From Sinorhizobium fredii USDA 257 (GTDB lineage: Bacteria > Pseudomonadota > Alphaproteobacteria > Rhizobiales > Rhizobiaceae): DNA of 64,000 bases. Below are positions 1 to 64,000 of the stretch, in pieces. Both the position numbers and the translations under genes were made by a program. The stretch covers positions 4,588,001-4,652,000 of the forward strand of contig NC_018000.1 of assembly GCF_000265205.3 (NCBI RefSeq), in the 5' to 3' direction. The first letter of the stretch is position 1. Every line of letters begins with the position of its first letter. The notes under the pieces were generated by a model. It saw nothing but the letters and a program-made list of their open reading frames with translations. It was not told the origin of the DNA and did not search any database.

Positions 1-320
1 ATGATCGCCCCCACTGCCGCCTCCGTCATGGCAAACCCTCGCCCCAAGGCCGTGACCTCCGAGAGCGCGGCGGGCCGAATGACCTGTACCACCGGCAGGC
101 CGACGCGATCGAGACCGGTGAGGTCTGCGAGCCGGGTTATCCGTGCGCGGCGGCAGAGCGGCATGATCTTTCGAAAGCACTCTTCCGCTTCCTCCGGTCC
201 CCGACACTGCGACCAAGGCCGACGGAGACCAGAAACGATCTCGTGATGAAAGGCCGAAGGTCCCTGGTTGGCGGCAGCACCGCCGCTCGTGTGGCCGCGG
301 GGTTCAAAGCCGACCGACAA
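1..320 (-). CDS. YcaO-domain protein, N-terminal part (cut by window edge)
   Basis: An open reverse-strand frame runs off the left edge. It encodes a segment reading RITRLADLTGLDRVGLPVV, then VIRP and a G-R-G-F-A-M-T-E-A stretch, as at the start of YcaO proteins. YcaO enzymes use ATP to activate peptide backbone amides for azoline, thioamide or related modifications; in rhizobia they often pair with TfuA. The start is uncertain: no ATG lies near the expected N-terminus, and TTG at 320 is the best candidate. That start would overlap the last codons of the upstream cyclase/ATPase gene, suggesting translational coupling. The ATP-binding core lies outside the window, so activity cannot be judged. 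Confidence 0.62.
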   Translation of the reverse strand, partial: MSVGFEPRGHTSGGAAANQGPSAFHHEIVSGLRRPWSQCRGPEEAEECFRKIMPLCRRARITRLADLTGLDRVGLPVVQVIRPAALSEVTALGRGFAMTEAAVGAI

Positions 321-3300
321 GATTGAGCTCCCGAATCGAACGCCTGGCGCGTTGCAGCAGCGCTTTCGCCCCCTGGCGTTCGGCAATCTCGACGGCCGAG
401 CGCAAGTCGTCCACAACACGCGCCGAGTCTTCCCCAGCCCGCGCGCGAAGAACAGCACGGCACCGGAAAAGCTCGGCGAGCCAATAGGCGTGGTAGGTCT
501 CCTGCGCCCGTTCGATCGCCTCATCCGTGACTTTGATCGCCGCATCATGCTTTGCCGCGAGGCCCAGCATTGTGGCGTGCATATAGAGATAAATCGGCAG
601 GTCGATGACGGTGCCGAGTTCCTTCAGGAGCGCCAGACCGCCCTGAAAAGTCTGGTGGCCGGTTGCCAGGTCTTCGCGATGCGCGATGGCCCACCCGCCA
701 AAAAGAAGGGAAAGCCCGGAGAGCGACCGCATTTCATGCTTTCTCGCGAAGTCCGCCATGCGTTCAGCCACGTCAGTGAGGCGCGCGAAATCCTCCCGAT
801 AGAATGCGGACACCGCTTCCGTGTCGAGCGAGTGCGCCTTGCTCGGTGCGTGCCCGATCCGGTCAACGAAAGTGATCATTCTTGAAAGCGCCGCATCCGA
901 TGCGCTTGTCCTGCCTGTTAACCACAGTGACAATGCCAACTGCCCCAGACCGCAAACCTTGGCGTCGTGCCCGCCATAGAGCGTCCGGTTCGTCTTTGCC
1001 GTACGCTCGTCATAAAGTGCCAGTCCCGCCAGGATAGCGTCTTGCGTCTGCCGGTGGTGGCCAAGGTTAAAATCGATTGCCCAAATGCAATGGTTGATCT
1101 GCAGCCTTATCTCCGGGTCCTCGGCCTCGGCCAGCATCGATTGCACCTCGAGTGCACGATCATGCATGACCCGAAAATCCGAACCGGTAAGCCACCATCC
1201 CCAGTGTATGGGAAACCATCTGGACTGCTCCGACATTGGCTGCCGGCGCGCAATCGCCACACCGTCCTCGTACAGCTGACGCGCCGGTTGCGAACTCATC
1301 CCGACCATCCCGATAAGAATCGGCCCCAGCGCCGTCAGCGCGGCAAGCTGCAAGGTCTCGACCGGGCGCCCATCGCCCAATTGGCTGCAAAGTCTCAGCG
1401 CATGTTCCAGATACTGTCGCGCCTCGATCATTGCCGAGCGGCTCGAACTCTCCTTTCCGGCGGCAATAAGCAGTTCGATCGCATTTTCGAGGAGACCGGC
1501 CCGCTCCGCATGTTCGGCAAGCGCGCCGGTGTCGATCCAGGCGGCCATGCCGCGGTTCTGGTTGACGGCGCCAAAGAGCCGCCGGTGCAGCATCTGCCGT
1601 TGCTTGCGCAACAGTGCATTGTAGATCGTCTCCTGGATCAGTACGTGGCGAAAGCCGTAGGCTACGCGTCCGGGCGCCCGAACGCGCGTCAGGAAGCCGG
1701 TCTCGCATAGCATGTCGGCTGCACTGGCGATTGCCTTCTTGCTGAAGTCGGGTAGAAGCAGGCGCAGCAGCGGCAAGGTCACCAGCGTACCGGCCGCAGC
1801 CGCCGCTCGCGCCACCTCTCTGGCCGGACCTAAATGCTGCAGTCGCGCATCCAGTATGGATTCGAACGCCGACAGATGAACCGGTTTCATGTTTTCCGAC
1901 AGGCTCGCCTCATCTGCTTCGGCATTCTGGGACGCCCACTGGCAGATTTCCTCGATGAACAGGGGAACGCCACCGGATATCCGTTCGGCCACTTCGAAGA
2001 GCTCCGGCAGCCTCTCCAACTGATGCGCCGGCCACTTCGCCCTGATCGCCAGCTTCGTCTCGTCGCTGTCGAGTGGCCGCAGCGACAGCCGCAGCAGGTT
2101 TGCCGCGTCCAGCCATTCGACAGGCGAACCGCGACGCGCCGTCAAGATAAGGAAGATTGGAAACTGACCGATGAGACGGGCCGCTTCGCCGAGTAGGTCC
2201 CGCGAGGTCGGGTCTATCCAATGGATGTCCTCCACGGCCACGACCACGGGGCCGCTTCGGCAGATTGCTTCAAGCGTTCGCAAGAGCGCCCGGTGCGCCT
2301 TTTCGCGAATCGTCTTGGGATTGTCATTCGACAGAAGCTGGTTTCGCCCCTCTGCTCCAAGCAGATAGGCGAAGACATCGATCGCCTCCCTGTCCTCAAT
2401 GCCGTTACGCCCGAACAACGTCGCCACTTCGGAAGCCGTGACGCCCATCTGGCCGCCCCTCGCCATCGAACCGGGAAAGCTGTGTAGCAGGGGATGCAGC
2501 GTCGAGCGCAATCCCCCGGGCAGGCACTGGAAGAAGAACAGCTTCGACCGCCGATCCCGCGTCCTCCTGCGGATCTCCCGCAGCAGCCGGGACTTGCCAA
2601 TACCGGCGTCGCCCTCGATGAGCAGACTTGCGCCCCGCCCGGCAATAACGCCATCCCAGGTACGAACGATCGTATTCAACTCGCTCTCGCGGTTGATGAA
2701 AGGGCCGCCGAGCCGGCCATAGGCATGGAAGCGACCGACCTCGATCTTATGTCCCAGCGCCCGCCATACTTTTTCGGGCGCCGAGAAGCCCTTGAGCGCC
2801 TTGCTGCCCTGGAAGACGAAGGCATGTGATCGCCCGGCGAGGTTGCGAGTCTCTTCGGAAACCAGGACGCTGTTTGGCTCGGCGATGACTTGAAGACGAG
2901 CCGCCATGGCGAGCGCAGCACCGGTGACGGGCTCCTGGAGCCAACTCTCGCGCTCCATGTCGCGGATAAGTGCCGCCGACGTTGCGATGCCGACGCGGAC
3001 CCGAAGATCGTCCCGCCCGCGCTCTTGACCAACACGCTTGCAGGCGTCGACGATATCCAGGCCGGCTCGGATGGCGAGCGAAGCCGCATCCTTGGCGTCG
3101 AGGTCGATCGGAAACAGCGCCACACCTCCATCACCAGCCTCGTGCTGCATCACGCCGGAGTGCGAGGCGATCGACTGCCTGCTCGCCCCCTGAAAGGCGG
3201 ACATCAGTTCCTGATAATCCTCGATATCCATGACGTGCAGAAGGTCGGTCGACCCGACGAGGTCGTAGCAGAGTGCCGTAACGATATGGCGCTCGCTGCC

Positions 3301-3393
3301 ATGCGCCGAAGCACCGCCGGCACGCGCCGTGCGACTGACCGATTTTCGTGGTGTATTGGTCCGGCTTTCGCGCAGCATGCACCACCACCCCAT
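304..3393 (-). CDS. Class III cyclase-like / AAA+ ATPase / TPR regulator
   Basis: This 1029-residue protein has a class III nucleotide cyclase-like domain (residues about 35-215), a STAND/AAA-type ATPase with Walker A GDAGIGKS at 261-268 and a Walker B-like VVVAVEDIHWID, and a long helical TPR-like C-terminus. Both metal-binding Asp positions survive (D44 in CYDLVGST, D88 in AGDGG). The substrate-specifying Lys position is His84, and the transition-state Asn appears to be Ala162, so cyclase activity is doubtful. Such proteins are usually large signal-sensing regulators. The start at 3393 is tentative; Met at 3378 is also possible. The partial YcaO gene follows directly, probably in one transcript. 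Confidence 0.85.
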   Translation of the reverse strand: MGWWCMLRESRTNTPRKSVSRTARAGGASAHGSERHIVTALCYDLVGSTDLLHVMDIEDYQELMSAFQGASRQSIASHSGVMQHEAGDGGVALFPIDLDAKDAASLAIRAGLDIVDACKRVGQERGRDDLRVRVGIATSAALIRDMERESWLQEPVTGAALAMAARLQVIAEPNSVLVSEETRNLAGRSHAFVFQGSKALKGFSAPEKVWRALGHKIEVGRFHAYGRLGGPFINRESELNTIVRTWDGVIAGRGASLLIEGDAGIGKSRLLREIRRRTRDRRSKLFFFQCLPGGLRSTLHPLLHSFPGSMARGGQMGVTASEVATLFGRNGIEDREAIDVFAYLLGAEGRNQLLSNDNPKTIREKAHRALLRTLEAICRSGPVVVAVEDIHWIDPTSRDLLGEAARLIGQFPIFLILTARRGSPVEWLDAANLLRLSLRPLDSDETKLAIRAKWPAHQLERLPELFEVAERISGGVPLFIEEICQWASQNAEADEASLSENMKPVHLSAFESILDARLQHLGPAREVARAAAAAGTLVTLPLLRLLLPDFSKKAIASAADMLCETGFLTRVRAPGRVAYGFRHVLIQETIYNALLRKQRQMLHRRLFGAVNQNRGMAAWIDTGALAEHAERAGLLENAIELLIAAGKESSSRSAMIEARQYLEHALRLCSQLGDGRPVETLQLAALTALGPILIGMVGMSSQPARQLYEDGVAIARRQPMSEQSRWFPIHWGWWLTGSDFRVMHDRALEVQSMLAEAEDPEIRLQINHCIWAIDFNLGHHRQTQDAILAGLALYDERTAKTNRTLYGGHDAKVCGLGQLALSLWLTGRTSASDAALSRMITFVDRIGHAPSKAHSLDTEAVSAFYREDFARLTDVAERMADFARKHEMRSLSGLSLLFGGWAIAHREDLATGHQTFQGGLALLKELGTVIDLPIYLYMHATMLGLAAKHDAAIKVTDEAIERAQETYHAYWLAELFRCRAVLRARAGEDSARVVDDLRSAVEIAERQGAKALLQRARRSIRELNLVGRL

Positions 3394-3659
3394 TTTCGGC
3401 AGCGCGCTCCCCTCGGACTTAAACGCGCATGTTCAACACAAATATTCTGCTTCTTGTAATTCCTGAAATATCTGGTTTGAGGAGCCGCGCTGCAAAGCCC
3501 ACTTCGCTCTTTTTCCCTTAGCGTGACCAAGGCTGATCGCCGAACCGGTCTATGTCAATCGGCGGAGAGTTGCAACGATCCGATCTCTCTATTTGAGCCT
3601 GCACTATGGCATGTCGAGATCAAAGTGATCGCTGCCGTATGACGAAAGCGGCCATTCTG

Positions 3660-4292
3660 TCAGCTCTTCTGCAGGGCGAGATGGGCGCCCAATCCGATGA
3701 GCGTGGCGCCGCCGACGCGCTGAACCAGGCGCTGGGTGCGACTTGAATGCCTGATCCTCGATACGAGCACGCTGGCGAGCATGACGCAGAGGATGTCCGC
3801 CGACGAGAACATCAGGTTGACGATCGACCCGAGGACAACGAATTGCACCCATACGGGAAGTGTGGCAGACGTGTCGATGAACTGCGGCAGGAAGGCAACG
3901 AAGAAGATCGCGGTCTTCGGATTGAGAACCTCGACTGTGACGCTCTCGAAAAGGGCACGCCGGCCCGATTTCGCCTGCACCCCCGGCAATACCACATCGC
4001 CTTGAGCCTTGGCACGGAAGAGCGAAACACCCATCCAGATCAGATAGGCGGCACCGGCCAGCTTGACGGTCAGATAAAGTGTCGGCACGGCATGAAAGAG
4101 GGCCGAAAGCCCTGCAGCAGCCGCAGCGACGTGCACATAGCCGCCGATATGAATGCCGAGCGTCGCCATCACACCGGACCAGCGGCCGCGCGCCATTGTC
4201 TGGGCGGCCGCGTACAGCATGGCCGGTCCCGGCACATAGGCGAATACGGCGGTGGTGACGAGAAAGGTGATCAGCAATCCGGTCGACGGCAT
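3660..4292 (-). CDS. LysE/RhtB family amino-acid exporter
   Basis: The product is about 210 residues with six hydrophobic segments. It has the LysE hallmarks: an N-terminal PGPAM motif after the first membrane helix, a G-x-A-Y-L-x-W-x-G segment (GAAYLIWMG) and a central LNPKTAIFF motif. Members export basic or neutral amino acids, or homoserine lactone, from the cytoplasm. I chose ATG at 4292 because AAAGGAG lies six bases upstream; an upstream TTG at 4313 is less likely. It lies 36 bases after the RecD-like helicase gene on the same strand, so co-transcription is possible without an obvious functional link. The substrate cannot be told from sequence. Confidence 0.88.
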   Translation of the reverse strand: MPSTGLLITFLVTTAVFAYVPGPAMLYAAAQTMARGRWSGVMATLGIHIGGYVHVAAAAAGLSALFHAVPTLYLTVKLAGAAYLIWMGVSLFRAKAQGDVVLPGVQAKSGRRALFESVTVEVLNPKTAIFFVAFLPQFIDTSATLPVWVQFVVLGSIVNLMFSSADILCVMLASVLVSRIRHSSRTQRLVQRVGGATLIGLGAHLALQKS

Positions 4293-4328
4293 TAGCGGCT
4301 CCTTTGGAGGCAACTCTTCGCAGAACGA

Positions 4329-5456
4329 TTACCTGACGATCGTCAGCCGCTCCGCCGCGCGGGTGATCGCCGTGTAGAGCCAGCGTTCGCGCGTATCGCG
4401 GAACGCCCAGCTCTCGTCGAAGAGCACGACATTGTCCCATTGTGAACCCTGTGCCTTGTGCACGGTCAGCGCATAGCCGTAGTCGAACTCGTCGTAACGT
4501 TTGCGGGTGGACCAAGGAATCTCGCCCTCGACCTCCTCGAAGGCCGCTTTCAACAGCTTGATCTTCGCCGCGCCGCGATCCATGTCATCGTCTTCGGGGC
4601 GGATCATCAGGTTGATCCCCGGCTTCACCGTCTCTTTCGACGAGCTCATCACCTGCCAGAGAGAACCGTTGAGCAGGCCTTTGGCCGGATCGTTCCTCAG
4701 GCAGACGAGCTTGTCGCCGGATTGAGGATACTCGCTCGAAAAACCCTTCAGCTCGCGCAGACGTTGGTTGTAGCGCCGCCGCGTCCGGTTGGTGCCGACA
4801 AGCACCTGATCGGCTTCCAGCACCAGCGGCTGGGTGACCTCACTCTTGGAGATGATCTGTGCCGTGCCGTAGTCGCCCTGCATGATCTCCTTGCCCTCGC
4901 GCACATGCATGGCGAGCTGGATGATCGGGTTGTCGCGCGCCTGGCGGTGGATATCGGTCAGCAGATAGTCCGGCTCGTGATTGGTGAAATAGCCGCCGCC
5001 CGACACGGGCGGCAACTGACCCGGATCGCCGAGCACCAGGATTGGCGTGCCGAAGCTCATCAGGTCCTTGCCGAGCGCCTCGTCGACCATCGAGCATTCG
5101 TCGATAATGATCAGCGCCGCCTTGGCGACGGGGCTCTGGCGGTTGATCGCGAACATCGGCGCCATCGAGGTCTTGCCGGTCTCCTCGTCCTCGACTTCCT
5201 CCTCGCCGCGTGGCCGGTAGATCAGCGAGTGGATCGTCTTGGCGTTGCTGGCGCCCTTCGAGCGCAGCACCTGCGCAGCCTTGCCGGTGAAGGCCGCGAA
5301 CAGGACCTCGCCGTCGACATGCTCGGCGAAGTGCCGGGCGAGCGTCGTCTTGCCGGTGCCGGCATAACCGAACAGCCGGAAGAGCGGCGAACGGCCTTCC
5401 TTCAGCCAACGCGAAACGGCCTTCAGGGCCTCATCCTGTTGCGGAGCGAATTGCAT
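4329..5456 (-). CDS. RecD-like ATP-dependent DNA helicase (UvrD_C_2 type)
   Basis: This is a compact 375-residue superfamily 1 helicase. Visible motifs are Walker A GYAGTGKTT near residues 30-38, DEAD-box-equivalent IIIDECSMV, GDPGQLPPV (motif III), and the C-terminal YALTVHKAQGSQWDNVV (motif V) and LYTAITRA (motif VI) typical of RecD/TraA-like helicases. It lacks the N-terminal extension of true RecD2, so it is a short RecD-like protein of the kind common in rhizobia. It probably acts in DNA repair or recombination as a 5'-3' helicase. No RecB or RecC partner is nearby. The ATG at 5456 is the natural start. Confidence 0.88.
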   Translation of the reverse strand: MQFAPQQDEALKAVSRWLKEGRSPLFRLFGYAGTGKTTLARHFAEHVDGEVLFAAFTGKAAQVLRSKGASNAKTIHSLIYRPRGEEEVEDEETGKTSMAPMFAINRQSPVAKAALIIIDECSMVDEALGKDLMSFGTPILVLGDPGQLPPVSGGGYFTNHEPDYLLTDIHRQARDNPIIQLAMHVREGKEIMQGDYGTAQIISKSEVTQPLVLEADQVLVGTNRTRRRYNQRLRELKGFSSEYPQSGDKLVCLRNDPAKGLLNGSLWQVMSSSKETVKPGINLMIRPEDDDMDRGAAKIKLLKAAFEEVEGEIPWSTRKRYDEFDYGYALTVHKAQGSQWDNVVLFDESWAFRDTRERWLYTAITRAAERLTIVR

Positions 5457-5751
5457 GGCCTGAAGTGTCAGGATTCGGTGTCTTGGCGCAAGCCCGGATT
5501 TCTATCTGCCCCTCGACGGCGATGCCTCGGCGCTCACAATGCCGCCTGGCGGCGCTTGCGCGAAATCTTCTGCGGCTCGAGAGCCTTCAATCAGTCTCAT
5601 GCGCTGCGTCCGGAAGCCCACTCTCGATGAATATCGCTGTGGCAGTTTCTTGCCTCGGCACCTTGAATCGGCGCGCGCGATGCTGCTAACAACCCGGCGG
5701 CTGCATACAGTGTGCACGCGCAGCGAAAGCCGTCCTCGCCGGAGAACGCCC

Positions 5752-6840
5752 TTGAAGCCGGAACAGCCCGCAACGCCGATGACCCCTGAAAGCACCGGGC
5801 TGGGTCGCTTGCCCCGCATAGGGCAATGGTGTCTGCTGGCCGTGCTTTCACTGATTTTTGCTGCCCTTCTCGAATTAGTGGGCATTCCGGCCGGGCTTCT
5901 GATGGGACCGATGGTTGCCGGCGCGTTGGTCGGCATGAACGGCGGCACGATCCGCCTGCCCCGCCAGTTCTTTTTCTGCGTGCAGGTCATCCTGGCGATG
6001 ATGATCGCCGGCTCGATGCGACCCGACCTGTTCGCCACCTTTTCCAGCAATTGGCTGCTCTTCCTCGCGGTCATCCTGTCGGTGATCGGCGTCAGTACGC
6101 TCTGCGGCTGGACGATCACCCGGATGCGCATCCTGCCCGGAACGACAGCGATCTGGGGCTCTTCGGCCGGCGCCGCCTCGACCATGCTGCTCATGGCCGA
6201 CGCCTATGGCGCGGATACCCGTCTGGTTGCCTTCATGCAATATTTGCGGGTCGTCTTCGTCGCCGGCGCCGCGACGATGGTTGCACATCTCTGGGTCAGC
6301 GGCACGGCAGCCGAGACCGCGACCCGCTGGTTTGCGCCGGTCGCCGGCCTGCCCTTCCTCGCGACGCTTGCCGTCGGGATTGTCGGCGGCGTCCTCGGCA
6401 AGGTCCTGCGTGTACCGGCCGGTGCCTTCCTCGTCCCCTTTGCCCTCGGTTCGGCTCTCAACGTCTCCGGCATGTTGACGATTGAACTGCCACAATGGCT
6501 GCTGGCGCTGTCCTTCGCGCTGCTCGGCTGGAACATCGGGCTGAGCTTCACCCGCAGCATCATTGCGCATGCGCGCCGCGCCTTCGTGCCGACGCTCATC
6601 TCCATTCTCGTGCTCATGGCGTTTTCCGGCGCGCTCGCACTGCTGCTCATCAGGGTGGCCGGCATCGATCCGCTCACAGCCTATCTCGCCACCAGCCCCG
6701 GCGGCCTCGATTCCATTGCCGTCATAGCCGCCTCCAGCAATGTCGATCTCCCCTTCGTCATGGCGCTGCAGACCGCGCGGCTCTTGATCATTACGCTTAT
6801 AGGCCCGGTCCTCGCCCGCTTCGTCGCCGACCGCGTCTGA
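5752..6840 (+). CDS. AbrB family membrane protein (putative ammonia monooxygenase/regulator)
   Basis: The roughly 362-residue product is almost entirely hydrophobic, with about ten membrane segments arranged as two similar halves. Each half has the small-residue/Pro-Gly signature of the AbrB duplication family (for example GIPAGLLMGPMVAGAL and TSPGGLDSIAVIAA). The family is often annotated as ammonia monooxygenase or AbrB regulator without good evidence; transport is a better guess. I chose TTG at 5752 because GGAGA lies about seven bases upstream; ATG at 5779 has no ribosome binding site. The open frame extends back to 5539, but that part looks non-coding. It is divergent from the helicase gene at 4329-5456. 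Confidence 0.8.
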   Translation: MKPEQPATPMTPESTGLGRLPRIGQWCLLAVLSLIFAALLELVGIPAGLLMGPMVAGALVGMNGGTIRLPRQFFFCVQVILAMMIAGSMRPDLFATFSSNWLLFLAVILSVIGVSTLCGWTITRMRILPGTTAIWGSSAGAASTMLLMADAYGADTRLVAFMQYLRVVFVAGAATMVAHLWVSGTAAETATRWFAPVAGLPFLATLAVGIVGGVLGKVLRVPAGAFLVPFALGSALNVSGMLTIELPQWLLALSFALLGWNIGLSFTRSIIAHARRAFVPTLISILVLMAFSGALALLLIRVAGIDPLTAYLATSPGGLDSIAVIAASSNVDLPFVMALQTARLLIITLIGPVLARFVADRV

Positions 6841-7029
6841 CCGAGAAACCGACCGCCCGCTCCTTCGTCCACGCTCACAACTATCGCGGGCGGGCGGGGA
6901 ATAAATCCGGCACCATTCGTGTCTCATCCGTGAACCTGAAACCGGTTCCGCGTATGGCGCATACCGTCGGCCACCCGTCGGGAGCGTGGCATAGCGCGAA
7001 CTTCATCCGATTGAGGAAGGAAAGCTCCC

Positions 7030-7404
7030 ATGAGAACGTTTGCATTGGCCATAGCGATTTCGTTTGCCATGACGGCCTCGGCTTTGGCGGCACCGCCGGT
7101 CAAAACGGTCGAGAGCGAGAAAGGTCCGGTCCTCGCCGCGGCAAACGGCATGACGCTTTACACGTACAAGGACGACCAGAAGGGTGTCTCCAGCTGCTAT
7201 GATGCCTGCGCAAAGAACTGGCCGCCCTTCATGGTGGAGGGCGACGGAATGGCAGAAGGTGCCTATTCCATCGTCGAGCGCAAGGACGGCAGCAAGCAAT
7301 GGGCCAAGGACGGTATGCCGCTCTATTTCTGGATCAAGGACAAGAAGATGGGCGACATCACCGGTGACGGTGTAAAGGGCGAATGGGATGTCGCACGGCC
7401 GTGA
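7030..7404 (+). CDS. Secreted COG4315-family repeat protein
   Basis: The 124-residue product has a clear Sec signal peptide (cleavage probably after SALA). It is followed by the family's motifs: a Y-T-Y-K-D-D stretch, CYDACAKNWPPF, and a second copy-like KDGMPLYFWIKDKK segment. COG4315 proteins are small periplasmic or lipid-anchored proteins of unknown function, often found beside ECF sigma factors. The ATG follows GGAAGGAAAG with good spacing. The sigma factor gene begins 17 bases after this stop, so this is probably the first gene of a three-gene sigma/anti-sigma operon and a likely target of that sigma factor. Confidence 0.85.
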   Translation: MRTFALAIAISFAMTASALAAPPVKTVESEKGPVLAAANGMTLYTYKDDQKGVSSCYDACAKNWPPFMVEGDGMAEGAYSIVERKDGSKQWAKDGMPLYFWIKDKKMGDITGDGVKGEWDVARP

Positions 7405-7420
7405 CGGTTCGGAGGCGAAC

Positions 7421-7942
7421 GTGGGTGCGGACGCTTCCGCGCCCGACGCCTTCGAAGAAAACGTCCTCACTCTGATGCCGGCGCTCAGGCGCTACTCGCG
7501 CAGCCTCGCCCGATCCGATTCGGACGGCGAGGACCTGTTGCAGGACTGCGTCGAAAAGGTGCTGGCGCGGCGTCAGCAATGGCGAGGCGTGAACCTGCGT
7601 GCCTGGGCTTTCACGATCATGACGAACCTCTATCGCAACCACCACCGCCATCGCGCGCTGCATCCCGAGGTCGAGTACGAAGAGGCGCTGGCCCTCGTTG
7701 CCGAAGACCAGGACGCCGATCCCTTGCAAAGCCGCCGGCTCGAACGCGCGCTGGACCGGCTGTCGGCGGAGAACCGCTCCGTGCTGATGCTCGTGGTGAT
7801 CGAAGGCTATCGCTATCAGGATGTGGCGGAGATGATGGCCGTTCCGATCGGCACGGTGATGTCGCGCCTGTCGCGGGCCCGCCGCCAGCTCGCCGAAGCG
7901 ATGAAAGCCGACAATGTGATTGCCCTGCGGAGACCGAAATGA
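7421..7942 (+). CDS. ECF-type RNA polymerase sigma factor
   Basis: The 173-residue protein has sigma-70 region 2 (ALRRYSRSLARSDSDGEDLLQDCVEKVLAR, then the RAWAFTIMTNLYRNHHR promoter-melting stretch) and region 4 with a helix-turn-helix (EGYRYQDVAEMMAVPIGTVMSRLSRARR). I chose GTG at 7421 because GGAGG lies six bases upstream; an in-frame ATG at 7388 inside the preceding gene lacks this. Its stop overlaps the start of the anti-sigma gene by four bases (ATGA), so the two are translationally coupled. The stimulus is unknown, and the neighbouring secreted protein hints at envelope or redox stress. Confidence 0.9.
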   Translation: MGADASAPDAFEENVLTLMPALRRYSRSLARSDSDGEDLLQDCVEKVLARRQQWRGVNLRAWAFTIMTNLYRNHHRHRALHPEVEYEEALALVAEDQDADPLQSRRLERALDRLSAENRSVLMLVVIEGYRYQDVAEMMAVPIGTVMSRLSRARRQLAEAMKADNVIALRRPK

Positions 7943-8751
7943 CGGACGAATTCAACACCGTCTCCGAAGACGAACTGCATGCCTATGTCGACGGCCACCT
8001 CAACCAGCCGGAGCGGGGGCGTATCGAAGCCTGGCTGGAACGGCATCCGGCCCGCGCGGAAGAAGTCCGCGAATGGCAGGCCCAGGCGGCAGCGCTGAAA
8101 GAACATTTCGCACCCTATGCCCGCGACGAAGCGGGCGATCGGCAGCTCCTTTCCGCCCGTCGGCACCAGGGCAAGGCCGTCGCCTCATCCCCCGTCCCCT
8201 TACTGCGGCGCATCGCCGCCGGTCTTCTGATCTTCGCCGCAGGAGCCCTTGCGGGCGTCTACACTCCCGGGATTCTCGCCCCGGATCGGCCGCCTGAGAC
8301 GGCTGAGGGCCCCGCCAGCCTCCCCCGCCAGGCGCAATCCGCCTTCCAAGTCTACGCGAGCGAGGTGCGCCATCCGGTCGAGGTCGGCGCCGACCAACGG
8401 GTGCATCTCGCGACCTGGCTCGGCAAGCGGCTCGATTATGGACTGAAGATCCCCGATCTTTCGGCGCTCGGATTTTCGCTCGTGGGCGGCAGGCTGATCC
8501 CCGTCAACGACACGGCGGGCGCGATGCTGATGTACGAGGATGGCTCCGGCCAGCGGGTAACCGTTCTTCTTGGGCGCAACAGGGACAATCGCGAAACGAG
8601 TTTCCGTATTGCGCGCCAGGGCGGCCTAGAAACCTTCTACTGGATCGACGGCGAGATCGGCTATGCTGTCACCGGCGAAGTGCCGCGCGATCTCCTGCAG
8701 AAGGTCGCCAACGAATGCTATCGCCAGTTCGAGGGGTCTGAAGCCTCCTAG
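7939..8751 (+). CDS. Transmembrane anti-sigma factor
   Basis: The 270-residue protein starts with a cytoplasmic segment typical of anti-sigma factors (VSEDELHAYVDGHLNQPERGRIEAWL). A single membrane helix (about 90-110, AAGLLIFAAGALAGVY) and a periplasmic domain of about 150 residues follow. The N-terminal part lacks the H-x3-C-x2-C zinc motif, so it is a non-zinc type. The start codon overlaps the sigma gene stop. The expected role is to hold the sigma factor at the inner membrane until a periplasmic signal releases it. It converges on the nitrile hydratase operon with only 14 bases between stops. Confidence 0.88.
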   Translation: MTDEFNTVSEDELHAYVDGHLNQPERGRIEAWLERHPARAEEVREWQAQAAALKEHFAPYARDEAGDRQLLSARRHQGKAVASSPVPLLRRIAAGLLIFAAGALAGVYTPGILAPDRPPETAEGPASLPRQAQSAFQVYASEVRHPVEVGADQRVHLATWLGKRLDYGLKIPDLSALGFSLVGGRLIPVNDTAGAMLMYEDGSGQRVTVLLGRNRDNRETSFRIARQGGLETFYWIDGEIGYAVTGEVPRDLLQKVANECYRQFEGSEAS

Positions 8752-8765
8752 CGCCCCGACTTGAC

Positions 8766-9143
8766 CTAATCTTGTCGCAGCGGATCGTTCTCAAGGACGA
8801 TGGGCTTGCCATGCGGCGTGGCTTCGGCAGCACGCTGCCAGCTTCGGACCAGCGCCTCGAGTTCCGGACCCGAGGTGATGGAGAGCTTCGCGACCAGGTG
8901 GCTGAGCGCCGCCACCCAGCAATCATAATAGTCGCTGCCATCCACCTTTCGGCCGGGCCTATGGAGTTCCGTCGAAAGCGCCTCGGCCCATTCATGCCAG
9001 GAAAACACGCCCTGCTCATGCAGCCGGACGGTCATGGCAAAGGCGGCCGCCTGCCAAGGCTCGGCAAAGATTGGATCGCCGTCCGCCGATTTAGGCAGTT
9101 CGGCGGAGGCGACCAGCGGAGATGTGGTGTTACACGCGCTCAA
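8766..9143 (-). CDS. Nitrile hydratase accessory protein (cobalt-type activator, NthE/P14K-like)
   Basis: About 125 residues resemble the small proteins found after nthB: a conserved FAEPWQAAAFAMTVRLHEQGVFSWHEWAE-type block, then SDYYDCWVAALSHLV. In cobalt nitrile hydratases this protein forms a complex with the alpha subunit and drives cobalt insertion and cysteine oxidation by self-subunit swapping. The start is uncertain. TTG at 9143 follows GGGAGAG and overlaps the nthB end by 14 bases; ATG at 9161 is the alternative. The gene is third in a tightly overlapped nthA-nthB-accessory operon. Confidence 0.82.
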   Translation of the reverse strand: MSACNTTSPLVASAELPKSADGDPIFAEPWQAAAFAMTVRLHEQGVFSWHEWAEALSTELHRPGRKVDGSDYYDCWVAALSHLVAKLSITSGPELEALVRSWQRAAEATPHGKPIVLENDPLRQD

Positions 9144-9789
9144 GATAGCTCTCCCAGGCATCGATCGAGACGGTGAGCGTCGGATCGGCGCCCTCCCCCC
9201 AGATCTCTCCGCCATCAAAGACGACCGTGTAAACCCATTGTGGGTTCTCGCCCCTGCCATGGGCGTTATCGTCCGGGAAAACAAAACTGCCCTGCACCGC
9301 TTCCACCACGCCCGTCTTGGCACGCGCATAGCGCGGCAGGCGCGTATGAGTATCGGGATGGAAATTTTTCGTACGCACGGTTTCCCCGACGACGAAACGC
9401 GGTGGCGTTTGCACCGGTCGGTCACAGGGCCCCCCCTTGGCGAGCACGCCCGCGACCATATCGGCCTTCAGCACCCGCTTCGGCTCCCGCCCCTTTTCAA
9501 GCATTTGGCCGACATCAAGCTCCGCTTGGGTCACGAAACCGTGGCGCTTCAGAAGCGTTTCCAGCGCACGAGTCCAGATCTCGTAATAGCTCGCCGCAAG
9601 ATAGGTCGCAGGCGGCAGGCTCTCGCGCGCATGACGGCTCTCATCGATCGTCCAGGCACCAAAGGCACCGCAGGAGAGCGTTATACCGAGGGCCCGCTTC
9701 TCCCAATCCGCGTGGAAATAGGGCTCATCCTTTTCCGGTGCGATCGGGCCAAGGCCGTGCTGGCCGCCAAGGTCATGCGGTCCGTTCAT
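9130..9789 (-). CDS. nthB: Nitrile hydratase beta subunit
   Basis: The 219-residue protein starts [15 protein letters not shown], the family's conserved N-terminus. It ends with the SH3-like barrel segment containing [24 protein letters not shown] and VYTVVF. The beta subunit pairs with alpha to form the nitrile hydratase that converts nitriles to amides in the cytoplasm, and its arginines contact the oxidised cysteine claw of alpha. Its ATG overlaps the nthA stop by four bases, fixing the start and indicating translational coupling and equal stoichiometry. Confidence 0.92.
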
Positions 9790-10430
9790 CGCGCAGCCTC
9801 CGGTGACAAAGCCAACCCGGTCCCAATCATCGCGTCGCGCGTGACAAGAGCGGCCAGTTCCTCCTCTCCGAAGCCTTCCGTGCCGTCGGGCCGTTCGGGG
9901 ACGACGATGTATCGCAGTTCCGCTGTCGAATCCCAGACGCGGACCTTCTTCTCCGCCGGCAGCTCGAGCCCGAATTCGGCAAGCACGCCGCGCGGATCGA
10001 TGACGGCGCGCGAGCGATAAGGCGGCGCCTTGTACCAGACGGGCGGCAGGCCGAGCACGGCCCATGGGTAGCAGGAGCAGAGCGTGCAGACGACGAGGTT
10101 GTGCGTATCGGGCGCGTTGAAAACGGCGCGCATATGTTCGCCCTGCCGCCCGGTGAAGCCGAGGCTGGCGATCGCGGCAGTGGCGTCGCGCTTCAGCCAG
10201 CTGGCAAAGTCCGCATCACTCCAGGCCTTGGCGACGACGCGGGCGCCGTTGCGTGGCCCCACCTTCGTCTCGTAAGTCTCGACGATCGCATCGATTGCCG
10301 CCGGGTCGATCAGCCCCTTTTCCGTCAGCACCGTTTCCAGCGCTTTCACACGCGCTTCCATATCGGTGAAACGGTTGTCGTGCTCGTGATGGCCGTGATC
10401 GTCTTCATGACCATGATGATGCTCGGCCAT
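9786..10430 (-). CDS. nthA: Nitrile hydratase alpha subunit, cobalt type
   Basis: The 214-residue protein has the metal claw V-C-T-L-C-S-C-Y at residues 114-121. The Thr and Tyr in these positions mark cobalt rather than iron enzymes. Cys115, Cys118, Ser119 and Cys120 give the metal site, with Cys118 and Cys120 expected to be oxidised. The N-terminus is strikingly histidine-rich (about eight His among the first 17 residues), unlike the catalytic fold, and could bind metal. GAGGAG sits about seven bases before the ATG. First gene of the operon; amide products would normally go to an amidase, which is not in this window. Confidence 0.93.
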
Positions 10431-10521
10431 TCGGTCGCTCCTCTACCGGAAATCCGATTATTTCTAATGCACTAGGGTGAAGATCGGAATCACTATTTGA
10501 AGAATTTTCCGGTCATTGTCT

Positions 10522-11115
10522 TTACTTCAACATCGGCCAAAGACTGACGACGAGCAGTACGGCCATGGTTATGTTGAACCATTTGAGCCGCGTCGGCTCC
10601 GCGAGCCATTGCCGGAGCGCCGACCCGAAGCCTGCCCAGGTCGAGACACTCGGCACGTTGACGAGCGCAAAGACCAGACCGACGACGAAGACGCTCAAGA
10701 GATAGCTGTCGCTGCTCGTATAGGTGGCCATCGCCGAGACCGCCATTACCCAGGCTTTCGGATTGATCCACTGGAACGCGGCCGCCTGCAGAAAGGTCAT
10801 TGGCGCCGCACTCGCCTTGCCCTCGCCAAGCGAGCGCGAGGATCCGATCTTCCAGGCGATCCAGACGAGATAGGCACCCCCGGCGAATTTCAGCGCGGTA
10901 TGGAGCAACGGCACGGAGTGAAGCAGTGCACCAAGCCCCAGGCCGACCGCGATCAACAGAACGAAGAAACCGCTGCCGATGCCGAGCATATGTGGGATCG
11001 TACGGGCAAAACCAAAACTCACGCCCGAGGCAAACAGCATCATGTTGTTCGGACCGGGCGTGATCGATGTCGTGAAGGCGAACAGGAACAGCGCCAGTAG
11101 CGTATCCAGTTGCAT
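10522..11115 (-). CDS. LysE family translocator
   Basis: The 197-residue, six-helix membrane protein has an N-terminal TPGPNNMMLFASG motif, GGAYLVWIAWKIG and a WINPKAWVMA segment, matching the LysE/RhtB exporter family. ATG at 11115 follows GGAGG with spacing of seven, and the open frame upstream is unlikely to be translated. It is a distinct subgroup from the LysE protein at 3660-4292 (PGPN instead of PGPA). It stands alone between the nitrile hydratase operon and a divergent outer membrane protein gene. A symmetric sequence at 11221-11237 upstream may be its operator. The substrate is unknown. Confidence 0.88.
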   Translation of the reverse strand: MQLDTLLALFLFAFTTSITPGPNNMMLFASGVSFGFARTIPHMLGIGSGFFVLLIAVGLGLGALLHSVPLLHTALKFAGGAYLVWIAWKIGSSRSLGEGKASAAPMTFLQAAAFQWINPKAWVMAVSAMATYTSSDSYLLSVFVVGLVFALVNVPSVSTWAGFGSALRQWLAEPTRLKWFNITMAVLLVVSLWPMLK

Positions 11116-11562
11116 GCATTTCCTCCTGCAAGCGCGGTGCGGCACGGCCGTAGCGATGCGCCCTATCTCGCTGATTTGACGTGGCATTCTGCCCGAGCCG
11201 GAATCCGGCCGCGCAATTTAGGTCAGCCTACCTGACCCAAATGCTAAGACCAGCCATTTCTTGTCATGGTAACAAACCGGATTGAAGAGACCGACTGGCT
11301 CACCGGCCGATGGGGCGATGCACGGCGCTTTCGCCATCGCAACCCCGACGCACATTTCGGCTCGTAGCGTTGTCGTTCCTTAAACGGCGGTAACGCGTTG
11401 CATAAACAAGGTGCTGGCGACTAATATGCGGTGCTCCGACGGAGACCTGACGAAATAGTGTTGATTTGGCGGCAGGCGTACTCTGAAGGAGCACGCGCAA
11501 TTTGCTCGTGGGATCAAGATGATCGCGCCGTACGAGCTAGACAGCGAGCGTTCGCGGCAGCA
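11116..11562. other. Intergenic region between lysE-like gene and predicted outer membrane protein
   Basis: About 450 bases without a convincing gene. The only structure I can support is the GGTCAG-N5-CTGACC inverted repeat listed separately. An ORF extending into this region in frame with the downstream gene has no ribosome binding site and atypical composition, so I regard it as leader. Confidence 0.5.
11221..11237. promoter_or_regulatory. Inverted repeat, putative operator of lysE-like exporter
   Basis: GGTCAG and CTGACC form perfect six-base arms around a five-base spacer, flanked by weakly symmetric TTTA/CAAA. It lies about 105 bases upstream of the exporter start. LysE exporters are commonly controlled by an adjacent LysR or Lrp-type regulator, but none is encoded here, so the cognate protein is unknown. 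Confidence 0.35.
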
Positions 11563-12237
11563 ATGGGCGTTGAAATGGGGGATGCATCTTCACGCAAGGC
11601 AAAGGCATGGCACGGCTTCGCTTGCCTGATCTTCCTGCTCGGTCAGCCGCAAGCCGTTCGTGCTTCTGACTGGTTCGATTGGTATGGCATTACAGGGCCA
11701 TGCGATGGCGACTGCAGTTTCATGATCTTTGGCGGCAAATTCGTCGAGACGCCGATGGATGAAGTCTTCCTCCAAGGCAACCTGGCTCCGTCCGAATGGA
11801 ATTTTGGCGACAGCGGATTGCTGGGCATTGCGGCATCCCGAAGGGTCGCAGGCCTTCTCGACAACACATTTCAAGTCGAGGCCGAACTCGGATTGGCAAA
11901 GCGTTTTGGCGCAATGGATGAGTATGAGGCATGGGCGGCAGCCTATCTGAGATATGCCTCTTTTCCCTGGAACGACTATCTCTACACCACTGTGGCCGTT
12001 TCAACCGGCCTTAATTACGCCAGTGGCATCGCGGAATTCGAGACGGAAAAGTCAGACGATGGCGATGGCAGCCGGCTTCTACATTATTTCGCACCCGAAA
12101 TTACCTTCGCTGCGCCGGAGGACAAGTCCAAGGAACTGGTGATACGATTCCATCATCGCTCCGGTATCTTTGGCCTGGTGAACGATACCGGCGGTGGTGT
12201 GCAGTACCTGACTGTCGGCCTAAGGTTCAGATTTTGA
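11563..12237 (+). CDS. Predicted outer-membrane beta-barrel protein
   Basis: About 224 residues. A hydrophobic N-terminal signal segment ends near AVRA-SDWFDWYG. Alternating hydrophobic strands follow, and the sequence ends in a strand closing with Phe (GVQYLTVGLRFRF), the C-terminal signature recognised by the BAM complex. The size and strand pattern fit an eight-stranded barrel, and the HHRSGIFGL segment recalls PagL-type lipid A deacylases. I cannot confirm a catalytic His-Ser pair beyond that stretch, so the function stays open. The start could be ATG at 11563 or 11575; neither has a good ribosome binding site. Confidence 0.68.
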   Translation: MGVEMGDASSRKAKAWHGFACLIFLLGQPQAVRASDWFDWYGITGPCDGDCSFMIFGGKFVETPMDEVFLQGNLAPSEWNFGDSGLLGIAASRRVAGLLDNTFQVEAELGLAKRFGAMDEYEAWAAAYLRYASFPWNDYLYTTVAVSTGLNYASGIAEFETEKSDDGDGSRLLHYFAPEITFAAPEDKSKELVIRFHHRSGIFGLVNDTGGGVQYLTVGLRFRF

Positions 12238-12319
12238 GCAGGCCCGCCCGTCGCTCTCTGGTTATGGTTACAAGCCGGATCAGGCAAGCTTGCGGGGGGG
12301 AAGCGTCCGGCAGGCTCGC

Positions 12320-12547
12320 TTACTTGCGCTTTCGCGTATCCCTCTTCTTTGTAGGTTCGGCAACGGAATTCGCCGCCTCCGCGGCTTCCTTTTCCAGCCT
12401 CAGCTCCCTGAGGCGGGCCGTCTTTTTCAGCCGCGCCGCCGCCTCCTGTTCGATGATTGCGCGCGAAGCAAGCGTCGCCTGGTCCGCGCGGTCCGACGGA
12501 TTTTTCTTTTCATTCTTGAACAGACGATTGGTAGCGGTGTCCTTCAT
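12320..12547 (-). CDS. Small highly charged protein of unknown function
   Basis: The product is 75 residues and rich in Lys, Arg, Glu and Ala. It is predicted to be mostly one amphipathic helix (ATLASRAIIEQEAAARLKKTARLRELRLEKEAAEAA) with a basic tail KKRDTRKRK. AAAGGAGAACGC precedes the ATG. It has no signal peptide or membrane segment. Its composition suggests a nucleic-acid-associated or disordered protein, but this is inference. It lies downstream of cspA and its terminator on the same strand, so it may receive readthrough or have its own promoter. Confidence 0.7.
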   Translation of the reverse strand: MKDTATNRLFKNEKKNPSDRADQATLASRAIIEQEAAARLKKTARLRELRLEKEAAEAANSVAEPTKKRDTRKRK

Positions 12548-12570
12548 TGCGTTCTCCTTTCCGAGAGCAA

Positions 12571-12597
12571 TAAAAAAGGCCGGGCGAACCCGACCTT
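12571..12597 (-). terminator. Rho-independent terminator downstream of cspA
   Basis: Read on the reverse strand, a nine-pair stem (AAGGTCGGG with CCCGGCCTT, one G-U pair) closes a TTCG tetraloop and is followed by a run of T. It lies about 100 bases past the cspA stop. Confidence 0.8.
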
Positions 12598-12698
12598 CCC
12601 TATCATCTCAACCGGCCAGTGCCAGTACATCCGTGGTCAAAGGCTGGGAGATGATAATCCTGTGGGATGCGGTGATGAGCACAATCGCGAGCGCACAC

Positions 12699-12908
12699 TT
12701 AAAGGGCGCGCAAATTTTCCGCCGACGTCTTGCCCGTACGACGATCCTGCGCAAGCTCATAGCTAACTTTCTGACCATCCTTGAGGGTGGATAGCCCCGC
12801 GCGCTCTACCGCCGAGATGTGTACAAACACATCTGCCGCGCCGTCATCAGGCTGGATGAACCCAAAGCCCTTGGTGCTGTTGAACCATTTTACTGTACCA
12901 GAAGCCAC
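12699..12908 (-). CDS. cspA: Cold shock protein, CspA family
   Basis: The 69-residue protein is a single cold-shock domain with RNP1 (KGFGFI) and RNP2 (VFVHIS) motifs and a conserved GTVKWFN start. It binds single-stranded RNA or DNA and acts as an RNA chaperone. I start it at GTG 12908, giving M-A-S-G-T-V and the usual family length, with AAAGGT upstream; an upstream ATG would add 11 atypical residues. The region upstream is long and may contain a structured cold-responsive leader. Rhizobia carry several paralogues, so the symbol is generic. Confidence 0.93.
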
Positions 12909-13213
12909 GTGGCTACCTTTCAATCGCTTATTGAAGAACAACGCCGCATTTCAGCAACGTATTGCTACCGATTTGTCAGGATTTTCGTGACAATGCGCAG
13001 CAGCGCAGAAACAAATACCGTCGATCAACATCGTTGGTCAATATGTAGGTCAGGAGTATGTTTCTTACAAGCCAGGATATGATTTTTCTCTTGCCTCTCC
13101 ATAATTGCCTTAACGGTGACGAGAGTCGTAGTGTGGCTTGAGCCTTGACCCCTCCGGTGGACTTTTTGGGACCGGATTCTAGGGGGAGTTGAACCATTCG
13201 CGGGACATCCTCC
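12909..13213. other. Divergent intergenic region between cspA and aldo/keto reductase
   Basis: About 300 bases. It must contain the cspA promoter and leader on the reverse strand and the reductase promoter on the forward strand. I see no convincing -35/-10 pair, hairpin or small gene. Confidence 0.4.
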
Positions 13214-14059
13214 ATGCACGATCCGATTTCCTCCATCACTTTCCCCGATGGACGCAAGGTTCCGGTTCTCGGTCAGGGAACCTGGCGGATGGGCGAGATC
13301 CGAACAAAGGCGGCTGACGAAATCCGCAGCCTGCAGCTCGGACTCGACCTCGGCATGACGCTGATCGATACGGCCGAAATGTACGGTGACGGCGGCGCCG
13401 AACGGATTGTCGGCGAAGCGGTCGACGGCCGGCGCGACGAAGCATTCATCGTCAGCAAGGTACTGCCCTCCAATGCCAGCCGATCGCGCACGATTGCGGC
13501 CTGCGAGCGCAGTCTGCGCAATCTCGGCACCGACCGTATCGACCTCTATCTGCTGCATTGGCGCGGCGGCCATCCGCTCGCCGAAACCGTCGCCGCTTTC
13601 GAAGACCTGAAGAAGGCCGGCAAAATCCTCGCCTGGGGCGTTTCGAATTTCGACGTCGACGACATGAAGGAGTTGCAGTCGGTTCCGAACGGCGGCAGCG
13701 TCGCGGCAAACCAGGTGCTCTACAATCTCGCCCGCCGCGGCATCGAGTACGACCTGTTGCCCTGGTGCCGGGACCGTGGCGTGCCCGTCATGGCCTATTC
13801 GCCGCTCGACGAAGGACGTCTGCTGCACGATGCCGACCTGGTCCATATCGCCAAGGCGCATCAGGCAACTCCCGCCCAGGTCGCTCTCGCGTTTCTCAAG
13901 ACCCGCTCCGGCGTAATCTCCATACCGAAGACCGGCTCTGCCGAGCGTGCCCGCGAAAACCGCGATGCCATGGATATCCATCTGACCGCGGAAGACCTCG
14001 CCGAGATCGACCGGCTCTTCCCGCCGCCAAGGAGGAAAATGCGGCTCGAGGTGATTTGA
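13214..14059 (+). CDS. Aldo/keto reductase
   Basis: The 281-residue TIM-barrel oxidoreductase has the full catalytic tetrad: Asp52 and Tyr57 ([14 protein letters not shown]), Lys82 (IVSKVLP) and His115 (LYLLHWRGG). The C-terminal phosphate-binding segment ([19 protein letters not shown]) recognises NADPH. It reduces aldehydes or ketones in the cytoplasm; the substrate is unknown. It resembles the YeaE/2,5-diketogluconate reductase-like subgroup. It stands alone and converges on ilvH, with a palindromic repeat between the two ends. Confidence 0.92.
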
Positions 14060-14084
14060 TTTAAGGAGTTCGAGGGGTGAGCGG

Positions 14085-14205
14085 CCCCTCATGCCGCTGC
14101 CGCGACCTTCTCCCCGTTTTCAGCGGGGAGAAGGAGCAAACCGCAATCACCCAAGTCCCCTCTCCCGCTTGTGGGCTAGGGGCAATACGCCAGCCCAGCA
14201 GGTCA
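14085..14205. repeat. RIME-like rhizobial palindromic repeat
   Basis: The segment begins CCCCTCATGCCGCTGCC and contains a perfect 11-base stem (14106-14116 with 14124-14134, CCTTCTCCCCG arms) around a seven-base loop, followed by an imperfect partner. This pattern matches the mosaic intergenic palindromes (RIME family) of Rhizobiaceae. It sits between converging genes, where it could also help terminate transcription. Confidence 0.65.
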
Positions 14206-14219
14206 ATCGAGCACGCGCA

Positions 14220-14792
14220 TTACATTCCCTGCGGCCCGCGGTTCATCGCGGCAATACCGGTGCGGCAGACCTCGATCAGGCCGAGCGGCTTCATGATGGC
14301 GATGAATTGTTCGATCTTCGAAGGCTTGCCGGTGATTTCGAAGACGAAGTGATCGATATTGGCGTCGATGACCGAAGCGCGGAAGGCATCGGCAAGCCTG
14401 AGTGCCTCCACGCGATGCTCGCCCGAACCGTGCACCTTGACGAGCGCCAGCTCGCGCTCGACCGGTCGGTCATGGCCGAGCCCGGCGGCCCGCACGGTGA
14501 GATCAACGACGCGATGCACCGGCACAAGCCGTTCGAGCTGGTTCTTGATCTGCTCCAGCACGTGCGGCGTGCCGCGGGTCACGATGGTGATGCGTGATAG
14601 ATGCGCCTCGTGCTCCGTTTCTGAAACCGTCAGGCTCTCGATGTTGTAGCCGCGGCCGGAGAAGAGGCCGATGACACGGGCGAGGACGCCCGGCTCGTTG
14701 TCGACGAGGACGGAGAGCGTGTGCGTCTCCGCAAGTTCCGTCTCCTTGGCGATGAAATAGGCGGAGCCGGTCGGCTGAAGATGTGCACTCAT
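14220..14792 (-). CDS. ilvH: Acetolactate synthase small (regulatory) subunit
   Basis: The 190-residue protein has an N-terminal ACT domain (HTLSVLVDNEPGVLARVIGLFSGRGYNIESLTV) and a C-terminal ALS-associated domain. The regulatory subunit stimulates the catalytic subunit and carries the valine feedback site. It is the second gene of ilvIH, 21 bases after ilvI, and falls under the attenuator upstream of ilvI. Length and start agree with the family. Confidence 0.95.
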   Translation of the reverse strand: MSAHLQPTGSAYFIAKETELAETHTLSVLVDNEPGVLARVIGLFSGRGYNIESLTVSETEHEAHLSRITIVTRGTPHVLEQIKNQLERLVPVHRVVDLTVRAAGLGHDRPVERELALVKVHGSGEHRVEALRLADAFRASVIDANIDHFVFEITGKPSKIEQFIAIMKPLGLIEVCRTGIAAMNRGPQGM

Positions 14793-14813
14793 TTTTTCTT
14801 TCCTACCTTTTCA

Positions 14814-16592
14814 TCAAACGAGTTGGCGGCCCTTGGCGTCGATCGCGTTCGCTACCGCTTCGTCGGTCGCCTCGTCGGGGAGCAGCATTTCGTTATGCGC
14901 CTTGCCGGACGGGATCATCGGGAAGCAGTTGGCGAGGTTGGCGACGCGGCAGTCGAAGATCACCGGTGCCGGCGTGTCGATCATCCGCCGGATCGCATCG
15001 TCCAGGTCTACGGGCTTCTCGCAGCGGATCCCGACGCCGCCATAGGCTTCGGCCAGCTTGACGAAATCGGGCATCGCTTCCGTGTAGGAATGCGACAGGC
15101 GGTTACCGTGCAGGAGCTGCTGCCATTGCCGGACCATGCCCATGTACTGATTGTTGAGAATGAAGATCTTGACCGGCAGGCCGTACTGAACGGCGCAGGA
15201 CATCTCCTGGATGCACATCTGGATCGAGGCGTCACCGGCAATGTCGATGACGAGGCTTTCCGGATGCGCCACCTGGACGCCGATCGCGGCCGGAAAGCCG
15301 TAGCCCATCGTGCCGAGGCCGCCCGATGTCATCCAGCGGTTCGGCTGCTCGAAGCCGAAGAACTGCGCCGCCCACATCTGGTGCTGGCCCACCTCGGTGG
15401 TGATGTAGGTGTCGCGGCCCTTGCTGAGCTCGTAGAGCCGCTGGATCGCATACTGCGGCATGATGACGTCGTCGTTTGGCGTGTAGGCCAGCGAATTACG
15501 CGCCCGCCACTTCGCAATTGAGCCCCACCAATCGTTGAGGCGTGCCTTGTCGACCGTCTTTGCGGCAGCGCGCCACAAGCGAACCATATCCTCGAGAACG
15601 TTCGCGACATCGCCGACGATCGGGATATCGACGCGGACGTTCTTGTTGATCGAGGACGGGTCGATATCGATGTGGATCTTCTTCGAGTTCGGCGAGAAGG
15701 CGTTGAGTCGACCGGTGATACGGTCATCGAAGCGCGCGCCTATACAGACCATGACGTCGCAGTCGTGCATCGCCATGTTGGCTTCGTACGTGCCGTGCAT
15801 GCCGAGCATGCCGAGCCAGTTCTTGCCGGAGGCCGGATAGGCGCCGAGGCCCATCAGCGTCGAGGTGATCGGGAAGCCGGTGAGCTCAACCAGTTCGCGC
15901 AGGAAATGCGAGGCCTCAGTCCCGGAATTGATGACGCCGCCACCGGAGTAGATGACCGGCTGGCGCGCCGACTTCATCAGCGCGATCGCTTCTTCGATCT
16001 TCTTCAGGTCGCCCTGGGTCTTCGGCTGGTAGCTCTTTTGCGTCGGAACGGCTGATGGCGGCGTGTAGGTGCCGGTCGCGAACTGGATGTCCTTCGGAAT
16101 GTCGACGACGACCGGGCCGGGACGGCCGGACTGGGCGACGCGGAACGCCTCATGGATGATGCGGGCGAGATCATTGACGTCCTTGACCAACCAGTTGTGC
16201 TTGGTGCAGGGCCGCGTGATGCCGACCGTGTCGCACTCCTGGAAAGCATCAGAACCGATCAGCGGCGTCGGAACCTGACCCGAGATGCAGACGAGCGGGA
16301 TCGAATCCATCAGCGCGTCCTGGAGCGGCGTCACGGCGTTGGTGGCGCCTGGACCGGAGGTGACCAGCATGACGCCGACCTTGCCGGTGGAGCGGGCATA
16401 GCCTTCGGCCATGTGGCCGGCGCCCTGCTCGTGGCGAACGAGAATGTGCTGAATGTCTTCCTGCTGGAAAATCTCGTCATAGATCGGAAGCACGGCGCCA
16501 CCGGGATAGCCGAAGATGTGTTCGACGCCATTGTCCTTCAGAGCCTGGAGAACGATCTCCGCCCCTGTCATCTGGTTTTCAGTTCCGCTCAT
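14814..16592 (-). CDS. ilvI: Acetolactate synthase large (catalytic) subunit
   Basis: The 592-residue ThDP enzyme condenses two pyruvates, or pyruvate with 2-oxobutyrate, in the first common step of valine, leucine and isoleucine synthesis. It shows the HEQGAGHMAEGYAR motif with catalytic Glu55, a central FAD/ThDP fold with IGARFDDRITG, and the GDASIQ...NN ThDP-Mg motif. I start it at ATG 16592 (MSGTENQMTGAEIVL). The frame stays open further upstream to 16739 but crosses the attenuator, so that extension is not coding. Rhizobia normally use this single ilvIH pair. Confidence 0.95.
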   Translation of the reverse strand: MSGTENQMTGAEIVLQALKDNGVEHIFGYPGGAVLPIYDEIFQQEDIQHILVRHEQGAGHMAEGYARSTGKVGVMLVTSGPGATNAVTPLQDALMDSIPLVCISGQVPTPLIGSDAFQECDTVGITRPCTKHNWLVKDVNDLARIIHEAFRVAQSGRPGPVVVDIPKDIQFATGTYTPPSAVPTQKSYQPKTQGDLKKIEEAIALMKSARQPVIYSGGGVINSGTEASHFLRELVELTGFPITSTLMGLGAYPASGKNWLGMLGMHGTYEANMAMHDCDVMVCIGARFDDRITGRLNAFSPNSKKIHIDIDPSSINKNVRVDIPIVGDVANVLEDMVRLWRAAAKTVDKARLNDWWGSIAKWRARNSLAYTPNDDVIMPQYAIQRLYELSKGRDTYITTEVGQHQMWAAQFFGFEQPNRWMTSGGLGTMGYGFPAAIGVQVAHPESLVIDIAGDASIQMCIQEMSCAVQYGLPVKIFILNNQYMGMVRQWQQLLHGNRLSHSYTEAMPDFVKLAEAYGGVGIRCEKPVDLDDAIRRMIDTPAPVIFDCRVANLANCFPMIPSGKAHNEMLLPDEATDEAVANAIDAKGRQLV

Positions 16593-16648
16593 TGGCCTGC
16601 TTCCGTCCCTTTTGTAAGGTTTGGGGTGATTAGCTTGTTTGAGGACAT

Positions 16649-16672
16649 AAAAAAAGGCCCCATCAGGAGCCT
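16649..16672 (-). terminator. ilvIH attenuator terminator
   Basis: On the reverse strand AGGCTCC-TGAT-GGGGCCT forms a seven-pair stem (one G-U) followed by seven T, ending 56 bases before the ilvI start. It lies downstream of a leader peptide with Val-Ile-Leu-Val-Val codons, as expected for transcription attenuation by branched-chain amino-acid supply. Confidence 0.85.
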
Positions 16673-16678
16673 CGTTCA

Positions 16679-16726
16679 GCGCATGGGTGGCTACCGCCGG
16701 ATGGTTACACCATCCTGCCCATGCGC
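16679..16726 (-). promoter_or_regulatory. ilvIH leader RNA pause/anti-terminator hairpin
   Basis: Arms GCGCATGGG (16718-16726 read in reverse) and CCCATGCGC (16679-16687) are perfectly complementary over nine bases. They enclose a second hairpin GGATGG-TGTAA-CCATCC (16699-16715). The leader peptide's stop codon lies in the inner loop. A ribosome stalled on the branched-chain codons at 16732-16746 would sit just before this structure and could favour an alternative fold; I did not resolve that alternative pairing. Confidence 0.7.
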
Positions 16727-16761
16727 CGTCCCACCACAAGAATAACCGCGAAGTTTTTCAT
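16705..16761 (-). CDS. ilvL: ilvIH leader peptide
   Basis: A short gene encodes the 18-residue peptide MKNFAVILVVGRRMGRMV followed by TAA. Residues 6-10 are Val-Ile-Leu-Val-Val, exactly the amino acids made by the pathway. The ORF ends inside the leader hairpin and is followed by the terminator at 16649-16672. This is the classic arrangement for ribosome-mediated attenuation; shortage of charged Val, Ile or Leu tRNA would stall translation and allow ilvIH transcription. No function beyond regulation is implied. Confidence 0.85.
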   Translation of the reverse strand: MKNFAVILVVGRRMGRMV

Positions 16762-16915
16762 GGGCCGATTTGATAAACAGAAATCCGTGACCCGTCAACG
16801 CCGATTTGCCGGGTTTCTCCCGCCACACGTTTGTCGTGAACCGAGTGGAAGGGACACCGCAACCACTTATTAAAGCCGCTCCACTATTCTGGAACGCTAT
16901 TAGTCGAGGTGTGCA

Positions 16916-18958
16916 TTGCCCAACAGTGAAACTCAAGCGCCGATCAGCGCCGGAGAACAGGAACGCCGCGACGGCATGAAGCCGGGAAACCGTTTCCTCG
17001 GCCGGGTCGTCGCCTGCAGCGGCTCGCGCGCTACGATCGCGGCGATCGCCGAGCAGGGAGAGACTTCGCTCACCGAACTCTGGTCGGTCGGCCGGCTGAT
17101 CTCGATCTCGGTCGGCACAAACCGTGTCGTCGCTCTCGTCTGTTCCATGCAGACCGCCGCCGAAGAATGGAGCGAGGAGACCAACAACACTTTTCGCATC
17201 GAAGTCGAATTGATGGGCGAAGTCTTCAAGGGCCCCGACGGACGCGAAGAGTTCTCAGCCGGCATCAGCCGCTATCCCTATCTTGGCGCGATCGCGCATC
17301 GGATCCGAGCCAGCGACCTGGCACGCATCTATGATTCCCGGCAGTTGGACAGTTGCGTTATCGGTAAGCTGACGCAGGACGAAAGCCTCGATGCCACCAT
17401 CCACGTGCCTTCGATGCTCGCCAAGCATTTCGCCATCGTTGGCACGACAGGCGTCGGCAAGTCGACGGCAGTCACCCTGCTCCTCAACAAGGCGATCGCC
17501 GCCGATCCGAAGCTGCGCGTCTTGATCCTCGATCCGCATAATGAGTTCGCCGCTGCCTTCCCGGAGAACGCGGTGGTCATCGAGACCGACACGCTCGACC
17601 TGCCCTTCTGGCTCTTCCGCCTGGAGGAATTCGCCGAAGTGATCTTTCGCGGACGGCCGCCGGCGGCGGAAGAGCTCGACATCCTGCGCGACGTGATCCC
17701 GGATGCGAAGAAAGCCTTCAAGGGCGGAGAGACCGGCCTGATGCGCCGCCAGACCGAGAAAAGCTCGATCACGGCCGACACGCCGGTCCCTTACCGCATC
17801 GCCGATCTCCTGGCGATGATCGACGAGCGCATCGGCCGGCTCGAGGGCCGCACCGACAAGCCGCACCTGCGCTCGCTGAAGGTCAAGATTGTCTCGGCAA
17901 TCAACGATCCGCGCTATCATTTCATGTTCTCGTCGAACACGATCACCGACACGATCCAGGATACGATTGCCAAGATCTTCCGCATACCCGGCGAAGGCAA
18001 GCCGATCGCCACCTTCGAACTCGCCGGCATCCCTTCCGAGGTTGTCAATTCCGTCGCTTCGGTGCTCTGCCGCATGGCGTTTGAAATTGGCCTCTGGAGC
18101 AATGGCGGCATCCATATGCTGGTCGTGTGCGAGGAGGCGCATCGTTACGTGCCGGCCGACCCGACGCTCGGTTTCCTGCCGACGCGCCAGGCGATCGCCC
18201 GCATCGCCAAGGAAGGCCGAAAATACGGCGTGTCACTCGGCATCATCACGCAGCGCCCCGGCGAGCTCGACCCGACCATCCTGTCGCAGTGCTCGACCGT
18301 TTTCGCCATGCGGCTGGCCAATGACCGCGATCAGGAAATCATCCGCTCGGCGATTTCCAATTCGTCGATTTCGACCACCAGCTTCATCTCCTCGATCGGC
18401 AATGGCGAGGCGATCGCCTTCGGCGAGGCCGTGGCGGTGCCGATGCGCATGCGCTTCAGCCGGGTCGAAGAGGAGCGGCTCCCCCGTGCTCACGGCATCA
18501 TCGACAAGGTCGACGAGGATGCGCCGCCGGTCGTCGACCTTCGTTCGATCGTCAGCCGCATGCGCGCCATGAACGGACCGGATATTACAAACTTCCAGCA
18601 AAGCTACCTCGCCGCACAAGGCAGCCCGCCGCCGCTCCACGAGGATGATGCCGCCGATGCCCTCGACAACGCCGAGCCTGCCGAGTTCGGCTACGATCCG
18701 CCGGAGCGCGCACTCGAATCCTATCGCCCGGACATGTTGCCGCGCAGGCCGGAGCCGACCGATCCGCAACTCGACCGCTTCAATCAGATCCGCGAGCAGA
18801 TCCTGTCCGGGCAGGCGGAAAGAGACGCCGCGCGATCGCTGCACATGCCGGCACAGCTGGAACGTGGCTTCACGGCGCCCCCAACCGAACCGCATCGCCC
18901 GGGATCATTGCGCGAAAGCCTGCTGAAGCGCCCTCTCGGCAGCATCATCCGCAAATAA
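16916..18958 (+). CDS. HerA-like ATPase (DUF87 / HAS-barrel)
   Basis: The 680-residue protein has an N-terminal HAS-barrel-like domain, Walker A GTTGVGKS at 176-183, a LILDPHNEF segment, and CEEAHRYVP with RIAKEGRKYG downstream, as in HerA/FtsK-superfamily translocases. HerA proteins form hexamers that pump DNA, often with a NurA nuclease; no NurA is visible here. The C-terminal 130 residues are proline- and charge-rich and probably flexible. The start is TTG at 16916 with GAGGT seven bases upstream. It is divergent from ilvIH. A role in DNA processing is likely but the partner is unknown. Confidence 0.85.
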   Translation: MPNSETQAPISAGEQERRDGMKPGNRFLGRVVACSGSRATIAAIAEQGETSLTELWSVGRLISISVGTNRVVALVCSMQTAAEEWSEETNNTFRIEVELMGEVFKGPDGREEFSAGISRYPYLGAIAHRIRASDLARIYDSRQLDSCVIGKLTQDESLDATIHVPSMLAKHFAIVGTTGVGKSTAVTLLLNKAIAADPKLRVLILDPHNEFAAAFPENAVVIETDTLDLPFWLFRLEEFAEVIFRGRPPAAEELDILRDVIPDAKKAFKGGETGLMRRQTEKSSITADTPVPYRIADLLAMIDERIGRLEGRTDKPHLRSLKVKIVSAINDPRYHFMFSSNTITDTIQDTIAKIFRIPGEGKPIATFELAGIPSEVVNSVASVLCRMAFEIGLWSNGGIHMLVVCEEAHRYVPADPTLGFLPTRQAIARIAKEGRKYGVSLGIITQRPGELDPTILSQCSTVFAMRLANDRDQEIIRSAISNSSISTTSFISSIGNGEAIAFGEAVAVPMRMRFSRVEEERLPRAHGIIDKVDEDAPPVVDLRSIVSRMRAMNGPDITNFQQSYLAAQGSPPPLHEDDAADALDNAEPAEFGYDPPERALESYRPDMLPRRPEPTDPQLDRFNQIREQILSGQAERDAARSLHMPAQLERGFTAPPTEPHRPGSLRESLLKRPLGSIIRK

Positions 18959-19038
18959 CAGCAATATCCACGGATCGGATTTCGACCTCCGACGTTGTTG
19001 CATAGGCGCCTGGCGTGACCAACACGACGGAGGATCTC

Positions 19039-19833
19039 ATGGACGACCGCGAGGCCTGGGAACTGGAACGCAGGCTGTGGCTCGAAGGAGCCGGAGCATA
19101 CCAGCACCTGCTCGATGACGAATGCCTGATGGCCTTTGCGCCGGTGGGCATCCTCGTTGGGGTGGAAATCATCCGGGCTCTTGATGGCGCCCCGCGATGG
19201 AAGAATGTCGAGATGACGGAGCAGAGGAGCGCTCGGCCCAACGATAGCGTCCTGGTGCTCGCCTACCGGGCCGAGGCCCGACGCGAACCCGATGTCTTCT
19301 ATGCGGCTTATTGCACGTCGACCTATGCACGAACCGGCGAGGACTGGCGCCTCATTCAGCATCAACAGGCGTCGATCACGCCATCGCAACAGGAGGAGGC
19401 GATGGACGACGTCCTTCGGAGCTTTTTCGCACGCTATGAAAGCATGGCAAATCGGGTGCTCGCCAGGAAAATGGATGTAGGCGATACGACCTTTGCCTTC
19501 GCATCGGATTTTATCGCGGCTTCGCCGGTGGGCGTCATGGCCGGAAAGAACGACGAGAGCCTGAAAACGTCGATGGAGAAGGGCTATGCCCGTTACCGGG
19601 CGATTGGCACCAGGGAGCTCAAGATCCGCGACCTCAAGATCACGCCGATCGATGCGCTGCATTTCCTCGTCCGGGTCGACTGGCGTTCGGTCTATGAGCG
19701 GGATAAGAAGCCGGATGTCACAATCGATTTCGAGGTCCACTATTTCGTTCAGCTGCGCAATGGCGAGCCGAAAATCTTCGGCTGGGTGAGCGGTGACGAG
19801 GAGGCGGTGCTCCGGGAACATGGGATAGGTTGA
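19039..19833 (+). CDS. Tandem SnoaL/NTF2-like protein (two domains, internal start site)
   Basis: One 264-residue frame holds two similar NTF2-like domains. The first (residues about 1-115, MDDREAWELERRLWLEG...) resembles DUF4440/SnoaL proteins; the second (about 122-264, MDDVLRSFFARYESMA...) resembles another SnoaL-like family. At 19391-19399 a near-perfect AGGAGGAGG lies just before an in-frame ATG at 19402, so the second domain may also be made separately. Both domains begin M-D-D. GGAGG precedes ATG 19039. Such folds are enzymes or ligand binders; the function is unknown. Confidence 0.75.
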   Translation: MDDREAWELERRLWLEGAGAYQHLLDDECLMAFAPVGILVGVEIIRALDGAPRWKNVEMTEQRSARPNDSVLVLAYRAEARREPDVFYAAYCTSTYARTGEDWRLIQHQQASITPSQQEEAMDDVLRSFFARYESMANRVLARKMDVGDTTFAFASDFIAASPVGVMAGKNDESLKTSMEKGYARYRAIGTRELKIRDLKITPIDALHFLVRVDWRSVYERDKKPDVTIDFEVHYFVQLRNGEPKIFGWVSGDEEAVLREHGIG

Positions 19834-19846
19834 GAAAAACCGCCCG

Positions 19847-20758
19847 CTATAAAACTTCATCTGGTTGCGCAATCCGCTGCCAGCTGTCATCGAGTTGGTT
19901 GCGGAACCAGGTCATCTGCCGCTTGGCATATTGCCGTGTCGCCGCTGCTCCCGTCGCGATCACCTCTGCCTCATTCATTTTGCCCTTCAGCATCGCGGCG
20001 ATCTGCTGCACGCCGATCGCCTTCATCACCGGCATGTCCGGCGGGAGCTTCAGACCGAGGAGCGCCCGCACCTCTTCCACGGCGCCGCTTGCAAGCATCA
20101 TCTCAAAGCGCCGGTCAATGCGGCTGTGGAGAAGCGTACGGTCCGGCAGGACGACGATCTTCTGCGCTCGGGTCGGATCGACGATCACCGGGCCGCGGCT
20201 CTGCTGATAGAGACGAATGGGCTTGCCGGTCGCCTCGACGACCTCGAGCGCCCGCACGATCCGCTGACCGTCGCCGGGCCGCAACTGTTCTGCCGTCTGC
20301 GGGTCGCGCCGCTCAAGCTCGGCGTGGAGGGCCGCCGCCCCCTCTAGCTTTAACCGCTCTCGCAACCCCTCGCGGATCTTCGCAGGAATCTCGGGCATGT
20401 CCGACAGGCCGCCGGTCAGGGCCTTGAAATAGAGACCTGTTCCGCCGACGAAGACGGGCAACCGGCCCTCGCCGCGCAGCTTGGCGTTCAGCGCCTCGGC
20501 GTCCCGCAGCCAGGCGCCGGTCGAATAGAGCCGCCCCGCCGGCACATGGCCGTAGAGAAAATGCTCGATGCCGCCCATCTCGGTCTCATCCGGACGCGCG
20601 GTCAGCACCTTCAGGGTGTCGTAGACCTGCATGCTGTCGGCATTGACCACCACCCCGCCGTGCCGCTTAGCCAGCGCCACCGCAAGCGCGGACTTGCCGC
20701 TGGCGGTTGGCCCGGTTATCAGGATCGCATCCATATCTCGATCAAGGTTTTTCATCAT
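19847..20758 (-). CDS. miaA: tRNA dimethylallyltransferase
   Basis: The 303-residue enzyme adds the isopentenyl group from DMAPP to adenosine 37 of UNN-decoding tRNAs. It has the P-loop GPTASGKS at residues 16-23, the ADSMQVY segment with the general base Asp, and the C-terminal TRQYAKRQMTWFRNQ motif. Two adjacent ATGs (20758, 20755) and a third at 20734 are possible starts. The first overlaps the start codon of the divergent serB gene, so the two genes have nearly back-to-back translation starts. Confidence 0.94.
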   Translation of the reverse strand: MMKNLDRDMDAILITGPTASGKSALAVALAKRHGGVVVNADSMQVYDTLKVLTARPDETEMGGIEHFLYGHVPAGRLYSTGAWLRDAEALNAKLRGEGRLPVFVGGTGLYFKALTGGLSDMPEIPAKIREGLRERLKLEGAAALHAELERRDPQTAEQLRPGDGQRIVRALEVVEATGKPIRLYQQSRGPVIVDPTRAQKIVVLPDRTLLHSRIDRRFEMMLASGAVEEVRALLGLKLPPDMPVMKAIGVQQIAAMLKGKMNEAEVIATGAAATRQYAKRQMTWFRNQLDDSWQRIAQPDEVL

Positions 20759-21644
20759 GGCTCTCGTTGCCACGCTTATCGCCAATCCGTCAAATCCTGT
20801 CTTGACGCCCGCGCTGGCGGAGGCGGCGGCCGAAGCCATTCAGGCGTCCGGGCTCTACTGGCTGGCCGACGGCATTGCCTGCGACCTCGCGCTCAAGGAC
20901 GGCACCGATCCACATGAGGCCGAAGCGCGGCTGCGGGCTTCAGTGGATGGAGCGGCCGTCGACGTCGCCGTGCAGGACGCCGAAACCCGCCGCAAGAAGT
21001 TTCTGATCGCAGACATGGATTCGACCATGATCGGCCAGGAATGCATCGACGAACTCGCCGCCGAAGTCGGTCTCAAGGAAAAAGTCGCGGCGATCACCGC
21101 CCGTGCCATGAACGGCGAGATCGCCTTCGAGCCGGCGCTGATAGAGCGCGTGGCGCTTCTGAAAGGCCTCCCCGCCACGGTCATCGCCGAGGTGATCGCC
21201 AAGCGCATCACGCTCACCCCCGGTGCGCGCGAGTTGATTGCCACCATGAAGGCGAAGGGCCACTACACGGCGCTCGTTTCCGGCGGCTTCACCGTCTTCA
21301 CCGGTCCGATCGCCGAAAAGCTCGGCTTTGACGAAAATCGTGCCAACGAACTCCTGGAAGAGGACGGAGCCCTGACCGGCGAAGTCGCCCGTCCGATCCT
21401 CGGCAAGCAGGCCAAGGTCGACGCGCTTATCGAGATTTCCGAACGGCTCGGCATCTCGACGGCGGATACCATTGCTGTCGGCGACGGAGCCAACGATCTC
21501 GGCATGTTGCAGCTTGCCGGCAGCGGCGTGGCGCTGCACGCCAAGCCGGTCGTTGCCGAACAGGCGAAGATCCGCATCGATCATGGCGATCTCTCCGCCC
21601 TTCTCTATCTCCAGGGTTATCGCAAGTCGGATTTCGCGAGGTGA
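20757..21644 (+). CDS. serB: Phosphoserine phosphatase
   Basis: The 295-residue HAD-family phosphatase catalyses the last step of serine biosynthesis. The nucleophile motif is ADMDST (Asp86, Asp88). The VSGGFT and GDGANDLGML motifs complete the active site. The N-terminal 75 residues form the ACT-like regulatory domain found in alphaproteobacterial SerB. The stop overlaps the GTG start of the next gene by four bases. The start ATG overlaps that of divergent miaA. Confidence 0.95.
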   Translation: MALVATLIANPSNPVLTPALAEAAAEAIQASGLYWLADGIACDLALKDGTDPHEAEARLRASVDGAAVDVAVQDAETRRKKFLIADMDSTMIGQECIDELAAEVGLKEKVAAITARAMNGEIAFEPALIERVALLKGLPATVIAEVIAKRITLTPGARELIATMKAKGHYTALVSGGFTVFTGPIAEKLGFDENRANELLEEDGALTGEVARPILGKQAKVDALIEISERLGISTADTIAVGDGANDLGMLQLAGSGVALHAKPVVAEQAKIRIDHGDLSALLYLQGYRKSDFAR

Positions 21645-22201
21645 TCATCCGCGAGACCGAGCGTCTGAGAATCCGCAGCTGGTGCGAGGGCGACCGCGAT
21701 CTCTTCGCCGAGATCAACAGTGATCCGAAGGTAATGGAGTTTTTTCCGTTTCGACGCAGCCGCTCGGAGTCCGACGCACTGTTCGACCGCAACGCTCGGA
21801 GGATCGGCGAGACCGGTTTCGGGTTCTTCGCTCTTGCGCTGCGTGACAGCGACTTGCCGATCGGCTTCTGCGGCCTGGCGCGGACCGATCTTGAGCCGCA
21901 TCTGCCCGACGGCACGATCGAGATCGGCTGGCGCCTCGCCGTCTCCCATTGGGGCAAGGGCTACGTGACCGAGGCGGCGCTGGCGCTTCTCGAGCACGGT
22001 TTCGGCGAAAGGAGGCTGAGCGAGATCGTCTCCTTCGCGGTGGCGAAAAATATCCGCTCGACGGCCGTGATGAAGCGAATAGGCATGCGGCCGGACCCTC
22101 TGCGCGACTTCGATCATCCAAGCGTGCCCGACACGCATGCGCATCTGAAGCGTCACGTGCTTTATGCGATCACAGACAAGGAGTGGAAGCGCCGAGCGTA
22201 G
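21641..22201 (+). CDS. GNAT family N-acetyltransferase (RimJ/RimL-like)
   Basis: The 186-residue protein resembles the Acetyltransf_3/RimJ-RimL subgroup: TERLRIRSW at the N-terminus, EIGWRLAVSHWGKGYVTEAA for the acetyl-CoA loop, and NIRSTAVMKRIGM near the C-terminus. Substrates are often ribosomal proteins or small amines; here it is unknown. The start is GTG 21641, overlapping the serB stop as GTGA, so translation is coupled to serB. Confidence 0.88.
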   Translation: MIIRETERLRIRSWCEGDRDLFAEINSDPKVMEFFPFRRSRSESDALFDRNARRIGETGFGFFALALRDSDLPIGFCGLARTDLEPHLPDGTIEIGWRLAVSHWGKGYVTEAALALLEHGFGERRLSEIVSFAVAKNIRSTAVMKRIGMRPDPLRDFDHPSVPDTHAHLKRHVLYAITDKEWKRRA

Positions 22202-22310
22202 ACGGAGACTCCCGCGCCGACGTGCCGTGATTGACGCACAGCGCCACGCTTTTCTCGGACTTGCAAGCTTGCCAGCTCTTCACCGATGTCCAGGGTCGAC
22301 TTTCGCCTGG

Positions 22311-23816
<1,506 letters not shown>

Positions 23817-24017
23817 GTCGCTGTGCTCCTCATTCCATCACGCCGACCATAGCTTTCGGTGGTCCGCGATCACTGCGCAATCCGTTCCATCCGTTTCGGC
23901 GAATTATACCACTGCCGCAAGGCGTTGCGGCGGCTACTTTGCGCAGCAAACGATCGTCTTCTGAAGATACGGCGGATTTCCGGAGCGTCCAGACACGATT
24001 TCCTGATCTTTGACAGA

Positions 24018-24404
24018 TCAGGTGGTGATTTCGTGGCCGTGTTCCTTCAGCGCCTGCACCGCCTTCTCGAGATCGGAGCCGGCAACGAAGATGTAATCGG
24101 TGCTGAAGGTCGAATTGGCGAAAACGCCCACACTGGCTGCCGAGAGCGGGCGAAGCACCGAAGACAGGACACCCGGCACGTCGAAGCTGAAATGCTGCTC
24201 TATGCGGAAACAGCGCCAGCCAAGCGAACTTTGAACGCTCGAAGGGACGCGGGCGGCGCGGCAAACAAGTGTCATTTCCTCGCGCGAACTCGAAACTGTC
24301 CAGAACCCCGGGCCGGGCAGCCACTCCGGAATAGCGGACCCGATGTTCAGGCGGGTAATCGCATATTCGGCATCGACCAACCGGATCAGCAGTCTATGTG
24401 TCAT
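24018..24404 (-). CDS. ACT-domain protein
   Basis: The 128-residue protein has two ACT-like halves. The second (FSFDVPGVLSSVLRPLSAASVGVFANSTFSTDYIFV) is a clear CASTOR/ACT fold of the kind found in stand-alone amino-acid sensors. The N-terminal half (RLLIRLVDAEYAITRLNIG) is typical of the short rhizobial family. It probably binds an amino acid and interacts with a partner, but the partner is not visible. Its start follows the DUF2065 gene stop by six bases, so the two are likely co-transcribed. Confidence 0.78.
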   Translation of the reverse strand: MTHRLLIRLVDAEYAITRLNIGSAIPEWLPGPGFWTVSSSREEMTLVCRAARVPSSVQSSLGWRCFRIEQHFSFDVPGVLSSVLRPLSAASVGVFANSTFSTDYIFVAGSDLEKAVQALKEHGHEITT

Positions 24405-24410
24405 TTCGCA

Positions 24411-24596
24411 TTACCCTCGAAGCAACCAAACAAGTCCGACGCCAACGGCCACAGATGTGAGTCCGGCGAGGCGCAGCTGATGCTCCGGGACATACGGCAA
24501 ACGCTTCGCCAATTCCACAAGAACCAAAGGGGCCAGTGCGTACACCAGCCCCTCGATGATCAGGAAGAATGCAAAGCCGGTCAGAAGATCGGACAT
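24411..24596 (-). CDS. DUF2065 small membrane protein
   Basis: The 61-residue protein has two hydrophobic segments (LLTGFAFFLIIEGLVYALAPLVLV and LAGLTSVAVGVGLVWLL) joined by a short loop with RLPYVPEHQLR. This family almost always follows hflKC. The start ATG 24596 follows GAGCGGGC, and the frame remains open far upstream inside hflC. It may help the HflKC-FtsH membrane complex, but no function is known. Confidence 0.88.
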   Translation of the reverse strand: MSDLLTGFAFFLIIEGLVYALAPLVLVELAKRLPYVPEHQLRLAGLTSVAVGVGLVWLLRG

Positions 24597-24603
24597 TGCC
24601 CGC

Positions 24604-25536
24604 TCAATCTGCGGTCGCAGGTGCCGCCGGCACGGTTGGCGACAGCGGCGGCGTTGCCCCGTCCGCGCTGTTGAAATAACGGAAGAATTCCGAATGGGGC
24701 GACAGCACCACGGTTGTATCGGGATTTCCGATCGCCTGGGCATAGGCCGCCATCGAGCGGTAGAACTCGAAGAAGCCGGGATCGCGTGTAAAGGCGTCGG
24801 CAAATATTCCCGTCCGCTCGGCTTCGCCCTCGCCTCGAAGAATTTCCGAATCACGCTGGGCTTCCGCGACGATCTCGACCACCTGGCGGTCGGCAATCGC
24901 GCGGCGTCGCTGGCCCGCTTCATTGCCGCGGGCGCGGATCAGTTCGGCTTCAGCCAGGCGCTCCGCCTTCATCCGCTCGAAGGTCTGTTGCGACACTTCC
25001 TGGGTCAGGTCGGTGCGGCGGATGCGAACGTCCTCGATATTGAGACCCAGCGATTCGGCGTCTGCCCGAAGATCGGTACGGACCTCGCGCATCATCGATG
25101 CGCGCTCGTCCGATAGCGCCGCCTCGAAGCCCCTCAGGCCGTAGACGCGGCGCAGCGACGCATCGAGACGCGTGCGAAGGCGCGCTTCGGCAGATTCCCG
25201 GTCGCCGGAAACCGTTTCGCGGAAACGGCGAGGGTCGGCGATCCTGTAGACCACGAAGGCATCCACCTCATAGAACTTGCCGCCGGAAACCTGCACACGG
25301 ATATTGTCGAGGTCGAAGCGAAGTGCCTGGTCCTCGACATACTGCACGCGGTCGGCATCCATGAAGGCGAAGGGAAGCTTGAAATAAAGGCCCGGCTCGG
25401 TCTTCACGTCGCGGATTTCGCCGAAGCGAACGACGATCGCCTGCTGGCGCTCATTGACCACGAACACCGACGAGTAGACGACGACCAGTACCGCTGCGAC
25501 AACGATGAGGATGATTGAACTGCGATTGTTTATCAT
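24604..25536 (-). CDS. hflC: HflC, membrane protease modulator
   Basis: The 310-residue protein has one N-terminal membrane helix (SSIILIVVAAVLVVVYSSVFVV) and an SPFH/prohibitin domain with the INERQQAIVVRFG-like start (here VNERQQAIVVRFG) and a long helical tail. It pairs with HflK in a periplasm-facing cage around FtsH that controls degradation of membrane proteins. The start overlaps the hflK stop as ATGA. The C-terminus is Pro/Ala-rich (PLSPTVPAAPATAD). Confidence 0.94.
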   Translation of the reverse strand: MINNRSSIILIVVAAVLVVVYSSVFVVNERQQAIVVRFGEIRDVKTEPGLYFKLPFAFMDADRVQYVEDQALRFDLDNIRVQVSGGKFYEVDAFVVYRIADPRRFRETVSGDRESAEARLRTRLDASLRRVYGLRGFEAALSDERASMMREVRTDLRADAESLGLNIEDVRIRRTDLTQEVSQQTFERMKAERLAEAELIRARGNEAGQRRRAIADRQVVEIVAEAQRDSEILRGEGEAERTGIFADAFTRDPGFFEFYRSMAAYAQAIGNPDTTVVLSPHSEFFRYFNSADGATPPLSPTVPAAPATAD

Positions 25537-26618
25537 TGGGTACCTCCCGACTGCGAGGGTCTACCGATTTCGTTGAGCGGCAGATAGGGCAGCACGCCCT
25601 GGCCGTTCTTCTCATCGAGAATGACCTTCTTCGACTTGCCGAGAACATCCTGCATGGTTTCGAGATAAAGCCGCCTGCGCGTGACTTCCGGCGCCTTGGA
25701 ATAGGCGTCATAGACCGAAATGAACCGCTGCGCCTCACCCTGGGCTTCCTTGACGACGCGGTCCTTGTAGGCGGCCGCCTCTTCACGGATCTGCGCTCCC
25801 TGACCTCGCGCCTTGCCGAGTATCTGGTTGGCATACTGATTGGCTTCCTCGAGGAAACGATCCTCGTCCTGCTCGGCGCGCTGCACCTCGTCGAATGCGT
25901 CGGCCACTTCGCGTGGCGGCGCCGCGTCCTCGATCGCAACCGTGTTCACCGAGATGCCGGCACCATAGGTATCCATGGTCGCCTGGATCGTGTTCTTGAC
26001 GTCGGCAGCGATCGCCTGACGGTTGTCGCGGAAGATGTCCTGCGCCGGGCGACGGCCGACGACCTCGCGCATGGCGCTTTCGGCCACCTGCTGCAACGTG
26101 TCGGCCGGGTTCTCGACGTTGAAGAGATAGGACTTCGGATCGGTGACCGAGAACAGCACGGAGAACTGCACATTGACGATATTCTGGTCGCCGCTCAGCA
26201 TCAGGCCCGCACTCGACTGGGCGCCGACGCGGCTACCGATATTGAGCTGCTGCTCCGTCACCTTGACGATCTCGACGGTCTCAAGCGGCCAGAAGTGATA
26301 GTGCAGGCCAGGCATGGAGATTTCCTCCTTCGGCTTGCCGAACCGCATTTCGACGCCGCGTTCATCCGGTTGGACGGTGTAGATCGAATTGAGCAGCAGG
26401 AAGCCGACGATCAACAGGCCGACGATGACGAAGACGCCGCCGTTGAAGCCGCCCGGAACCACGTTCTTCAACTGATCCTGGCCGCGACGGATGATCTCTT
26501 CCAGATCCGGCGGCCCGCCTCGGCCGCCGCGCGGCTTATTCCCCTGACCCCATGGCCCTTGATTGCCGCCGCCGCCCCAAGGGCCGCCGCCGCCATTCTG
26601 ATTGCTCCAGGGCATCAA
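25533..26618 (-). CDS. hflK: HflK, membrane protease modulator
   Basis: The 361-residue protein begins with a glycine-rich cytoplasmic tail containing PWGGGGNQGPWGQG. A membrane helix (VFVIVGLLIVGFLLLNSIY) and the SPFH domain follow. It forms the HflKC complex that regulates FtsH. It is followed by hflC with a four-base overlap. A 200-base gap upstream, after folA, probably contains a promoter, since folA itself lies on the same strand. Confidence 0.94.
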   Translation of the reverse strand: MMPWSNQNGGGGPWGGGGNQGPWGQGNKPRGGRGGPPDLEEIIRRGQDQLKNVVPGGFNGGVFVIVGLLIVGFLLLNSIYTVQPDERGVEMRFGKPKEEISMPGLHYHFWPLETVEIVKVTEQQLNIGSRVGAQSSAGLMLSGDQNIVNVQFSVLFSVTDPKSYLFNVENPADTLQQVAESAMREVVGRRPAQDIFRDNRQAIAADVKNTIQATMDTYGAGISVNTVAIEDAAPPREVADAFDEVQRAEQDEDRFLEEANQYANQILGKARGQGAQIREEAAAYKDRVVKEAQGEAQRFISVYDAYSKAPEVTRRRLYLETMQDVLGKSKKVILDEKNGQGVLPYLPLNEIGRPSQSGGTQ

Positions 26619-26819
26619 AACCTCTCTTCAAAGAAAATTCTCTCGCTCAACGCCCCGCAGATTTGCGGCCGGTCACGACGTGATCCCGTTATAGGTATCA
26701 TGTGCATTGCTTTCAACGCGATACGGGCGAGTTCACGGTAAATGGCTAAAAATAGTTGACGGCTTCTCGACGCGACCGGAAAGGAACGAAGCGGGGATGC
26801 TCCGCCGCTGAGACTTCTG

Positions 26820-27359
26820 CTATTTTGACAGCGCTTCGCGTCGCCGCCACGTGACAAAGTGCATCGCATGGCTGTCCTTCTCGCCACGCGGCAGGTCCTC
26901 TTGGAATACCTTCTCGAAAGACCGAGGATCGATCGGCGGGAAACGCGTATCGCCCTCCACCTCCGCCTGCACCTCCGTCACGTGCAGCACGTCGGCGAGA
27001 TCGACCGACTGCCGGTAAATCTCACCCCCGCCGATGATACAGATCTCGTCGGCATCGAGCGCCGCGGCATGCGTCCGCGCCCTCTCGAGCGCTTCCGGAA
27101 CTGACGAGACAGTCTCGGCTCCGGCAGCCGTGAAACTGGGGTCGCGGCTGATGACGATGTTCGGCCGGCCGGGTAGCGGACGACCGAGCGACACCCAGGT
27201 CTTGCGTCCCATGATAACCGGCTTGCCGATCGTCAACGCCTTGAAACGCTTCAGATCCGTTGAAAGCCGCCACGGCAGGTCGCCCTCGCGTCCGATCACG
27301 CCATTGGTCGCGACCGCAACGACGATGACGATCTTCGGGTCCGGTCTTGCATCAGTCAT
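26820..27359 (-). CDS. folA: Dihydrofolate reductase
   Basis: The 179-residue enzyme reduces dihydrofolate with NADPH. It has the active-site loop GVIGREGDLPWRLSTD with Trp30 and catalytic Asp35, the VIMGRKTW cofactor motif, and the IIGGGEIY motif. It regenerates folate consumed by thymidylate synthase, encoded two genes upstream. The start overlaps the stop of the glutathione transferase gene by eight bases. In rhizobia the gene is also called dfrA. Confidence 0.95.
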   Translation of the reverse strand: MTDARPDPKIVIVVAVATNGVIGREGDLPWRLSTDLKRFKALTIGKPVIMGRKTWVSLGRPLPGRPNIVISRDPSFTAAGAETVSSVPEALERARTHAAALDADEICIIGGGEIYRQSVDLADVLHVTEVQAEVEGDTRFPPIDPRSFEKVFQEDLPRGEKDSHAMHFVTWRRREALSK

Positions 27360-27957
27360 GGAAGCCACTCGGTTTGCTGTCGATTTCGCGGGCCCGCAGA
27401 AGCGCCGGGCGATCGGTGACGACGCGAATGTAATGATCGATGACGTCGCTTTCCGGCAGGATCTTGCGCATCCATTGCAGAGCGCTTGCGAGCAGCAGGT
27501 CGGCCGCACTCATCCTCTCGCCAATGAGATAGGGTTGGCGCGTCAAGACATCGATCACATGCGCGCACATCTCGGTGTAAAGGCGCGCCAGCGCCGGGTT
27601 GTTGACGGTCACGCCGGAAATATGCGCAAGCGCCGTCGGCTCGATCACGCCGGCATAATAGGCGAGCCAAGACAGGTAGGCGCCGCGATCCTGGTGACCG
27701 GGCGGTCGCCCAAGGCTGCAGTCCGGGTAGAGATCGGTCAGATATTGAGCCACCGCGGCCGACTCCCAGACCAGCGTCCCGTCGTGCAGGAGGGCCGGCA
27801 CCTTCTTGTGCGGATGCGGATTGTTCTCGTCCGGCCCGCCGGAGCCGTCCCAGCGGCGAATATTGACGTAGCGAATTTCGTATTCGGCCCCGAGTTCCTC
27901 GAGCAGCCAGATGATCCGCGACGAGCGCGACAAGGGTGCATGGATCAGCGTCAGCAT
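27352..27957 (-). CDS. Glutathione S-transferase family protein
   Basis: The 201-residue protein has a thioredoxin-like N-terminal domain (MLTLIHAPLSRSSRIIWLLEE) with a KVPALLHDG cis-proline motif and WESAAVAQYL for glutathione binding. An all-helical C-terminal domain follows (LIGERMSAADLLLASALQWM). A serine pair replaces the catalytic Tyr position, as in many bacterial beta/theta-like GSTs. It lies between thyA and folA in the same direction and overlaps folA, so it is probably part of one operon, with no known link to folate. Confidence 0.9.
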   Translation of the reverse strand: MLTLIHAPLSRSSRIIWLLEELGAEYEIRYVNIRRWDGSGGPDENNPHPHKKVPALLHDGTLVWESAAVAQYLTDLYPDCSLGRPPGHQDRGAYLSWLAYYAGVIEPTALAHISGVTVNNPALARLYTEMCAHVIDVLTRQPYLIGERMSAADLLLASALQWMRKILPESDVIDHYIRVVTDRPALLRAREIDSKPSGFHD

Positions 27958-28105
27958 CAAAACCTCCCGTCCCCGCCGGTCGTCGCCGGCTTTTCGGAGC
28001 ATGGCCGGGTCGATCAGGCGGCCCCATGCTTCGCTTATTCGCAGAACATATGGGCCGCGCTCGACAAATCCAGTCCGGATGCCACCTGTCACGTTCGCGT
28101 CGTGA

Positions 28106-28900
28106 TCAGACCGCGACGGGCGCCTTTATATGTGAATCGGCTTCGTAGCCAACGAGCGTAAAGTCTTCGAACTTGAAGGAAAATATGTCCTTCACCGCCG
28201 GATTGATCTCCAACTTCGGCAGCGCCTTCGGCGTTCTCGTCAGTTGCAGCCGCACCTGTTCGAAGTGGTTATGGTAGATATGCGCGTCGCCGAGGGTGTG
28301 CACGAAGTCGCCGGGTTTCAGCCCCGTCACCTGTGCCACCATCATCGTCAGCAGCGCATAGGACGCGATATTGAAGGGCACGCCCAGGAAGATGTCGCCG
28401 GAGCGCTGATAGAGCTGGCAGGAGAGCTTGCCGTCCGCCACGTAGAACTGGAAAAGGCAGTGGCAGGGCGGCAGCGCCATCTCGTCGACGAGCGCCGGGT
28501 TCCAGGCCGAGACGATGTGCCGGCGGGAATTCGGATTGGTTTTCAGGCCCTCGATCAGCCCGGCGATCTGGTCGATGTGGCCGCCGGCCGGCGTCGGCCA
28601 GGACCGCCACTGGTAGCCGTAGACCGGACCGAGTTCGCCCCGTTCATCCGCCCATTCGTTCCAGATGCTGACGCCGTTTCCCTTGAGATAGGCGATATTC
28701 GTTTCGCCCTTCAGGAACCAAAGGAGTTCGTGAATGATCGAACGCAGGTGCAGCTTCTTGGTCGTCAGCACCGGAAAGCCTTCCGAGAGATCGAAGCGCA
28801 TCTGATAGCCGAAAACAGAACGCGTGCCGGTGCCCGTCCGGTCGCCTCGGTCGGTTCCATTGCTCATCACGTGGTCGAGAAGCTCGAGATACTGCCGCAT
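28106..28900 (-). CDS. thyA: Thymidylate synthase
   Basis: The 264-residue enzyme methylates dUMP to dTMP using methylene-tetrahydrofolate. Visible are the [11 protein letters not shown] phosphate loop, catalytic Cys146 ([11 protein letters not shown]), the LYQRSGD arginine/serine segment and the FNIASYALL helix. Length equals the E. coli enzyme. I start it at ATG 28900 (MRQYLELL); upstream residues in the open frame are not family-like. It is the first gene of the thyA-GST-folA-hflKC cluster. Confidence 0.97.
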
Positions 28901-29078
28901 GGTCCTTCGCACCGCCGATTCGTTCGTGTCTTGAAAATAGGACGAAGCCACCGGGGAACCAATGGCGCGGCGACGTTTTCCCGCAATTTGGCGTTCCATG
29001 GGATGTGGCGCTGTGCGAAGGACCGCGGAACAGCCGGTAGCCTTACGTGTTGGGAGGACCAACGCTCGGAGCTTACGC

Positions 29079-29510
29079 TTGATAGCCACACCTCAGCTCG
29101 TCTTCGTCTTCGGCACATTGAAGAAAGGCTTCCCACTGCACAGGCGGCGCGGCCTGGCCCATGCCAACTTCATTGGGCTTTATCGCACCGCCGCGAGCTA
29201 CCCGATGTTGATCGCCGGTCCCTGGTTCGCCCCGATGATGTTTTTTGAGCCGGGCTGTGGCTTGCGTGTCAGCGGCGAACTCTATCAGGTCGACCCCGCT
29301 ACGCTCGAGCGTCTCGATCGCATGGAGTCCATCGGCAGGCCGGGCAATTTCCGGCGGCGTATACGCATCGTGCCGAGGCGGCCGGGCCGCAGTTGCCGGG
29401 CCCTCGCCTATTTCAAGGCGAGGTTCCTGGCTGCCTCGCTCCACAGCGGATATCTGCGATCCTATGAAGACAGACGCTTCGTGCCGCCATGGCGTCGTGA
29501 AGCTCCTTAA
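29079..29510 (+). CDS. Gamma-glutamylcyclotransferase-like (AIG2/GGCT fold) protein
   Basis: About 143 residues begin [17 protein letters not shown]. The [10 protein letters not shown] motif binds the gamma-glutamyl group in GGCT/AIG2 proteins, and [27 protein letters not shown] holds the expected glutamate region. Members open gamma-glutamyl amides to 5-oxoproline. Start is TTG 29079 with GGAG about ten bases upstream; an in-frame ATG at 28962 is unlikely. It is divergent from thyA. Confidence 0.82.
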
Positions 29511-29549
29511 CGTCCGTGCGCCGGACGCGCGCCTGTTCCGACAGGCCGC

Positions 29550-29768
29550 CTATTTCGCAGGCCGCCGGTTACCGGCATGATCCTGGTATTGCTCTGTCTT
29601 CGTCGCGTTCTGGTCGAGGCCTCGCGCTTCTGAGTGTTGTGCCTTGTCGCGGTTGGACAGGACATCGTTCTCGCCAAGCATCCCTTCTTTCAGGTCTGTC
29701 CGGGCGCCGCTGCCGGCGCCCTTTCCCTTATCCGGTTTTCCCATGTTCTTGCGACTGGCATTGGCCAT
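29550..29768 (-). CDS. Small hydrophilic protein of unknown function
   Basis: The 72-residue product is rich in Lys, Gly, Asn and Gln (MANASRKNMGKPDKGKG...) and predicted to be disordered. The second of two in-frame ATGs is the better start because AAAGGAG sits six bases before it. It is the last of three consecutive small hydrophilic genes on the reverse strand. They resemble stress-induced small proteins of rhizobia and may be co-transcribed from the promoter at 30354-30378. No domain is recognised. Confidence 0.72.
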   Translation of the reverse strand: MANASRKNMGKPDKGKGAGSGARTDLKEGMLGENDVLSNRDKAQHSEARGLDQNATKTEQYQDHAGNRRPAK

Positions 29769-29818
29769 GGCCATCTCCTTTCGCCGTAAAAACTTTCGAA
29801 TTTGTCGAACCCGGCGAT

Positions 29819-30061
29819 CTATCGGCCGGTGTCCTTGTGGTGCCTGCTTTCCTGGTTTTCTCCTCTCAGGATGCTGCGGTCATTCTCCTCGCGCGCATCC
29901 GCATGCGCCGTGTCGAGCTTGTGCCCCTTGCGCTCGGCCCTGCGCAAGGCATCGGAACGTTTGAGCTCCGCTTCGGCATCGAAGTCCTTGCCGGCATTCG
30001 ATGTGTTCTCGCGGCCTTGAATGATACGTTGCTGCTGTTCGTGCGTCTTCCTGCCGACCAT
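29819..30061 (-). CDS. Small hydrophilic, charge-rich protein of unknown function
   Basis: The 80-residue product is dominated by charged residues and Gln/Asn (MVGRKTHEQQQRIIQGREN...) with a histidine pair near the C-terminus (HHKDTGR). It has no membrane segment or signal. AGGAGATCTGATC precedes the ATG. It is the middle gene of the three-gene group. Its RKTHEQQQRIIQGRE start resembles short rhizobial stress-associated proteins, and disorder is likely. Confidence 0.75.
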   Translation of the reverse strand: MVGRKTHEQQQRIIQGRENTSNAGKDFDAEAELKRSDALRRAERKGHKLDTAHADAREENDRSILRGENQESRHHKDTGR

Positions 30062-30080
30062 GATCAGATCTCCTGATTGC

Positions 30081-30287
30081 TCATTTGTTCGTTCGGCCGC
30101 GGTGGCCAGGATTCGCGCCGCCTTGGGGCGTCGGGTCGTTCGCCACATCGCCTTCGATCGTGTTGTCTCGCTTGAGGCTTTCGTATTCCGATGGTCCGCG
30201 AATGCCCTTGGATTGACCGATTCCGGGATCCTGCTTGAGGTCCTTGTCGCTCGGCCGCTTTGTTTTCGGATGCTTGGAAGATGTCAT
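30081..30287 (-). CDS. Small hydrophilic protein of unknown function
   Basis: The 68-residue product (MTSSKHPKTKRPSDKDLKQD...) is lysine- and aspartate-rich with little hydrophobicity. It contains a stretch SKGIRGPSEYESLKRDNTIEGDVANDP. GGAAGGG lies about eight bases before the ATG. It is first in the group of three; the next gene starts 20 bases after its stop. A promoter-like element 67-91 bases upstream fits the general-stress sigma factor RpoE2/EcfG of alphaproteobacteria. Confidence 0.75.
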   Translation of the reverse strand: MTSSKHPKTKRPSDKDLKQDPGIGQSKGIRGPSEYESLKRDNTIEGDVANDPTPQGGANPGHRGRTNK

Positions 30288-30712
30288 CAGCGTGCCCTTC
30301 CCTTCCTGCCGATCTTGCCGCACCAACGAGGTCGTGGCCCGGTCTCCCTTTTTAACCGGAGCCGGCAGCGAATGTTCCGAGAATGGCGCGCCTCGCAGAA
30401 ACGAACACGGAAGCGTTTCCGTCCACTTGCGATTAGAGTTTTGAGGAGAACGGGGATTGAAAGGATGACGATGCGCGAGGTCGGTGTCGACGTCTCGACA
30501 AAACCCTGCACGAGACGAGTGCCTGGCTCCGGAGGATCTTCGCCATGCCGCAGGGTAGGCGCCCGAGCAAGGGGGTGGGTAATGCCCCATCCCCTTGCCT
30601 CTTCCGATCACTCTTTTCGAGCATGTCAAGCAATTTGGAGGCGGCCGCGGACGGCGAGAACTATCGCCCTCATTTCCCTTTCCCCACCCCTTTTCTTGGG
30701 CGTCGGAAAGAC
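30288..30712. other. Intergenic region between small stress-type proteins and ssrA
   Basis: About 430 bases. The left part holds the candidate promoter at 30354-30378 and the leader of the small protein group. The right part holds pyrimidine-rich sequence (around 30660-30700) before the ssrA -10 element CTATAT at 30713-30718. I find no convincing gene; a reverse-strand frame open through most of it has no family-like content. Confidence 0.45.
30354..30378 (-). promoter_or_regulatory. Possible RpoE2/EcfG-type promoter
   Basis: Read on the reverse strand: GGAAC, 16 bases, then GGTT. The published alphaproteobacterial general-stress consensus is GGAAC-N16/17-CGTT, so the -35 matches fully and the -10 in three of four bases. 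It precedes three small hydrophilic proteins. Spacing to the first start is about 67 bases. A single-site match is weak evidence alone. Confidence 0.45.
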
Positions 30713-30718
30713 CTATAT
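30713..30718 (+). promoter_or_regulatory. ssrA promoter -10 element
   Basis: CTATAT matches the rhizobial housekeeping -10 consensus and lies just before the tmRNA acceptor segment. The -35 region (CTTTTC about 17 bases upstream) is poor. Transcription would start near 30725. Confidence 0.5.
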
Positions 30719-30724
30719 GACAGA

Positions 30725-31070
30725 AGCCGTCTTCGGGCGGCTATGGCAATAAACGGGCGATGCAATAAACCCATTGGACCCGGGGGCGGTACCCGGCGCC
30801 TCCACCAAAAACCGGTCGGCTGGACCGGCTTTTGATGGGGGCGAAATAGGATCGACAAGGGCGTAAAGATCGACTTTTTGCTCGGCATTGTACCACCGTT
30901 ATCGGGCTAAACTTATAGTTGCAAACGACAACTATGCTGAAGCACGTCTCGCTGCCTAACGGCGGTGCGGCACTTCAAATCAAGCCCTTCCGGGTAGCAC
31001 CGTAAGGCGGGGTCCGAAGGCACCTGGCAACAGAAGCCTTCACCTTCTCCCCCGTGCTGAAATGGTCTAT
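30725..31070 (+). ncRNA. ssrA: Two-piece (circularly permuted) tmRNA
   Basis: The alphaproteobacterial permuted arrangement is visible. An acceptor segment comes first, ending CGCCTCCACCA at 30807 with a T-arm-like CCGGG...CCCGG before it. A removable spacer containing a GGTC/GACC hairpin follows (30808-30836). The coding segment begins GGGGGCG at 30837, pairing with CGCCTCC to close the acceptor stem. The tag reading frame lies at 30921-30959. Pseudoknot-forming GC-rich sequence follows to about 31065. Outer ends are approximate. tmRNA rescues stalled ribosomes and tags the nascent chain for ClpXP, whose adaptor SspB is encoded next. Confidence 0.92.
30921..30959 (+). other. tmRNA proteolysis-tag reading frame
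   Basis: Codons GCA to TAA encode ANDNYAEARLAA and stop. The C-terminal LAA is the ClpX recognition signal and the AND/NY section is the SspB-binding part. The tag matches the one known for Sinorhizobium and close relatives. Confidence 0.95.
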
Positions 31071-31242
31071 AGATGCCTCGATAATTGACTCGTCACAGAC
31101 AGACGGGCAATGAGACGAGAAACGGCTAGGGCATTCGCCCTTACGCCGACAGCCCGAACAGGGCATTGAATTGCTGTATGAAACGCGATTTCGATCCGAG
31201 CCATCATGCGGTACAGTGAGTTTGAAGAGAGACGGGGATCAC

Positions 31243-31761
31243 ATGGGCCAGGACCACATCCGCTACGACATTCTGGCGCAGGACGCGCTTCGCGGCGTCA
31301 TCCGCAAGGTGCTGACCGAAGTTGCCGCTACCGGCCACTTGCCTGGTGACCACCATTTCTTCATCACCTTCCTGACCGGGGCTCCCGGCGTACGCATCTC
31401 CCAGCACCTGAAGGCGAAGTACCCGGAACAGATGACGATCGTCGTCCAGCATCAGTTCTGGGATCTGAAGGTTTCCGAGACCGGATTCGAAATCGGCCTC
31501 TCCTTCTCCGATACGCCGGAGAAGCTGGTGATTCCCTTTAATGCGGTCCGTGGTTTCTACGATCCATCCGTAAATTTCGAGCTCGAGTTTGATGTCGCCG
31601 CCGGCGAGGAAGACGAGTCGGAATCGGCGGAGATCACCGCTTACCCGGTCAGCGAAGCCGATGAGCCGACTTCGCAGAATGGCCCCGAAAAGCCGGGCGA
31701 CAGCCCGAAGGGCGGCGGCGGCTCGGTCGTCTCGCTCGATTCCTTCCGCAAGAAGAACTGA
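31243..31761 (+). CDS. sspB: SspB-alpha, ClpXP adaptor
   Basis: The 172-residue protein matches alphaproteobacterial SspB: an N-terminal tag-binding fold (YDILAQDALRGVIRKVLTEV, HHFFITFLTGAPGVRIS, IVVQHQFWDLKV), a flexible acidic linker, and a short C-terminal ClpX-binding tail ending SVVSLDSFRKKN. It delivers tmRNA-tagged proteins to ClpXP. ATG 31243 follows GAGAGACGGGG; the upstream open frame is not needed. The ssrA gene lies about 170 bases upstream, putting the tag and its adaptor together. Confidence 0.92.
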   Translation: MGQDHIRYDILAQDALRGVIRKVLTEVAATGHLPGDHHFFITFLTGAPGVRISQHLKAKYPEQMTIVVQHQFWDLKVSETGFEIGLSFSDTPEKLVIPFNAVRGFYDPSVNFELEFDVAAGEEDESESAEITAYPVSEADEPTSQNGPEKPGDSPKGGGGSVVSLDSFRKKN

Positions 31762-31777
31762 TCACTGGAGCGTCGTA

Positions 31778-31987
31778 ATGACCGGCGACGTCGTCAATCT
31801 GCGTCAGTTCCGCAAGCGCCAGGCCCGGGCCGAGCGCGAGAAGCAGGCCGAACAGAACCGGCTTTCATTCGGCCGAACGAAAGCGGAGAAGTCCCTCACG
31901 ACGGCGTTGAACGAAAGGGCATCGAAGACGCTTGATCAGGGCCGCTTGGAGGCGCACCGGCCTGTCTCGGACGGGGACGAGGACTGA
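31778..31987 (+). CDS. DUF4169 family protein
   Basis: The 69-residue basic protein (MTGDVVNLRQFRKRQARAE...) has the DUF4169 pattern: VVNLRQFRK at the start, a KQAEQNRLSFGRTKAEK stretch and a helical middle. It is predicted cytoplasmic and helical. It starts 16 bases after sspB, so the two form an operon. Its function is unknown; co-occurrence with sspB suggests a link to protein quality control only by context. Confidence 0.85.
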   Translation: MTGDVVNLRQFRKRQARAEREKQAEQNRLSFGRTKAEKSLTTALNERASKTLDQGRLEAHRPVSDGDED

Positions 31988-32082
31988 CCCGCCCGAACGG
32001 AAAAGCGATTCTCCCACAAGGGCTTGGAAACGTTTCCGGAATCGGTTTGCCAACGCGCTCAATCGACTTGTGAGGCCAGGGG

Positions 32083-32313
32083 ATGATCGCCAAGCATTCG
32101 GCGACACTGCACGGACACCGCACCAGTTTCACGCTTGAGGAACCCTTTTGGCAGGAACTGAAGTCGATCGCCAAAAGCCGCGGCCTGCCGCTCGCGCGAT
32201 TGATCGCGGAGATCGACGACGGCCGCGACCCCGACGGAAACCTGTCCTCTGCATTGCGGCTTCACGTGCTCGCTTGGATCAAGGCCAAGGCAAAAGCCGC
32301 GAACGCCCTTTGA
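32083..32313 (+). CDS. Ribbon-helix-helix domain protein
   Basis: The 76-residue protein contains an RHH_4-type fold: RTSFTLEEPFWQELKSIAKSRGLPLARLIAEID provides the strand and two helices, followed by LSSALRLHVLAWIKA. Proteins of this type in alphaproteobacteria follow DUF4169 genes. It probably binds DNA as a dimer and may autoregulate. GAGGCCAGGGG lies just before the ATG. Targets are unknown. Confidence 0.88.
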   Translation: MIAKHSATLHGHRTSFTLEEPFWQELKSIAKSRGLPLARLIAEIDDGRDPDGNLSSALRLHVLAWIKAKAKAANAL

Positions 32314-32353
32314 ACTGCCGGGCTTCGGTCGCCTGCAAGCTCCATTCTTAGAC

Positions 32354-35300
32354 CTACCGCACCGTGATGTCGGGCAGCATGTCGAAGTTCAGCCCCTGCC
32401 CCGCTGGCGGACCTGCGTTCTGCCTGGCGGGGGGTAGCGCATTCCGCTGAACGTCTTGGGCCGGCGCTCCTTGAGGCGGCGCAGCGCGCGGCGGGAGTTG
32501 CCGCAAGCGCTGGCGTTCCTCTTCGGCCATCCGGCGCGCGGCTGCTGCCTCGGCCTTCATCCGCGCCGCTTCCACCGCCGCGGCCTGGCGTCGGCGTTCT
32601 TCAACTATCGTCCGCCGCCGCTGGAGCTCGCGCCCGGCCGCCCGTGCCCTGTAAAGCGCGACCTCGCGGCGCAGGCGCTGCTTTTCAAGAACGTTCGCCT
32701 GCAGTATCTCCACCCGCCGGCGCTCCCGTTCGTAAGCACGAAGCGACAGGAAATTGGCAAGGTCGGTGACATCCACGCTGACACCCGGCGCCGCAAGGAG
32801 CCCGGCATAGCCGAAACGCACGCGCGGCTCGGCGCCGGCAAGGGCCTCTTCGCCTGGCCGGAAGGTAAGGTCGATCGCGCCACTCATGCGTTCGGCCGGA
32901 AGGTCGAAGGAGACTTCTCCGGAGAAGGCGGCGTTGCCGTCCGCAGCGGTTACGTTCTGCGCCCTGACGGTCCCACCGGCGATGCTGAAAGGCACCTTGA
33001 CCGCACCGACGACCGATTGCCCGCCGAAAAGAATGTCTTCAGCGGCTTTGCGGATGGCATCCGGCGAGATCTCGGTTTTCATCGCGTCGGCCGCTGCCAT
33101 CAGCTGCGGCAGCGCCGCCGTGTTGATGCCATTGAGCGTCACGCCATTGAACGTCGCCGTTCCCGAACCACTGACCGAACTTGCCATCGCCTTCGGTGTG
33201 GCACCTGAAGCTTCCATCGCGACGGAAAGGTCGAAACGACCGGTCGCCACGGGCCCGTTCTGCCGCGCCCAGCCGGCAGCAGCCAGATCGCCGCCCTTCA
33301 GGTCGAAGCGCGAGCGCAGGAAACCCGAGCCGTTTGCATTGCCCACTTGCAGCCGCCCCTCGAGCTTGCCCCCCAGCCAGTCTCCCGCCGCATCGGTCAA
33401 GGCGACCTCATCGCCCTTCCATGCGAGCTTTCCGCTGAAACCGGCAACGTCACCATAGAGCCCGGGCCAAAACCGCTTCGCCGTGAGGTCGAGGGCGACA
33501 TCGAGACCGGTCCAGGCGGGCTGTGCCAGCGGCGCCGTCGACAATCCGCCGACCGAGGCGTCGTGAACCTGTCCGAGAATCCCTTCGCCCAGCCAGCCGA
33601 GATCGAGCATATCGAGCGCCAGTTCGCCTCGCGCCGTCCCCTGAATCTTGCGGTCGATGGTCAACGCCCCGGTAAATCCGTTCTGGTCGGCTTTGCCTTC
33701 GATGGCCGAGAACGCGACCTTCTCCGGATCGGCAACGAAGTCGGCGGACAGCTTCATTGGCAGCCCGCTGCCCATCTGCGGCAGTGCGATGCCTTGCAGC
33801 AACAAATAGGGCTCGAAATCCTCCGTCTGCAGCGTCAGCTTGCCCTGCCCCTCCAGATAGTGATCGCGCGAAAGGTCGACGGTACCCTTGGCGGCGACCT
33901 GCGTCTTTTCGGTCGTGAAGGTCAGCGAGCCATTCGCCTGGGACCCTTCCGTGCTCTGCAGTTTGACGGCGAGAATACCGTTGGCGTCCGCATCGAACGG
34001 CAGCGGGTCGAGTCCGGCCTGGCCGAGAAGAACGGGGGTCTGCGGGTTCTCGAGCGTCGCCTCCAGCAGCATGCCTTTGCCGGCAAGGGCCTGCGCGACG
34101 TCCGGCGCCTGGTAGCTGGCGGCAATCTTGCCGCCATTGGCTGTGCCGATCACCCCGAAGGTGAAGGGCGCGTTCCCCTCCTTGCTGCCCGCCGTCAAGG
34201 TCATGTCGAGGGCCGCGTCCGAATAATAGGGCCCGGCCTTGACCAACCGGGCCAAGGCCGGGTGAGCGATCGTGTGCCGTCCGACCAGTTCCAGGAATGG
34301 CGTCAGCTCCTCGGCGGCAAGCTTCATCTTCGCCGAAATCACCGGCTTCTCGAAGCCGCCGCTCATGCGACCGGAAAAGGCGAGCTGGGCGCCGGACAGA
34401 TCACCGATTGCCACCCGTTCGGCCTGCAACTGACCGTTCTTCAGCGTCAGGACCGCCTGCACCTCGCGCGCCTCCTCGCCGAAGGCGGAGAACGTCTCGG
34501 CGGAAAGTTCGGCGGCGATGGCATGACTAAGCAAGGTTGCGGTCGAAGCATCCCCGGCGACGAGACCGGCCAGCGCCTGCAGCGCCTCCAGGTCGATACG
34601 GTTGCCCTTGAGCTGCAGCGACAGCGTCGGCTGCTGTTCGGCAAAGGACTGGCGCTCCAGCCTCCCCTTGAGCGTCGCCGGGCCCGCAGCCACTTCGAGC
34701 TTTTCGAATTGCTGCAGGGTGTCGGTGAGATTGACGGTCGCGGCAAAGCCCGCCGTCTTCAGCTGGCGGATGGCGGGGTCGACCGAGCCGGCCAACCAGT
34801 TGGCGAGCCCCGACGGTTGGTTCGAGGCGACGACGATGTCGCCGCGAAAGGCGCGCTGTCCCTTGAGGTTCAGCCGGCCCTTGGCCTCGAGTTGGGTACG
34901 GCCGGGCAGGAGCGCCACCGCGTTGTCGATGACCCAACCCGCACCGTCAGGCCTGACATCGAGACGAATGTCGCGCACCGTGGTGTCGCCAATGACGATT
35001 GCCGGAAGTTTCAGGCTCGCACGGCCGGGCACCTGCGGAACGGGAATATCCGCCGCGATCGCCATCATCCTTTCCACCCGCTGTCGCAGGGAAACAGCCG
35101 GATCGCGGCCGGTCTTGCCGCCTCGGCCGGAATTGCCGATGCGGCTGACGTCGATCTGCTGCCCGTCGGCGATCAACAGGAACTTCTGATCCTTGCCGGT
35201 GTCGAGCGTTGCCTCGCCGGTGACGATATAGGGATCGTCCGGCGGGCCCACTTCGAAGTGATATTCCGGCACGCGGATGCTTTCATTGGTGAGCTGGAAT

Positions 35301-36085
35301 TCGCCGTTGATGCGCAGCGCCCGGGCGGTCTTCGCCTCGTCGGCCGGCCGATTTTCCGTCAGCGTGAACCGGCCCGCGTAGAGCGGCCTGAAATCGACGA
35401 CCTTGAGTTCGCCCTCGAGTTCGACCCCGAAGGGCCGCTTGTCCGGCGTCAGCCGCGCCCGGAGGCCAAGCGCCCCTTCCTCGTTTACCGCGTTGCTCGT
35501 GAAGGAGAAGCTGCCCGCCTCGCCATCGAGCGCGGCACGGCCCTCGACCTTCCAGGGACCCGCCAGCGAGCGTGCCGAGACATCGGCGGAAAGGTCGCTG
35601 ACACGGCGCGTCCGCCCGGTCTGCTCGTCGACGAACTCGATCTCGCCGTCGGCGATCTCGACATTTTCCAGCACCACGGTGTTGGCCGGGATCGCCGCGC
35701 GCGGCCCACGCGCCCAATCGAGCGTACCATCCGGCTGCAGCCGCAGTCTCGCCTTGGGGCGGTCGAGGCGCATATCGAAGATCAGCGCCTCGCCGCTCAG
35801 AAACGGTGCGAGTTCGGCGCTCATCGAGAACTGGGCGACCTGAATCAACGGCGCCCCGCCGTCTTCAGCCCCGACGCGCACGTCATTGAGCGTCACCGTC
35901 GGGAAGGGAATGAGGCGCGCATCGACGCTGCCGTGCACGACCACGGGCTTGCCCATGATTCGGCTCGCCTCACGCTCGAAATCGGTGCGGAAATCGGTCC
36001 AGTTTATGAACAATGGTGCGATCAGCGCCACGAAGAGCGCGACAACCAACAGGCCGCCAATGATTACGAAGATTCGCGCCAGCAC
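32354..36085 (-). CDS. AsmA family protein
   Basis: This 1243-residue protein has an N-terminal membrane helix (FVIIGGLLVVALFVALIAPLFI) and a conserved AsmA domain (NWTDFRTDFEREASRIMGKPVVVHGSVDARLIPFPTVTLNDV). A long beta-rich region follows, then a C-terminal AsmA_2-type segment. The last 130 residues form an Arg/Glu/Ala coiled coil ending in Pro/Ala-rich sequence. AsmA-like proteins are thought to bridge lipid transport to the outer membrane. It is convergent with the RHH gene (gap 40 bases). Confidence 0.88.
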   Translation of the reverse strand: MLARIFVIIGGLLVVALFVALIAPLFINWTDFRTDFEREASRIMGKPVVVHGSVDARLIPFPTVTLNDVRVGAEDGGAPLIQVAQFSMSAELAPFLSGEALIFDMRLDRPKARLRLQPDGTLDWARGPRAAIPANTVVLENVEIADGEIEFVDEQTGRTRRVSDLSADVSARSLAGPWKVEGRAALDGEAGSFSFTSNAVNEEGALGLRARLTPDKRPFGVELEGELKVVDFRPLYAGRFTLTENRPADEAKTARALRINGEFQLTNESIRVPEYHFEVGPPDDPYIVTGEATLDTGKDQKFLLIADGQQIDVSRIGNSGRGGKTGRDPAVSLRQRVERMMAIAADIPVPQVPGRASLKLPAIVIGDTTVRDIRLDVRPDGAGWVIDNAVALLPGRTQLEAKGRLNLKGQRAFRGDIVVASNQPSGLANWLAGSVDPAIRQLKTAGFAATVNLTDTLQQFEKLEVAAGPATLKGRLERQSFAEQQPTLSLQLKGNRIDLEALQALAGLVAGDASTATLLSHAIAAELSAETFSAFGEEAREVQAVLTLKNGQLQAERVAIGDLSGAQLAFSGRMSGGFEKPVISAKMKLAAEELTPFLELVGRHTIAHPALARLVKAGPYYSDAALDMTLTAGSKEGNAPFTFGVIGTANGGKIAASYQAPDVAQALAGKGMLLEATLENPQTPVLLGQAGLDPLPFDADANGILAVKLQSTEGSQANGSLTFTTEKTQVAAKGTVDLSRDHYLEGQGKLTLQTEDFEPYLLLQGIALPQMGSGLPMKLSADFVADPEKVAFSAIEGKADQNGFTGALTIDRKIQGTARGELALDMLDLGWLGEGILGQVHDASVGGLSTAPLAQPAWTGLDVALDLTAKRFWPGLYGDVAGFSGKLAWKGDEVALTDAAGDWLGGKLEGRLQVGNANGSGFLRSRFDLKGGDLAAAGWARQNGPVATGRFDLSVAMEASGATPKAMASSVSGSGTATFNGVTLNGINTAALPQLMAAADAMKTEISPDAIRKAAEDILFGGQSVVGAVKVPFSIAGGTVRAQNVTAADGNAAFSGEVSFDLPAERMSGAIDLTFRPGEEALAGAEPRVRFGYAGLLAAPGVSVDVTDLANFLSLRAYERERRRVEILQANVLEKQRLRREVALYRARAAGRELQRRRTIVEERRRQAAAVEAARMKAEAAAARRMAEEERQRLRQLPPRAAPPQGAPAQDVQRNALPPARQNAGPPAGQGLNFDMLPDITVR

Positions 36086-36148
36086 CGTGTCACATTCCCA
36101 TCTGTTCCGTTCGCGCCCCTCTTGCGAGTTTCATCCCATCCGCCTGGA

Positions 36149-37555
36149 TCACGCAAAAATCTTGCCTGGGTTGAAGATGTTGTCCGGATCGAGCGAACGC
36201 TTGATCTGCCGCATTAGATCGAGCGCCCCGCCAAGCTCTGCTTCCAGGAACGGCATCTTGCCCTGGCCGATCCCGTGCTCACCCGTACAAGTACCATCCA
36301 TCGACAACGCGCGGCTATTCAGCCGTTCGACGAAGGCCTCGACCCGCGCCACGTCGGCGGCGTCCTTGTCGTCGAAAAGCACGCCGACGTGGAAATTGCC
36401 GTCGCCGGCATGGCCGACGATCGGCGCGATCAGCCCATGTGCCGCGATATCCTCGTGTGTCGCCGCGACGCAATCAGCAAGACGCGAAATCGGCACGCAG
36501 ACATCGGTCGCCAGGATGGCGGCGCCAGGCTTGAGGCTCTTCTGGGCCCAATAGGCGTTGTGCCGCGCCTTCCAGAGCTGCGCGCGCGCTTCCGGGTTGG
36601 TGGTCCAGACAAACCCTGTAGAACCGAATTCCGACGCTATTTCGGCGAACTGGCGTGATTGCAGCTCGACGCTCTCGGCGCTGCCATGAAACTCGACGAA
36701 GAGCGTCGGCGTCTCGGCATAGTTCAGGCCGGAATAGGCGTTGCAGGCCCTCATCTGCAGCGCATCGAGCAGTTCGATACGGGCCACCGGTATCCCGGAC
36801 TGGATCGTCAGGATGACTGCGTTGCAGGCGTCGGCAATCGTCGGGAACGGGCAGACGCCGCCCGATATCACCTCCGGAATGCCTTGCAGGCGCAGGGTGA
36901 TCGAGGTGATGATGCCGAGCGTTCCCTCCGCCCCGACGAAGAGCCGCGTCAGGTCATAGCCGGCCGAGGACTTGCGGGCCCGGTGCGCGGTTCTGATTTC
37001 TCGTCCCCCGGCGACGACCGCGGTGACCGCAAGCACGTTCTCCTTCATGGTGCCGTAGCGCACCGCGTTTGTCCCGGAGGCACGCGTCGAGGCCATGCCG
37101 CCGATCGAGGCGTTCGCGCCGGGGTCAATCGGAAAGAAGAGGCCCGTGTCGCGCAGATAGGTGTTTAGTTCCTCGCGCGTCACGCCCGGCTCGACGGTGC
37201 AGTCAAGGTCTTCGGCATTGACCGAAAGGACGCGGTTCATCCGCATCATGTCGACCGATATGCCGCCATGGGGCGCATTGACATGGCCTTCCAGCGAGGA
37301 GCCGGTGCCGAAGGCGATGAGCGGCACGCGATGCGCCGAGGCGACCTCGACGATCGCGCGGACTTCGGCGGCGTTTTCGGGAAAGACGACCGCGTCCGGA
37401 AGCTGTGCCGGGATGTAGGTGGTCGTGTTGGCGTGCTGGGTCCGGATTGCCTCTCCCGTCTGGAAGCGATCACCGAACCGTTCACTGAAAAGCGCCTTGG
37501 CCGCAGCGATCCCGCTTTCGTTCCTCGACCCTGCCTTGATCGCCTTCAACGGCAC
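36149..37555 (-). CDS. FAD-linked oxidase, D-lactate dehydrogenase/glycolate oxidase type
   Basis: The 468-residue protein has a PCMH-type FAD-binding domain (LIAFGTGSSLEGHVNAPHGGISVDMMRMNRVL, PGVTREELNTYLRDTGLFFPIDPGANASIGGM) and the FAD-oxidase C-terminal domain ending GEHGIGQGKMPFLEAELG. It resembles quinone-linked D-lactate or 2-hydroxyacid dehydrogenases (Dld/GlcD family). The start is GTG at 37555 preceded by GGGAAGGGA; 37624 is an alternative. It lies 63 bases before the AsmA gene on the same strand, but I see no functional tie. Confidence 0.88.
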   Translation of the reverse strand: MPLKAIKAGSRNESGIAAAKALFSERFGDRFQTGEAIRTQHANTTTYIPAQLPDAVVFPENAAEVRAIVEVASAHRVPLIAFGTGSSLEGHVNAPHGGISVDMMRMNRVLSVNAEDLDCTVEPGVTREELNTYLRDTGLFFPIDPGANASIGGMASTRASGTNAVRYGTMKENVLAVTAVVAGGREIRTAHRARKSSAGYDLTRLFVGAEGTLGIITSITLRLQGIPEVISGGVCPFPTIADACNAVILTIQSGIPVARIELLDALQMRACNAYSGLNYAETPTLFVEFHGSAESVELQSRQFAEIASEFGSTGFVWTTNPEARAQLWKARHNAYWAQKSLKPGAAILATDVCVPISRLADCVAATHEDIAAHGLIAPIVGHAGDGNFHVGVLFDDKDAADVARVEAFVERLNSRALSMDGTCTGEHGIGQGKMPFLEAELGGALDLMRQIKRSLDPDNIFNPGKIFA

Positions 37556-38038
37556 GACATGTCCCTTCCCATGCGACGTACACCCTGACAACGCAGATCG
37601 TCGCAACGTTTTGAACGCCCGCACAATCTATCCTCAATTCGATGCCGAATTAAGGAATTATGTGGTCGCCGCATGCGGAAAGGCTCCGGCTGCCCACCCG
37701 CATGCGAGAATCGATCGCGACGGCCACGAGCCCTCCGGCAACCGTCTTGATATGGCCGTTCCCCGAAGAGGCTCAATCGACCTCCCGGCGGCCAACTCCC
37801 AGCGCCGATCGCGAAGCGCTTTCATTTCAAGGCGCTACTGTGCAAATCGGAATCGGTTTGTCCAGCAATTACGTCATCCCATGCGGTTCACGCACATCAA
37901 ATCACCGGCGCTGATACCGGCTTGTCACAGCCCCCGCAGCGCTTGCGCAACGGAATATTGGCGGACGGCCATCGGCCTATAATGCAGCTTTTGTTTGCGA
38001 GGCCTTCGGGTATCATGTCTGAAAACGGGAGAACGTCG
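37556..38038. other. Intergenic region between FAD-linked oxidase and DUF1772 gene
   Basis: About 480 bases between divergent genes. Short frames exist in both directions but look non-coding. I see no strong hairpin or recognisable RNA motif. Promoters of both flanking genes must lie here. Confidence 0.4.
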
Positions 38039-38479
38039 ATGTTCGGCCTGCTCGCTTTGCTCACGGCATCCGTCTTCTTCGGCGCCGCCATCTATATCAA
38101 CATTGCAGAACAGCCAGCCAGGCTTCGTCTCGACCACCGCGCCGCCCTCGCAGAATGGGGCCCGGCCTATCGCCGCGGCTTCGAGATGCAGGCTTCGCTG
38201 GCCATCATATCGGGCCTCCTCGGCGCCGCCGCCTGGTGGCAGAGCGGCAACGCCCTTTGGGGCCTCGGCGCGGCAGTCATCATCCTGAACTGGCCCTATA
38301 CCCTGCTGCTGATCATGCCGATCAACAACCGCCTGGAGAACACGGCGCCGGACCAGGCGAGCGAGGCGACCCGCGAGCTCATCATGCGTTGGGGCAAGCT
38401 CCATGCCGGACGCAGCGCCCTCGGCGCTGTCGCGGCGGTGATTTATCTCATCGCCGCTGCCGACGGAATGTCGAGCTGA
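38039..38479 (+). CDS. DUF1772 membrane protein
   Basis: The 146-residue protein has four hydrophobic segments (LLALLTASVFFGAAIYINIAE, ASLAIISGLLGAAAWW, ALWGLGAAVIILNWPYTLLLIMPINN, SALGAVAAVIYLIAA). The NWPYT-x5-MP-x-N-N motif is typical of DUF1772, a family related to anthrone oxygenase-like membrane proteins. The ATG at 38039 follows GGGAGAA. Function is unknown. It stands alone before the ABC operon. Confidence 0.82.
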   Translation: MFGLLALLTASVFFGAAIYINIAEQPARLRLDHRAALAEWGPAYRRGFEMQASLAIISGLLGAAAWWQSGNALWGLGAAVIILNWPYTLLLIMPINNRLENTAPDQASEATRELIMRWGKLHAGRSALGAVAAVIYLIAAADGMSS

Positions 38480-38596
38480 CGTCCTGCATGGACTGACGCA
38501 TATCCTTGCGACTGACCCAACCGCGTCCGTTTTCTCACATCTGCTTAGTGCAACGAGTTTGCTGGCTCTTCAGCGCGTTCGGTGAGGCGCCGTTAG

Positions 38597-38610
38597 TTTT
38601 GTATACAAAA
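38597..38610. promoter_or_regulatory. GntR/FCD-type operator palindrome
   Basis: TTTTGTATACAAAA is a perfect 14-base palindrome that fits the GntR (FadR/FCD) core T-N-GTA-TAC-N-A. It lies about 95 bases upstream of the ABC substrate-binding protein gene; a TTGACA at 38624 is just downstream. A GntR/FCD regulator is encoded at the end of the same gene cluster (44286-44996), making it the likely ligand. Confidence 0.6.
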
Positions 38611-38704
38611 GTTCGCAGAAAAGTTGACAATAATGTATTTTAGGATTTCCCTTACTCATCCGCATCGCGACAGCGCGCGCAGGATCGGAAAGATGGGGAG
38701 TGAG

Positions 38705-39904
38705 ATGATCAACAGACGCTCGACATTGAAATCGCTGGCGCTTGGCGCCGTTTCGTTGCTCGCAATAACGGCCGGAGGTACTTTCTCCGCGCAGGCCGAG
38801 AACAAGGAACTCAAGATCGGGTTCGTCGGTGTGACCAGCGGTCCCGCCGCGGCTTGGGGGACATCGAATGTCCGCTCGATGCAGACGCGTGCCGACTGGC
38901 TGAATGAGACCGGCGGCGTGAAGATCGGCGACGATACCTACAACATCACCATCGTCACTTTCGATGACCAGAAGGATCCCAAGCGTGCCATCGCCGGCAT
39001 GGAGAAGATGGCCCAGGAAGGCATCCACTATGTCGTCGGGCCAAATGTCGATGACGGCGCGGCCGCTGTCCGTCCGGTGGCGGAGTCCAAGGGGATAATC
39101 TATTTCCCCTACGCTTTTCCAAAGGCACTCTACACGCCGCCCGCCTCCAACGCGGTGCTTGGGATGGTCGCCAACTATCAGTCCGGGCCTGCGATCTACA
39201 AATACCTGAAAGAAAACAAAGGCGTGAAGAAGGTCGCGTTCATTGCCGCCAATGAATCCGATCCCCTGAGCCAGCGCGACAGCGGCGTCGCCGCCGCAAA
39301 GGAACTCGGGCTCGAAGTGGTTGCCGAGAAAGATACATACCAGAATGACACCCGTGATTTCACGCCGGTGCTGACGCCTATCGTCCAGTTGAAGCCGGAT
39401 CTGCTCGTGCTCTCCGGCGTCGCTCCGGCAAATGCACCGCTCTTGATCCGCGCGGCGCGGGAGCTCGGCTATGAGGGGCTGATCTCGGCGGAAACGGCGC
39501 AGGACGCGACCGTGCTGCAGGAAGGCGCGGGCGAGCTCGCTAACGGCTTCATCTCGGTCGGTGGAGCCTCGACGCCGGAAATCCGCACGCCGGTGATGGA
39601 AGAGTTCATCGATCGGTACACCAAGAAGTTCGGCGAGTACAACGACGAGTCCAACACGAAGGTCTATGCGCTCGAATACATTATCGAAACGCTCAAAGCG
39701 AACCCGAAGGCGGTCGATAACGTAGACGAGTTCAAGAAGACGATGGACACCTTCTCGGCGCCCAATCCCTACGCCAAGGACAGTACGCTGAAATATGTCG
39801 GCACCACCTCGTTCGGCCAGAAGCGGCAGCTCTCCGTGCCGATGGTTGTCACCGAGTTCAAGGACGGCGCCTTCCAGACGCTGTTCGTCGGTGAAGTCGA
39901 CTGA
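38705..39904 (+). CDS. Branched-chain-type ABC transporter substrate-binding protein
   Basis: The 399-residue protein begins with a Sec/Tat-like signal containing an R-R pair (MINRRSTLKSLALGAVSLL) and an A-Q-A cleavage site. The ligand-binding fold of the LivJ/leucine-binding family follows: IGFVGVTSGPAAAWG, a VGPNVDDGAAAVRPV hinge and LLVLSGVAPANAPLLIRAARELGY. It would deliver its ligand to the permeases encoded next. The ligand is unknown; an associated racemase-family enzyme suggests an amino acid, hydantoin or amide. Start may also be ATG 38693. Confidence 0.88.
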   Translation: MINRRSTLKSLALGAVSLLAITAGGTFSAQAENKELKIGFVGVTSGPAAAWGTSNVRSMQTRADWLNETGGVKIGDDTYNITIVTFDDQKDPKRAIAGMEKMAQEGIHYVVGPNVDDGAAAVRPVAESKGIIYFPYAFPKALYTPPASNAVLGMVANYQSGPAIYKYLKENKGVKKVAFIAANESDPLSQRDSGVAAAKELGLEVVAEKDTYQNDTRDFTPVLTPIVQLKPDLLVLSGVAPANAPLLIRAARELGYEGLISAETAQDATVLQEGAGELANGFISVGGASTPEIRTPVMEEFIDRYTKKFGEYNDESNTKVYALEYIIETLKANPKAVDNVDEFKKTMDTFSAPNPYAKDSTLKYVGTTSFGQKRQLSVPMVVTEFKDGAFQTLFVGEVD

Positions 39905-40023
39905 CATACGCCCAATGAAGCAGCGATAGGGGCGCGGACGAGACCCAACCGGTTCGGCCGCGCCCTGGCACCTCAATCGAGCGCTCGGCAGTGCCCGAGT
40001 CTTCATCGGCTGGATCCGCCGCC

Positions 40024-40890
40024 ATGGAACAGGTGATTGCCAACGGACTTTACCTCGGCGCTCAATACGCGCTGATCGCGCTTGGGTTGACGCTGATCTT
40101 TGCACTGATGAACGTGCTGAATTTCGCGCACGGGCAGATGTATGTGCTGGGCGGCTTCGTGACATACACGATCTATGGCCAGCTGAAGCTGCCTTTCGTC
40201 GTTGCGCTGATTTGCTCGGGCGTGACCCTCGCGGTCATCGGTGCGCTCATGGAAAGGTTCCTCTTCCGGACGGTAATCCGTCGCAGCAAGCGCGAGGAAA
40301 GTACGATGCTGCTTGCGGCGGCGACGGCGTTTTTTCTGGATGCCGTCATGCTGCTTCTTTTCGGCGAGAAGCAGCGCGGTGTACCTAAGATCATCAGCGG
40401 CGTCTTCGTCTCCGAGAGGGTAATCCTGCCCTACGACCGCATCCTCGTCGGCGTCATCGCCATCCTGATGATCGCAGCCTTTATGCTCTTCATGCAGTAC
40501 AGCAAGCCTGGCCGCGCTATGCGGGCATTGGCGCAGGATCGCGTCGCCGCCCAATTGATGGGCGTTAAGGTCGAGCGCTATTCGATGATCGGCTTTGCGT
40601 TGGGCGCCATGCTTGCAGGGGTCGTCGGCGGATTGCTCGTCAGCATCACCGGTGTCAATTCCGGCATCGGCGGACCGATCTCCATCAAAGCCTTCCTGAT
40701 GGTCATGATCGGTGGCGCCGGGGTAGTCGGCGGCGCGATTGCCGGGGGTTTCATTCTCGGCATGATGGAATCCGTCGGCCTCACCGTGCTGCGCGAATAT
40801 GGCGACATCACCTATCTCGTCATTTTTGCCCTGCTGATGATCTTCCTGAGCATCCGCCCCCACGGGCTGATGGGAAAGCCGTGGGGCTGA
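40024..40890 (+). CDS. ABC transporter permease, LivH type
   Basis: The 288-residue permease has about eight membrane helices, the N-terminal FALMNVLNFAHGQMYVLGGF motif and a GAMLAGVVGGLL stretch near the conserved loop that contacts the ATPase. It is the first permease of a branched-chain-type (HAAT family) importer. It starts 119 bases after the binding protein gene, then livM-type, ATPase and regulator genes follow closely. The symbol livH is avoided because the substrate is not known. Confidence 0.93.
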   Translation: MEQVIANGLYLGAQYALIALGLTLIFALMNVLNFAHGQMYVLGGFVTYTIYGQLKLPFVVALICSGVTLAVIGALMERFLFRTVIRRSKREESTMLLAAATAFFLDAVMLLLFGEKQRGVPKIISGVFVSERVILPYDRILVGVIAILMIAAFMLFMQYSKPGRAMRALAQDRVAAQLMGVKVERYSMIGFALGAMLAGVVGGLLVSITGVNSGIGGPISIKAFLMVMIGGAGVVGGAIAGGFILGMMESVGLTVLREYGDITYLVIFALLMIFLSIRPHGLMGKPWG

Positions 40891-40894
40891 TCTC

Positions 40895-41881
40895 ATGCGC
40901 AAGACTCGAACCGCCATCTTCAAGATCGTTTCGGCAGTGCTCTTTCTGCTCTGCCTGCTCGTCGCAGTACCGCTACTGATCAACGCCACCGGACGAAGCG
41001 ATCTCTATTACACGCTGACATCGGTCGCGCTGCTCAGCATCATCAGTGCGGGCGTCTGGATCACCTTTTACATCGGTCGAATCAATATCGGCCAGGGCGC
41101 CTATGCGCTGATGGGAGGCTATGTCTCCGCCATTCTGGTCATGAAGTACGATACGTCCTTCTGGCTGACCTTGCCGTTGGCGGGCCTCTTCTGCGCCGCC
41201 GCGAGCGTACTCATCGGGCTGCCTATCCTGCGGCTGCGCGGCGTCTATTTCGCCATGGTGTCGCTCGTATTGACCGAAGTTGCACGCCTTCTCGCTCTCG
41301 CCCTGCCGATTACCAACGGCGCCAGTGGCATCGTCAGCATTCCGCTGCCGTCCCGCCTCAGTCTTTTCGGCCTCACACTCATTCCGGATTTTGCGACATT
41401 GGCAAATCCTCGCCTGGCCTTCTACATCGCGTCCGTGCTGCTGATGGCGCTTTGCTTCCTCGGCCTCTATCGACTCGCCCACTCGCGTATTGGCCAGCTT
41501 TGCCAATCACTGCAGCAGAACGAGGAGCTCGCTTCGTCGATCGGCGTCAACATCGCCTATCTGCGCGTCGTCGCCTATGCGCTCTCCTCGTTCCTCGGCG
41601 GCGTCGGTGGAGCGATGTTCGCCTCGATCTCCCAGTCGATCTATCCATCGAGCTTCACCGTCGCCGATTCCGTCAATTTCATGCTCAACTGCTTCCTCGG
41701 CGGTCTCGGTTACGTTCTAGGACCGATGCTTGGCACCTTTGTCCTCTATTTCGGCTGGGATCTGCTGTTCCAGACGGGTGAATTCCAGTTGCTGATCTTC
41801 TCGACGGTGCTGATCGTGCTGATACTGGCGCTGCCGAACGGCCTCCTGAGCCTGGCCCTGCCGCGAAAGAGGAACCTCTAG
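40895..41881 (+). CDS. ABC transporter permease, LivM type
   Basis: The 328-residue permease has the LivM pattern: LLSIISAGVWITFYIGRINIGQGAYALMGGY, GLPILRLRGVYFAMVSLVL and a C-terminal LGGLGYVLGPMLGTF loop. It forms the permease pair with the LivH-type protein encoded four bases upstream. About ten membrane helices are visible. Next to it, three bases on, lies the first ATPase gene. Confidence 0.93.
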   Translation: MRKTRTAIFKIVSAVLFLLCLLVAVPLLINATGRSDLYYTLTSVALLSIISAGVWITFYIGRINIGQGAYALMGGYVSAILVMKYDTSFWLTLPLAGLFCAAASVLIGLPILRLRGVYFAMVSLVLTEVARLLALALPITNGASGIVSIPLPSRLSLFGLTLIPDFATLANPRLAFYIASVLLMALCFLGLYRLAHSRIGQLCQSLQQNEELASSIGVNIAYLRVVAYALSSFLGGVGGAMFASISQSIYPSSFTVADSVNFMLNCFLGGLGYVLGPMLGTFVLYFGWDLLFQTGEFQLLIFSTVLIVLILALPNGLLSLALPRKRNL

Positions 41882-41883
41882 CG

Positions 41884-42663
41884 ATGCCGGATATCCTGGA
41901 AATCCTTGCGCTCACCAAGCGTTTCGGCGGCCTTGTCGCGGTAAACGACGTCTCCTTCTCTGTCCGCGAAGGCGAGATCCTCTCGGTCATCGGGCCGAAC
42001 GGCGCCGGCAAGTCGACCTTGTTCAAGCTGATCTCGTCCTTCCTCAAGCCCACCGACGGCGAGGTGCGCTTCAAGGGAGAGCGCATATCCGGATTGGCGC
42101 CGCACATCACCGCTCGCAAGGGCGTGGTGAGGACCTTCCAGGAAACCACGATCTTCAAGAACATGACCGTGCGAGACAACGTCGTGACGGCCCATCATCT
42201 GCGCTCACGCGCCAGCCTTGCGGGCTTCTACTTCGCCAGTGCTGCCGCGCGCACCGACCTTGAGGCGTTCGGTTCGTCGGCGGACGAAATCCTCTCCTTC
42301 CTCGGCCTTGCGCCAATGGGCGGCGAGATCGCCAGTACCCTACCGCATGGCCATCTGCGCGCGCTCGGCATCGCGATCGCGCTCGCTACCAATCCTTCCG
42401 TCATCCTCCTCGACGAACCTTTTGCCGGGATGAACCACGATGAGACCCGGCGTGCGGTCGAGATCGTGCGCAAACTCCGTGAACGCGGCATCACGGTGCT
42501 CCTGGTCGAGCACGATATGCCGGCCGTCATGAATATTTCCGACCGTATCGTGGTGCTCAACTTCGGCCAAAAGATCGCCGAGGGCACGCCGGCCGAAATC
42601 CAGCAGAACCCTAAGGTGATCGAGGCCTATCTCGGTGCCGAAGACGAATCGATCGGAATGTAA
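41884..42663 (+). CDS. ABC transporter ATP-binding protein, LivG type
   Basis: The 259-residue ATPase has Walker A GPNGAGKST, Q-loop FQE, and Walker B VILLDEPFAGM followed by H-loop EHD. The signature region reads LPHGHLRAL instead of the usual LSGGQ, as often in LivG. The unusual signature is a known family variant. It powers the importer together with the LivF-type protein three bases downstream. Confidence 0.93.
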   Translation: MPDILEILALTKRFGGLVAVNDVSFSVREGEILSVIGPNGAGKSTLFKLISSFLKPTDGEVRFKGERISGLAPHITARKGVVRTFQETTIFKNMTVRDNVVTAHHLRSRASLAGFYFASAAARTDLEAFGSSADEILSFLGLAPMGGEIASTLPHGHLRALGIAIALATNPSVILLDEPFAGMNHDETRRAVEIVRKLRERGITVLLVEHDMPAVMNISDRIVVLNFGQKIAEGTPAEIQQNPKVIEAYLGAEDESIGM

Positions 42664-42666
42664 CCC

Positions 42667-43389
42667 ATGGAACCGCTGCTCAAATTCGATGGCGTCGAGC
42701 TCTATTACGACCACGTCTATGCGCTGAAGGGCGTCTCCATTGAGGTCCATGAGGGCGAGACCGTCGCGCTGATCGGCGCCAACGGCGCGGGCAAGTCGTC
42801 CATCCTGCGCGCCATCACCGGCCTGCGGAAAATCCGCAAGGGCGAGATCCGCTACCACGGCAAACGCATCGACGGGGTCGCCCCTGACGAGATCGTTCGG
42901 ATGGGCATCTCCATGGTGCCCGAGGCCCGCCGTGTCTTTCCTTTCATGACCGTGCGCGACAATCTGCTGATGGGCGCGTTCACCCGCAGCGATAAGGCCG
43001 AGATTCAGCGGAGCGTCGATATGGTGCTGGCGCGCTTCCCGCGTCTCAAGGAGCGATATTCGCAGCAGGCCGGGACGATGAGCGGTGGCGAACAGCAGAT
43101 GCTCGTCATTGGCCGGGCGCTGATGGCGCGCCCGCGTCTACTGCTGCTCGACGAGCCGTCACTCGGCGTCGCCCCTAAGCTGGTTCAGGACATTGCCCGT
43201 TCGATCGTGGCGATCAATCGCGACGAAAAGGTCAGCGTCCTGCTTGTCGAACAGAACTCGCGCATGGCTCTGCGCATTTCGCAGCGCGCCTACGCACTGA
43301 CGACCGGCAAGGTGGCGCTCAGCGGTAAGTCGGCCGAGTTGCTGAGCGACGAACGGGTCAGGCATCTTTATCTCGGCGGCGAATTCTAG
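42667..43389 (+). CDS. ABC transporter ATP-binding protein, LivF type
   Basis: The 240-residue ATPase has Walker A GANGAGKSS, a classic signature MSGGEQQML, Walker B LLLLDEPSLG and LVEQNS for the H-loop region (Gln-Asn in place of His). It pairs with the LivG-type ATPase upstream. The gene ends ten bases before the racemase-family gene, so the enzyme is probably co-transcribed with the importer. Confidence 0.93.
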   Translation: MEPLLKFDGVELYYDHVYALKGVSIEVHEGETVALIGANGAGKSSILRAITGLRKIRKGEIRYHGKRIDGVAPDEIVRMGISMVPEARRVFPFMTVRDNLLMGAFTRSDKAEIQRSVDMVLARFPRLKERYSQQAGTMSGGEQQMLVIGRALMARPRLLLLDEPSLGVAPKLVQDIARSIVAINRDEKVSVLLVEQNSRMALRISQRAYALTTGKVALSGKSAELLSDERVRHLYLGGEF

Positions 43390-43398
43390 GCGGGTGAC

Positions 43399-44154
43399 AT
43401 GCGCATTCTCGTTATAAACCCAAACACCACCGCTTCAATGACCGACAAGATCGGCACAGCGGCGCAGGCTGCGGCCTCGCCGGCAACTGAGATCGTGGCG
43501 GTGAACCCCGAGGACGGCCCCCCGAGCATCGAGGGTTATTTCGACGAGATCTTCGTCGTGCCCGGCATCATCGCCGAAATGGCAAAGGCGGGCCCAGTCG
43601 ATGCCTATGTGATCGCCTGTTTCGACGACACGGGGCTCGACGCGGCGCGCTGCGCCACGGAAGCGCCGGTGATCGGCATCGGGGAGGCGGCCTTCCACCT
43701 CGCCACGCTGGTTGCGGGCAAGTTCAGCGTCGTCACGACGCTCGCGCGCTCGGTGCCGGCGATCGAGCACAACCTGTCGAAATATGGACTCGCCGCGCGC
43801 TGTGCCAAAGTCCGCGCGTCGGACGTGGCCGTTCTGGATCTCGAGTTGCCGGGCTCGGACGCGCGCCACAAGATTTCCGCCGAAATCGCGCGCGCCGTCG
43901 TCGAGGACAAGGCGGAGGCAATCGTCCTTGGTTGCGCGGGAATGGCAGATCTCGCTCACGCTCTCTCGATCGAGCATGGAGTACCGGTGCTCGACGGGGT
44001 GGCCTGCGCCGTCAGGCTGGCGGAGACGGTATCGGCGCTCGGGCTCAGGACATCGAAGATCGGCGGCTATGCCGAACCGCGCGCGAAACAATTTTCCGGA
44101 CGTTACGCGCCATGGTCTCCGCCGATAGGAAAGAAATCGGTCGGCGCCCCGTAG
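43399..44154 (+). CDS. Asp/Glu/hydantoin racemase-family enzyme
   Basis: The 251-residue protein has the two-cysteine active site of cofactor-independent racemases: Cys74 (IACFDDTG) and Cys179 (LGCAGMADL). The N-terminal MRILVINPNTTASMTDKI motif is characteristic of the hydantoin racemase subgroup (HyuA/HyuE). It would invert hydantoins, aspartate or related compounds brought in by the preceding ABC importer. No hydantoinase or carbamoylase is in this window, so catabolism must be completed elsewhere or the substrate differs. Confidence 0.88.
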   Translation: MRILVINPNTTASMTDKIGTAAQAAASPATEIVAVNPEDGPPSIEGYFDEIFVVPGIIAEMAKAGPVDAYVIACFDDTGLDAARCATEAPVIGIGEAAFHLATLVAGKFSVVTTLARSVPAIEHNLSKYGLAARCAKVRASDVAVLDLELPGSDARHKISAEIARAVVEDKAEAIVLGCAGMADLAHALSIEHGVPVLDGVACAVRLAETVSALGLRTSKIGGYAEPRAKQFSGRYAPWSPPIGKKSVGAP

Positions 44155-44285
44155 GCCGACTCCGTCCGAGGCTGCCCCATTGGCTGGATTGACCGACGAG
44201 GGCACCCTGTGAGAATTCTCGAGCTTCGAGTCGGAAGCGCAGAACGTATTGGTCAGCGTACCGCATGAGGCAAGCTCACCAGACG

Positions 44286-44996
44286 ATGAACATGTTGACA
44301 ACACTCAGGCCCGAAAGAGATCACAAGAAACCGGCGGCGCGCTGGTCACCGATCTATCACGGTCTGCGGGATGCAATCGTCAGCCATCGACTGGCACCAG
44401 GCACGAAATTGCCGGAGGATGAACTCGCCTCGATCTATTCGGTAAGCCGCACTGTCATCCGCGCCGCGCTTCAGGCCCTTGCCCACGACTGGCTGGTGCG
44501 CCTGGAGCCAAATCGGGGTGCCTTCGTCGCGCAGCCGTCGCCAAAGGAGGCACGCGAAGTATTCGAGGCCCGTGCGCTGATCGAGCCCCGAGTAGCCGCA
44601 CTCGCCGCCCAGGTTGCCAGGACCGAGGACGTGACTCTACTCCGCGGCCATCTCGAAAGGGAGCATGCGGCGCTAGACGCCGGCCGCGACAGCGACGCCA
44701 TCATGCTGTCGGCCATGTTCCACGTCGGAGTTGCCGAAATCGCCGATCAATCCGTCCTGACCGGTTTCGTGCGCGATCTCGTGTCCCACTCCTCACTGAT
44801 CATCGCTCTTTATTGGCGGCGTAGGGACACGACCTGCGAGAGCCACGCACATCATGCCCTTGTCGACGCCATCGAGGCCGGCGATTCCGACACGGCCGCC
44901 CAACTGATGAAGGATCACCTGCACGACCTGCTCTCCGGCCTCGATCTCAATCGCACGGGCCGAAAACCGGAGAATCTCGCTGACATCCTGAGCTGA
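44286..44996 (+). CDS. GntR family (FCD domain) transcriptional regulator
   Basis: The 236-residue protein has an N-terminal winged helix (IYHGLRDAIVSHRLAPGTKLPEDELASIYSVSRTVIRAALQALAHDWLVRLEPNRGAFVAQPS). An FCD all-helical effector domain follows, with Asp/His metal-binding positions (MFHVGVAEIAD, SHAHHALVDAIEAGD). It probably responds to the substrate of the adjacent importer and represses it via the palindrome at 38597-38610. The start is uncertain: ATG 44265 or 44286. Confidence 0.88.
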   Translation: MNMLTTLRPERDHKKPAARWSPIYHGLRDAIVSHRLAPGTKLPEDELASIYSVSRTVIRAALQALAHDWLVRLEPNRGAFVAQPSPKEAREVFEARALIEPRVAALAAQVARTEDVTLLRGHLEREHAALDAGRDSDAIMLSAMFHVGVAEIADQSVLTGFVRDLVSHSSLIIALYWRRRDTTCESHAHHALVDAIEAGDSDTAAQLMKDHLHDLLSGLDLNRTGRKPENLADILS

Positions 44997-45014
44997 CGTC
45001 TCGGAGTCCGTCCC

Positions 45015-48000
45015 TCAACCTTTGAACGCCGCCGCCGCATCCATTTCCTCGTGCAGCTTGCGCTCCTCGTCCGCATGCGGGCTGGTGAAGCGGGCGATGA
45101 CGAGATAGGCGACCGGGGTCAGATAGAGCGTGACGATCACCGCAAGTCCAAGACCGCCGACGAGCACCCAGCCGAGGGCGATGCGCGCTTCCGCCCCCGC
45201 GCCGCTCGCCAGCACCAAAGGCACGGCGCCGACGATTGTTGCGATCATCGTCATCATGACCGGCCTGAGGCGGATATTGGCGGCGTTCTCGATGGCGCTG
45301 CGCACGTCTTGACCGCGGTCACGCAGCTGGTTGGCGAACTCGACGATCAGAATGCCGTTCTTCGCCATGATGCCGACAAGCATGACGAGGCCGATCTGGC
45401 TATAGATGTTCAGCGTGTTGCCGGTCATGATCATCGCGAAGACGGCGCAGGCAAGGCCGAGCGGCACCGTCGACATGATGATCAAGCCACTGACGAAGCT
45501 TTCGAACTGCGCCGCCAGCACCAGGAAAATGATGACGATCGCAAAGCCGAAGGTGATGAACAGGCCGCTGGCGTTCTCGTCGAGCGTCGCGGCTTCCGCA
45601 AGCGGCATGATCCGCGACCCCGGCGGCAGCAGCGGCTCGGCCATCTCTTCCACCATCGACAGCGCCTCGCCCAATGCCAGGTCCGATTTCAAGCCGGCCG
45701 ACAGCGAAACGGCGCGAAGCTGGGATTCACGCGCAAGCTGCGGCGCCACCGCCTTCTCCTCGACCGTTGCGATCGACGACATCGGCACGATCCGACCGTC
45801 GCCGGCCTTGACGAAGATGTTCTGAAGGTCGGTCGGGTCGTTGAGCGGCGTGGTGGAGGAGAGCAGCTTGACCGGATAGGCCTCGCCCTCGACGAAGATG
45901 TCGACGACGCTGCTACCGTCGAGCATCGCCTGCATCGCCCAGGAAAGGGCACTGATGTCGACGCCGAGGTCGGAGGCGCGCTCGCGGTCGATCGTCACGG
46001 ACAATTGCGCCTGGTTGGCCTCGTAGTTCAGCCGCACGTTTTCGAAGCGGCCGGTATCTTCCATCGCCCGGACGAGCTTGGCCGACGCATCGCCGAGCTT
46101 CGTGTAGTCGTTGCCGACCAGGGCCACCTGGAGACCACTGCCCGCACCTCGAATACCGAGGCTGTTCGCCTGGATGGTGGAGGCCCGCACCGAGGGAACC
46201 GTGGCGGTCACCTTGTTGATGTCGGCGACGATCTGCTGTTGGGCTCGGTCACGCTGTTCCCAGGGGGCGAGCGTCAGCACCATGAAGCCGCTATTGGCAG
46301 AGCCGCCCTGGCCCGAAATCGAGAACACGTTGGTGATCTCGCCGGATTTGACCAGCGGCTGCAGGCCATCTTCGATGCGGCGCATCTGTGCCTGCGTATA
46401 TTCCAGCGAGACGCCTTGCGGCGCGTTGATCCTCAGCATCACCTGCGAGCGGTCTTCGTTCGGCGTCAGCTCCGACTTCAGCGTCATGAAGCCCGCCGCC
46501 CCGGCCACAGTGAAGAAGGCGGCAACCGTGAAGACGACAAGCGGCGCATTGAGGCAGGCCCGGAGCGTGACGCGATAGAAGGCCGCTGCGCGCTGGCCGA
46601 AACGGGCCATCGGACCCTGGTGCGGATGCGCCTCGCTGGTCAGCATGCGCGAGGCAAGCATCGGGCAGAGCGTCAGCGAAACGAAGGAGGAGAGCAGGAT
46701 CGAGAAGGCGAGCACGAAGCCGAATTCGCGGAAAAGCCCACCGGTCTGCCCCGGCAGGAAGGAAAGCGGCACGAAGACGGCCGCCAGTGTCGCGGTGGTC
46801 GCCAGAACGGCGAAGAAGACCTCGAGCGTCCCGTGCACGGCGGCCGCGCGGGGACCCAGCCCCTCCGCCCGGCGGCGCACGATGTTTTCCAAGACGACGA
46901 TCGCGTCATCGACGACGAGGCCGGTCGCAAGCACGATCGCGAGCAGCGTCAGGATGTTGATCGAAAAGCCGGCGAGATAGATCGCCGCCACGGTGCCTAT
47001 CAGGGCGATCGGCATGCTGATCGTCGGTATCAGCGTCGCGCGCCAGTCGAGCAGGAAGAGATAGATCACCAGCGTGACGATGAAGACGGCGACGCCGAGT
47101 GCAATCTCCACCTCATGGATTGCACCATTGATGAACACCGCATCGTCGCTGGTGATCTTGAGCTCGGTCCCCGGCGGCAGGATGTCCGAGGAGATCGTAT
47201 CGACCACCTTGCGCACGCCTTCGGAAATATCGACGGTGTTCGACTGGGCCTGGCGGATGATGCCGAGGCCGATGCCCTGGCGGCCGTTGGAGCGCAGTGC
47301 CGAGCTGCCCGTGTCCGGGCCAAGGGTCACCGTCGCTACATCGCGAAGCCTGACATTGCTGCCGAGGATCAGGTTCTCGAACTGCTCGGGCGTCTGCAGG
47401 TCCGCCGTCGCGCGCACCGAAATATCCTGGCTGGCGCTCGTCAGCGACCCGGCAGGCACATCATAGGAGGCATTGGCAAGCGCCTCGCGCAGATTGGCGA
47501 CGGTAACGCCGCGCCCGGCGAGCTTGGCCTGATTGAGGTCGATGCGGAAGATCTTCTCCTGGTCGCCATAGACGGTGACATCGGCGACGCCCTCGACCGC
47601 CGCCAGCCGGTCGCTGATCTCGTTCTCGACCAGCAGAGTCATGTCTTCCATCGACATGGTGTCGGAGGTCAGCGCCAGACGCATGATCGGCTGGCTGTCG
47701 GAATCGGCCTTGACGATGCGCGGCTCCTCCGCGTCATCCGGCAATTGGCCGGTGATCCGCCCGAGCGCGTCGCGGATATCGTTGGCCGCCTGGCCGATGT
47801 CGGTCGTGTCGGAAAATTCGAGCGTCACGCGGCTGCGGCCGAACGACGACGAAGAGGAGATGCCCTTGATGCCCTGGACGCGCGACACAGCGCCTTCGAT
47901 GACCGAGGTCACCTCGCGGTCGATCGTCTCGGGCGAGGCGCCCTCGAACTCCGTCGTGACCGATATGACCGGTTGGTCGACCTGCGGCAGCTCGCGGATT

Positions 48001-48155
48001 TCGATGCCGTTCCAGGCGGCAAGACCCGCGACCACGATCAGCATGTTGACGACGAGCGCGAAGATCGGCCGGCGGATGAAGAGCGCGGTGAAGCCGGTCT
48101 TTCCGCCCTGCCCGCCGGCCGAACTGCCATGGTGGCCGCCTATGCCGATGTTCAT
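45015..48155 (-). CDS. RND multidrug/efflux permease (AcrB/HAE1 type)
   Basis: The 1046-residue inner-membrane pump has the RND topology of 12 helices with two large periplasmic loops. The proton-relay Asp pair lies in the LATGLVVDDAIVVLENI segment. The N-terminus has an unusual Gly/His-rich cytoplasmic start (MNIGIGGHHGSSAGGQGG). It forms a tripartite pump with the adaptor encoded upstream and an outer membrane channel encoded elsewhere. Start codon and adaptor stop overlap by four bases. It probably exports drugs or toxic organic compounds; the substrate is unknown. Confidence 0.94.
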   Translation of the reverse strand: MNIGIGGHHGSSAGGQGGKTGFTALFIRRPIFALVVNMLIVVAGLAAWNGIEIRELPQVDQPVISVTTEFEGASPETIDREVTSVIEGAVSRVQGIKGISSSSSFGRSRVTLEFSDTTDIGQAANDIRDALGRITGQLPDDAEEPRIVKADSDSQPIMRLALTSDTMSMEDMTLLVENEISDRLAAVEGVADVTVYGDQEKIFRIDLNQAKLAGRGVTVANLREALANASYDVPAGSLTSASQDISVRATADLQTPEQFENLILGSNVRLRDVATVTLGPDTGSSALRSNGRQGIGLGIIRQAQSNTVDISEGVRKVVDTISSDILPPGTELKITSDDAVFINGAIHEVEIALGVAVFIVTLVIYLFLLDWRATLIPTISMPIALIGTVAAIYLAGFSINILTLLAIVLATGLVVDDAIVVLENIVRRRAEGLGPRAAAVHGTLEVFFAVLATTATLAAVFVPLSFLPGQTGGLFREFGFVLAFSILLSSFVSLTLCPMLASRMLTSEAHPHQGPMARFGQRAAAFYRVTLRACLNAPLVVFTVAAFFTVAGAAGFMTLKSELTPNEDRSQVMLRINAPQGVSLEYTQAQMRRIEDGLQPLVKSGEITNVFSISGQGGSANSGFMVLTLAPWEQRDRAQQQIVADINKVTATVPSVRASTIQANSLGIRGAGSGLQVALVGNDYTKLGDASAKLVRAMEDTGRFENVRLNYEANQAQLSVTIDRERASDLGVDISALSWAMQAMLDGSSVVDIFVEGEAYPVKLLSSTTPLNDPTDLQNIFVKAGDGRIVPMSSIATVEEKAVAPQLARESQLRAVSLSAGLKSDLALGEALSMVEEMAEPLLPPGSRIMPLAEAATLDENASGLFITFGFAIVIIFLVLAAQFESFVSGLIIMSTVPLGLACAVFAMIMTGNTLNIYSQIGLVMLVGIMAKNGILIVEFANQLRDRGQDVRSAIENAANIRLRPVMMTMIATIVGAVPLVLASGAGAEARIALGWVLVGGLGLAVIVTLYLTPVAYLVIARFTSPHADEERKLHEEMDAAAAFKG

Positions 48156-49345
48156 TGCGTGTCCTCCGCCACCTTCTGCTCGCGCTCGGACCTCGCTTCA
48201 CCGGCGATGCGGACCGCGCCGCCATCGCGCAGCCGCTGCACACCCTCCGTCACGATACGGTCGCCCTCGGCGACTTGCGCCTCTACGAGTACCCTGTCGG
48301 GATTGCGCTGGATGATTTTGATCGGCACCCGTTCGCTCTTGTCGCCATTGACGCGCCAGATATAGGACCCTTCCGAACTCCACTGGACTGCCAGCGGATC
48401 GACGGTCGGGTAACGATCGCCGTCAAAGGCCATCATGACGGAAAAGGACATGCCGGCGCGCAGCATGTCGTCCGGATTCTCCAGCCGCGCTCGCACCCTG
48501 AGCGTCCTACTCGCCTGATCGAGACGGTTGTCGATCGCATGGATGGCGCCGTCCAACTGCCGCCCGGGCTGCGCCACTGCATTCGCCGTGACGGGCTGCC
48601 CGACGGAAATCTTGCTGGCAAAGCGTTCCGGCACCCAGAAGTCGACAAGGATCTGCGATCGGTCGTCAACGACTGCGATCGGCGTCGATGTGGTGACGTA
48701 GTCGCCGACATTGATGGTGATGATGCCGACGATGCCCTTTGAAGGCGCGACGATGTCGCGCCGCTTGAGATCCAGTTCTGCCGTCCTGAGCGCCAGTTCG
48801 GCCGCCTGCATGGCGATCTCCGCGTCGCGGACCTCGACCGCAGTCACCGCGCGCGCCGTTCCGAGATTGCGATAGCGCTCGACCTTTTCCCGGGCGCTGT
48901 CACGCGTCAGCCTGGCCTGCTCGGCGGCAATCATCTGCTCGTCGTTGTCAAGCCGCGCGATGATCTGGCCTTCCTCGATCCGGTCGCCGGATTTTACCAG
49001 GATTTCCGTGAGATTGCCCGTCGAAGCAGGCGTCACCGTAACCGAACGGATGGCTTCGCCGTTGCCGATGGCGTTCAGGCGGTCGTTGACGATCGCGCTT
49101 TCCGCCGGCCTCACGACCACGAGCGCCCCGTCCGAGAAGCCGCCGCGCCCACCTTCTCCGCGCCCGCCATTGCGCTGTCCTGCGGCGCCTTCCCCCCCTT
49201 GCGATCCCGAAAGCGCATCGATCAGCGGATGCGAAACACCGATCGCCCCCAGAGTTTCTCCCGCTCCGGGTACAAAGCGCACCCAGACGACGCCCCCGAC
49301 GACGAGAACGACGAGGCTGATCGCCAGTTGCTTCAAAAAGCGCAT
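48152..49345 (-). CDS. RND efflux periplasmic adaptor (HlyD/MFP family)
   Basis: The 397-residue membrane-fusion protein has an N-terminal anchor (FLKQLAISLVVLVVGGVVWVRFV), a lipoyl/biotinyl-like hairpin (LTEILVKSGDRIEEGQIIARLD, GIVGIITINVGDYV) and a beta-barrel region. A Gly-rich linker (GGEGAAGQRNGGRGEGGRGG) near residues 50-75 is unusual and flexible. It couples the permease to the outer-membrane factor. It is transcribed first, and the divergent side has two palindromes that may be operators. Confidence 0.93.
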   Translation of the reverse strand: MRFLKQLAISLVVLVVGGVVWVRFVPGAGETLGAIGVSHPLIDALSGSQGGEGAAGQRNGGRGEGGRGGFSDGALVVVRPAESAIVNDRLNAIGNGEAIRSVTVTPASTGNLTEILVKSGDRIEEGQIIARLDNDEQMIAAEQARLTRDSAREKVERYRNLGTARAVTAVEVRDAEIAMQAAELALRTAELDLKRRDIVAPSKGIVGIITINVGDYVTTSTPIAVVDDRSQILVDFWVPERFASKISVGQPVTANAVAQPGRQLDGAIHAIDNRLDQASRTLRVRARLENPDDMLRAGMSFSVMMAFDGDRYPTVDPLAVQWSSEGSYIWRVNGDKSERVPIKIIQRNPDRVLVEAQVAEGDRIVTEGVQRLRDGGAVRIAGEARSEREQKVAEDTQ

Positions 49346-49390
49346 TCATGTCTCCGAATAAGATACGCGCTCCAGCGCGGCGCGTACCGG

Positions 49391-49402
49391 CGGAACGTTC
49401 CG
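49391..49402. promoter_or_regulatory. Perfect palindrome in the divergent efflux/cyclase intergenic region
   Basis: CGGAACGTTCCG is a 12-base perfect palindrome 46 bases upstream of the adaptor start. Its size suits a TetR-like or LysR-like operator, but no regulator gene is adjacent. Confidence 0.35.
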
Positions 49403-49455
49403 AGTTGTCGAGAGTATCGTTATTAGCGCGCCTTCGGGCAATCTCGGAACGCCAT

Positions 49456-49473
49456 CATTACGCATTTGTAATG
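49456..49473. promoter_or_regulatory. Inverted repeat CATTAC-N6-GTAATG
   Basis: Six-base arms separated by six bases, in the centre of the divergent region between the efflux operon and the cyclase-family gene. The half-site spacing resembles MarR or TetR-type sites. Which side it controls is unclear. Confidence 0.4.
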
Positions 49474-49602
49474 AAAGCAGAATTTGATGTCCGCATCATG
49501 GCGCTCCAGCGCTCAGCTCCACCGGATAACCAGGGTTTACAGCCGCCGCGGCTCGGCTATTCTGCCGCTGAAGCCGGACGTTGAAGCGCGGGGAGAAAGC
49601 AC

Positions 49603-50415
49603 ATGTGCGATGCATGCGTGATCGAATCGGTAAAGCAGCAGATGTTGTCGCGACGCGGCTTCTTCCGCGCCACCGCAGTGGGAACAGCGGGCGTTGCAGC
49701 CGCCGGGATGGGAATAGCGCCGTCGGCGCTCGCAGCCGGCCATGCCAGCCTCACCGACCTCACCCATGAAGAGTTCCCGACCTTCTTCGGCCAGCAGCAA
49801 TTCTTCCGCGAGCAGAAATTCAACTATGCCGAACACACGTTCAACCTGTTCGAACTCCGGCTGAACGAACACACCGGCACGCATGTCGACGCGCCGCTGC
49901 ATTTCTCTGTCGATGGTCTTTCGGTCGCCGAACTGCCGGTCGAGAAGCTCGTCGTGCCGCTCTGCGTCGTCGACATTCGCGAGAAGGCCGCGGCCGACCC
50001 GGACGCGCAGGTGACGCCGGACGATATCAAGGCATGGATCGCCACCAACGGCGACATCCCGGAGAACGCCTGCGTCGCCATGCTCTCCGGATGGTCGGCG
50101 CATGTGAGTACGGACAAGTTCCGCAACCCGGACAGCGAGGGCAAGCTGCACTTTCCCGGCTTCCATGTCGAAACCGCCAAGTTCCTGCTCGAGGAAACGA
50201 AGGCGGCCGGGATCGCCGTCGACACGCTCTCGCTCGATCACGGCATATCGCCAGATTTCGCCACCCACCGCGCTTGGCTGCCGGAGGGCCGCTGGGGGCT
50301 GGAGGCTGCTGCCAATCTCGACAGGCTGCCGGCCAAGGGCGCGACGCTCGTTCTCGGCGCGCCGAAGCACCGCGGCGGCACCGGCGGTCCGGCGCGCGTG
50401 TTCGCCCTCGTCTAG
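49603..50415 (+). CDS. Tat-exported cyclase-family hydrolase (kynurenine formamidase-like)
   Basis: The 270-residue protein has a twin-arginine signal (SRRGFF at 16-21, then a hydrophobic stretch ending SALAAG). Its metal-binding HTGTHVDAPLHF motif lies at 90-101, followed by a later His-rich stretch (LSLDHGISPDFATHRAWL). The cyclase family includes kynurenine formamidase and other amide hydrolases. The enzyme would act in the periplasm. The next gene begins 22 bases on and encodes an AhpD-like protein, so they form a small operon. Confidence 0.86.
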   Translation: MCDACVIESVKQQMLSRRGFFRATAVGTAGVAAAGMGIAPSALAAGHASLTDLTHEEFPTFFGQQQFFREQKFNYAEHTFNLFELRLNEHTGTHVDAPLHFSVDGLSVAELPVEKLVVPLCVVDIREKAAADPDAQVTPDDIKAWIATNGDIPENACVAMLSGWSAHVSTDKFRNPDSEGKLHFPGFHVETAKFLLEETKAAGIAVDTLSLDHGISPDFATHRAWLPEGRWGLEAAANLDRLPAKGATLVLGAPKHRGGTGGPARVFALV

Positions 50416-50437
50416 GAACCGGCGAGAAGGAGGAAGC

Positions 50438-50848
50438 ATGAGCACCGTCGCCCCGCCGTCCGATCCGGAAGCCGACCCGCGCGTGAAGGCGGTTTTCGAC
50501 GATATCCGCGCCACCCGGAAATCGGACTTCGTCAACAATATGTGGCTCTGGCTCGCCTTCGATCCGGACCTCCTGGAACGCACCTGGGCGGAGGTCAAGG
50601 CGGTGATGGCGACGCCCTCGGCGCTCGATCCGCTGGTGAAGGAAATGCTCTATATCGCCGTCTCCGTCACCAATGGCTGCGGCTACTGCATCCATTCGCA
50701 TACGGCCGCCGCCAAGGCGAAGGGCATGAGCGAGGCCGCGCACGCCGATCTGCTGCGCGTCATTTCGCTGGCCGCCAAGACCAACCAGCTGGCGACCGCG
50801 CTGCAGGTTCCTGTCGATCCGGTCTTCGACGCCATGGCCGATCGATAG
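50438..50848 (+). CDS. Carboxymuconolactone decarboxylase-family (AhpD-like) protein
   Basis: The 136-residue protein has the AhpD-type redox motif CGYCIHSH (Cys81-X2-Cys84-X3-His88) in a helical fold. Such proteins act as peroxidases or disulfide reductases, or as decarboxylases in the eponymous branch. ATG 50438 follows AAGGAGG. Its pairing with the cyclase-family gene suggests a shared small-molecule detoxification role; this is contextual inference. Confidence 0.88.
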   Translation: MSTVAPPSDPEADPRVKAVFDDIRATRKSDFVNNMWLWLAFDPDLLERTWAEVKAVMATPSALDPLVKEMLYIAVSVTNGCGYCIHSHTAAAKAKGMSEAAHADLLRVISLAAKTNQLATALQVPVDPVFDAMADR

Positions 50849-50974
50849 CGACGTCAAAGCGCGCTCCTGAAAACGCCAGTCTTTCCACAGGCTTGCTCGG
50901 ATGCGACGAGACTCCGGAATAAAAGAGGAACATCCTTTCTGGCCTTTCGGTCCCGAATCACTACATTGGGCCGC

Positions 50975-53620
50975 ATGAGCAAAGGTTTCGACGACATTCC
51001 CTTCTTCGACGAGGAGCCGGCGCCGCGCAAACCCGCGCCTGCCGCCGGCGGCATCGCCGCGCGCGCCATGGCCGCCCGCGACAAAACCCAACGGCCGGAC
51101 TATTTCTCCGGACTCAATCCGGAACAGCGCGAAGCCGTCGAAACGCTTGAGGGGCCGGTCCTGGTGCTCGCCGGCGCCGGTACCGGCAAGACGCGCGTGC
51201 TGACCACCCGCATCGCTCATATTCTTTCGACCGGCCGCGCCTACCCGTCACAGATCCTTGCCGTGACCTTCACCAACAAGGCGGCGCGCGAGATGAAGGA
51301 GCGCATCGGCGTGCTCGTCGGCCATGCGGTCGAAGGCATGCCCTGGCTCGGCACCTTCCACTCGATCGGCGTCAAGCTCCTGCGCCGCCATGCCGAACTC
51401 GTTGGGCTGAGGTCCGATTTCACCATCCTCGATACCGACGACGTGGTCCGCCTGATCAAGCAGCTCATCCAGGCGGAAGGCCTCGACGACAAACGCTGGC
51501 CGGCCAAGCAATTCGCCGGCATGATCGACACCTGGAAAAACAAGGGCCTCGATCCGGCGCATATTCCCGAAGGCGACGCGCGCGCCTTCGCCAACGGCAA
51601 GGGCCGCGAGCTCTATGCCGCCTATCAGAACCGGCTGCTAACGCTGAATGCCTGCGACTTCGGCGACCTGCTCCTGCATCCGATCCGGATGTTCCGCGCC
51701 AATCCGGACGTGCTCAAGGACTATCACGGCAAGTTCCGCTACATCCTCGTCGACGAGTACCAGGACACCAATACGGCGCAATATATGTGGCTGCGGCTCT
51801 TGGCGCAGCGGCACCAGGGGTCGCGGGGAAAACACCAAGTTTCGCCTCAAGAACACCCCTCCCCAACCCCTCCCCACAAGGGGGAGGGGCAAGCCCGTGC
51901 GGCCTCCTCCCTTTCCACATCGCACGCGAGAGATGAGGACACGGCGGCGCGTCAGTCTAGCCCTTCCCCCTTGTGGGGAGGGGTTGCGGAGGGGAAATCC
52001 CACGGCACGGCGGAAGGGAAGCCCCACGTCAACATCTGCTGCGTCGGCGACGACGACCAGTCGATCTATGGCTGGCGCGGCGCCGAGGTCGACAACATCC
52101 TCCGCTTCGAGAAGGATTTCCCCGGCGCCAAGGTCATCAAGCTCGAGCGCAACTACCGCTCGACCGAACATATCCTCGGCGCCGCCGCGCATCTGATCGC
52201 CCACAACGAGGGCCGGCTTGGCAAGACGCTCTTCACCGAGCGCAGCCATCCGGACGACGAGAAGGTGCATGTCCACGCCGCCTGGGATTCGGAAGAGGAA
52301 GCACGCGCCGTCGGCGAGGAGATCGAGCAGCTCCAGCGCCAGAAGCACAAGCTGAACGACATCGCGATCCTGGTGCGCGCCTCCTTCCAGATGCGCGAAT
52401 TCGAAGACCGCTTCGTCACCCTCGGCCTCAATTATCGCGTTATCGGCGGCCCGCGCTTCTACGAGCGGCTGGAAATCCGCGATGCCATGGCCTATTTTCG
52501 CCTCGTCTGCCAGCCGGCCGACGACCTCGCCTTCGAGCGCATCGTCAACACGCCGAAGCGCGGCCTGGGTGATACCACCGTTCGCAACCTGCACGACTAT
52601 GCTCGCGCCCGCGACATTCCGATGCTTGCCGCCGCAACCGAGATCATCGACACCGACGAGCTGAAGCCGAAGGCACGCAAGGCGCTGTTCGACGTCGTCA
52701 CCGATTTCCGCCGCTGGCAGACTTTGCTCGAAACGACGCCGCATACGGAGCTTGCCGAGCAGATCCTCGACGAGAGCGGCTACACCGCCATGTGGCAGGC
52801 CGACAAGTCCGCCGAAGCGCCGGGGCGGCTCGAAAACCTCAAGGAACTCATCCGCTCGATGGAGGCCTTCGAATCGATGCGCGGCTTCCTGGAGCATGTC
52901 GCGCTCGTCATGGATGCCGAGCAGAACGAGGACATGGATGCCGTGTCGATCATGACGCTGCATTCGGCCAAAGGCCTGGAATTCGACACCGTCTTCCTGC
53001 CGGGTTGGGAGGAAGGGCTGTTCCCACACCAGCGCGCCCTCGACGAAGGCGGCCGCGCCGGCCTCGAGGAGGAGCGCCGCCTCGCCTATGTCGGCATCAC
53101 CCGGGCCAAGCACCGCTGCCATATCTGGTTCGTCTCGAACCGCCGCATCCATGGCCTCTGGCAGTCGACGATGCCCTCGCGCTTCCTGGACGAACTGCCG
53201 ATTGACCATATCGAAGTTGCCGAGCAGGACGTCTCCTATGGCGGCTACAATCGCGGCGGCTACGGCCAATCGCGCTTCGACAAGGCCGACCCCTTCGAGA
53301 ACACCTACCAGACGCCCGGCTGGAAACGCGCCCAGCAGCACCGCACAGACGCCACCCGCGACAACTGGGGTACCCGCTCCGGTCACGCCGTCGAGCGCAT
53401 CGGCTACGGCGAGTCAGGTCCCCGCACCCGCACCATTGAAGGCGAACTCATCGCCAAGTCGACGACTGCGGAACCCTCGCGCTTCAGTGTCGGCGACCGC
53501 GTCTTCCATCTCAAATTCGGCAACGGCAACATTGCCGCGATCGAAGGCAACAAGCTGACGATCGATTTCGACCGCGCCGGTCAGAAGCGCGTGCTGGATG
53601 GATTTGTCGAAAGAGTGTGA
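50975..53620 (+). CDS. uvrD: UvrD/PcrA DNA helicase with inserted palindromic element
   Basis: The 881-residue superfamily 1A helicase unwinds DNA in repair. Walker A AGAGTGKT is at 66-73, DEYQDTN at 260-266, motif III GDDDQSIYGWRGA starts near 358, and the C-terminal PcrA Tudor-like domain (SVGDRVFHLKFGNGNIAAIEGNKL) is at the end. Motifs II and III are normally about 27 residues apart; here they are about 98 apart because of a 65-70-residue insert (about residues 284-350) containing an inverted repeat. The reading frame is intact. The start is ATG 50975; TTG 50966 is possible. Confidence 0.93.
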   Translation: MSKGFDDIPFFDEEPAPRKPAPAAGGIAARAMAARDKTQRPDYFSGLNPEQREAVETLEGPVLVLAGAGTGKTRVLTTRIAHILSTGRAYPSQILAVTFTNKAAREMKERIGVLVGHAVEGMPWLGTFHSIGVKLLRRHAELVGLRSDFTILDTDDVVRLIKQLIQAEGLDDKRWPAKQFAGMIDTWKNKGLDPAHIPEGDARAFANGKGRELYAAYQNRLLTLNACDFGDLLLHPIRMFRANPDVLKDYHGKFRYILVDEYQDTNTAQYMWLRLLAQRHQGSRGKHQVSPQEHPSPTPPHKGEGQARAASSLSTSHARDEDTAARQSSPSPLWGGVAEGKSHGTAEGKPHVNICCVGDDDQSIYGWRGAEVDNILRFEKDFPGAKVIKLERNYRSTEHILGAAAHLIAHNEGRLGKTLFTERSHPDDEKVHVHAAWDSEEEARAVGEEIEQLQRQKHKLNDIAILVRASFQMREFEDRFVTLGLNYRVIGGPRFYERLEIRDAMAYFRLVCQPADDLAFERIVNTPKRGLGDTTVRNLHDYARARDIPMLAAATEIIDTDELKPKARKALFDVVTDFRRWQTLLETTPHTELAEQILDESGYTAMWQADKSAEAPGRLENLKELIRSMEAFESMRGFLEHVALVMDAEQNEDMDAVSIMTLHSAKGLEFDTVFLPGWEEGLFPHQRALDEGGRAGLEEERRLAYVGITRAKHRCHIWFVSNRRIHGLWQSTMPSRFLDELPIDHIEVAEQDVSYGGYNRGGYGQSRFDKADPFENTYQTPGWKRAQQHRTDATRDNWGTRSGHAVERIGYGESGPRTRTIEGELIAKSTTAEPSRFSVGDRVFHLKFGNGNIAAIEGNKLTIDFDRAGQKRVLDGFVERV
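51856..51994. repeat. RIME-like palindromic element inside uvrD
   Basis: Left arm 51856-51890 (begins CCCCTCCCCAACCCCTCCCC) and right arm 51960-51994 are inverted copies, 35 bases each with two mismatches. A 69-base middle carries a GAGATGAGGAC stretch. The arms resemble intergenic mosaic repeats of Rhizobiaceae. The length and flanks preserve the uvrD reading frame, adding low-complexity, Pro/Ser-rich protein sequence. Confidence 0.8.
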
Positions 53621-53630
53621 CGGGGCGACC

Positions 53631-54092
53631 TCAAATCACCATCCGATACATCACGAAGCCGGACTTCTCGGCGACCTTGTCGTAGAGGCGCATCGCCTTG
53701 AGGTTCGTCTCGTGGGTCAGCCAGTAGACGCGCGACGTGCCGGCTCGTCTTGCCGCTTCGAAGACCCCGTTGATCAGCGCCTCCCCGACCCCGCTGCCGC
53801 GCGCCGCCTCGTTGATGAAGAGGTCCTGGAGATAGCAATTCGGCTGGATTGCCGTGGTGGTACGGTGAAAGATGAAGTGCGTGAGCCCGACCAGCCGGCC
53901 CTTGCTCTCGGCAACCAGGGCATGCATTGGTTCATAGGCATCGAAGAAGCGCGACCAGGTCATGTAGGTGATGTCCTGAGCGAGAGCGCTTTCGCCCGAG
54001 CGTCCGTAAAAGGCGTTGTAGCCTTCCCAAAGCAGCAGCCACTGGTCGTAATCGCTCCGGACGAGCGGGCGGATGGATAGGTTTACGCTCAT
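53631..54092 (-). CDS. GNAT family N-acetyltransferase
   Basis: The 153-residue protein has the GNAT fold. The central CYLQDLFINEAARGSGVGEALINGV provides the acetyl-CoA pyrophosphate loop (R/Q-x-x-G-x-G/A), and the terminal helix carries NLKAMRLYDKVAEKSGF. It resembles the RimI-like or spermidine/diamine acetyltransferase subgroup (SSAT-like YWLTHETN motif), but the substrate is unknown. It converges on uvrD with 10 bases between stops. Confidence 0.88.
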   Translation of the reverse strand: MSVNLSIRPLVRSDYDQWLLLWEGYNAFYGRSGESALAQDITYMTWSRFFDAYEPMHALVAESKGRLVGLTHFIFHRTTTAIQPNCYLQDLFINEAARGSGVGEALINGVFEAARRAGTSRVYWLTHETNLKAMRLYDKVAEKSGFVMYRMVI

Positions 54093-54178
54093 TGCAGACC
54101 CCACCGGAAAGGCCGTTACGGGGGCGCAGCATAACCGTTGATATCGGCGAGGTCTATGTGCCAGCCGCGTGCCGTTCA

Positions 54179-54889
54179 TCACTCAATTTCATCTGAACCC
54201 GTCGAGCCGTTTCCCTCTGCGCTTCCTGGGCCCTCCCCCTTGGCGCGCCCCATGAGGGCGATCACCTCGGCGTCGGTGGTTTGCTCGAAATCGTCGTAGT
54301 AGATGCTGACGGCATGGAAGGGATGGGGCGTCGCGAGGCAGACGACCCGGTCGACTTGACGGCGGAGGCTGGCGATCGCACTCGGCGGAGCCACCGGAAC
54401 GGCGATCATCAGCGCCGCAGCGCCCGCCTTCCGGAGTGCCTGAACGGCAGCGCTTACTGTCCCGCCGGTGGCAATCCCGTCGTCGACGATGACGACGTTG
54501 CGTTTCTCCGGCGAAATGCGCGGCCGATCCCCCAGATAAAGCCTGCGGCGGCGCTCCAGTTCGAGGCGCTGACGCGCCGTCTCGGCTTTGAGATATTCCT
54601 TGGAAGGACTGACGAGGCGCATCGCTTCGGCATTGAGGACCAGCTGCGGCTCGTCGCCATCGACGAGCGCGCCGAGACCGAATTCGGCATGTCCGGGAGC
54701 ACCGATCTTCCGCACGATCAGGAGTTCGAGCGGGGCACCGAGGATCGCCGCCACCTCGAAGGCAACCGGCACGCCGCCGCGCGGCAGCGCCATCACCAGC
54801 GGATCGGCAAAGCCCTCCGGTCCTATCGCCGCGGCGAGTCTTCGGCCGGCATCGACCCTGTCTGCAAAGCAAAGGCTCTCATGGGACAT
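54179..54889 (-). CDS. Phosphoribosyltransferase domain protein
   Basis: The 236-residue protein has a type I PRTase fold with PRPP loop NVVIVDDGIATGGT at about 131-144. The N-terminal FADRVDAGRRLA and ALPRGGVPVAFEVA motifs mark the stand-alone PRTase family of unknown substrate (often called Pribosyltran). Upstream in the gene is an Arg-rich linker LERRRRLYLGDRPRIS. A dissociated protein of this type may act on PRPP-linked metabolites. The ATG 54889 precedes MSHESLCFADR. Confidence 0.85.
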   Translation of the reverse strand: MSHESLCFADRVDAGRRLAAAIGPEGFADPLVMALPRGGVPVAFEVAAILGAPLELLIVRKIGAPGHAEFGLGALVDGDEPQLVLNAEAMRLVSPSKEYLKAETARQRLELERRRRLYLGDRPRISPEKRNVVIVDDGIATGGTVSAAVQALRKAGAAALMIAVPVAPPSAIASLRRQVDRVVCLATPHPFHAVSIYYDDFEQTTDAEVIALMGRAKGEGPGSAEGNGSTGSDEIE

Positions 54890-55172
54890 GGCGTACGCTC
54901 CGGACCATCGTCCGACGAGTTGAACCGAGGCACTTCGCGAAACGTGATCGGCCCTTCGCCGTCCATGCATTGAGCGAAAGCCCAGCCCTCCTCGACCCGA
55001 ATCCATTGTTCCGTTCAAAAATTTCATCGCAACCAATGCGAGAAAAGCTAAACGCTAAAATTGCAGCGAATTTGGCCGGCCTTCGTTAACACGGCCCCGC
55101 TACGAATTTCATCACGCATACGGCTGGCCCGAAAGCCATCCGCTTCATTTTAGCACGACAGGCCGTTTCGAA

Positions 55173-56408
55173 ATGAGCATTTTCCCTGCCATATCGGTCA
55201 TTGCGCATTTGGCACTTCTGCCCGCCCTTCTAAGCCTGCGAAGCTCCGAGACAGCAGGGGCGCGGGAATTCTCGATCGCCTGTGCACTATCGGCGATTGC
55301 AATTGCTCTGCTGACGGCGGCGACGTCGTTCAGCGTCCCCCTGGTCGCGATACCCGGCCATGCGGCGATGACAGCTGCCTTTTTCGCCATTCTTCTTGGC
55401 CTTCGCCGGCTCGTCGACCAGTCGGTCTCCATCGGCTTCTGTGCCACGCTCGCATTTGCGGCCGCCGCGGCCGGCCTTCTCGTCGATCTGGGCGGTCAAG
55501 ACAGCTTCGGCGTACGCATGTTCGTCATCGCCGGCTGCGGCGCGGCTCTCCTTGTCGTCATCGGCCTGCCAATCCTTGACGGAGGGGCCAGGGAAAAGCC
55601 GGCATTTCGAGCCGTGGCAACCGGCTTGCTGGCGGTTGCCCTTACGGGGCTCGTTCACGCCGTCGGGTCCGCGCCCGAAGCGTCCCCTGACGCCCCCTTC
55701 TCCGCCGCAGCGCTCGCCTTCGAATTCTCCCTCGCCTTCCTGCAGATATTCTTCCTCCCCGCCCTTTTCGTCGCCGTGATCCTGACGATTGACAACCGCG
55801 TTATCGCCAGCCTGAGAACAATGCTCGCCCGCGACCCTTTGACGGGCGCCTTGTCGCGCAGAGCGCTTATCGAAGACGGAGAACGCACGATCGCCGACTG
55901 CCTTGCCCGTCATCGCCCGGCTGCCTTCCTCCAGCTCGATCTCGACTATTTCAAGCAGATCAACGACCACTACGGCCACGCTTGCGGCGACATGGCGCTC
56001 GCCCATTTCGTCGAGACCGTTTCCGCATTCCTCGACGGGCGCGGAATCTTTGGGCGGATCGGGGGCGAGGAATTCGGGATCGTGCTGCCGGACCATACGG
56101 AGGAGCGGGCGACAGCCGTCGCCGAGGCGATCTGCCGCGCCGTACGCGATACGCCAGTCGGCCGCGCGCATCAGCGCATCCGCTTGACGGTCAGCATCGG
56201 CATCGCTGCCGCATTAGCCGGCGACACGATCATGGACGTGATGATCCGCGCGGACCTGGCACTTTATGACTCCAAGGCCGATGGCCGCGATCGCTGCTCG
56301 ATCGCCAGGCATCGCCAAGTCGATGCGAGCGCCCGCGCACTTGCAGCGGCTGCCGCGCAACTCAGAGAAGCCGACACTCACCGGGAGCAGTTGCGCCAGA
56401 CTGCATGA
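55173..56408 (+). CDS. Membrane diguanylate cyclase (GGDEF domain)
   Basis: The 411-residue protein has an N-terminal membrane domain of about six helices and a C-terminal GGDEF domain. The active site reads GGEEF at 297-301, an accepted active variant, and the LTGALSRRAL and DLDYFKQINDHYGHACGD motifs are complete. The expected inhibitory I-site RxxD, five residues upstream, reads DGRG, so product inhibition at that site is unlikely. It makes cyclic di-GMP, controlling motility and surface attachment. No EAL partner lies nearby. Confidence 0.92.
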   Translation: MSIFPAISVIAHLALLPALLSLRSSETAGAREFSIACALSAIAIALLTAATSFSVPLVAIPGHAAMTAAFFAILLGLRRLVDQSVSIGFCATLAFAAAAAGLLVDLGGQDSFGVRMFVIAGCGAALLVVIGLPILDGGAREKPAFRAVATGLLAVALTGLVHAVGSAPEASPDAPFSAAALAFEFSLAFLQIFFLPALFVAVILTIDNRVIASLRTMLARDPLTGALSRRALIEDGERTIADCLARHRPAAFLQLDLDYFKQINDHYGHACGDMALAHFVETVSAFLDGRGIFGRIGGEEFGIVLPDHTEERATAVAEAICRAVRDTPVGRAHQRIRLTVSIGIAAALAGDTIMDVMIRADLALYDSKADGRDRCSIARHRQVDASARALAAAAAQLREADTHREQLRQTA

Positions 56409-56491
56409 GAGGCCAAGCAGCACGGGATCCGGCGTCTTGCATTGCCGACGCGACCACCTATGTGAACGATGCCGTTCATTGGAGGATACCC

Positions 56492-56992
56492 ATGTTCCGC
56501 CGCACCCGCACCCTGCTTATCGCTGCCTCGCTGTCCTTGCTGGCCGCGACCACCCTGCCTGTTCGCGCCGAGACGGTGGGCAAAGTCGGCGTCGACTGGC
56601 TCGGCAACGATATCAAGATCGACGCCGTGCGCGATCCGAAGGTGAACGGCGTCACCTGCCACGTCACCTATTTCGACCGCAGCGTCATCGATCGCTTGAA
56701 GAACGGCAACTGGTTCGAGGATCCCTCGAATAATTCGATCGCCTGCCGCCAAACCGGGCCGATCGCCATCGGCGATATCGATCTGTCGAACGAGGGAGAG
56801 GAAGTCTTCCGTTCCGGCCTGTCGCTGATCTGGAAGGATCTGCTCGTGACCCGCATCTACGACAAGGCCAATGACACATTGATCTATCTTGCGCACTCGC
56901 GCCAATTGACCGACGGGTCTGCCAAGATGTCGATCACGACCGTGCCGCTCTTCGGCCAGACCGTCACTTGGGAAAAGGGCCGCCCCCAATAG
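56492..56992 (+). CDS. creA: CreA family periplasmic protein
   Basis: The 166-residue protein has a Sec signal (LLIAASLSLLAATTLPVRA) and the CreA core: VGVDWLGNDIKIDAVRDPKVNGVTCHVTYFD, then SIACRQTGPI with two conserved cysteines expected to form a disulfide. CreA is a conserved secreted protein of unknown function. The ATG 56492 follows GGAGG. It is downstream of the GGDEF gene but with an 83-base gap. Confidence 0.9.
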   Translation: MFRRTRTLLIAASLSLLAATTLPVRAETVGKVGVDWLGNDIKIDAVRDPKVNGVTCHVTYFDRSVIDRLKNGNWFEDPSNNSIACRQTGPIAIGDIDLSNEGEEVFRSGLSLIWKDLLVTRIYDKANDTLIYLAHSRQLTDGSAKMSITTVPLFGQTVTWEKGRPQ

Positions 56993-57092
56993 ACACTGCC
57001 GCCGCGATCAATCGCGGCGGCAGTAGGGGTGCTTCAAAGCGAACCTGGCTGAACCACCCGGTCCGGAGACCAGGCCCGATAGCTCCAGACCT

Positions 57093-57395
57093 TCAGGGTG
57101 TCGGCGGGAAGATACCGCGGTAATATTGACCCTCGCCCGTCTCGTACCTTTCCCTATAGGTAGCACCGCCACTCGGATAAACACGCTGGCCGTCGATACT
57201 ACCCGTAGGCATGACATCGACATTCGACGGGGCGGCCCTTCGGGGCATCAGCACTCGCGTACGGTTCTGCGTTCCCGGAGGATTATTCGTATCGATCCCT
57301 TGGTAATAACTGTCTGCAAAGGCCGGTACGGCAACACTAGCAAGTGCGGACGAGAGGGCGAATGCGGCGAATGACGTTTTCAGAGAAAATCTCAT
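57093..57395 (-). CDS. Small secreted protein with YQGI motif, paralogue 1
   Basis: The 100-residue protein has a Sec signal (SFAAFALSSALASVAVPAFA) followed by YYQGIDTNNPPGTQN and ends YYRGIFPPTP. The mature chain is short, Pro/Gly-rich and probably disordered. A nearly identical organisation occurs in the gene at 57685-58068, so the pair arose by tandem duplication. Its 5' leader contains two hairpins with GGAGG loops (57420-57479). The function is unknown; secretion and stress-type context are plausible. Confidence 0.82.
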   Translation of the reverse strand: MRFSLKTSFAAFALSSALASVAVPAFADSYYQGIDTNNPPGTQNRTRVLMPRRAAPSNVDVMPTGSIDGQRVYPSGGATYRERYETGEGQYYRGIFPPTP

Positions 57396-57419
57396 GACGT
57401 TAACTCCTATCTCCGTTCA

Positions 57420-57479
57420 GCATCCTCGCCTCCTGACGGATGCAACAGTAGCAGCATACGGCCTCCTAGCGGATGCTGC
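57420..57479 (-). promoter_or_regulatory. Leader hairpins with GGAGG loops, paralogue 1
   Basis: On the gene strand, GCATCC-GTCAGGAGGCGA-GGATGC (57420-57443) and GCAGCAT-N15-ATGCTGC (57451-57479) each display a GGAGG in the loop, just upstream of the true ribosome binding site GGAGATAGGAG. Related hairpins precede paralogue 2. They may act as decoy or regulatory ribosome sites. Confidence 0.55.
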
Positions 57480-57684
57480 AGTTACCAGGATAACACCTTT
57501 CGGAGCCTCGGCTTCCTCCGCACAGTCAATGTTTCGTCACGTTTGCTCATGCTACCGTGATACAGATTAAGCAACTTTAACTTGACGACCCATGGCAGAC
57601 GACGGCTCGTCGACGTCTGGTCGTCGAGTGGCAAGTTCGTTGTTTGACGGCAGGGGTCGGCGTTGCTTGCCGGCCTTTGGCCGC

Positions 57685-58068
57685 TCAGGGAACTGGTGCC
57701 GGAGGGATGATACCCTGGTAGTAGTCGCCCTGACCGCCACCCTGGTACTCATTCTCGTAATGCTCACGGACCTGGGAAGGCGATCCGCCGAAGCGGCGCA
57801 TAGGCACCGGCTCGACATAGATGCTGCCCGTCGGCGCCGGATCGACGTAGATGCTGCCGGTCGGCGCTGGATCGACATAGACCCTGGGCTCGACGTAATA
57901 CGGGCTCTCAACCATAGGGACGTACACCGACCCACTGTTCTGGGTCCCCGGAGGATGATGCGGGTCGATGCCCTGATAAAAGCCATTCGCAAGGGCCGGC
58001 ACGCCAGCCCCGACGAGGGCGGATGAAAGGACAAATGCAGCGAAAGATGTTCTCAGAAAAACTTTCAT
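57685..58068 (-). CDS. Small secreted protein with YQGI motif, paralogue 2
   Basis: The 127-residue protein has a Sec signal (SFAAFVLSSALVGAGVPALA), then GFYQGIDPHHPPGTQN and ends YYQGIIPPAPVP. In its middle YVDPAPTGSI occurs twice in tandem, an internal repeat absent from paralogue 1. It shares signal, YQGI blocks at both ends and leader structure with the 57093-57395 gene. I recognise no known domain. Location in the periplasm or outside the cell is likely. Confidence 0.82.
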   Translation of the reverse strand: MKVFLRTSFAAFVLSSALVGAGVPALANGFYQGIDPHHPPGTQNSGSVYVPMVESPYYVEPRVYVDPAPTGSIYVDPAPTGSIYVEPVPMRRFGGSPSQVREHYENEYQGGGQGDYYQGIIPPAPVP

Positions 58069-58086
58069 GGCATTGCTCCTGTGTCC

Positions 58087-58119
58087 GTTGCAGCATCCAG
58101 CTCCAACGGATGCTGCAAC
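58087..58119 (-). promoter_or_regulatory. Leader hairpin of paralogue 2
   Basis: GTTGCAGCATCC and GGATGCTGCAAC form a 12-base perfect stem with a nine-base loop containing GGAG on the gene strand. It lies 19 bases before the ATG, immediately ahead of the true SD ACAGGAG, and matches the hairpin unit of paralogue 1. A second, partial unit (GCAGCATCGGTGAGGAGG) lies at about 58133-58150. Confidence 0.6.
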
Positions 58120-58276
58120 TATCAATATAGGACCTCCTCACCGATGCTGCACTTGCCATAACTCGTTTCCCGTGCAGGTGTTCCTCGCCAGCGCTCGACA
58201 ACTCGTCACGCTCGCTCATCTCAGCGCGATCCGGAATTGCCCCTCGCTCGACCTGCGCCGCTGCGATGAGGCTCAT

Positions 58277-58312
58277 GCAAAAAGGGGCCTGCTTTAGCAG
58301 GCCCCTTTGGGG
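58277..58312 (-). terminator. Rho-independent terminator after cheW
   Basis: On the reverse strand AAAGGGGCCTGC-TAAA-GCAGGCCCCTTT forms a strong 12-base stem followed by a T run. It lies about 25 bases past the cheW stop. Confidence 0.92.
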
Positions 58313-58334
58313 AAAACATGGCTTGCGTTCAAGC

Positions 58335-58799
58335 CTATGCGGCCTGGGACAGTTCCTCGGCAATGACGGTATCGAGGTTGAGGAAGCAGACCATCGATTT
58401 CTCGAGCGCGACGATGCCGCGGCAGAAGGCGCGCTGGGCTTCGGGGATGATTTCCGGCGCCGGCTGCAGGTCTTCGCTGCGGATCGTCATCATGTCCGAA
58501 ACCTGCTCGACCAGAAGGCCGACGAGCTTGCCGGCGATGTCGGTGACGATGATCGCCGAACGTTCCGACGGCTCGGTCATCTTCATGCCGAGGCGGCACG
58601 CCATGTCGATGACGGGGATCACCGCGCCGCGGAGGTTGATGAGACCGAGCACGTAGGGCGGCGTGTGCGGCATCGGCGTCACCGGTGCCCAGCCGCGAAT
58701 TTCGCGGATCGCCATGATATCGATGCAGAATTCCTGGTCTCCGAGGTGGAAGGAGACGATTTCGAGATAGGCGCCAGACTGCTTGATTGCGTTGCTCAT
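58335..58799 (-). CDS. cheW: Chemotaxis coupling protein CheW
   Basis: The 154-residue protein is a single CheW domain (EIVSFHLGDQEFCIDIMAIREIRGWAPVTPMPHTPPYVLGLINLRGAVIPVIDMACRLGM). It couples receptors to the CheA kinase. The start ATG 58799 lies three bases beyond the mcp stop, so the receptor and coupler are co-transcribed; a strong terminator follows. No CheA, CheB or CheR gene is nearby, so this pair is a dispersed element feeding the main chemotaxis system. Confidence 0.95.
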   Translation of the reverse strand: MSNAIKQSGAYLEIVSFHLGDQEFCIDIMAIREIRGWAPVTPMPHTPPYVLGLINLRGAVIPVIDMACRLGMKMTEPSERSAIIVTDIAGKLVGLLVEQVSDMMTIRSEDLQPAPEIIPEAQRAFCRGIVALEKSMVCFLNLDTVIAEELSQAA

Positions 58800-58801
58800 G
58801 A

Positions 58802-60880
58802 TCAGAATTCTTCCCAATTGTCACCGGAGGCCGTGACGGAGGGCACGGAGGCCGATGTGTTGCCGAAAGCGCCCGCCAGCTTGCCCATGAGAGCCTTGGC
58901 GGGAGATGGAGCCGGACGGGCGGATGCCTGCGCTGCCGCCGGCTGACGAAGCGCAACGGACTTTGCGGCCACTGCCTTGCTTGCGCCGGGTTGAGCGTTC
59001 GACCTTGCCGGGCTTGGCTTGATCGACGGCGCTGCCGTCGCTGGAGCGGCAACCCGCATTGCCGTCTCGCTGACCCGTCCGTTGCGGAATTGGCTGAGAA
59101 GATCGCTGAGCTTCTCAGCATCCTGTGCGAGGGTATGGCTCGCCGCATTGGTCTGTTCGACCATTGCGGCGTTCTGCTGCGTCATCTGGTCGAGTTGGCT
59201 GACTGCGGCATTGATCTCGTTGAGCCCGGTCGACTGCTCGCGCGCCGCCTGCACGATAGAGCTCATATGTTCGTTGATGCGCACGACATTTGCGCCGATG
59301 CGTCCGAGCGCGTCGCCGGTCGCCTGGACCAGCTTGACGCCGGTTTCGACCTCGGTGCCTGAGCGCGACACCAGCGCCTTGATGTCCTTCGCGGCACCCG
59401 CCGCACGTTGCGCGAGTTCACGGACTTCCTGGGCGACAACGGCGAAGCCCTTGCCAGCCTCGCCGGCCCGCGCGGCCTCGACGCCGGCGTTCAGCGCCAG
59501 GAGATTGGTCTGGAAGGCAATTTCGTCGATGACGTTGATGATCTTGCCGATCTCGTTGGATGCCCCCTCGATACGAGCCATGGCGGAGATGGCCTCACCG
59601 ACGATACGGCCCGATTCCTCGGCGTTGACGCGCGTCTCGCCGACCATACGACTTGCCTCTTCGGCGCGGTCGGTCGCCGTTTTGACGGTAACTGTGATCT
59701 CTTCCAATGCTGCCGACGTCTGCTCAAGCGATGCCGCCTGCCTTTCCGTCCGGCGCGCCAGGTCGTCGGCGGCGCTGCGCATCTGTCGGCCGTTGGAGTC
59801 AATCGAGACCACATTCTCCTTCACATTGCTCAGAACATGGCTGAGCCGTTCGACCGTGTTGTTGAAGTCGCGGCGCAACGTGTCGAGCCCCTCCTCGAAA
59901 GGCTCGCGAATCGCGACTGCGAGATTGCCTTCGGCAAGCTGATTGAGCGCCCGGCCGAGAGCATCCGCTGCGGCCTTTATGCGACCGACCACCTGCTCTC
60001 GCTCGACGGCCTGGCGCTCGCGGTCCTTTTCCATCTCGTCTCGGCTTGCGGCGGCATGCTGTTCGAGGGAGCGCTTTTCCGTCGCCGCGGTCCGGAACAG
60101 GTCCACCGAGCGGGCCATCTCGCCGATCTCGTCGCCACGATCGAGGGCTGCCACGGCCGATGTGAGGTCGCCCGAATGGATGCGCCGCATGCTGTCGCGC
60201 AGGCCAAGGATCCCGCGGCGAAGCGCGTTTCCGTGGAACCAGATCAGCGCCAGCATGCCACCCATGGCCAGGAAACCGACGACCGTTTGCAAAATGAGTG
60301 CGTTGCTCGAGGCGACCCGCGCCTCCTCGGTCCGCTCCGTGGCGAGGCTGGCCGCGGCGTTCGTGATTTCCGTCAGCAGGGAATTCATGCGCTCGCCGCC
60401 GCCGTCGATCGCGTCGTCCAGACGAGCGAAATCCCCCGCCGGCGCACCCGCCTCCACCAATCCTTTCAGGTCCACTTCGATCGCCTTGCGCAGTGCGGCG
60501 AGATCGGATTCGAAGCTCGCGAGAAGCTCGGACTTGCCGAGCAGCCGCGCCAGGATTTCAAGTTCTGGCGTCTTCGCGTCGAGCAGTTCGAGAGACGCTT
60601 TTATCTGTGCTGCCCGTTCCGGCTGGATCTTGCGCTCGTCGCGATCGATGATCGAATCCATCGCGATCAGCACCAACCCTATGCTCGCAAACCGCATTGC
60701 CCCGGCCGTTTTCATGCCGTCCTCTGCGACGATTGCCTTCTGGAGCGCAACTTCCGAGCGGCTATTCTGGTAAAATCCGACTCCAAGCAGGGAGCCAAAG
60801 CCGAGGAAGGCCGCAGCCGCGAGCGTCGCCAGCCGCTGGCTGACCGAGAGGGTGCGCTTTTCAGAAGGAGAAGTGATCAT
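58802..60880 (-). CDS. mcp: Methyl-accepting chemotaxis protein
   Basis: The 692-residue receptor has an N-terminal membrane helix (LATLAAAAFLGFGSLLGVGFY), a periplasmic helical domain, a second helix near 215 and a HAMP region. A cytoplasmic signalling tip with EIAFQTNLLALNAGVEAARAGEAGKGFAVVA follows. It ends NWEEF, matching the CheR/CheB tethering pentapeptide. The ligand is unknown. It is the first gene of an mcp-cheW operon. Confidence 0.94.
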   Translation of the reverse strand: MITSPSEKRTLSVSQRLATLAAAAFLGFGSLLGVGFYQNSRSEVALQKAIVAEDGMKTAGAMRFASIGLVLIAMDSIIDRDERKIQPERAAQIKASLELLDAKTPELEILARLLGKSELLASFESDLAALRKAIEVDLKGLVEAGAPAGDFARLDDAIDGGGERMNSLLTEITNAAASLATERTEEARVASSNALILQTVVGFLAMGGMLALIWFHGNALRRGILGLRDSMRRIHSGDLTSAVAALDRGDEIGEMARSVDLFRTAATEKRSLEQHAAASRDEMEKDRERQAVEREQVVGRIKAAADALGRALNQLAEGNLAVAIREPFEEGLDTLRRDFNNTVERLSHVLSNVKENVVSIDSNGRQMRSAADDLARRTERQAASLEQTSAALEEITVTVKTATDRAEEASRMVGETRVNAEESGRIVGEAISAMARIEGASNEIGKIINVIDEIAFQTNLLALNAGVEAARAGEAGKGFAVVAQEVRELAQRAAGAAKDIKALVSRSGTEVETGVKLVQATGDALGRIGANVVRINEHMSSIVQAAREQSTGLNEINAAVSQLDQMTQQNAAMVEQTNAASHTLAQDAEKLSDLLSQFRNGRVSETAMRVAAPATAAPSIKPSPARSNAQPGASKAVAAKSVALRQPAAAQASARPAPSPAKALMGKLAGAFGNTSASVPSVTASGDNWEEF

Positions 60881-61122
60881 TGAGTGGCAGTCCGTGGCAA
60901 ATGGACCTGCCCGACGCGAGCGCGGTCCTCCGTTGCGATCGATGCGGATAGCCGGGCTCGATCAACCGGATGACCTCATGTCATGTCGAAGTGGTGCACT
61001 TCTCCGCGTCTGCCGACAGTGGCAAAGAGACCTTAAACATTCGCTAATACAAGGGGCCATTTCCTCCAATGGGTTGATCGGACCACTCTTTCCTTGCCGT
61101 TTCAGGATGCTATGATCGTCTC

Positions 61123-61281
61123 ATGCGTACGGACATCAAAAAGTCGCTCTCGCCTCTCGTCCTCGCCCTCCTCACGGGCGCGCTCGCGCTCGTCTTCCTG
61201 TTCGCCTTCCAGGGCTGGATCGCCCATGGGGCGGATATCTTCCTCTCGCTCGCGCAGGCGGGCATTTCCTGGTGCTTCTGA
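61123..61281 (+). CDS. Small membrane protein upstream of SCO gene
   Basis: A 52-residue frame (MRTDIKKSLSPLVLALLTGALALVF...) encodes one or two membrane segments and ends W-C-F. It is not in the obvious ORF set because it is short, but it has a clean ATG and hydrophobic helix. It lies 148 bases before the SCO gene on the same strand. Its location suggests a role in cytochrome or copper chemistry, but this is inference. Confidence 0.6.
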   Translation: MRTDIKKSLSPLVLALLTGALALVFLFAFQGWIAHGADIFLSLAQAGISWCF

Positions 61282-61428
61282 AAAAAAGGGGCAAAGGGCG
61301 GGAGTAGCCGCCACCGCTGAGCGAGGAAACGCCTGCGGCAATTGTGCCTTTGCACCGCCGCTGCCGAAGCGCTATCAAAGCCTCGTGTTCATCGACGGCC
61401 GACAATCGGCCGCAACAGTCCGGTGGCA

Positions 61429-62031
61429 ATGATGAAGTCAATACGCATCGCCCTTTGGGCAGCCATCCTCGTCATGGTGGCCCTCCTGGGTTGGCTCACC
61501 TACGACATGACCCAGTCGAAACAACAGGCGTCTGCCGGCCCCTTCGGCGTGCCCTTCACACTGGTCGCCCAGAACGGTCAGCCGATCACCGAGAAGGCGT
61601 TCGCCGGCAAGCCGACCGCCCTCTTCTTCGGCTTCACCCATTGCCCGGAAGTCTGCCCGACAACGCTGTTCGAATTGAATGGCTGGCTTGAAAAGGTCGA
61701 TCCCGAGGGCAAGAGCCTGCAGGCCTATTTCATCACGGTCGATCCGGAACGCGATACGCCGGAAATCCTCGGTCAGTACGTCTCCAACGTGTCGAAACGC
61801 ATCACCGGCATTTCCGGCCCGCCGGACAAGGTGCTGGACATGGTCAAAGGCTACCGGGTCTACTACAAGAAAGTCCCGGTCGACGAAGCCAAGCCCGACG
61901 GCGACTACACCATGGACCATACGGCCTCGGTCTTCCTGCTCGACGCCGACGGAAAGTTCCGCGGCACGATCTCCTATGGCGAAAACCCCGAGACGGCCGT
62001 CACGAAGCTTGAAAATCTCGTAAAGAGCTGA
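61429..62031 (+). CDS. SCO1/SenC family protein
   Basis: The 200-residue protein has an N-terminal membrane anchor (IALWAAILVMVALLGWLTY) and a thioredoxin-like SCO domain with the copper site CPEVCP (Cys72, Cys76) and His164 (TMDHTASVF). SCO proteins deliver copper to cytochrome c oxidase CuA. The start is one of two adjacent ATGs (61429, 61432). A terminator-like hairpin follows the stop. Confidence 0.92.
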   Translation: MMKSIRIALWAAILVMVALLGWLTYDMTQSKQQASAGPFGVPFTLVAQNGQPITEKAFAGKPTALFFGFTHCPEVCPTTLFELNGWLEKVDPEGKSLQAYFITVDPERDTPEILGQYVSNVSKRITGISGPPDKVLDMVKGYRVYYKKVPVDEAKPDGDYTMDHTASVFLLDADGKFRGTISYGENPETAVTKLENLVKS

Positions 62032-62050
62032 TGGCAGCGTCATTCCATCC

Positions 62051-62077
62051 AAAGCGCCGGTCACTCCGGCGCTTTGC
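62051..62077 (+). terminator. Terminator-like hairpin after SCO gene
   Basis: AAGCGCCGG-TCACT-CCGGCGCTT forms a nine-base stem with a short T-poor tail (TGCGTTTG), so it may be a weak terminator. Confidence 0.6.
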
Positions 62078-62162
62078 GTTTGTGCGCCAATCATGTTAGC
62101 GGCGAAACCCGCGCGCCTGATCGAGACGCGCAATTGCCGCCAGGCAGCCAAAGGAAAAAACC

Positions 62163-63038
62163 TTGAGCGAGATACGTCTTTTCGTCACCACCACCGAGAC
62201 GCAGGCGGGAGCCGTTCTCGACGTCATGAGCGTGAACTTCGAAGACGAGGGTTACGCGGTCGCGACCATGGAGATCGACGAGAAGCGCGACGTCTGGGAA
62301 GCCTCTGTCTATATGATGGCGGACGAAGAGGCGAGTGTGAGGGCCCGCCTTGCCGATGCGCTCGCCGCCGATTTTTCCCACCTTCCCATCGAGCGTGAGG
62401 TCCTGCCGGAGATCGACTGGATTGCCAGGTCGCTGGAGGGCCTCGCCCCGGTGCGCGCCGGCCGTTTCGTCGTCCACGGCTCCCATGACCGGGACAAGGT
62501 GAAGACCGGCGAGATCGCCATCGAAATCGATGCGGGTCAGGCCTTCGGGACCGGCCATCACGGCACGACCGCCGGCTGCCTGGAAATGCTTGCCGGCGTG
62601 GCACGCTCGCGCCGTATCGGCAACGTCCTCGACCTCGGCACCGGGAGCGGCGTGCTGGCGATTGCCGCCTGGAAGCTCCTGCGTGTGCCGGGGCTTGCGA
62701 CCGATATCGATGCGATCGCGACCCGCGTCGCCAGCGAGAATGCGCGCCGCAACGGCGTCGTCGCCGGCCTGACCTTTGCTACCGCGCCCGGCTTTCATTC
62801 GACCGCCTTCGGCGCGCATGGTCCTTTCGATCTCGTCATTGCCAATATTCTGGCGCGGCCGCTGATGAAGATGGCGCCCCAACTCGTCGCCAATCTCGCG
62901 CCCGGCGGCTCGGTCATCCTTTCCGGCATCCTCGCCGAACAGCGCTGGAAGGTGCTTGCAGCTTATAACGCCCAGCGGCTCAAGCATGTGCGGACGATCT
63001 GGAGAAACGGCTGGGTGACGATCCACCTGACGAAATAG
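62163..63038 (+). CDS. prmA: Ribosomal protein L11 methyltransferase
   Basis: The 291-residue SAM-dependent methyltransferase trimethylates ribosomal protein L11. It has a SAM-binding motif VLDLGTGSGVLAI, a preceding QAFGTGHHGTT motif characteristic of PrmA, and a substrate-region FDLVIANILARPL. It starts at TTG 62163 with AAGGA upstream. It ends about 85 bases before a strong bidirectional terminator. Confidence 0.94.
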   Translation: MSEIRLFVTTTETQAGAVLDVMSVNFEDEGYAVATMEIDEKRDVWEASVYMMADEEASVRARLADALAADFSHLPIEREVLPEIDWIARSLEGLAPVRAGRFVVHGSHDRDKVKTGEIAIEIDAGQAFGTGHHGTTAGCLEMLAGVARSRRIGNVLDLGTGSGVLAIAAWKLLRVPGLATDIDAIATRVASENARRNGVVAGLTFATAPGFHSTAFGAHGPFDLVIANILARPLMKMAPQLVANLAPGGSVILSGILAEQRWKVLAAYNAQRLKHVRTIWRNGWVTIHLTK

Positions 63039-63122
63039 GCTTCCTCCATATCCTCGACAGCACCGCCTCGCGTGGCGCTTCCTACCGTGGTGCAACTTCG
63101 GCGCTCGATAGACCAACAAACG

Positions 63123-63160
63123 AAAAAGGCCGCCCGATCCATCATGGCGGGCGGCCTTTT
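63123..63160. terminator. Bidirectional Rho-independent terminator
   Basis: AAAAGGCCGCCCG and CGGGCGGCCTTTT form a perfect 13-base stem around an 11-base loop. On the forward strand four T follow, suiting prmA termination; on the reverse strand five T follow, suiting termination of the candidate sRNA at 63123-63305. Confidence 0.9.
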
Positions 63161-63305
63161 CGAAACAAAGGCGATGCCGAAGCATCGCCTGCTGGCCGGC
63201 TTGTGACCGACCATGCCCGCGAGCTTGAGGAGGAGGAGCGCTCGAGCGGGCTCTACCGTTCCGAAATTGGCCACCTTGAGGGAGGAGGAGAACAGACGAC
63301 CAATT
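63123..63305 (-). ncRNA. Candidate sRNA with anti-Shine-Dalgarno loops
   Basis: The reverse strand reads as two hairpins whose loops carry CTCCTCCTCCC (63265-63305, eight-base stem GACCAATT/AATTGGCC) and CTCCTCCTCCTC (63215-63251, stems GCCCGC/GCGGGC plus GAGC/GCTC). They are followed by a GGCGATGC-CGAA-GCATCGCC hairpin (63169-63190) and a 13-base-stem terminator. No protein-coding gene follows on that strand except prmA antisense. This layout matches rhizobial alpha-r14-type anti-SD sRNAs. The promoter is not clear; a TTCAAA/GATAAT pair upstream is one option. Confidence 0.65.
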
Positions 63306-63591
63306 ATCTCGGAACTGCAGTCTTTTGAACTGCCGGACGTTCGTCCGTGTTCGTTGGCGCGCTTATAACCCATTATTTCAATAGAGAAAGATACATTGGC
63401 GCATGGGAGCCATGCACCTCACGCATATGTATGATAAATGCGCGATCCCAAATCATCATCCTGCACGCGTTGAAGCGCCCGGCGAGCGGGTTGTTCATGG
63501 CAGGATGTCGCCTCTTTCCCCCGAAGCGACCTTTCCGCTAACATGGCGCCACATTCCCTGCGGTTCTCCGCCAAACCCTATGGAAATAACC

Positions 63592-64000
63592 ATGTTTCAG
63601 TCCTTCGAAGTCACCTCCACGCCCCAGTTCGGCAAGGAGCGGGCCACCGCCTTGCGTGCCGCTTTCGCGCCGCTCGGGATCGACGGGTTCCTCGTACCGC
63701 GGGCCGATGAGTTTCAGGGCGAATATGTGCCGGCCTCGTCCGAACGGCTCTCCTGGCTGACCGGCTTCACCGGATCGGCAGGTGTCGCCCTCATCACGCA
63801 GCGTGAAGCAATTGTCTTCGTCGACGGCCGCTACGTGACCCAGTTGAAGGAGCAGGTGGACGGCAACGTCTTTACCGGCGGCGACCTCGTCGGCGAGCCG
63901 GCGCATGTCTGGCTGGAGGCGCACGCACCGAAAGGTTTCCGTCTCGGCGTCGATCCCTGGCTGCACACCGCGGCCGAAGTCCGCCGTCTCGAAAAGGCGC
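63592..64000 (+). CDS. pepP: Xaa-Pro aminopeptidase (PepP-type), N-terminal part
   Basis: At least 136 residues begin MFQSFEVTSTPQFG and contain the creatinase N-terminal fold: ALRAAFAPLGIDGFLVPRADEFQGEYVPAS, LTGFTGSAGVALI and VFVDGRYVTQLKEQV. It matches long-form aminopeptidase P, which removes N-terminal residues before proline. ATG 63592 or the nearby in-frame ATG 63580 could start it. The metal-binding catalytic C-terminus lies beyond the window. The preceding sRNA locus is on the opposite strand. Confidence 0.9.
   Translation, partial: MFQSFEVTSTPQFGKERATALRAAFAPLGIDGFLVPRADEFQGEYVPASSERLSWLTGFTGSAGVALITQREAIVFVDGRYVTQLKEQVDGNVFTGGDLVGEPAHVWLEAHAPKGFRLGVDPWLHTAAEVRRLEKA

Follow-up and report, generated by a model that had tools for sequence, protein, structure and literature searches.

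A single-copy Sinorhizobium RNA with two anti-Shine-Dalgarno hairpins, encoded between prmA and pepP and probably descended from the 3' end of a small mRNA

Introduction

Several small RNAs carry motifs complementary to the Shine-Dalgarno sequence (anti-SD motifs) and provide a background for the locus described here. Members of the alpha-r14/NfeR1 family (RF02344; SmelA075/SmelA099, the 'cuckoo' RNAs) hold such motifs in three or four hairpins, the terminator among them. In NfeR1, anti-SD loops of this kind are reported to silence target mRNAs, and the NfeR1 promoter contains an LsrB site, TGCA-N6-GCAT, at -72 to -57 (PMC10746234). AbcR1/AbcR2 (alpha-r15) also contain anti-SD motifs, and control by LsrB/VtlR is reported for them. 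CcsR, which we take to be the same as RS0680a, comprises four homologous RNAs. An RNA of the CcsR type has two hairpins with anti-SD motifs (PMC3927594), and the CcsR RNAs lie 3' of a DUF1127 gene (PMC8625941).

An additional RNA, known from S. meliloti, has been detected but hardly characterised. SmelC531 (Sm26) was mapped to the minus strand of strain 1021 at 2321050-2321287, with a length of 238 nt (PMC2873474). Sm26 gave Northern bands of ~135 and ~200 nt in strain 2011, was lower in saturated cultures and higher with SDS, ethanol or phosphate starvation, and had BLAST matches in R. etli and R. leguminosarum (Valverde et al., PMC2573895). The available parts of these sources list it as a detected RNA only, with SmelC531 typed as cis-antisense, and describe neither anti-SD loops nor ORF ancestry nor targets. 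We also found no description of its anti-SD loops or of an ORF origin in the open-licence literature, which is not proof of absence.

Results

The window analysed here is a 64,000-nucleotide stretch of the Sinorhizobium fredii USDA 257 genome. In it, prmA (+) ends at 63038 and pepP (+) begins with an ATG at 63592, and a row of hairpins lies between them on the minus strand (Table 1). The first-pass annotation had proposed a minus-strand small RNA with two anti-SD loops in this interval, at 63123-63305, and covariation and the reported transcript of the ortholog (both below) bear this out. The minus-strand hairpins are real and both anti-SD motifs fall in predicted loops, but the limit at 63305 cuts hairpin 1, whose stem reaches 63320. 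The GGCGAUGC hairpin and the terminator hairpin that it had named are likewise present, the terminator being G+C-rich. From the sequence, the 5' end is predicted near 63356, 6 nt past the -10; the equivalent stretch in S. meliloti 4H41 is 235 nt, and the sequenced length of SmelC531 is 238 nt.

Table 1. Predicted features of the small RNA gene and its promoter, in window coordinates.
Feature	Position	Strand	Remarks
Small RNA gene, ortholog of S. meliloti Sm26/SmelC531	63123..63356	-	~234 nt
Terminator hairpin with U run, symmetrical	63123..63161	-	
Hairpin 4, GGCGAUGC-UUCG-GCAUCGCC, then UUUGUUUC	63170..63189	-	
Hairpin 3, variable	63193..63213	-	Absent from L033, L034, L037
Hairpin 2, loop CUCCUCCUCCUC	63215..63251	-	Stem CCCGCUYGAGC/GCUCGCGGG, strongly conserved
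Hairpin 1, loop GUUCUCCUCCUCCCUCA	63253..63320	-	From fold and covariation alignment
-10-like TATAAG	63362..63367	-	Each of the 30 loci examined has TATAA
-35-like CTTTCT	63385..63390	-	17 nt from -10; conserved, small changes
Conserved dyad GCATGGCTCCCATGC, upstream of -35	63401..63415	-	From 30-locus alignment
LsrB-like box TGCGTGAGGTGCAT	63412..63425	-	About -69 to -56; motif and spacing conserved

Folding of the reverse strand gives -89.9 kcal/mol for 63123-63305 (z = -5.5; none of 200 shuffles folded as well) and -114.1 kcal/mol for the whole 234 nt (z = -7.0). Since the opposite strand also folds well (z = -3.7), folding energy alone cannot pick the strand, and it is the covariation and the ortholog's minus-strand transcript that do so. 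Two hairpins have CUCCUCCUCC-type loops, with the CUCCUCCUCC(C/U) motif unpaired in both. The ten-mer CTCCTCCTCC occurs twice in the window, at 63229-63238 and 63281-63290, each time on the minus strand, against an expectation of 0.17 (at least two copies in 2 of 100 shuffles). In hairpin 1, the lower stem pairs CUGC..GUUCCGA with UCGGAAC..GUAG. Hairpin 4 occupies the position of the terminator in many other genera, and the symmetrical terminator may end prmA transcripts as well. Elsewhere in the window, Rfam matches ar35 (12569-12728, minus strand, 64.4 bits) and Atu_C8 (16639-16759, minus strand, 126.1 bits).

With a 321-base query, the locus was found in 31 of 32 genomes of the genus, the sole miss being G009, with a completeness of 70%; a weak match came from one further member of the family. 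Thirty loci were extracted, of which 27 were aligned after exclusion of three near-copies (L019, L026, L028). Both anti-SD motifs are invariant among these 27 Sinorhizobium sequences, and two-sided changes are seen at 7 of the 72 predicted pairs. For a wider sample we took the best 80 of 314 named loci encoding PrmA. An anchor of the hairpin 2 type adjoins prmA in 76 of these 80; among the others, L102 and L105 carry anti-SD hairpins whose stems differ, L079 stops at a contig end, and L113 has no anti-SD hairpin. Because our model R1 retained hairpin 2 alone, covariation was counted with a second model, R2, on 43 chosen loci. The 37 left out were near-copies or loci without two such hairpins; L102 and L105 are not in the alignment, having scored only 16-18 bits. 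In these 43 loci, 24 of 33 pairs vary on both sides (182 such cells), a level reached in none of 500 shuffles, and 96.4% of 1365 cells are paired, compared with 80.8% in shuffles and 29-42% when the structure is slid along the alignment. The structure itself guided this alignment, and relatedness among the sequences raises counts of this kind, but the slid controls fall far below. The first-pass annotation had allowed that the loops might prove unconserved and the stems might belong to the forward strand; instead, the loops are invariant in Sinorhizobium and the covariation favours the minus strand.

An order-wide search with R1 gave matches in 11 of 297 genomes, eight of the 13 in the same family and three outside it with weak scores; these were counted by score irrespective of prmA, those below ~38 bits may be alpha-r14, and R1 gives low scores to loci that have a single anti-SD hairpin.

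The S. meliloti ortholog is Sm26/SmelC531, as judged from map distance, strand and length. SmelC809 overlaps RNase P and SmelC524/525 are tmRNA in the 1021 catalogue (PMC2873474), and RNase P lies 35,743 bases from the end of the terminator in 1021 by those coordinates and 35,776 in 4H41, on the same strand. From one strain to the other, the distance between tmRNA and the element changes by 3.4 kb and that between tmRNA and RNase P does likewise, which places the strain difference on the prmA side. The Sm26 intergenic region was printed as 1270 bp, SMc04453-SMc01885 (PMC2573895), a length that disagrees with the 994 bp of prmA-pepP in 4H41; no correspondence of these two gene names to prmA and pepP was found. 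From the RNA start to the U-rich tail of hairpin 4 is ~194 nt, and this stretch may correspond to the 200-nt Sm26 band. Other candidates were set aside: EcpR1 (SmelC291) by its place downstream of divK-pleD, SmelC525/sra49 as a tmRNA fragment, and SmelC500 and SmelC507, considered on size and place only, once the RNase P distance had fixed SmelC531. In 4H41, an extra 108-aa ORF, Cys/His-rich and with an HNH-like look, lies between prmA and the RNA (L057, 2946-3272, minus strand).

The promoter of the RNA gene is sigma70-like, and upstream of it the window has a box, TGCG-N6-GCAT, that is one base off the published NfeR1 site (TGCG, not TGCA). A TGC[AG]-N6-GCAT box is found upstream in 69 of 77 loci, and TGC-N7-GCAT in 71 of 77. 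In 62 of the 77 the box sits 57-58 nt ahead of the -10; the other 15 have no box at that spacing, and 33 of 3850 letter shuffles contained one. The conserved motif and spacing suggest that the promoter is probably activated by LsrB. Compared by eye, the A. tumefaciens VtlR box, GCAT-N3-TG-N3-T, does not fit the window box.

The first-pass annotation had likened the RNA to alpha-r14 and suggested a divergent member or else a new one. The Rfam ar14 model (RF02344) gives 18.2 bits at this locus, against a gathering score of 58.8 that seven true alpha-r14 copies elsewhere in the genome pass; no Rfam family matches the prmA-pepP locus at its gathering score, and neither does suhB/ar15, whose AbcR1/AbcR2 members differ from this RNA in structure. 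Membership was rejected on score and hairpin count: the unpaired CCUCCUCCC-type motif occurs in two hairpins and not three, and the terminator loop lacks the anti-SD motif that it has in all seven folded ar14 copies. Could the RNA nonetheless be a divergent paralog of those seven that has lost its third anti-SD hairpin? The loop motif is the same, the LsrB-like box is as for NfeR1, the ar14 model gives an end-to-end alignment with its 18.2 bits, and R1 in turn finds ar14 copies with scores of 17-38 bits, although the shared motif alone would produce such cross-matches. The score, however, is far under threshold, the stems are unrelated, and this single-copy RNA has its own fixed, conserved place and relatives with an ORF, so that we consider such a paralogy unlikely. 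The choice between the two options offered is decided on other grounds: the RNA is a separate, positionally conserved element of the Rhizobiaceae, with a small ORF in front of it in relatives.

Two further observations concern alpha-r14 itself. Two tandem copies lie just upstream of two DUF1127 genes on the same strand (G000:C1:3752638-3753048 and 3751736-3752392; L038, L040, L130, L131), another pairing of an anti-SD RNA with a DUF1127 gene. Words similar to GCAATG(C/G)TGCGATGCA occur upstream of alpha-r14 copies; this repeat-like sequence is found between the terminator and prmA in several genera (L078, L092, L105, L129), and none was seen in the window.

The detection of Sm26/SmelC531 was already known; what is new is a small ORF between the promoter and the hairpins in relatives. 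It is present on the same strand in 36 of the 80 named loci (best 80 of 314) and falls into three types, A (12 loci, 57 aa), B (20 loci, 57 aa, with L116 read as 55 and L126 as 46) and C (4 loci, 51 aa). It is absent from 29 Sinorhizobium loci, from 11 loci of the R. giardinii/herbae/Pararhizobium group and from L125; L079, L097 and L113 were left unclassed. The median uncorrected pN/pS is 0.51 (65 pairs), 0.50 (144) and 0.15 (6) for types A, B and C, and the ORF is under weak to moderate constraint by this measure. Types A and B align across all 57 columns (E 1.1e-9; L116 and L129 are 51% identical), while blastp finds no match between types C and A. In a profile comparison, type A matches six DUF1127 proteins of this genome with a probability of 91.7 over 25 columns, and one of 27 homologs carries the source name YjiS (DUF1127 family); the ORF proteins have no DUF1127 match in Pfam or NCBIfam. 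Type A is likely, though not proven, to be DUF1127-like.

The end of this ORF runs into the first hairpin. The lower 5' arm of hairpin 1, CUGCAGUUCCGA, aligns with the final ORF codons and stop of other genera, and by eye the Sinorhizobium arm, CUGC(A/G)GUUC(C/U)GA against CUACGC(A/G)UUCUGA in Rhizobium, looks like a remnant of the ORF end. On folding, the base of hairpin 1 takes up all three bases of the stop codon as paired positions in 18 of 20 type B loci, the exceptions being L116, where it is shifted, and L126. Ten type A loci were folded: L129 shows full stop pairing, L110 one base, L078 and L092 pair it elsewhere, and six show none; the same pairing is seen in none of the four type C loci. 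L126 itself, whose ORF is cut short at 46 aa, keeps the stem made from its former end, an intermediate state. Since Sinorhizobium lacks the ORF and has kept the stem, the RNA probably descends from the 3' end of a small mRNA. A PrmA tree (quick method, unrooted, 78 of 81 rows labelled) requires two changes of ORF state, and in it an open branch (80) unites Sinorhizobium (99) with the giardinii group (100). An unrooted tree does not establish loss over gain, and we favour loss of the ORF because type A resembles a member of an old family.

An alternative is that the hairpins are a cis-only 3' UTR element, serving stability or termination of a former small mRNA and of prmA, with the Sinorhizobium RNA a relic without trans targets. 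That hairpins follow an ORF in 36 of 80 loci and that the terminator is symmetrical would suit it; yet the loops are invariant across Sinorhizobium and the stems covary there although no ORF remains, and a separate ortholog transcript is reported. We regard a purely cis role as improbable, more so than alpha-r14 paralogy. Least credible by far is a strong bidirectional terminator with chance CU-rich sequence, in which the forward strand forms the structure as its z of -3.7 would permit, given the covariation over hairpins 1 and 2, the conserved promoter, the invariant loops and the reported minus-strand transcript of the ortholog.

A trans-acting RNA is better in keeping with these features. 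Its loops are of the 16S anti-SD type, and most simply they would therefore pair with ribosome binding sites rich in GGAGG. Genome-wide, the pattern GGAGGAGG-N3-9-ATG occurs at 74 sites and the reversed pattern at 16, though some of the ATGs may be internal, and an ORF of at least 80 aa is present at 18 of the first 30 of the 74. When 10 chosen from these 18 were compared with Pfam, 8 matched transporter families, a fraction that has no background control and in which L187 encodes the same protein as L186. Transporter mRNAs are plausible candidate targets.

Discussion

Taken as a whole, the explanation that we prefer, with a probability of roughly 0.7, is a single-copy, trans-acting anti-SD RNA that was formerly the 3' part of a small mRNA. 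A sigma70-like promoter, probably under activation by LsrB, would drive minus-strand transcription of an RNA of ~234 nt in the prmA-pepP interval, and this RNA folds as a row of hairpins of which two hold the invariant CUCCUCCUCC(C/U) unpaired. Either loop would then pair in trans with several mRNAs at their GGAGG-rich ribosome binding sites and block translation; many of these mRNAs may be for transporters. Silencing of targets by the RNA is inferred from its loops, and it is most likely a repressor of many mRNAs. In other Rhizobiaceae, the same promoter and hairpins flank a small, partly DUF1127-like ORF whose stop codon falls in the base of hairpin 1; Sinorhizobium would have lost this ORF and retained the stem.

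A more specific history, which we hold to be somewhat better than an even bet, would begin with an LsrB-controlled, DUF1127-like small mRNA bearing 3' anti-SD hairpins and its stop codon in the first stem. Sinorhizobium and the R. giardinii/Pararhizobium group would then have deleted the ORF but held on to the promoter, the loops and the stop-codon stem, so that an autonomous RNA acting in trans remained.

The likeness to CcsR is one of arrangement, and no sequence homology is claimed. Both RNAs have two anti-SD hairpins, and where CcsR lies 3' of a DUF1127 gene, the relatives of the prmA-side RNA lie 3' of the small, partly DUF1127-like ORF. Unlike CcsR, the Sinorhizobium RNA has no ORF and so does not form part of a DUF1127 gene's 3' UTR, and it is a single copy rather than one of four homologs. 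The comparison suggests that the link between a DUF1127 small gene and an anti-SD RNA, of the Rhodobacter type (ccaF1-CcsR), also exists in Rhizobiaceae.

For Sm26/SmelC531, detected but hardly characterised so far, our analysis provides a structure together with a likely mechanism and an evolutionary history. If the proposed descent is true, one transcript in other genera would yield a small protein as well as an anti-SD RNA, and translation termination would be able to open the hairpin. The graded series of loci in which the ORF is present, truncated or absent may thus offer a test bed for how the tail of an mRNA becomes a free regulatory RNA.
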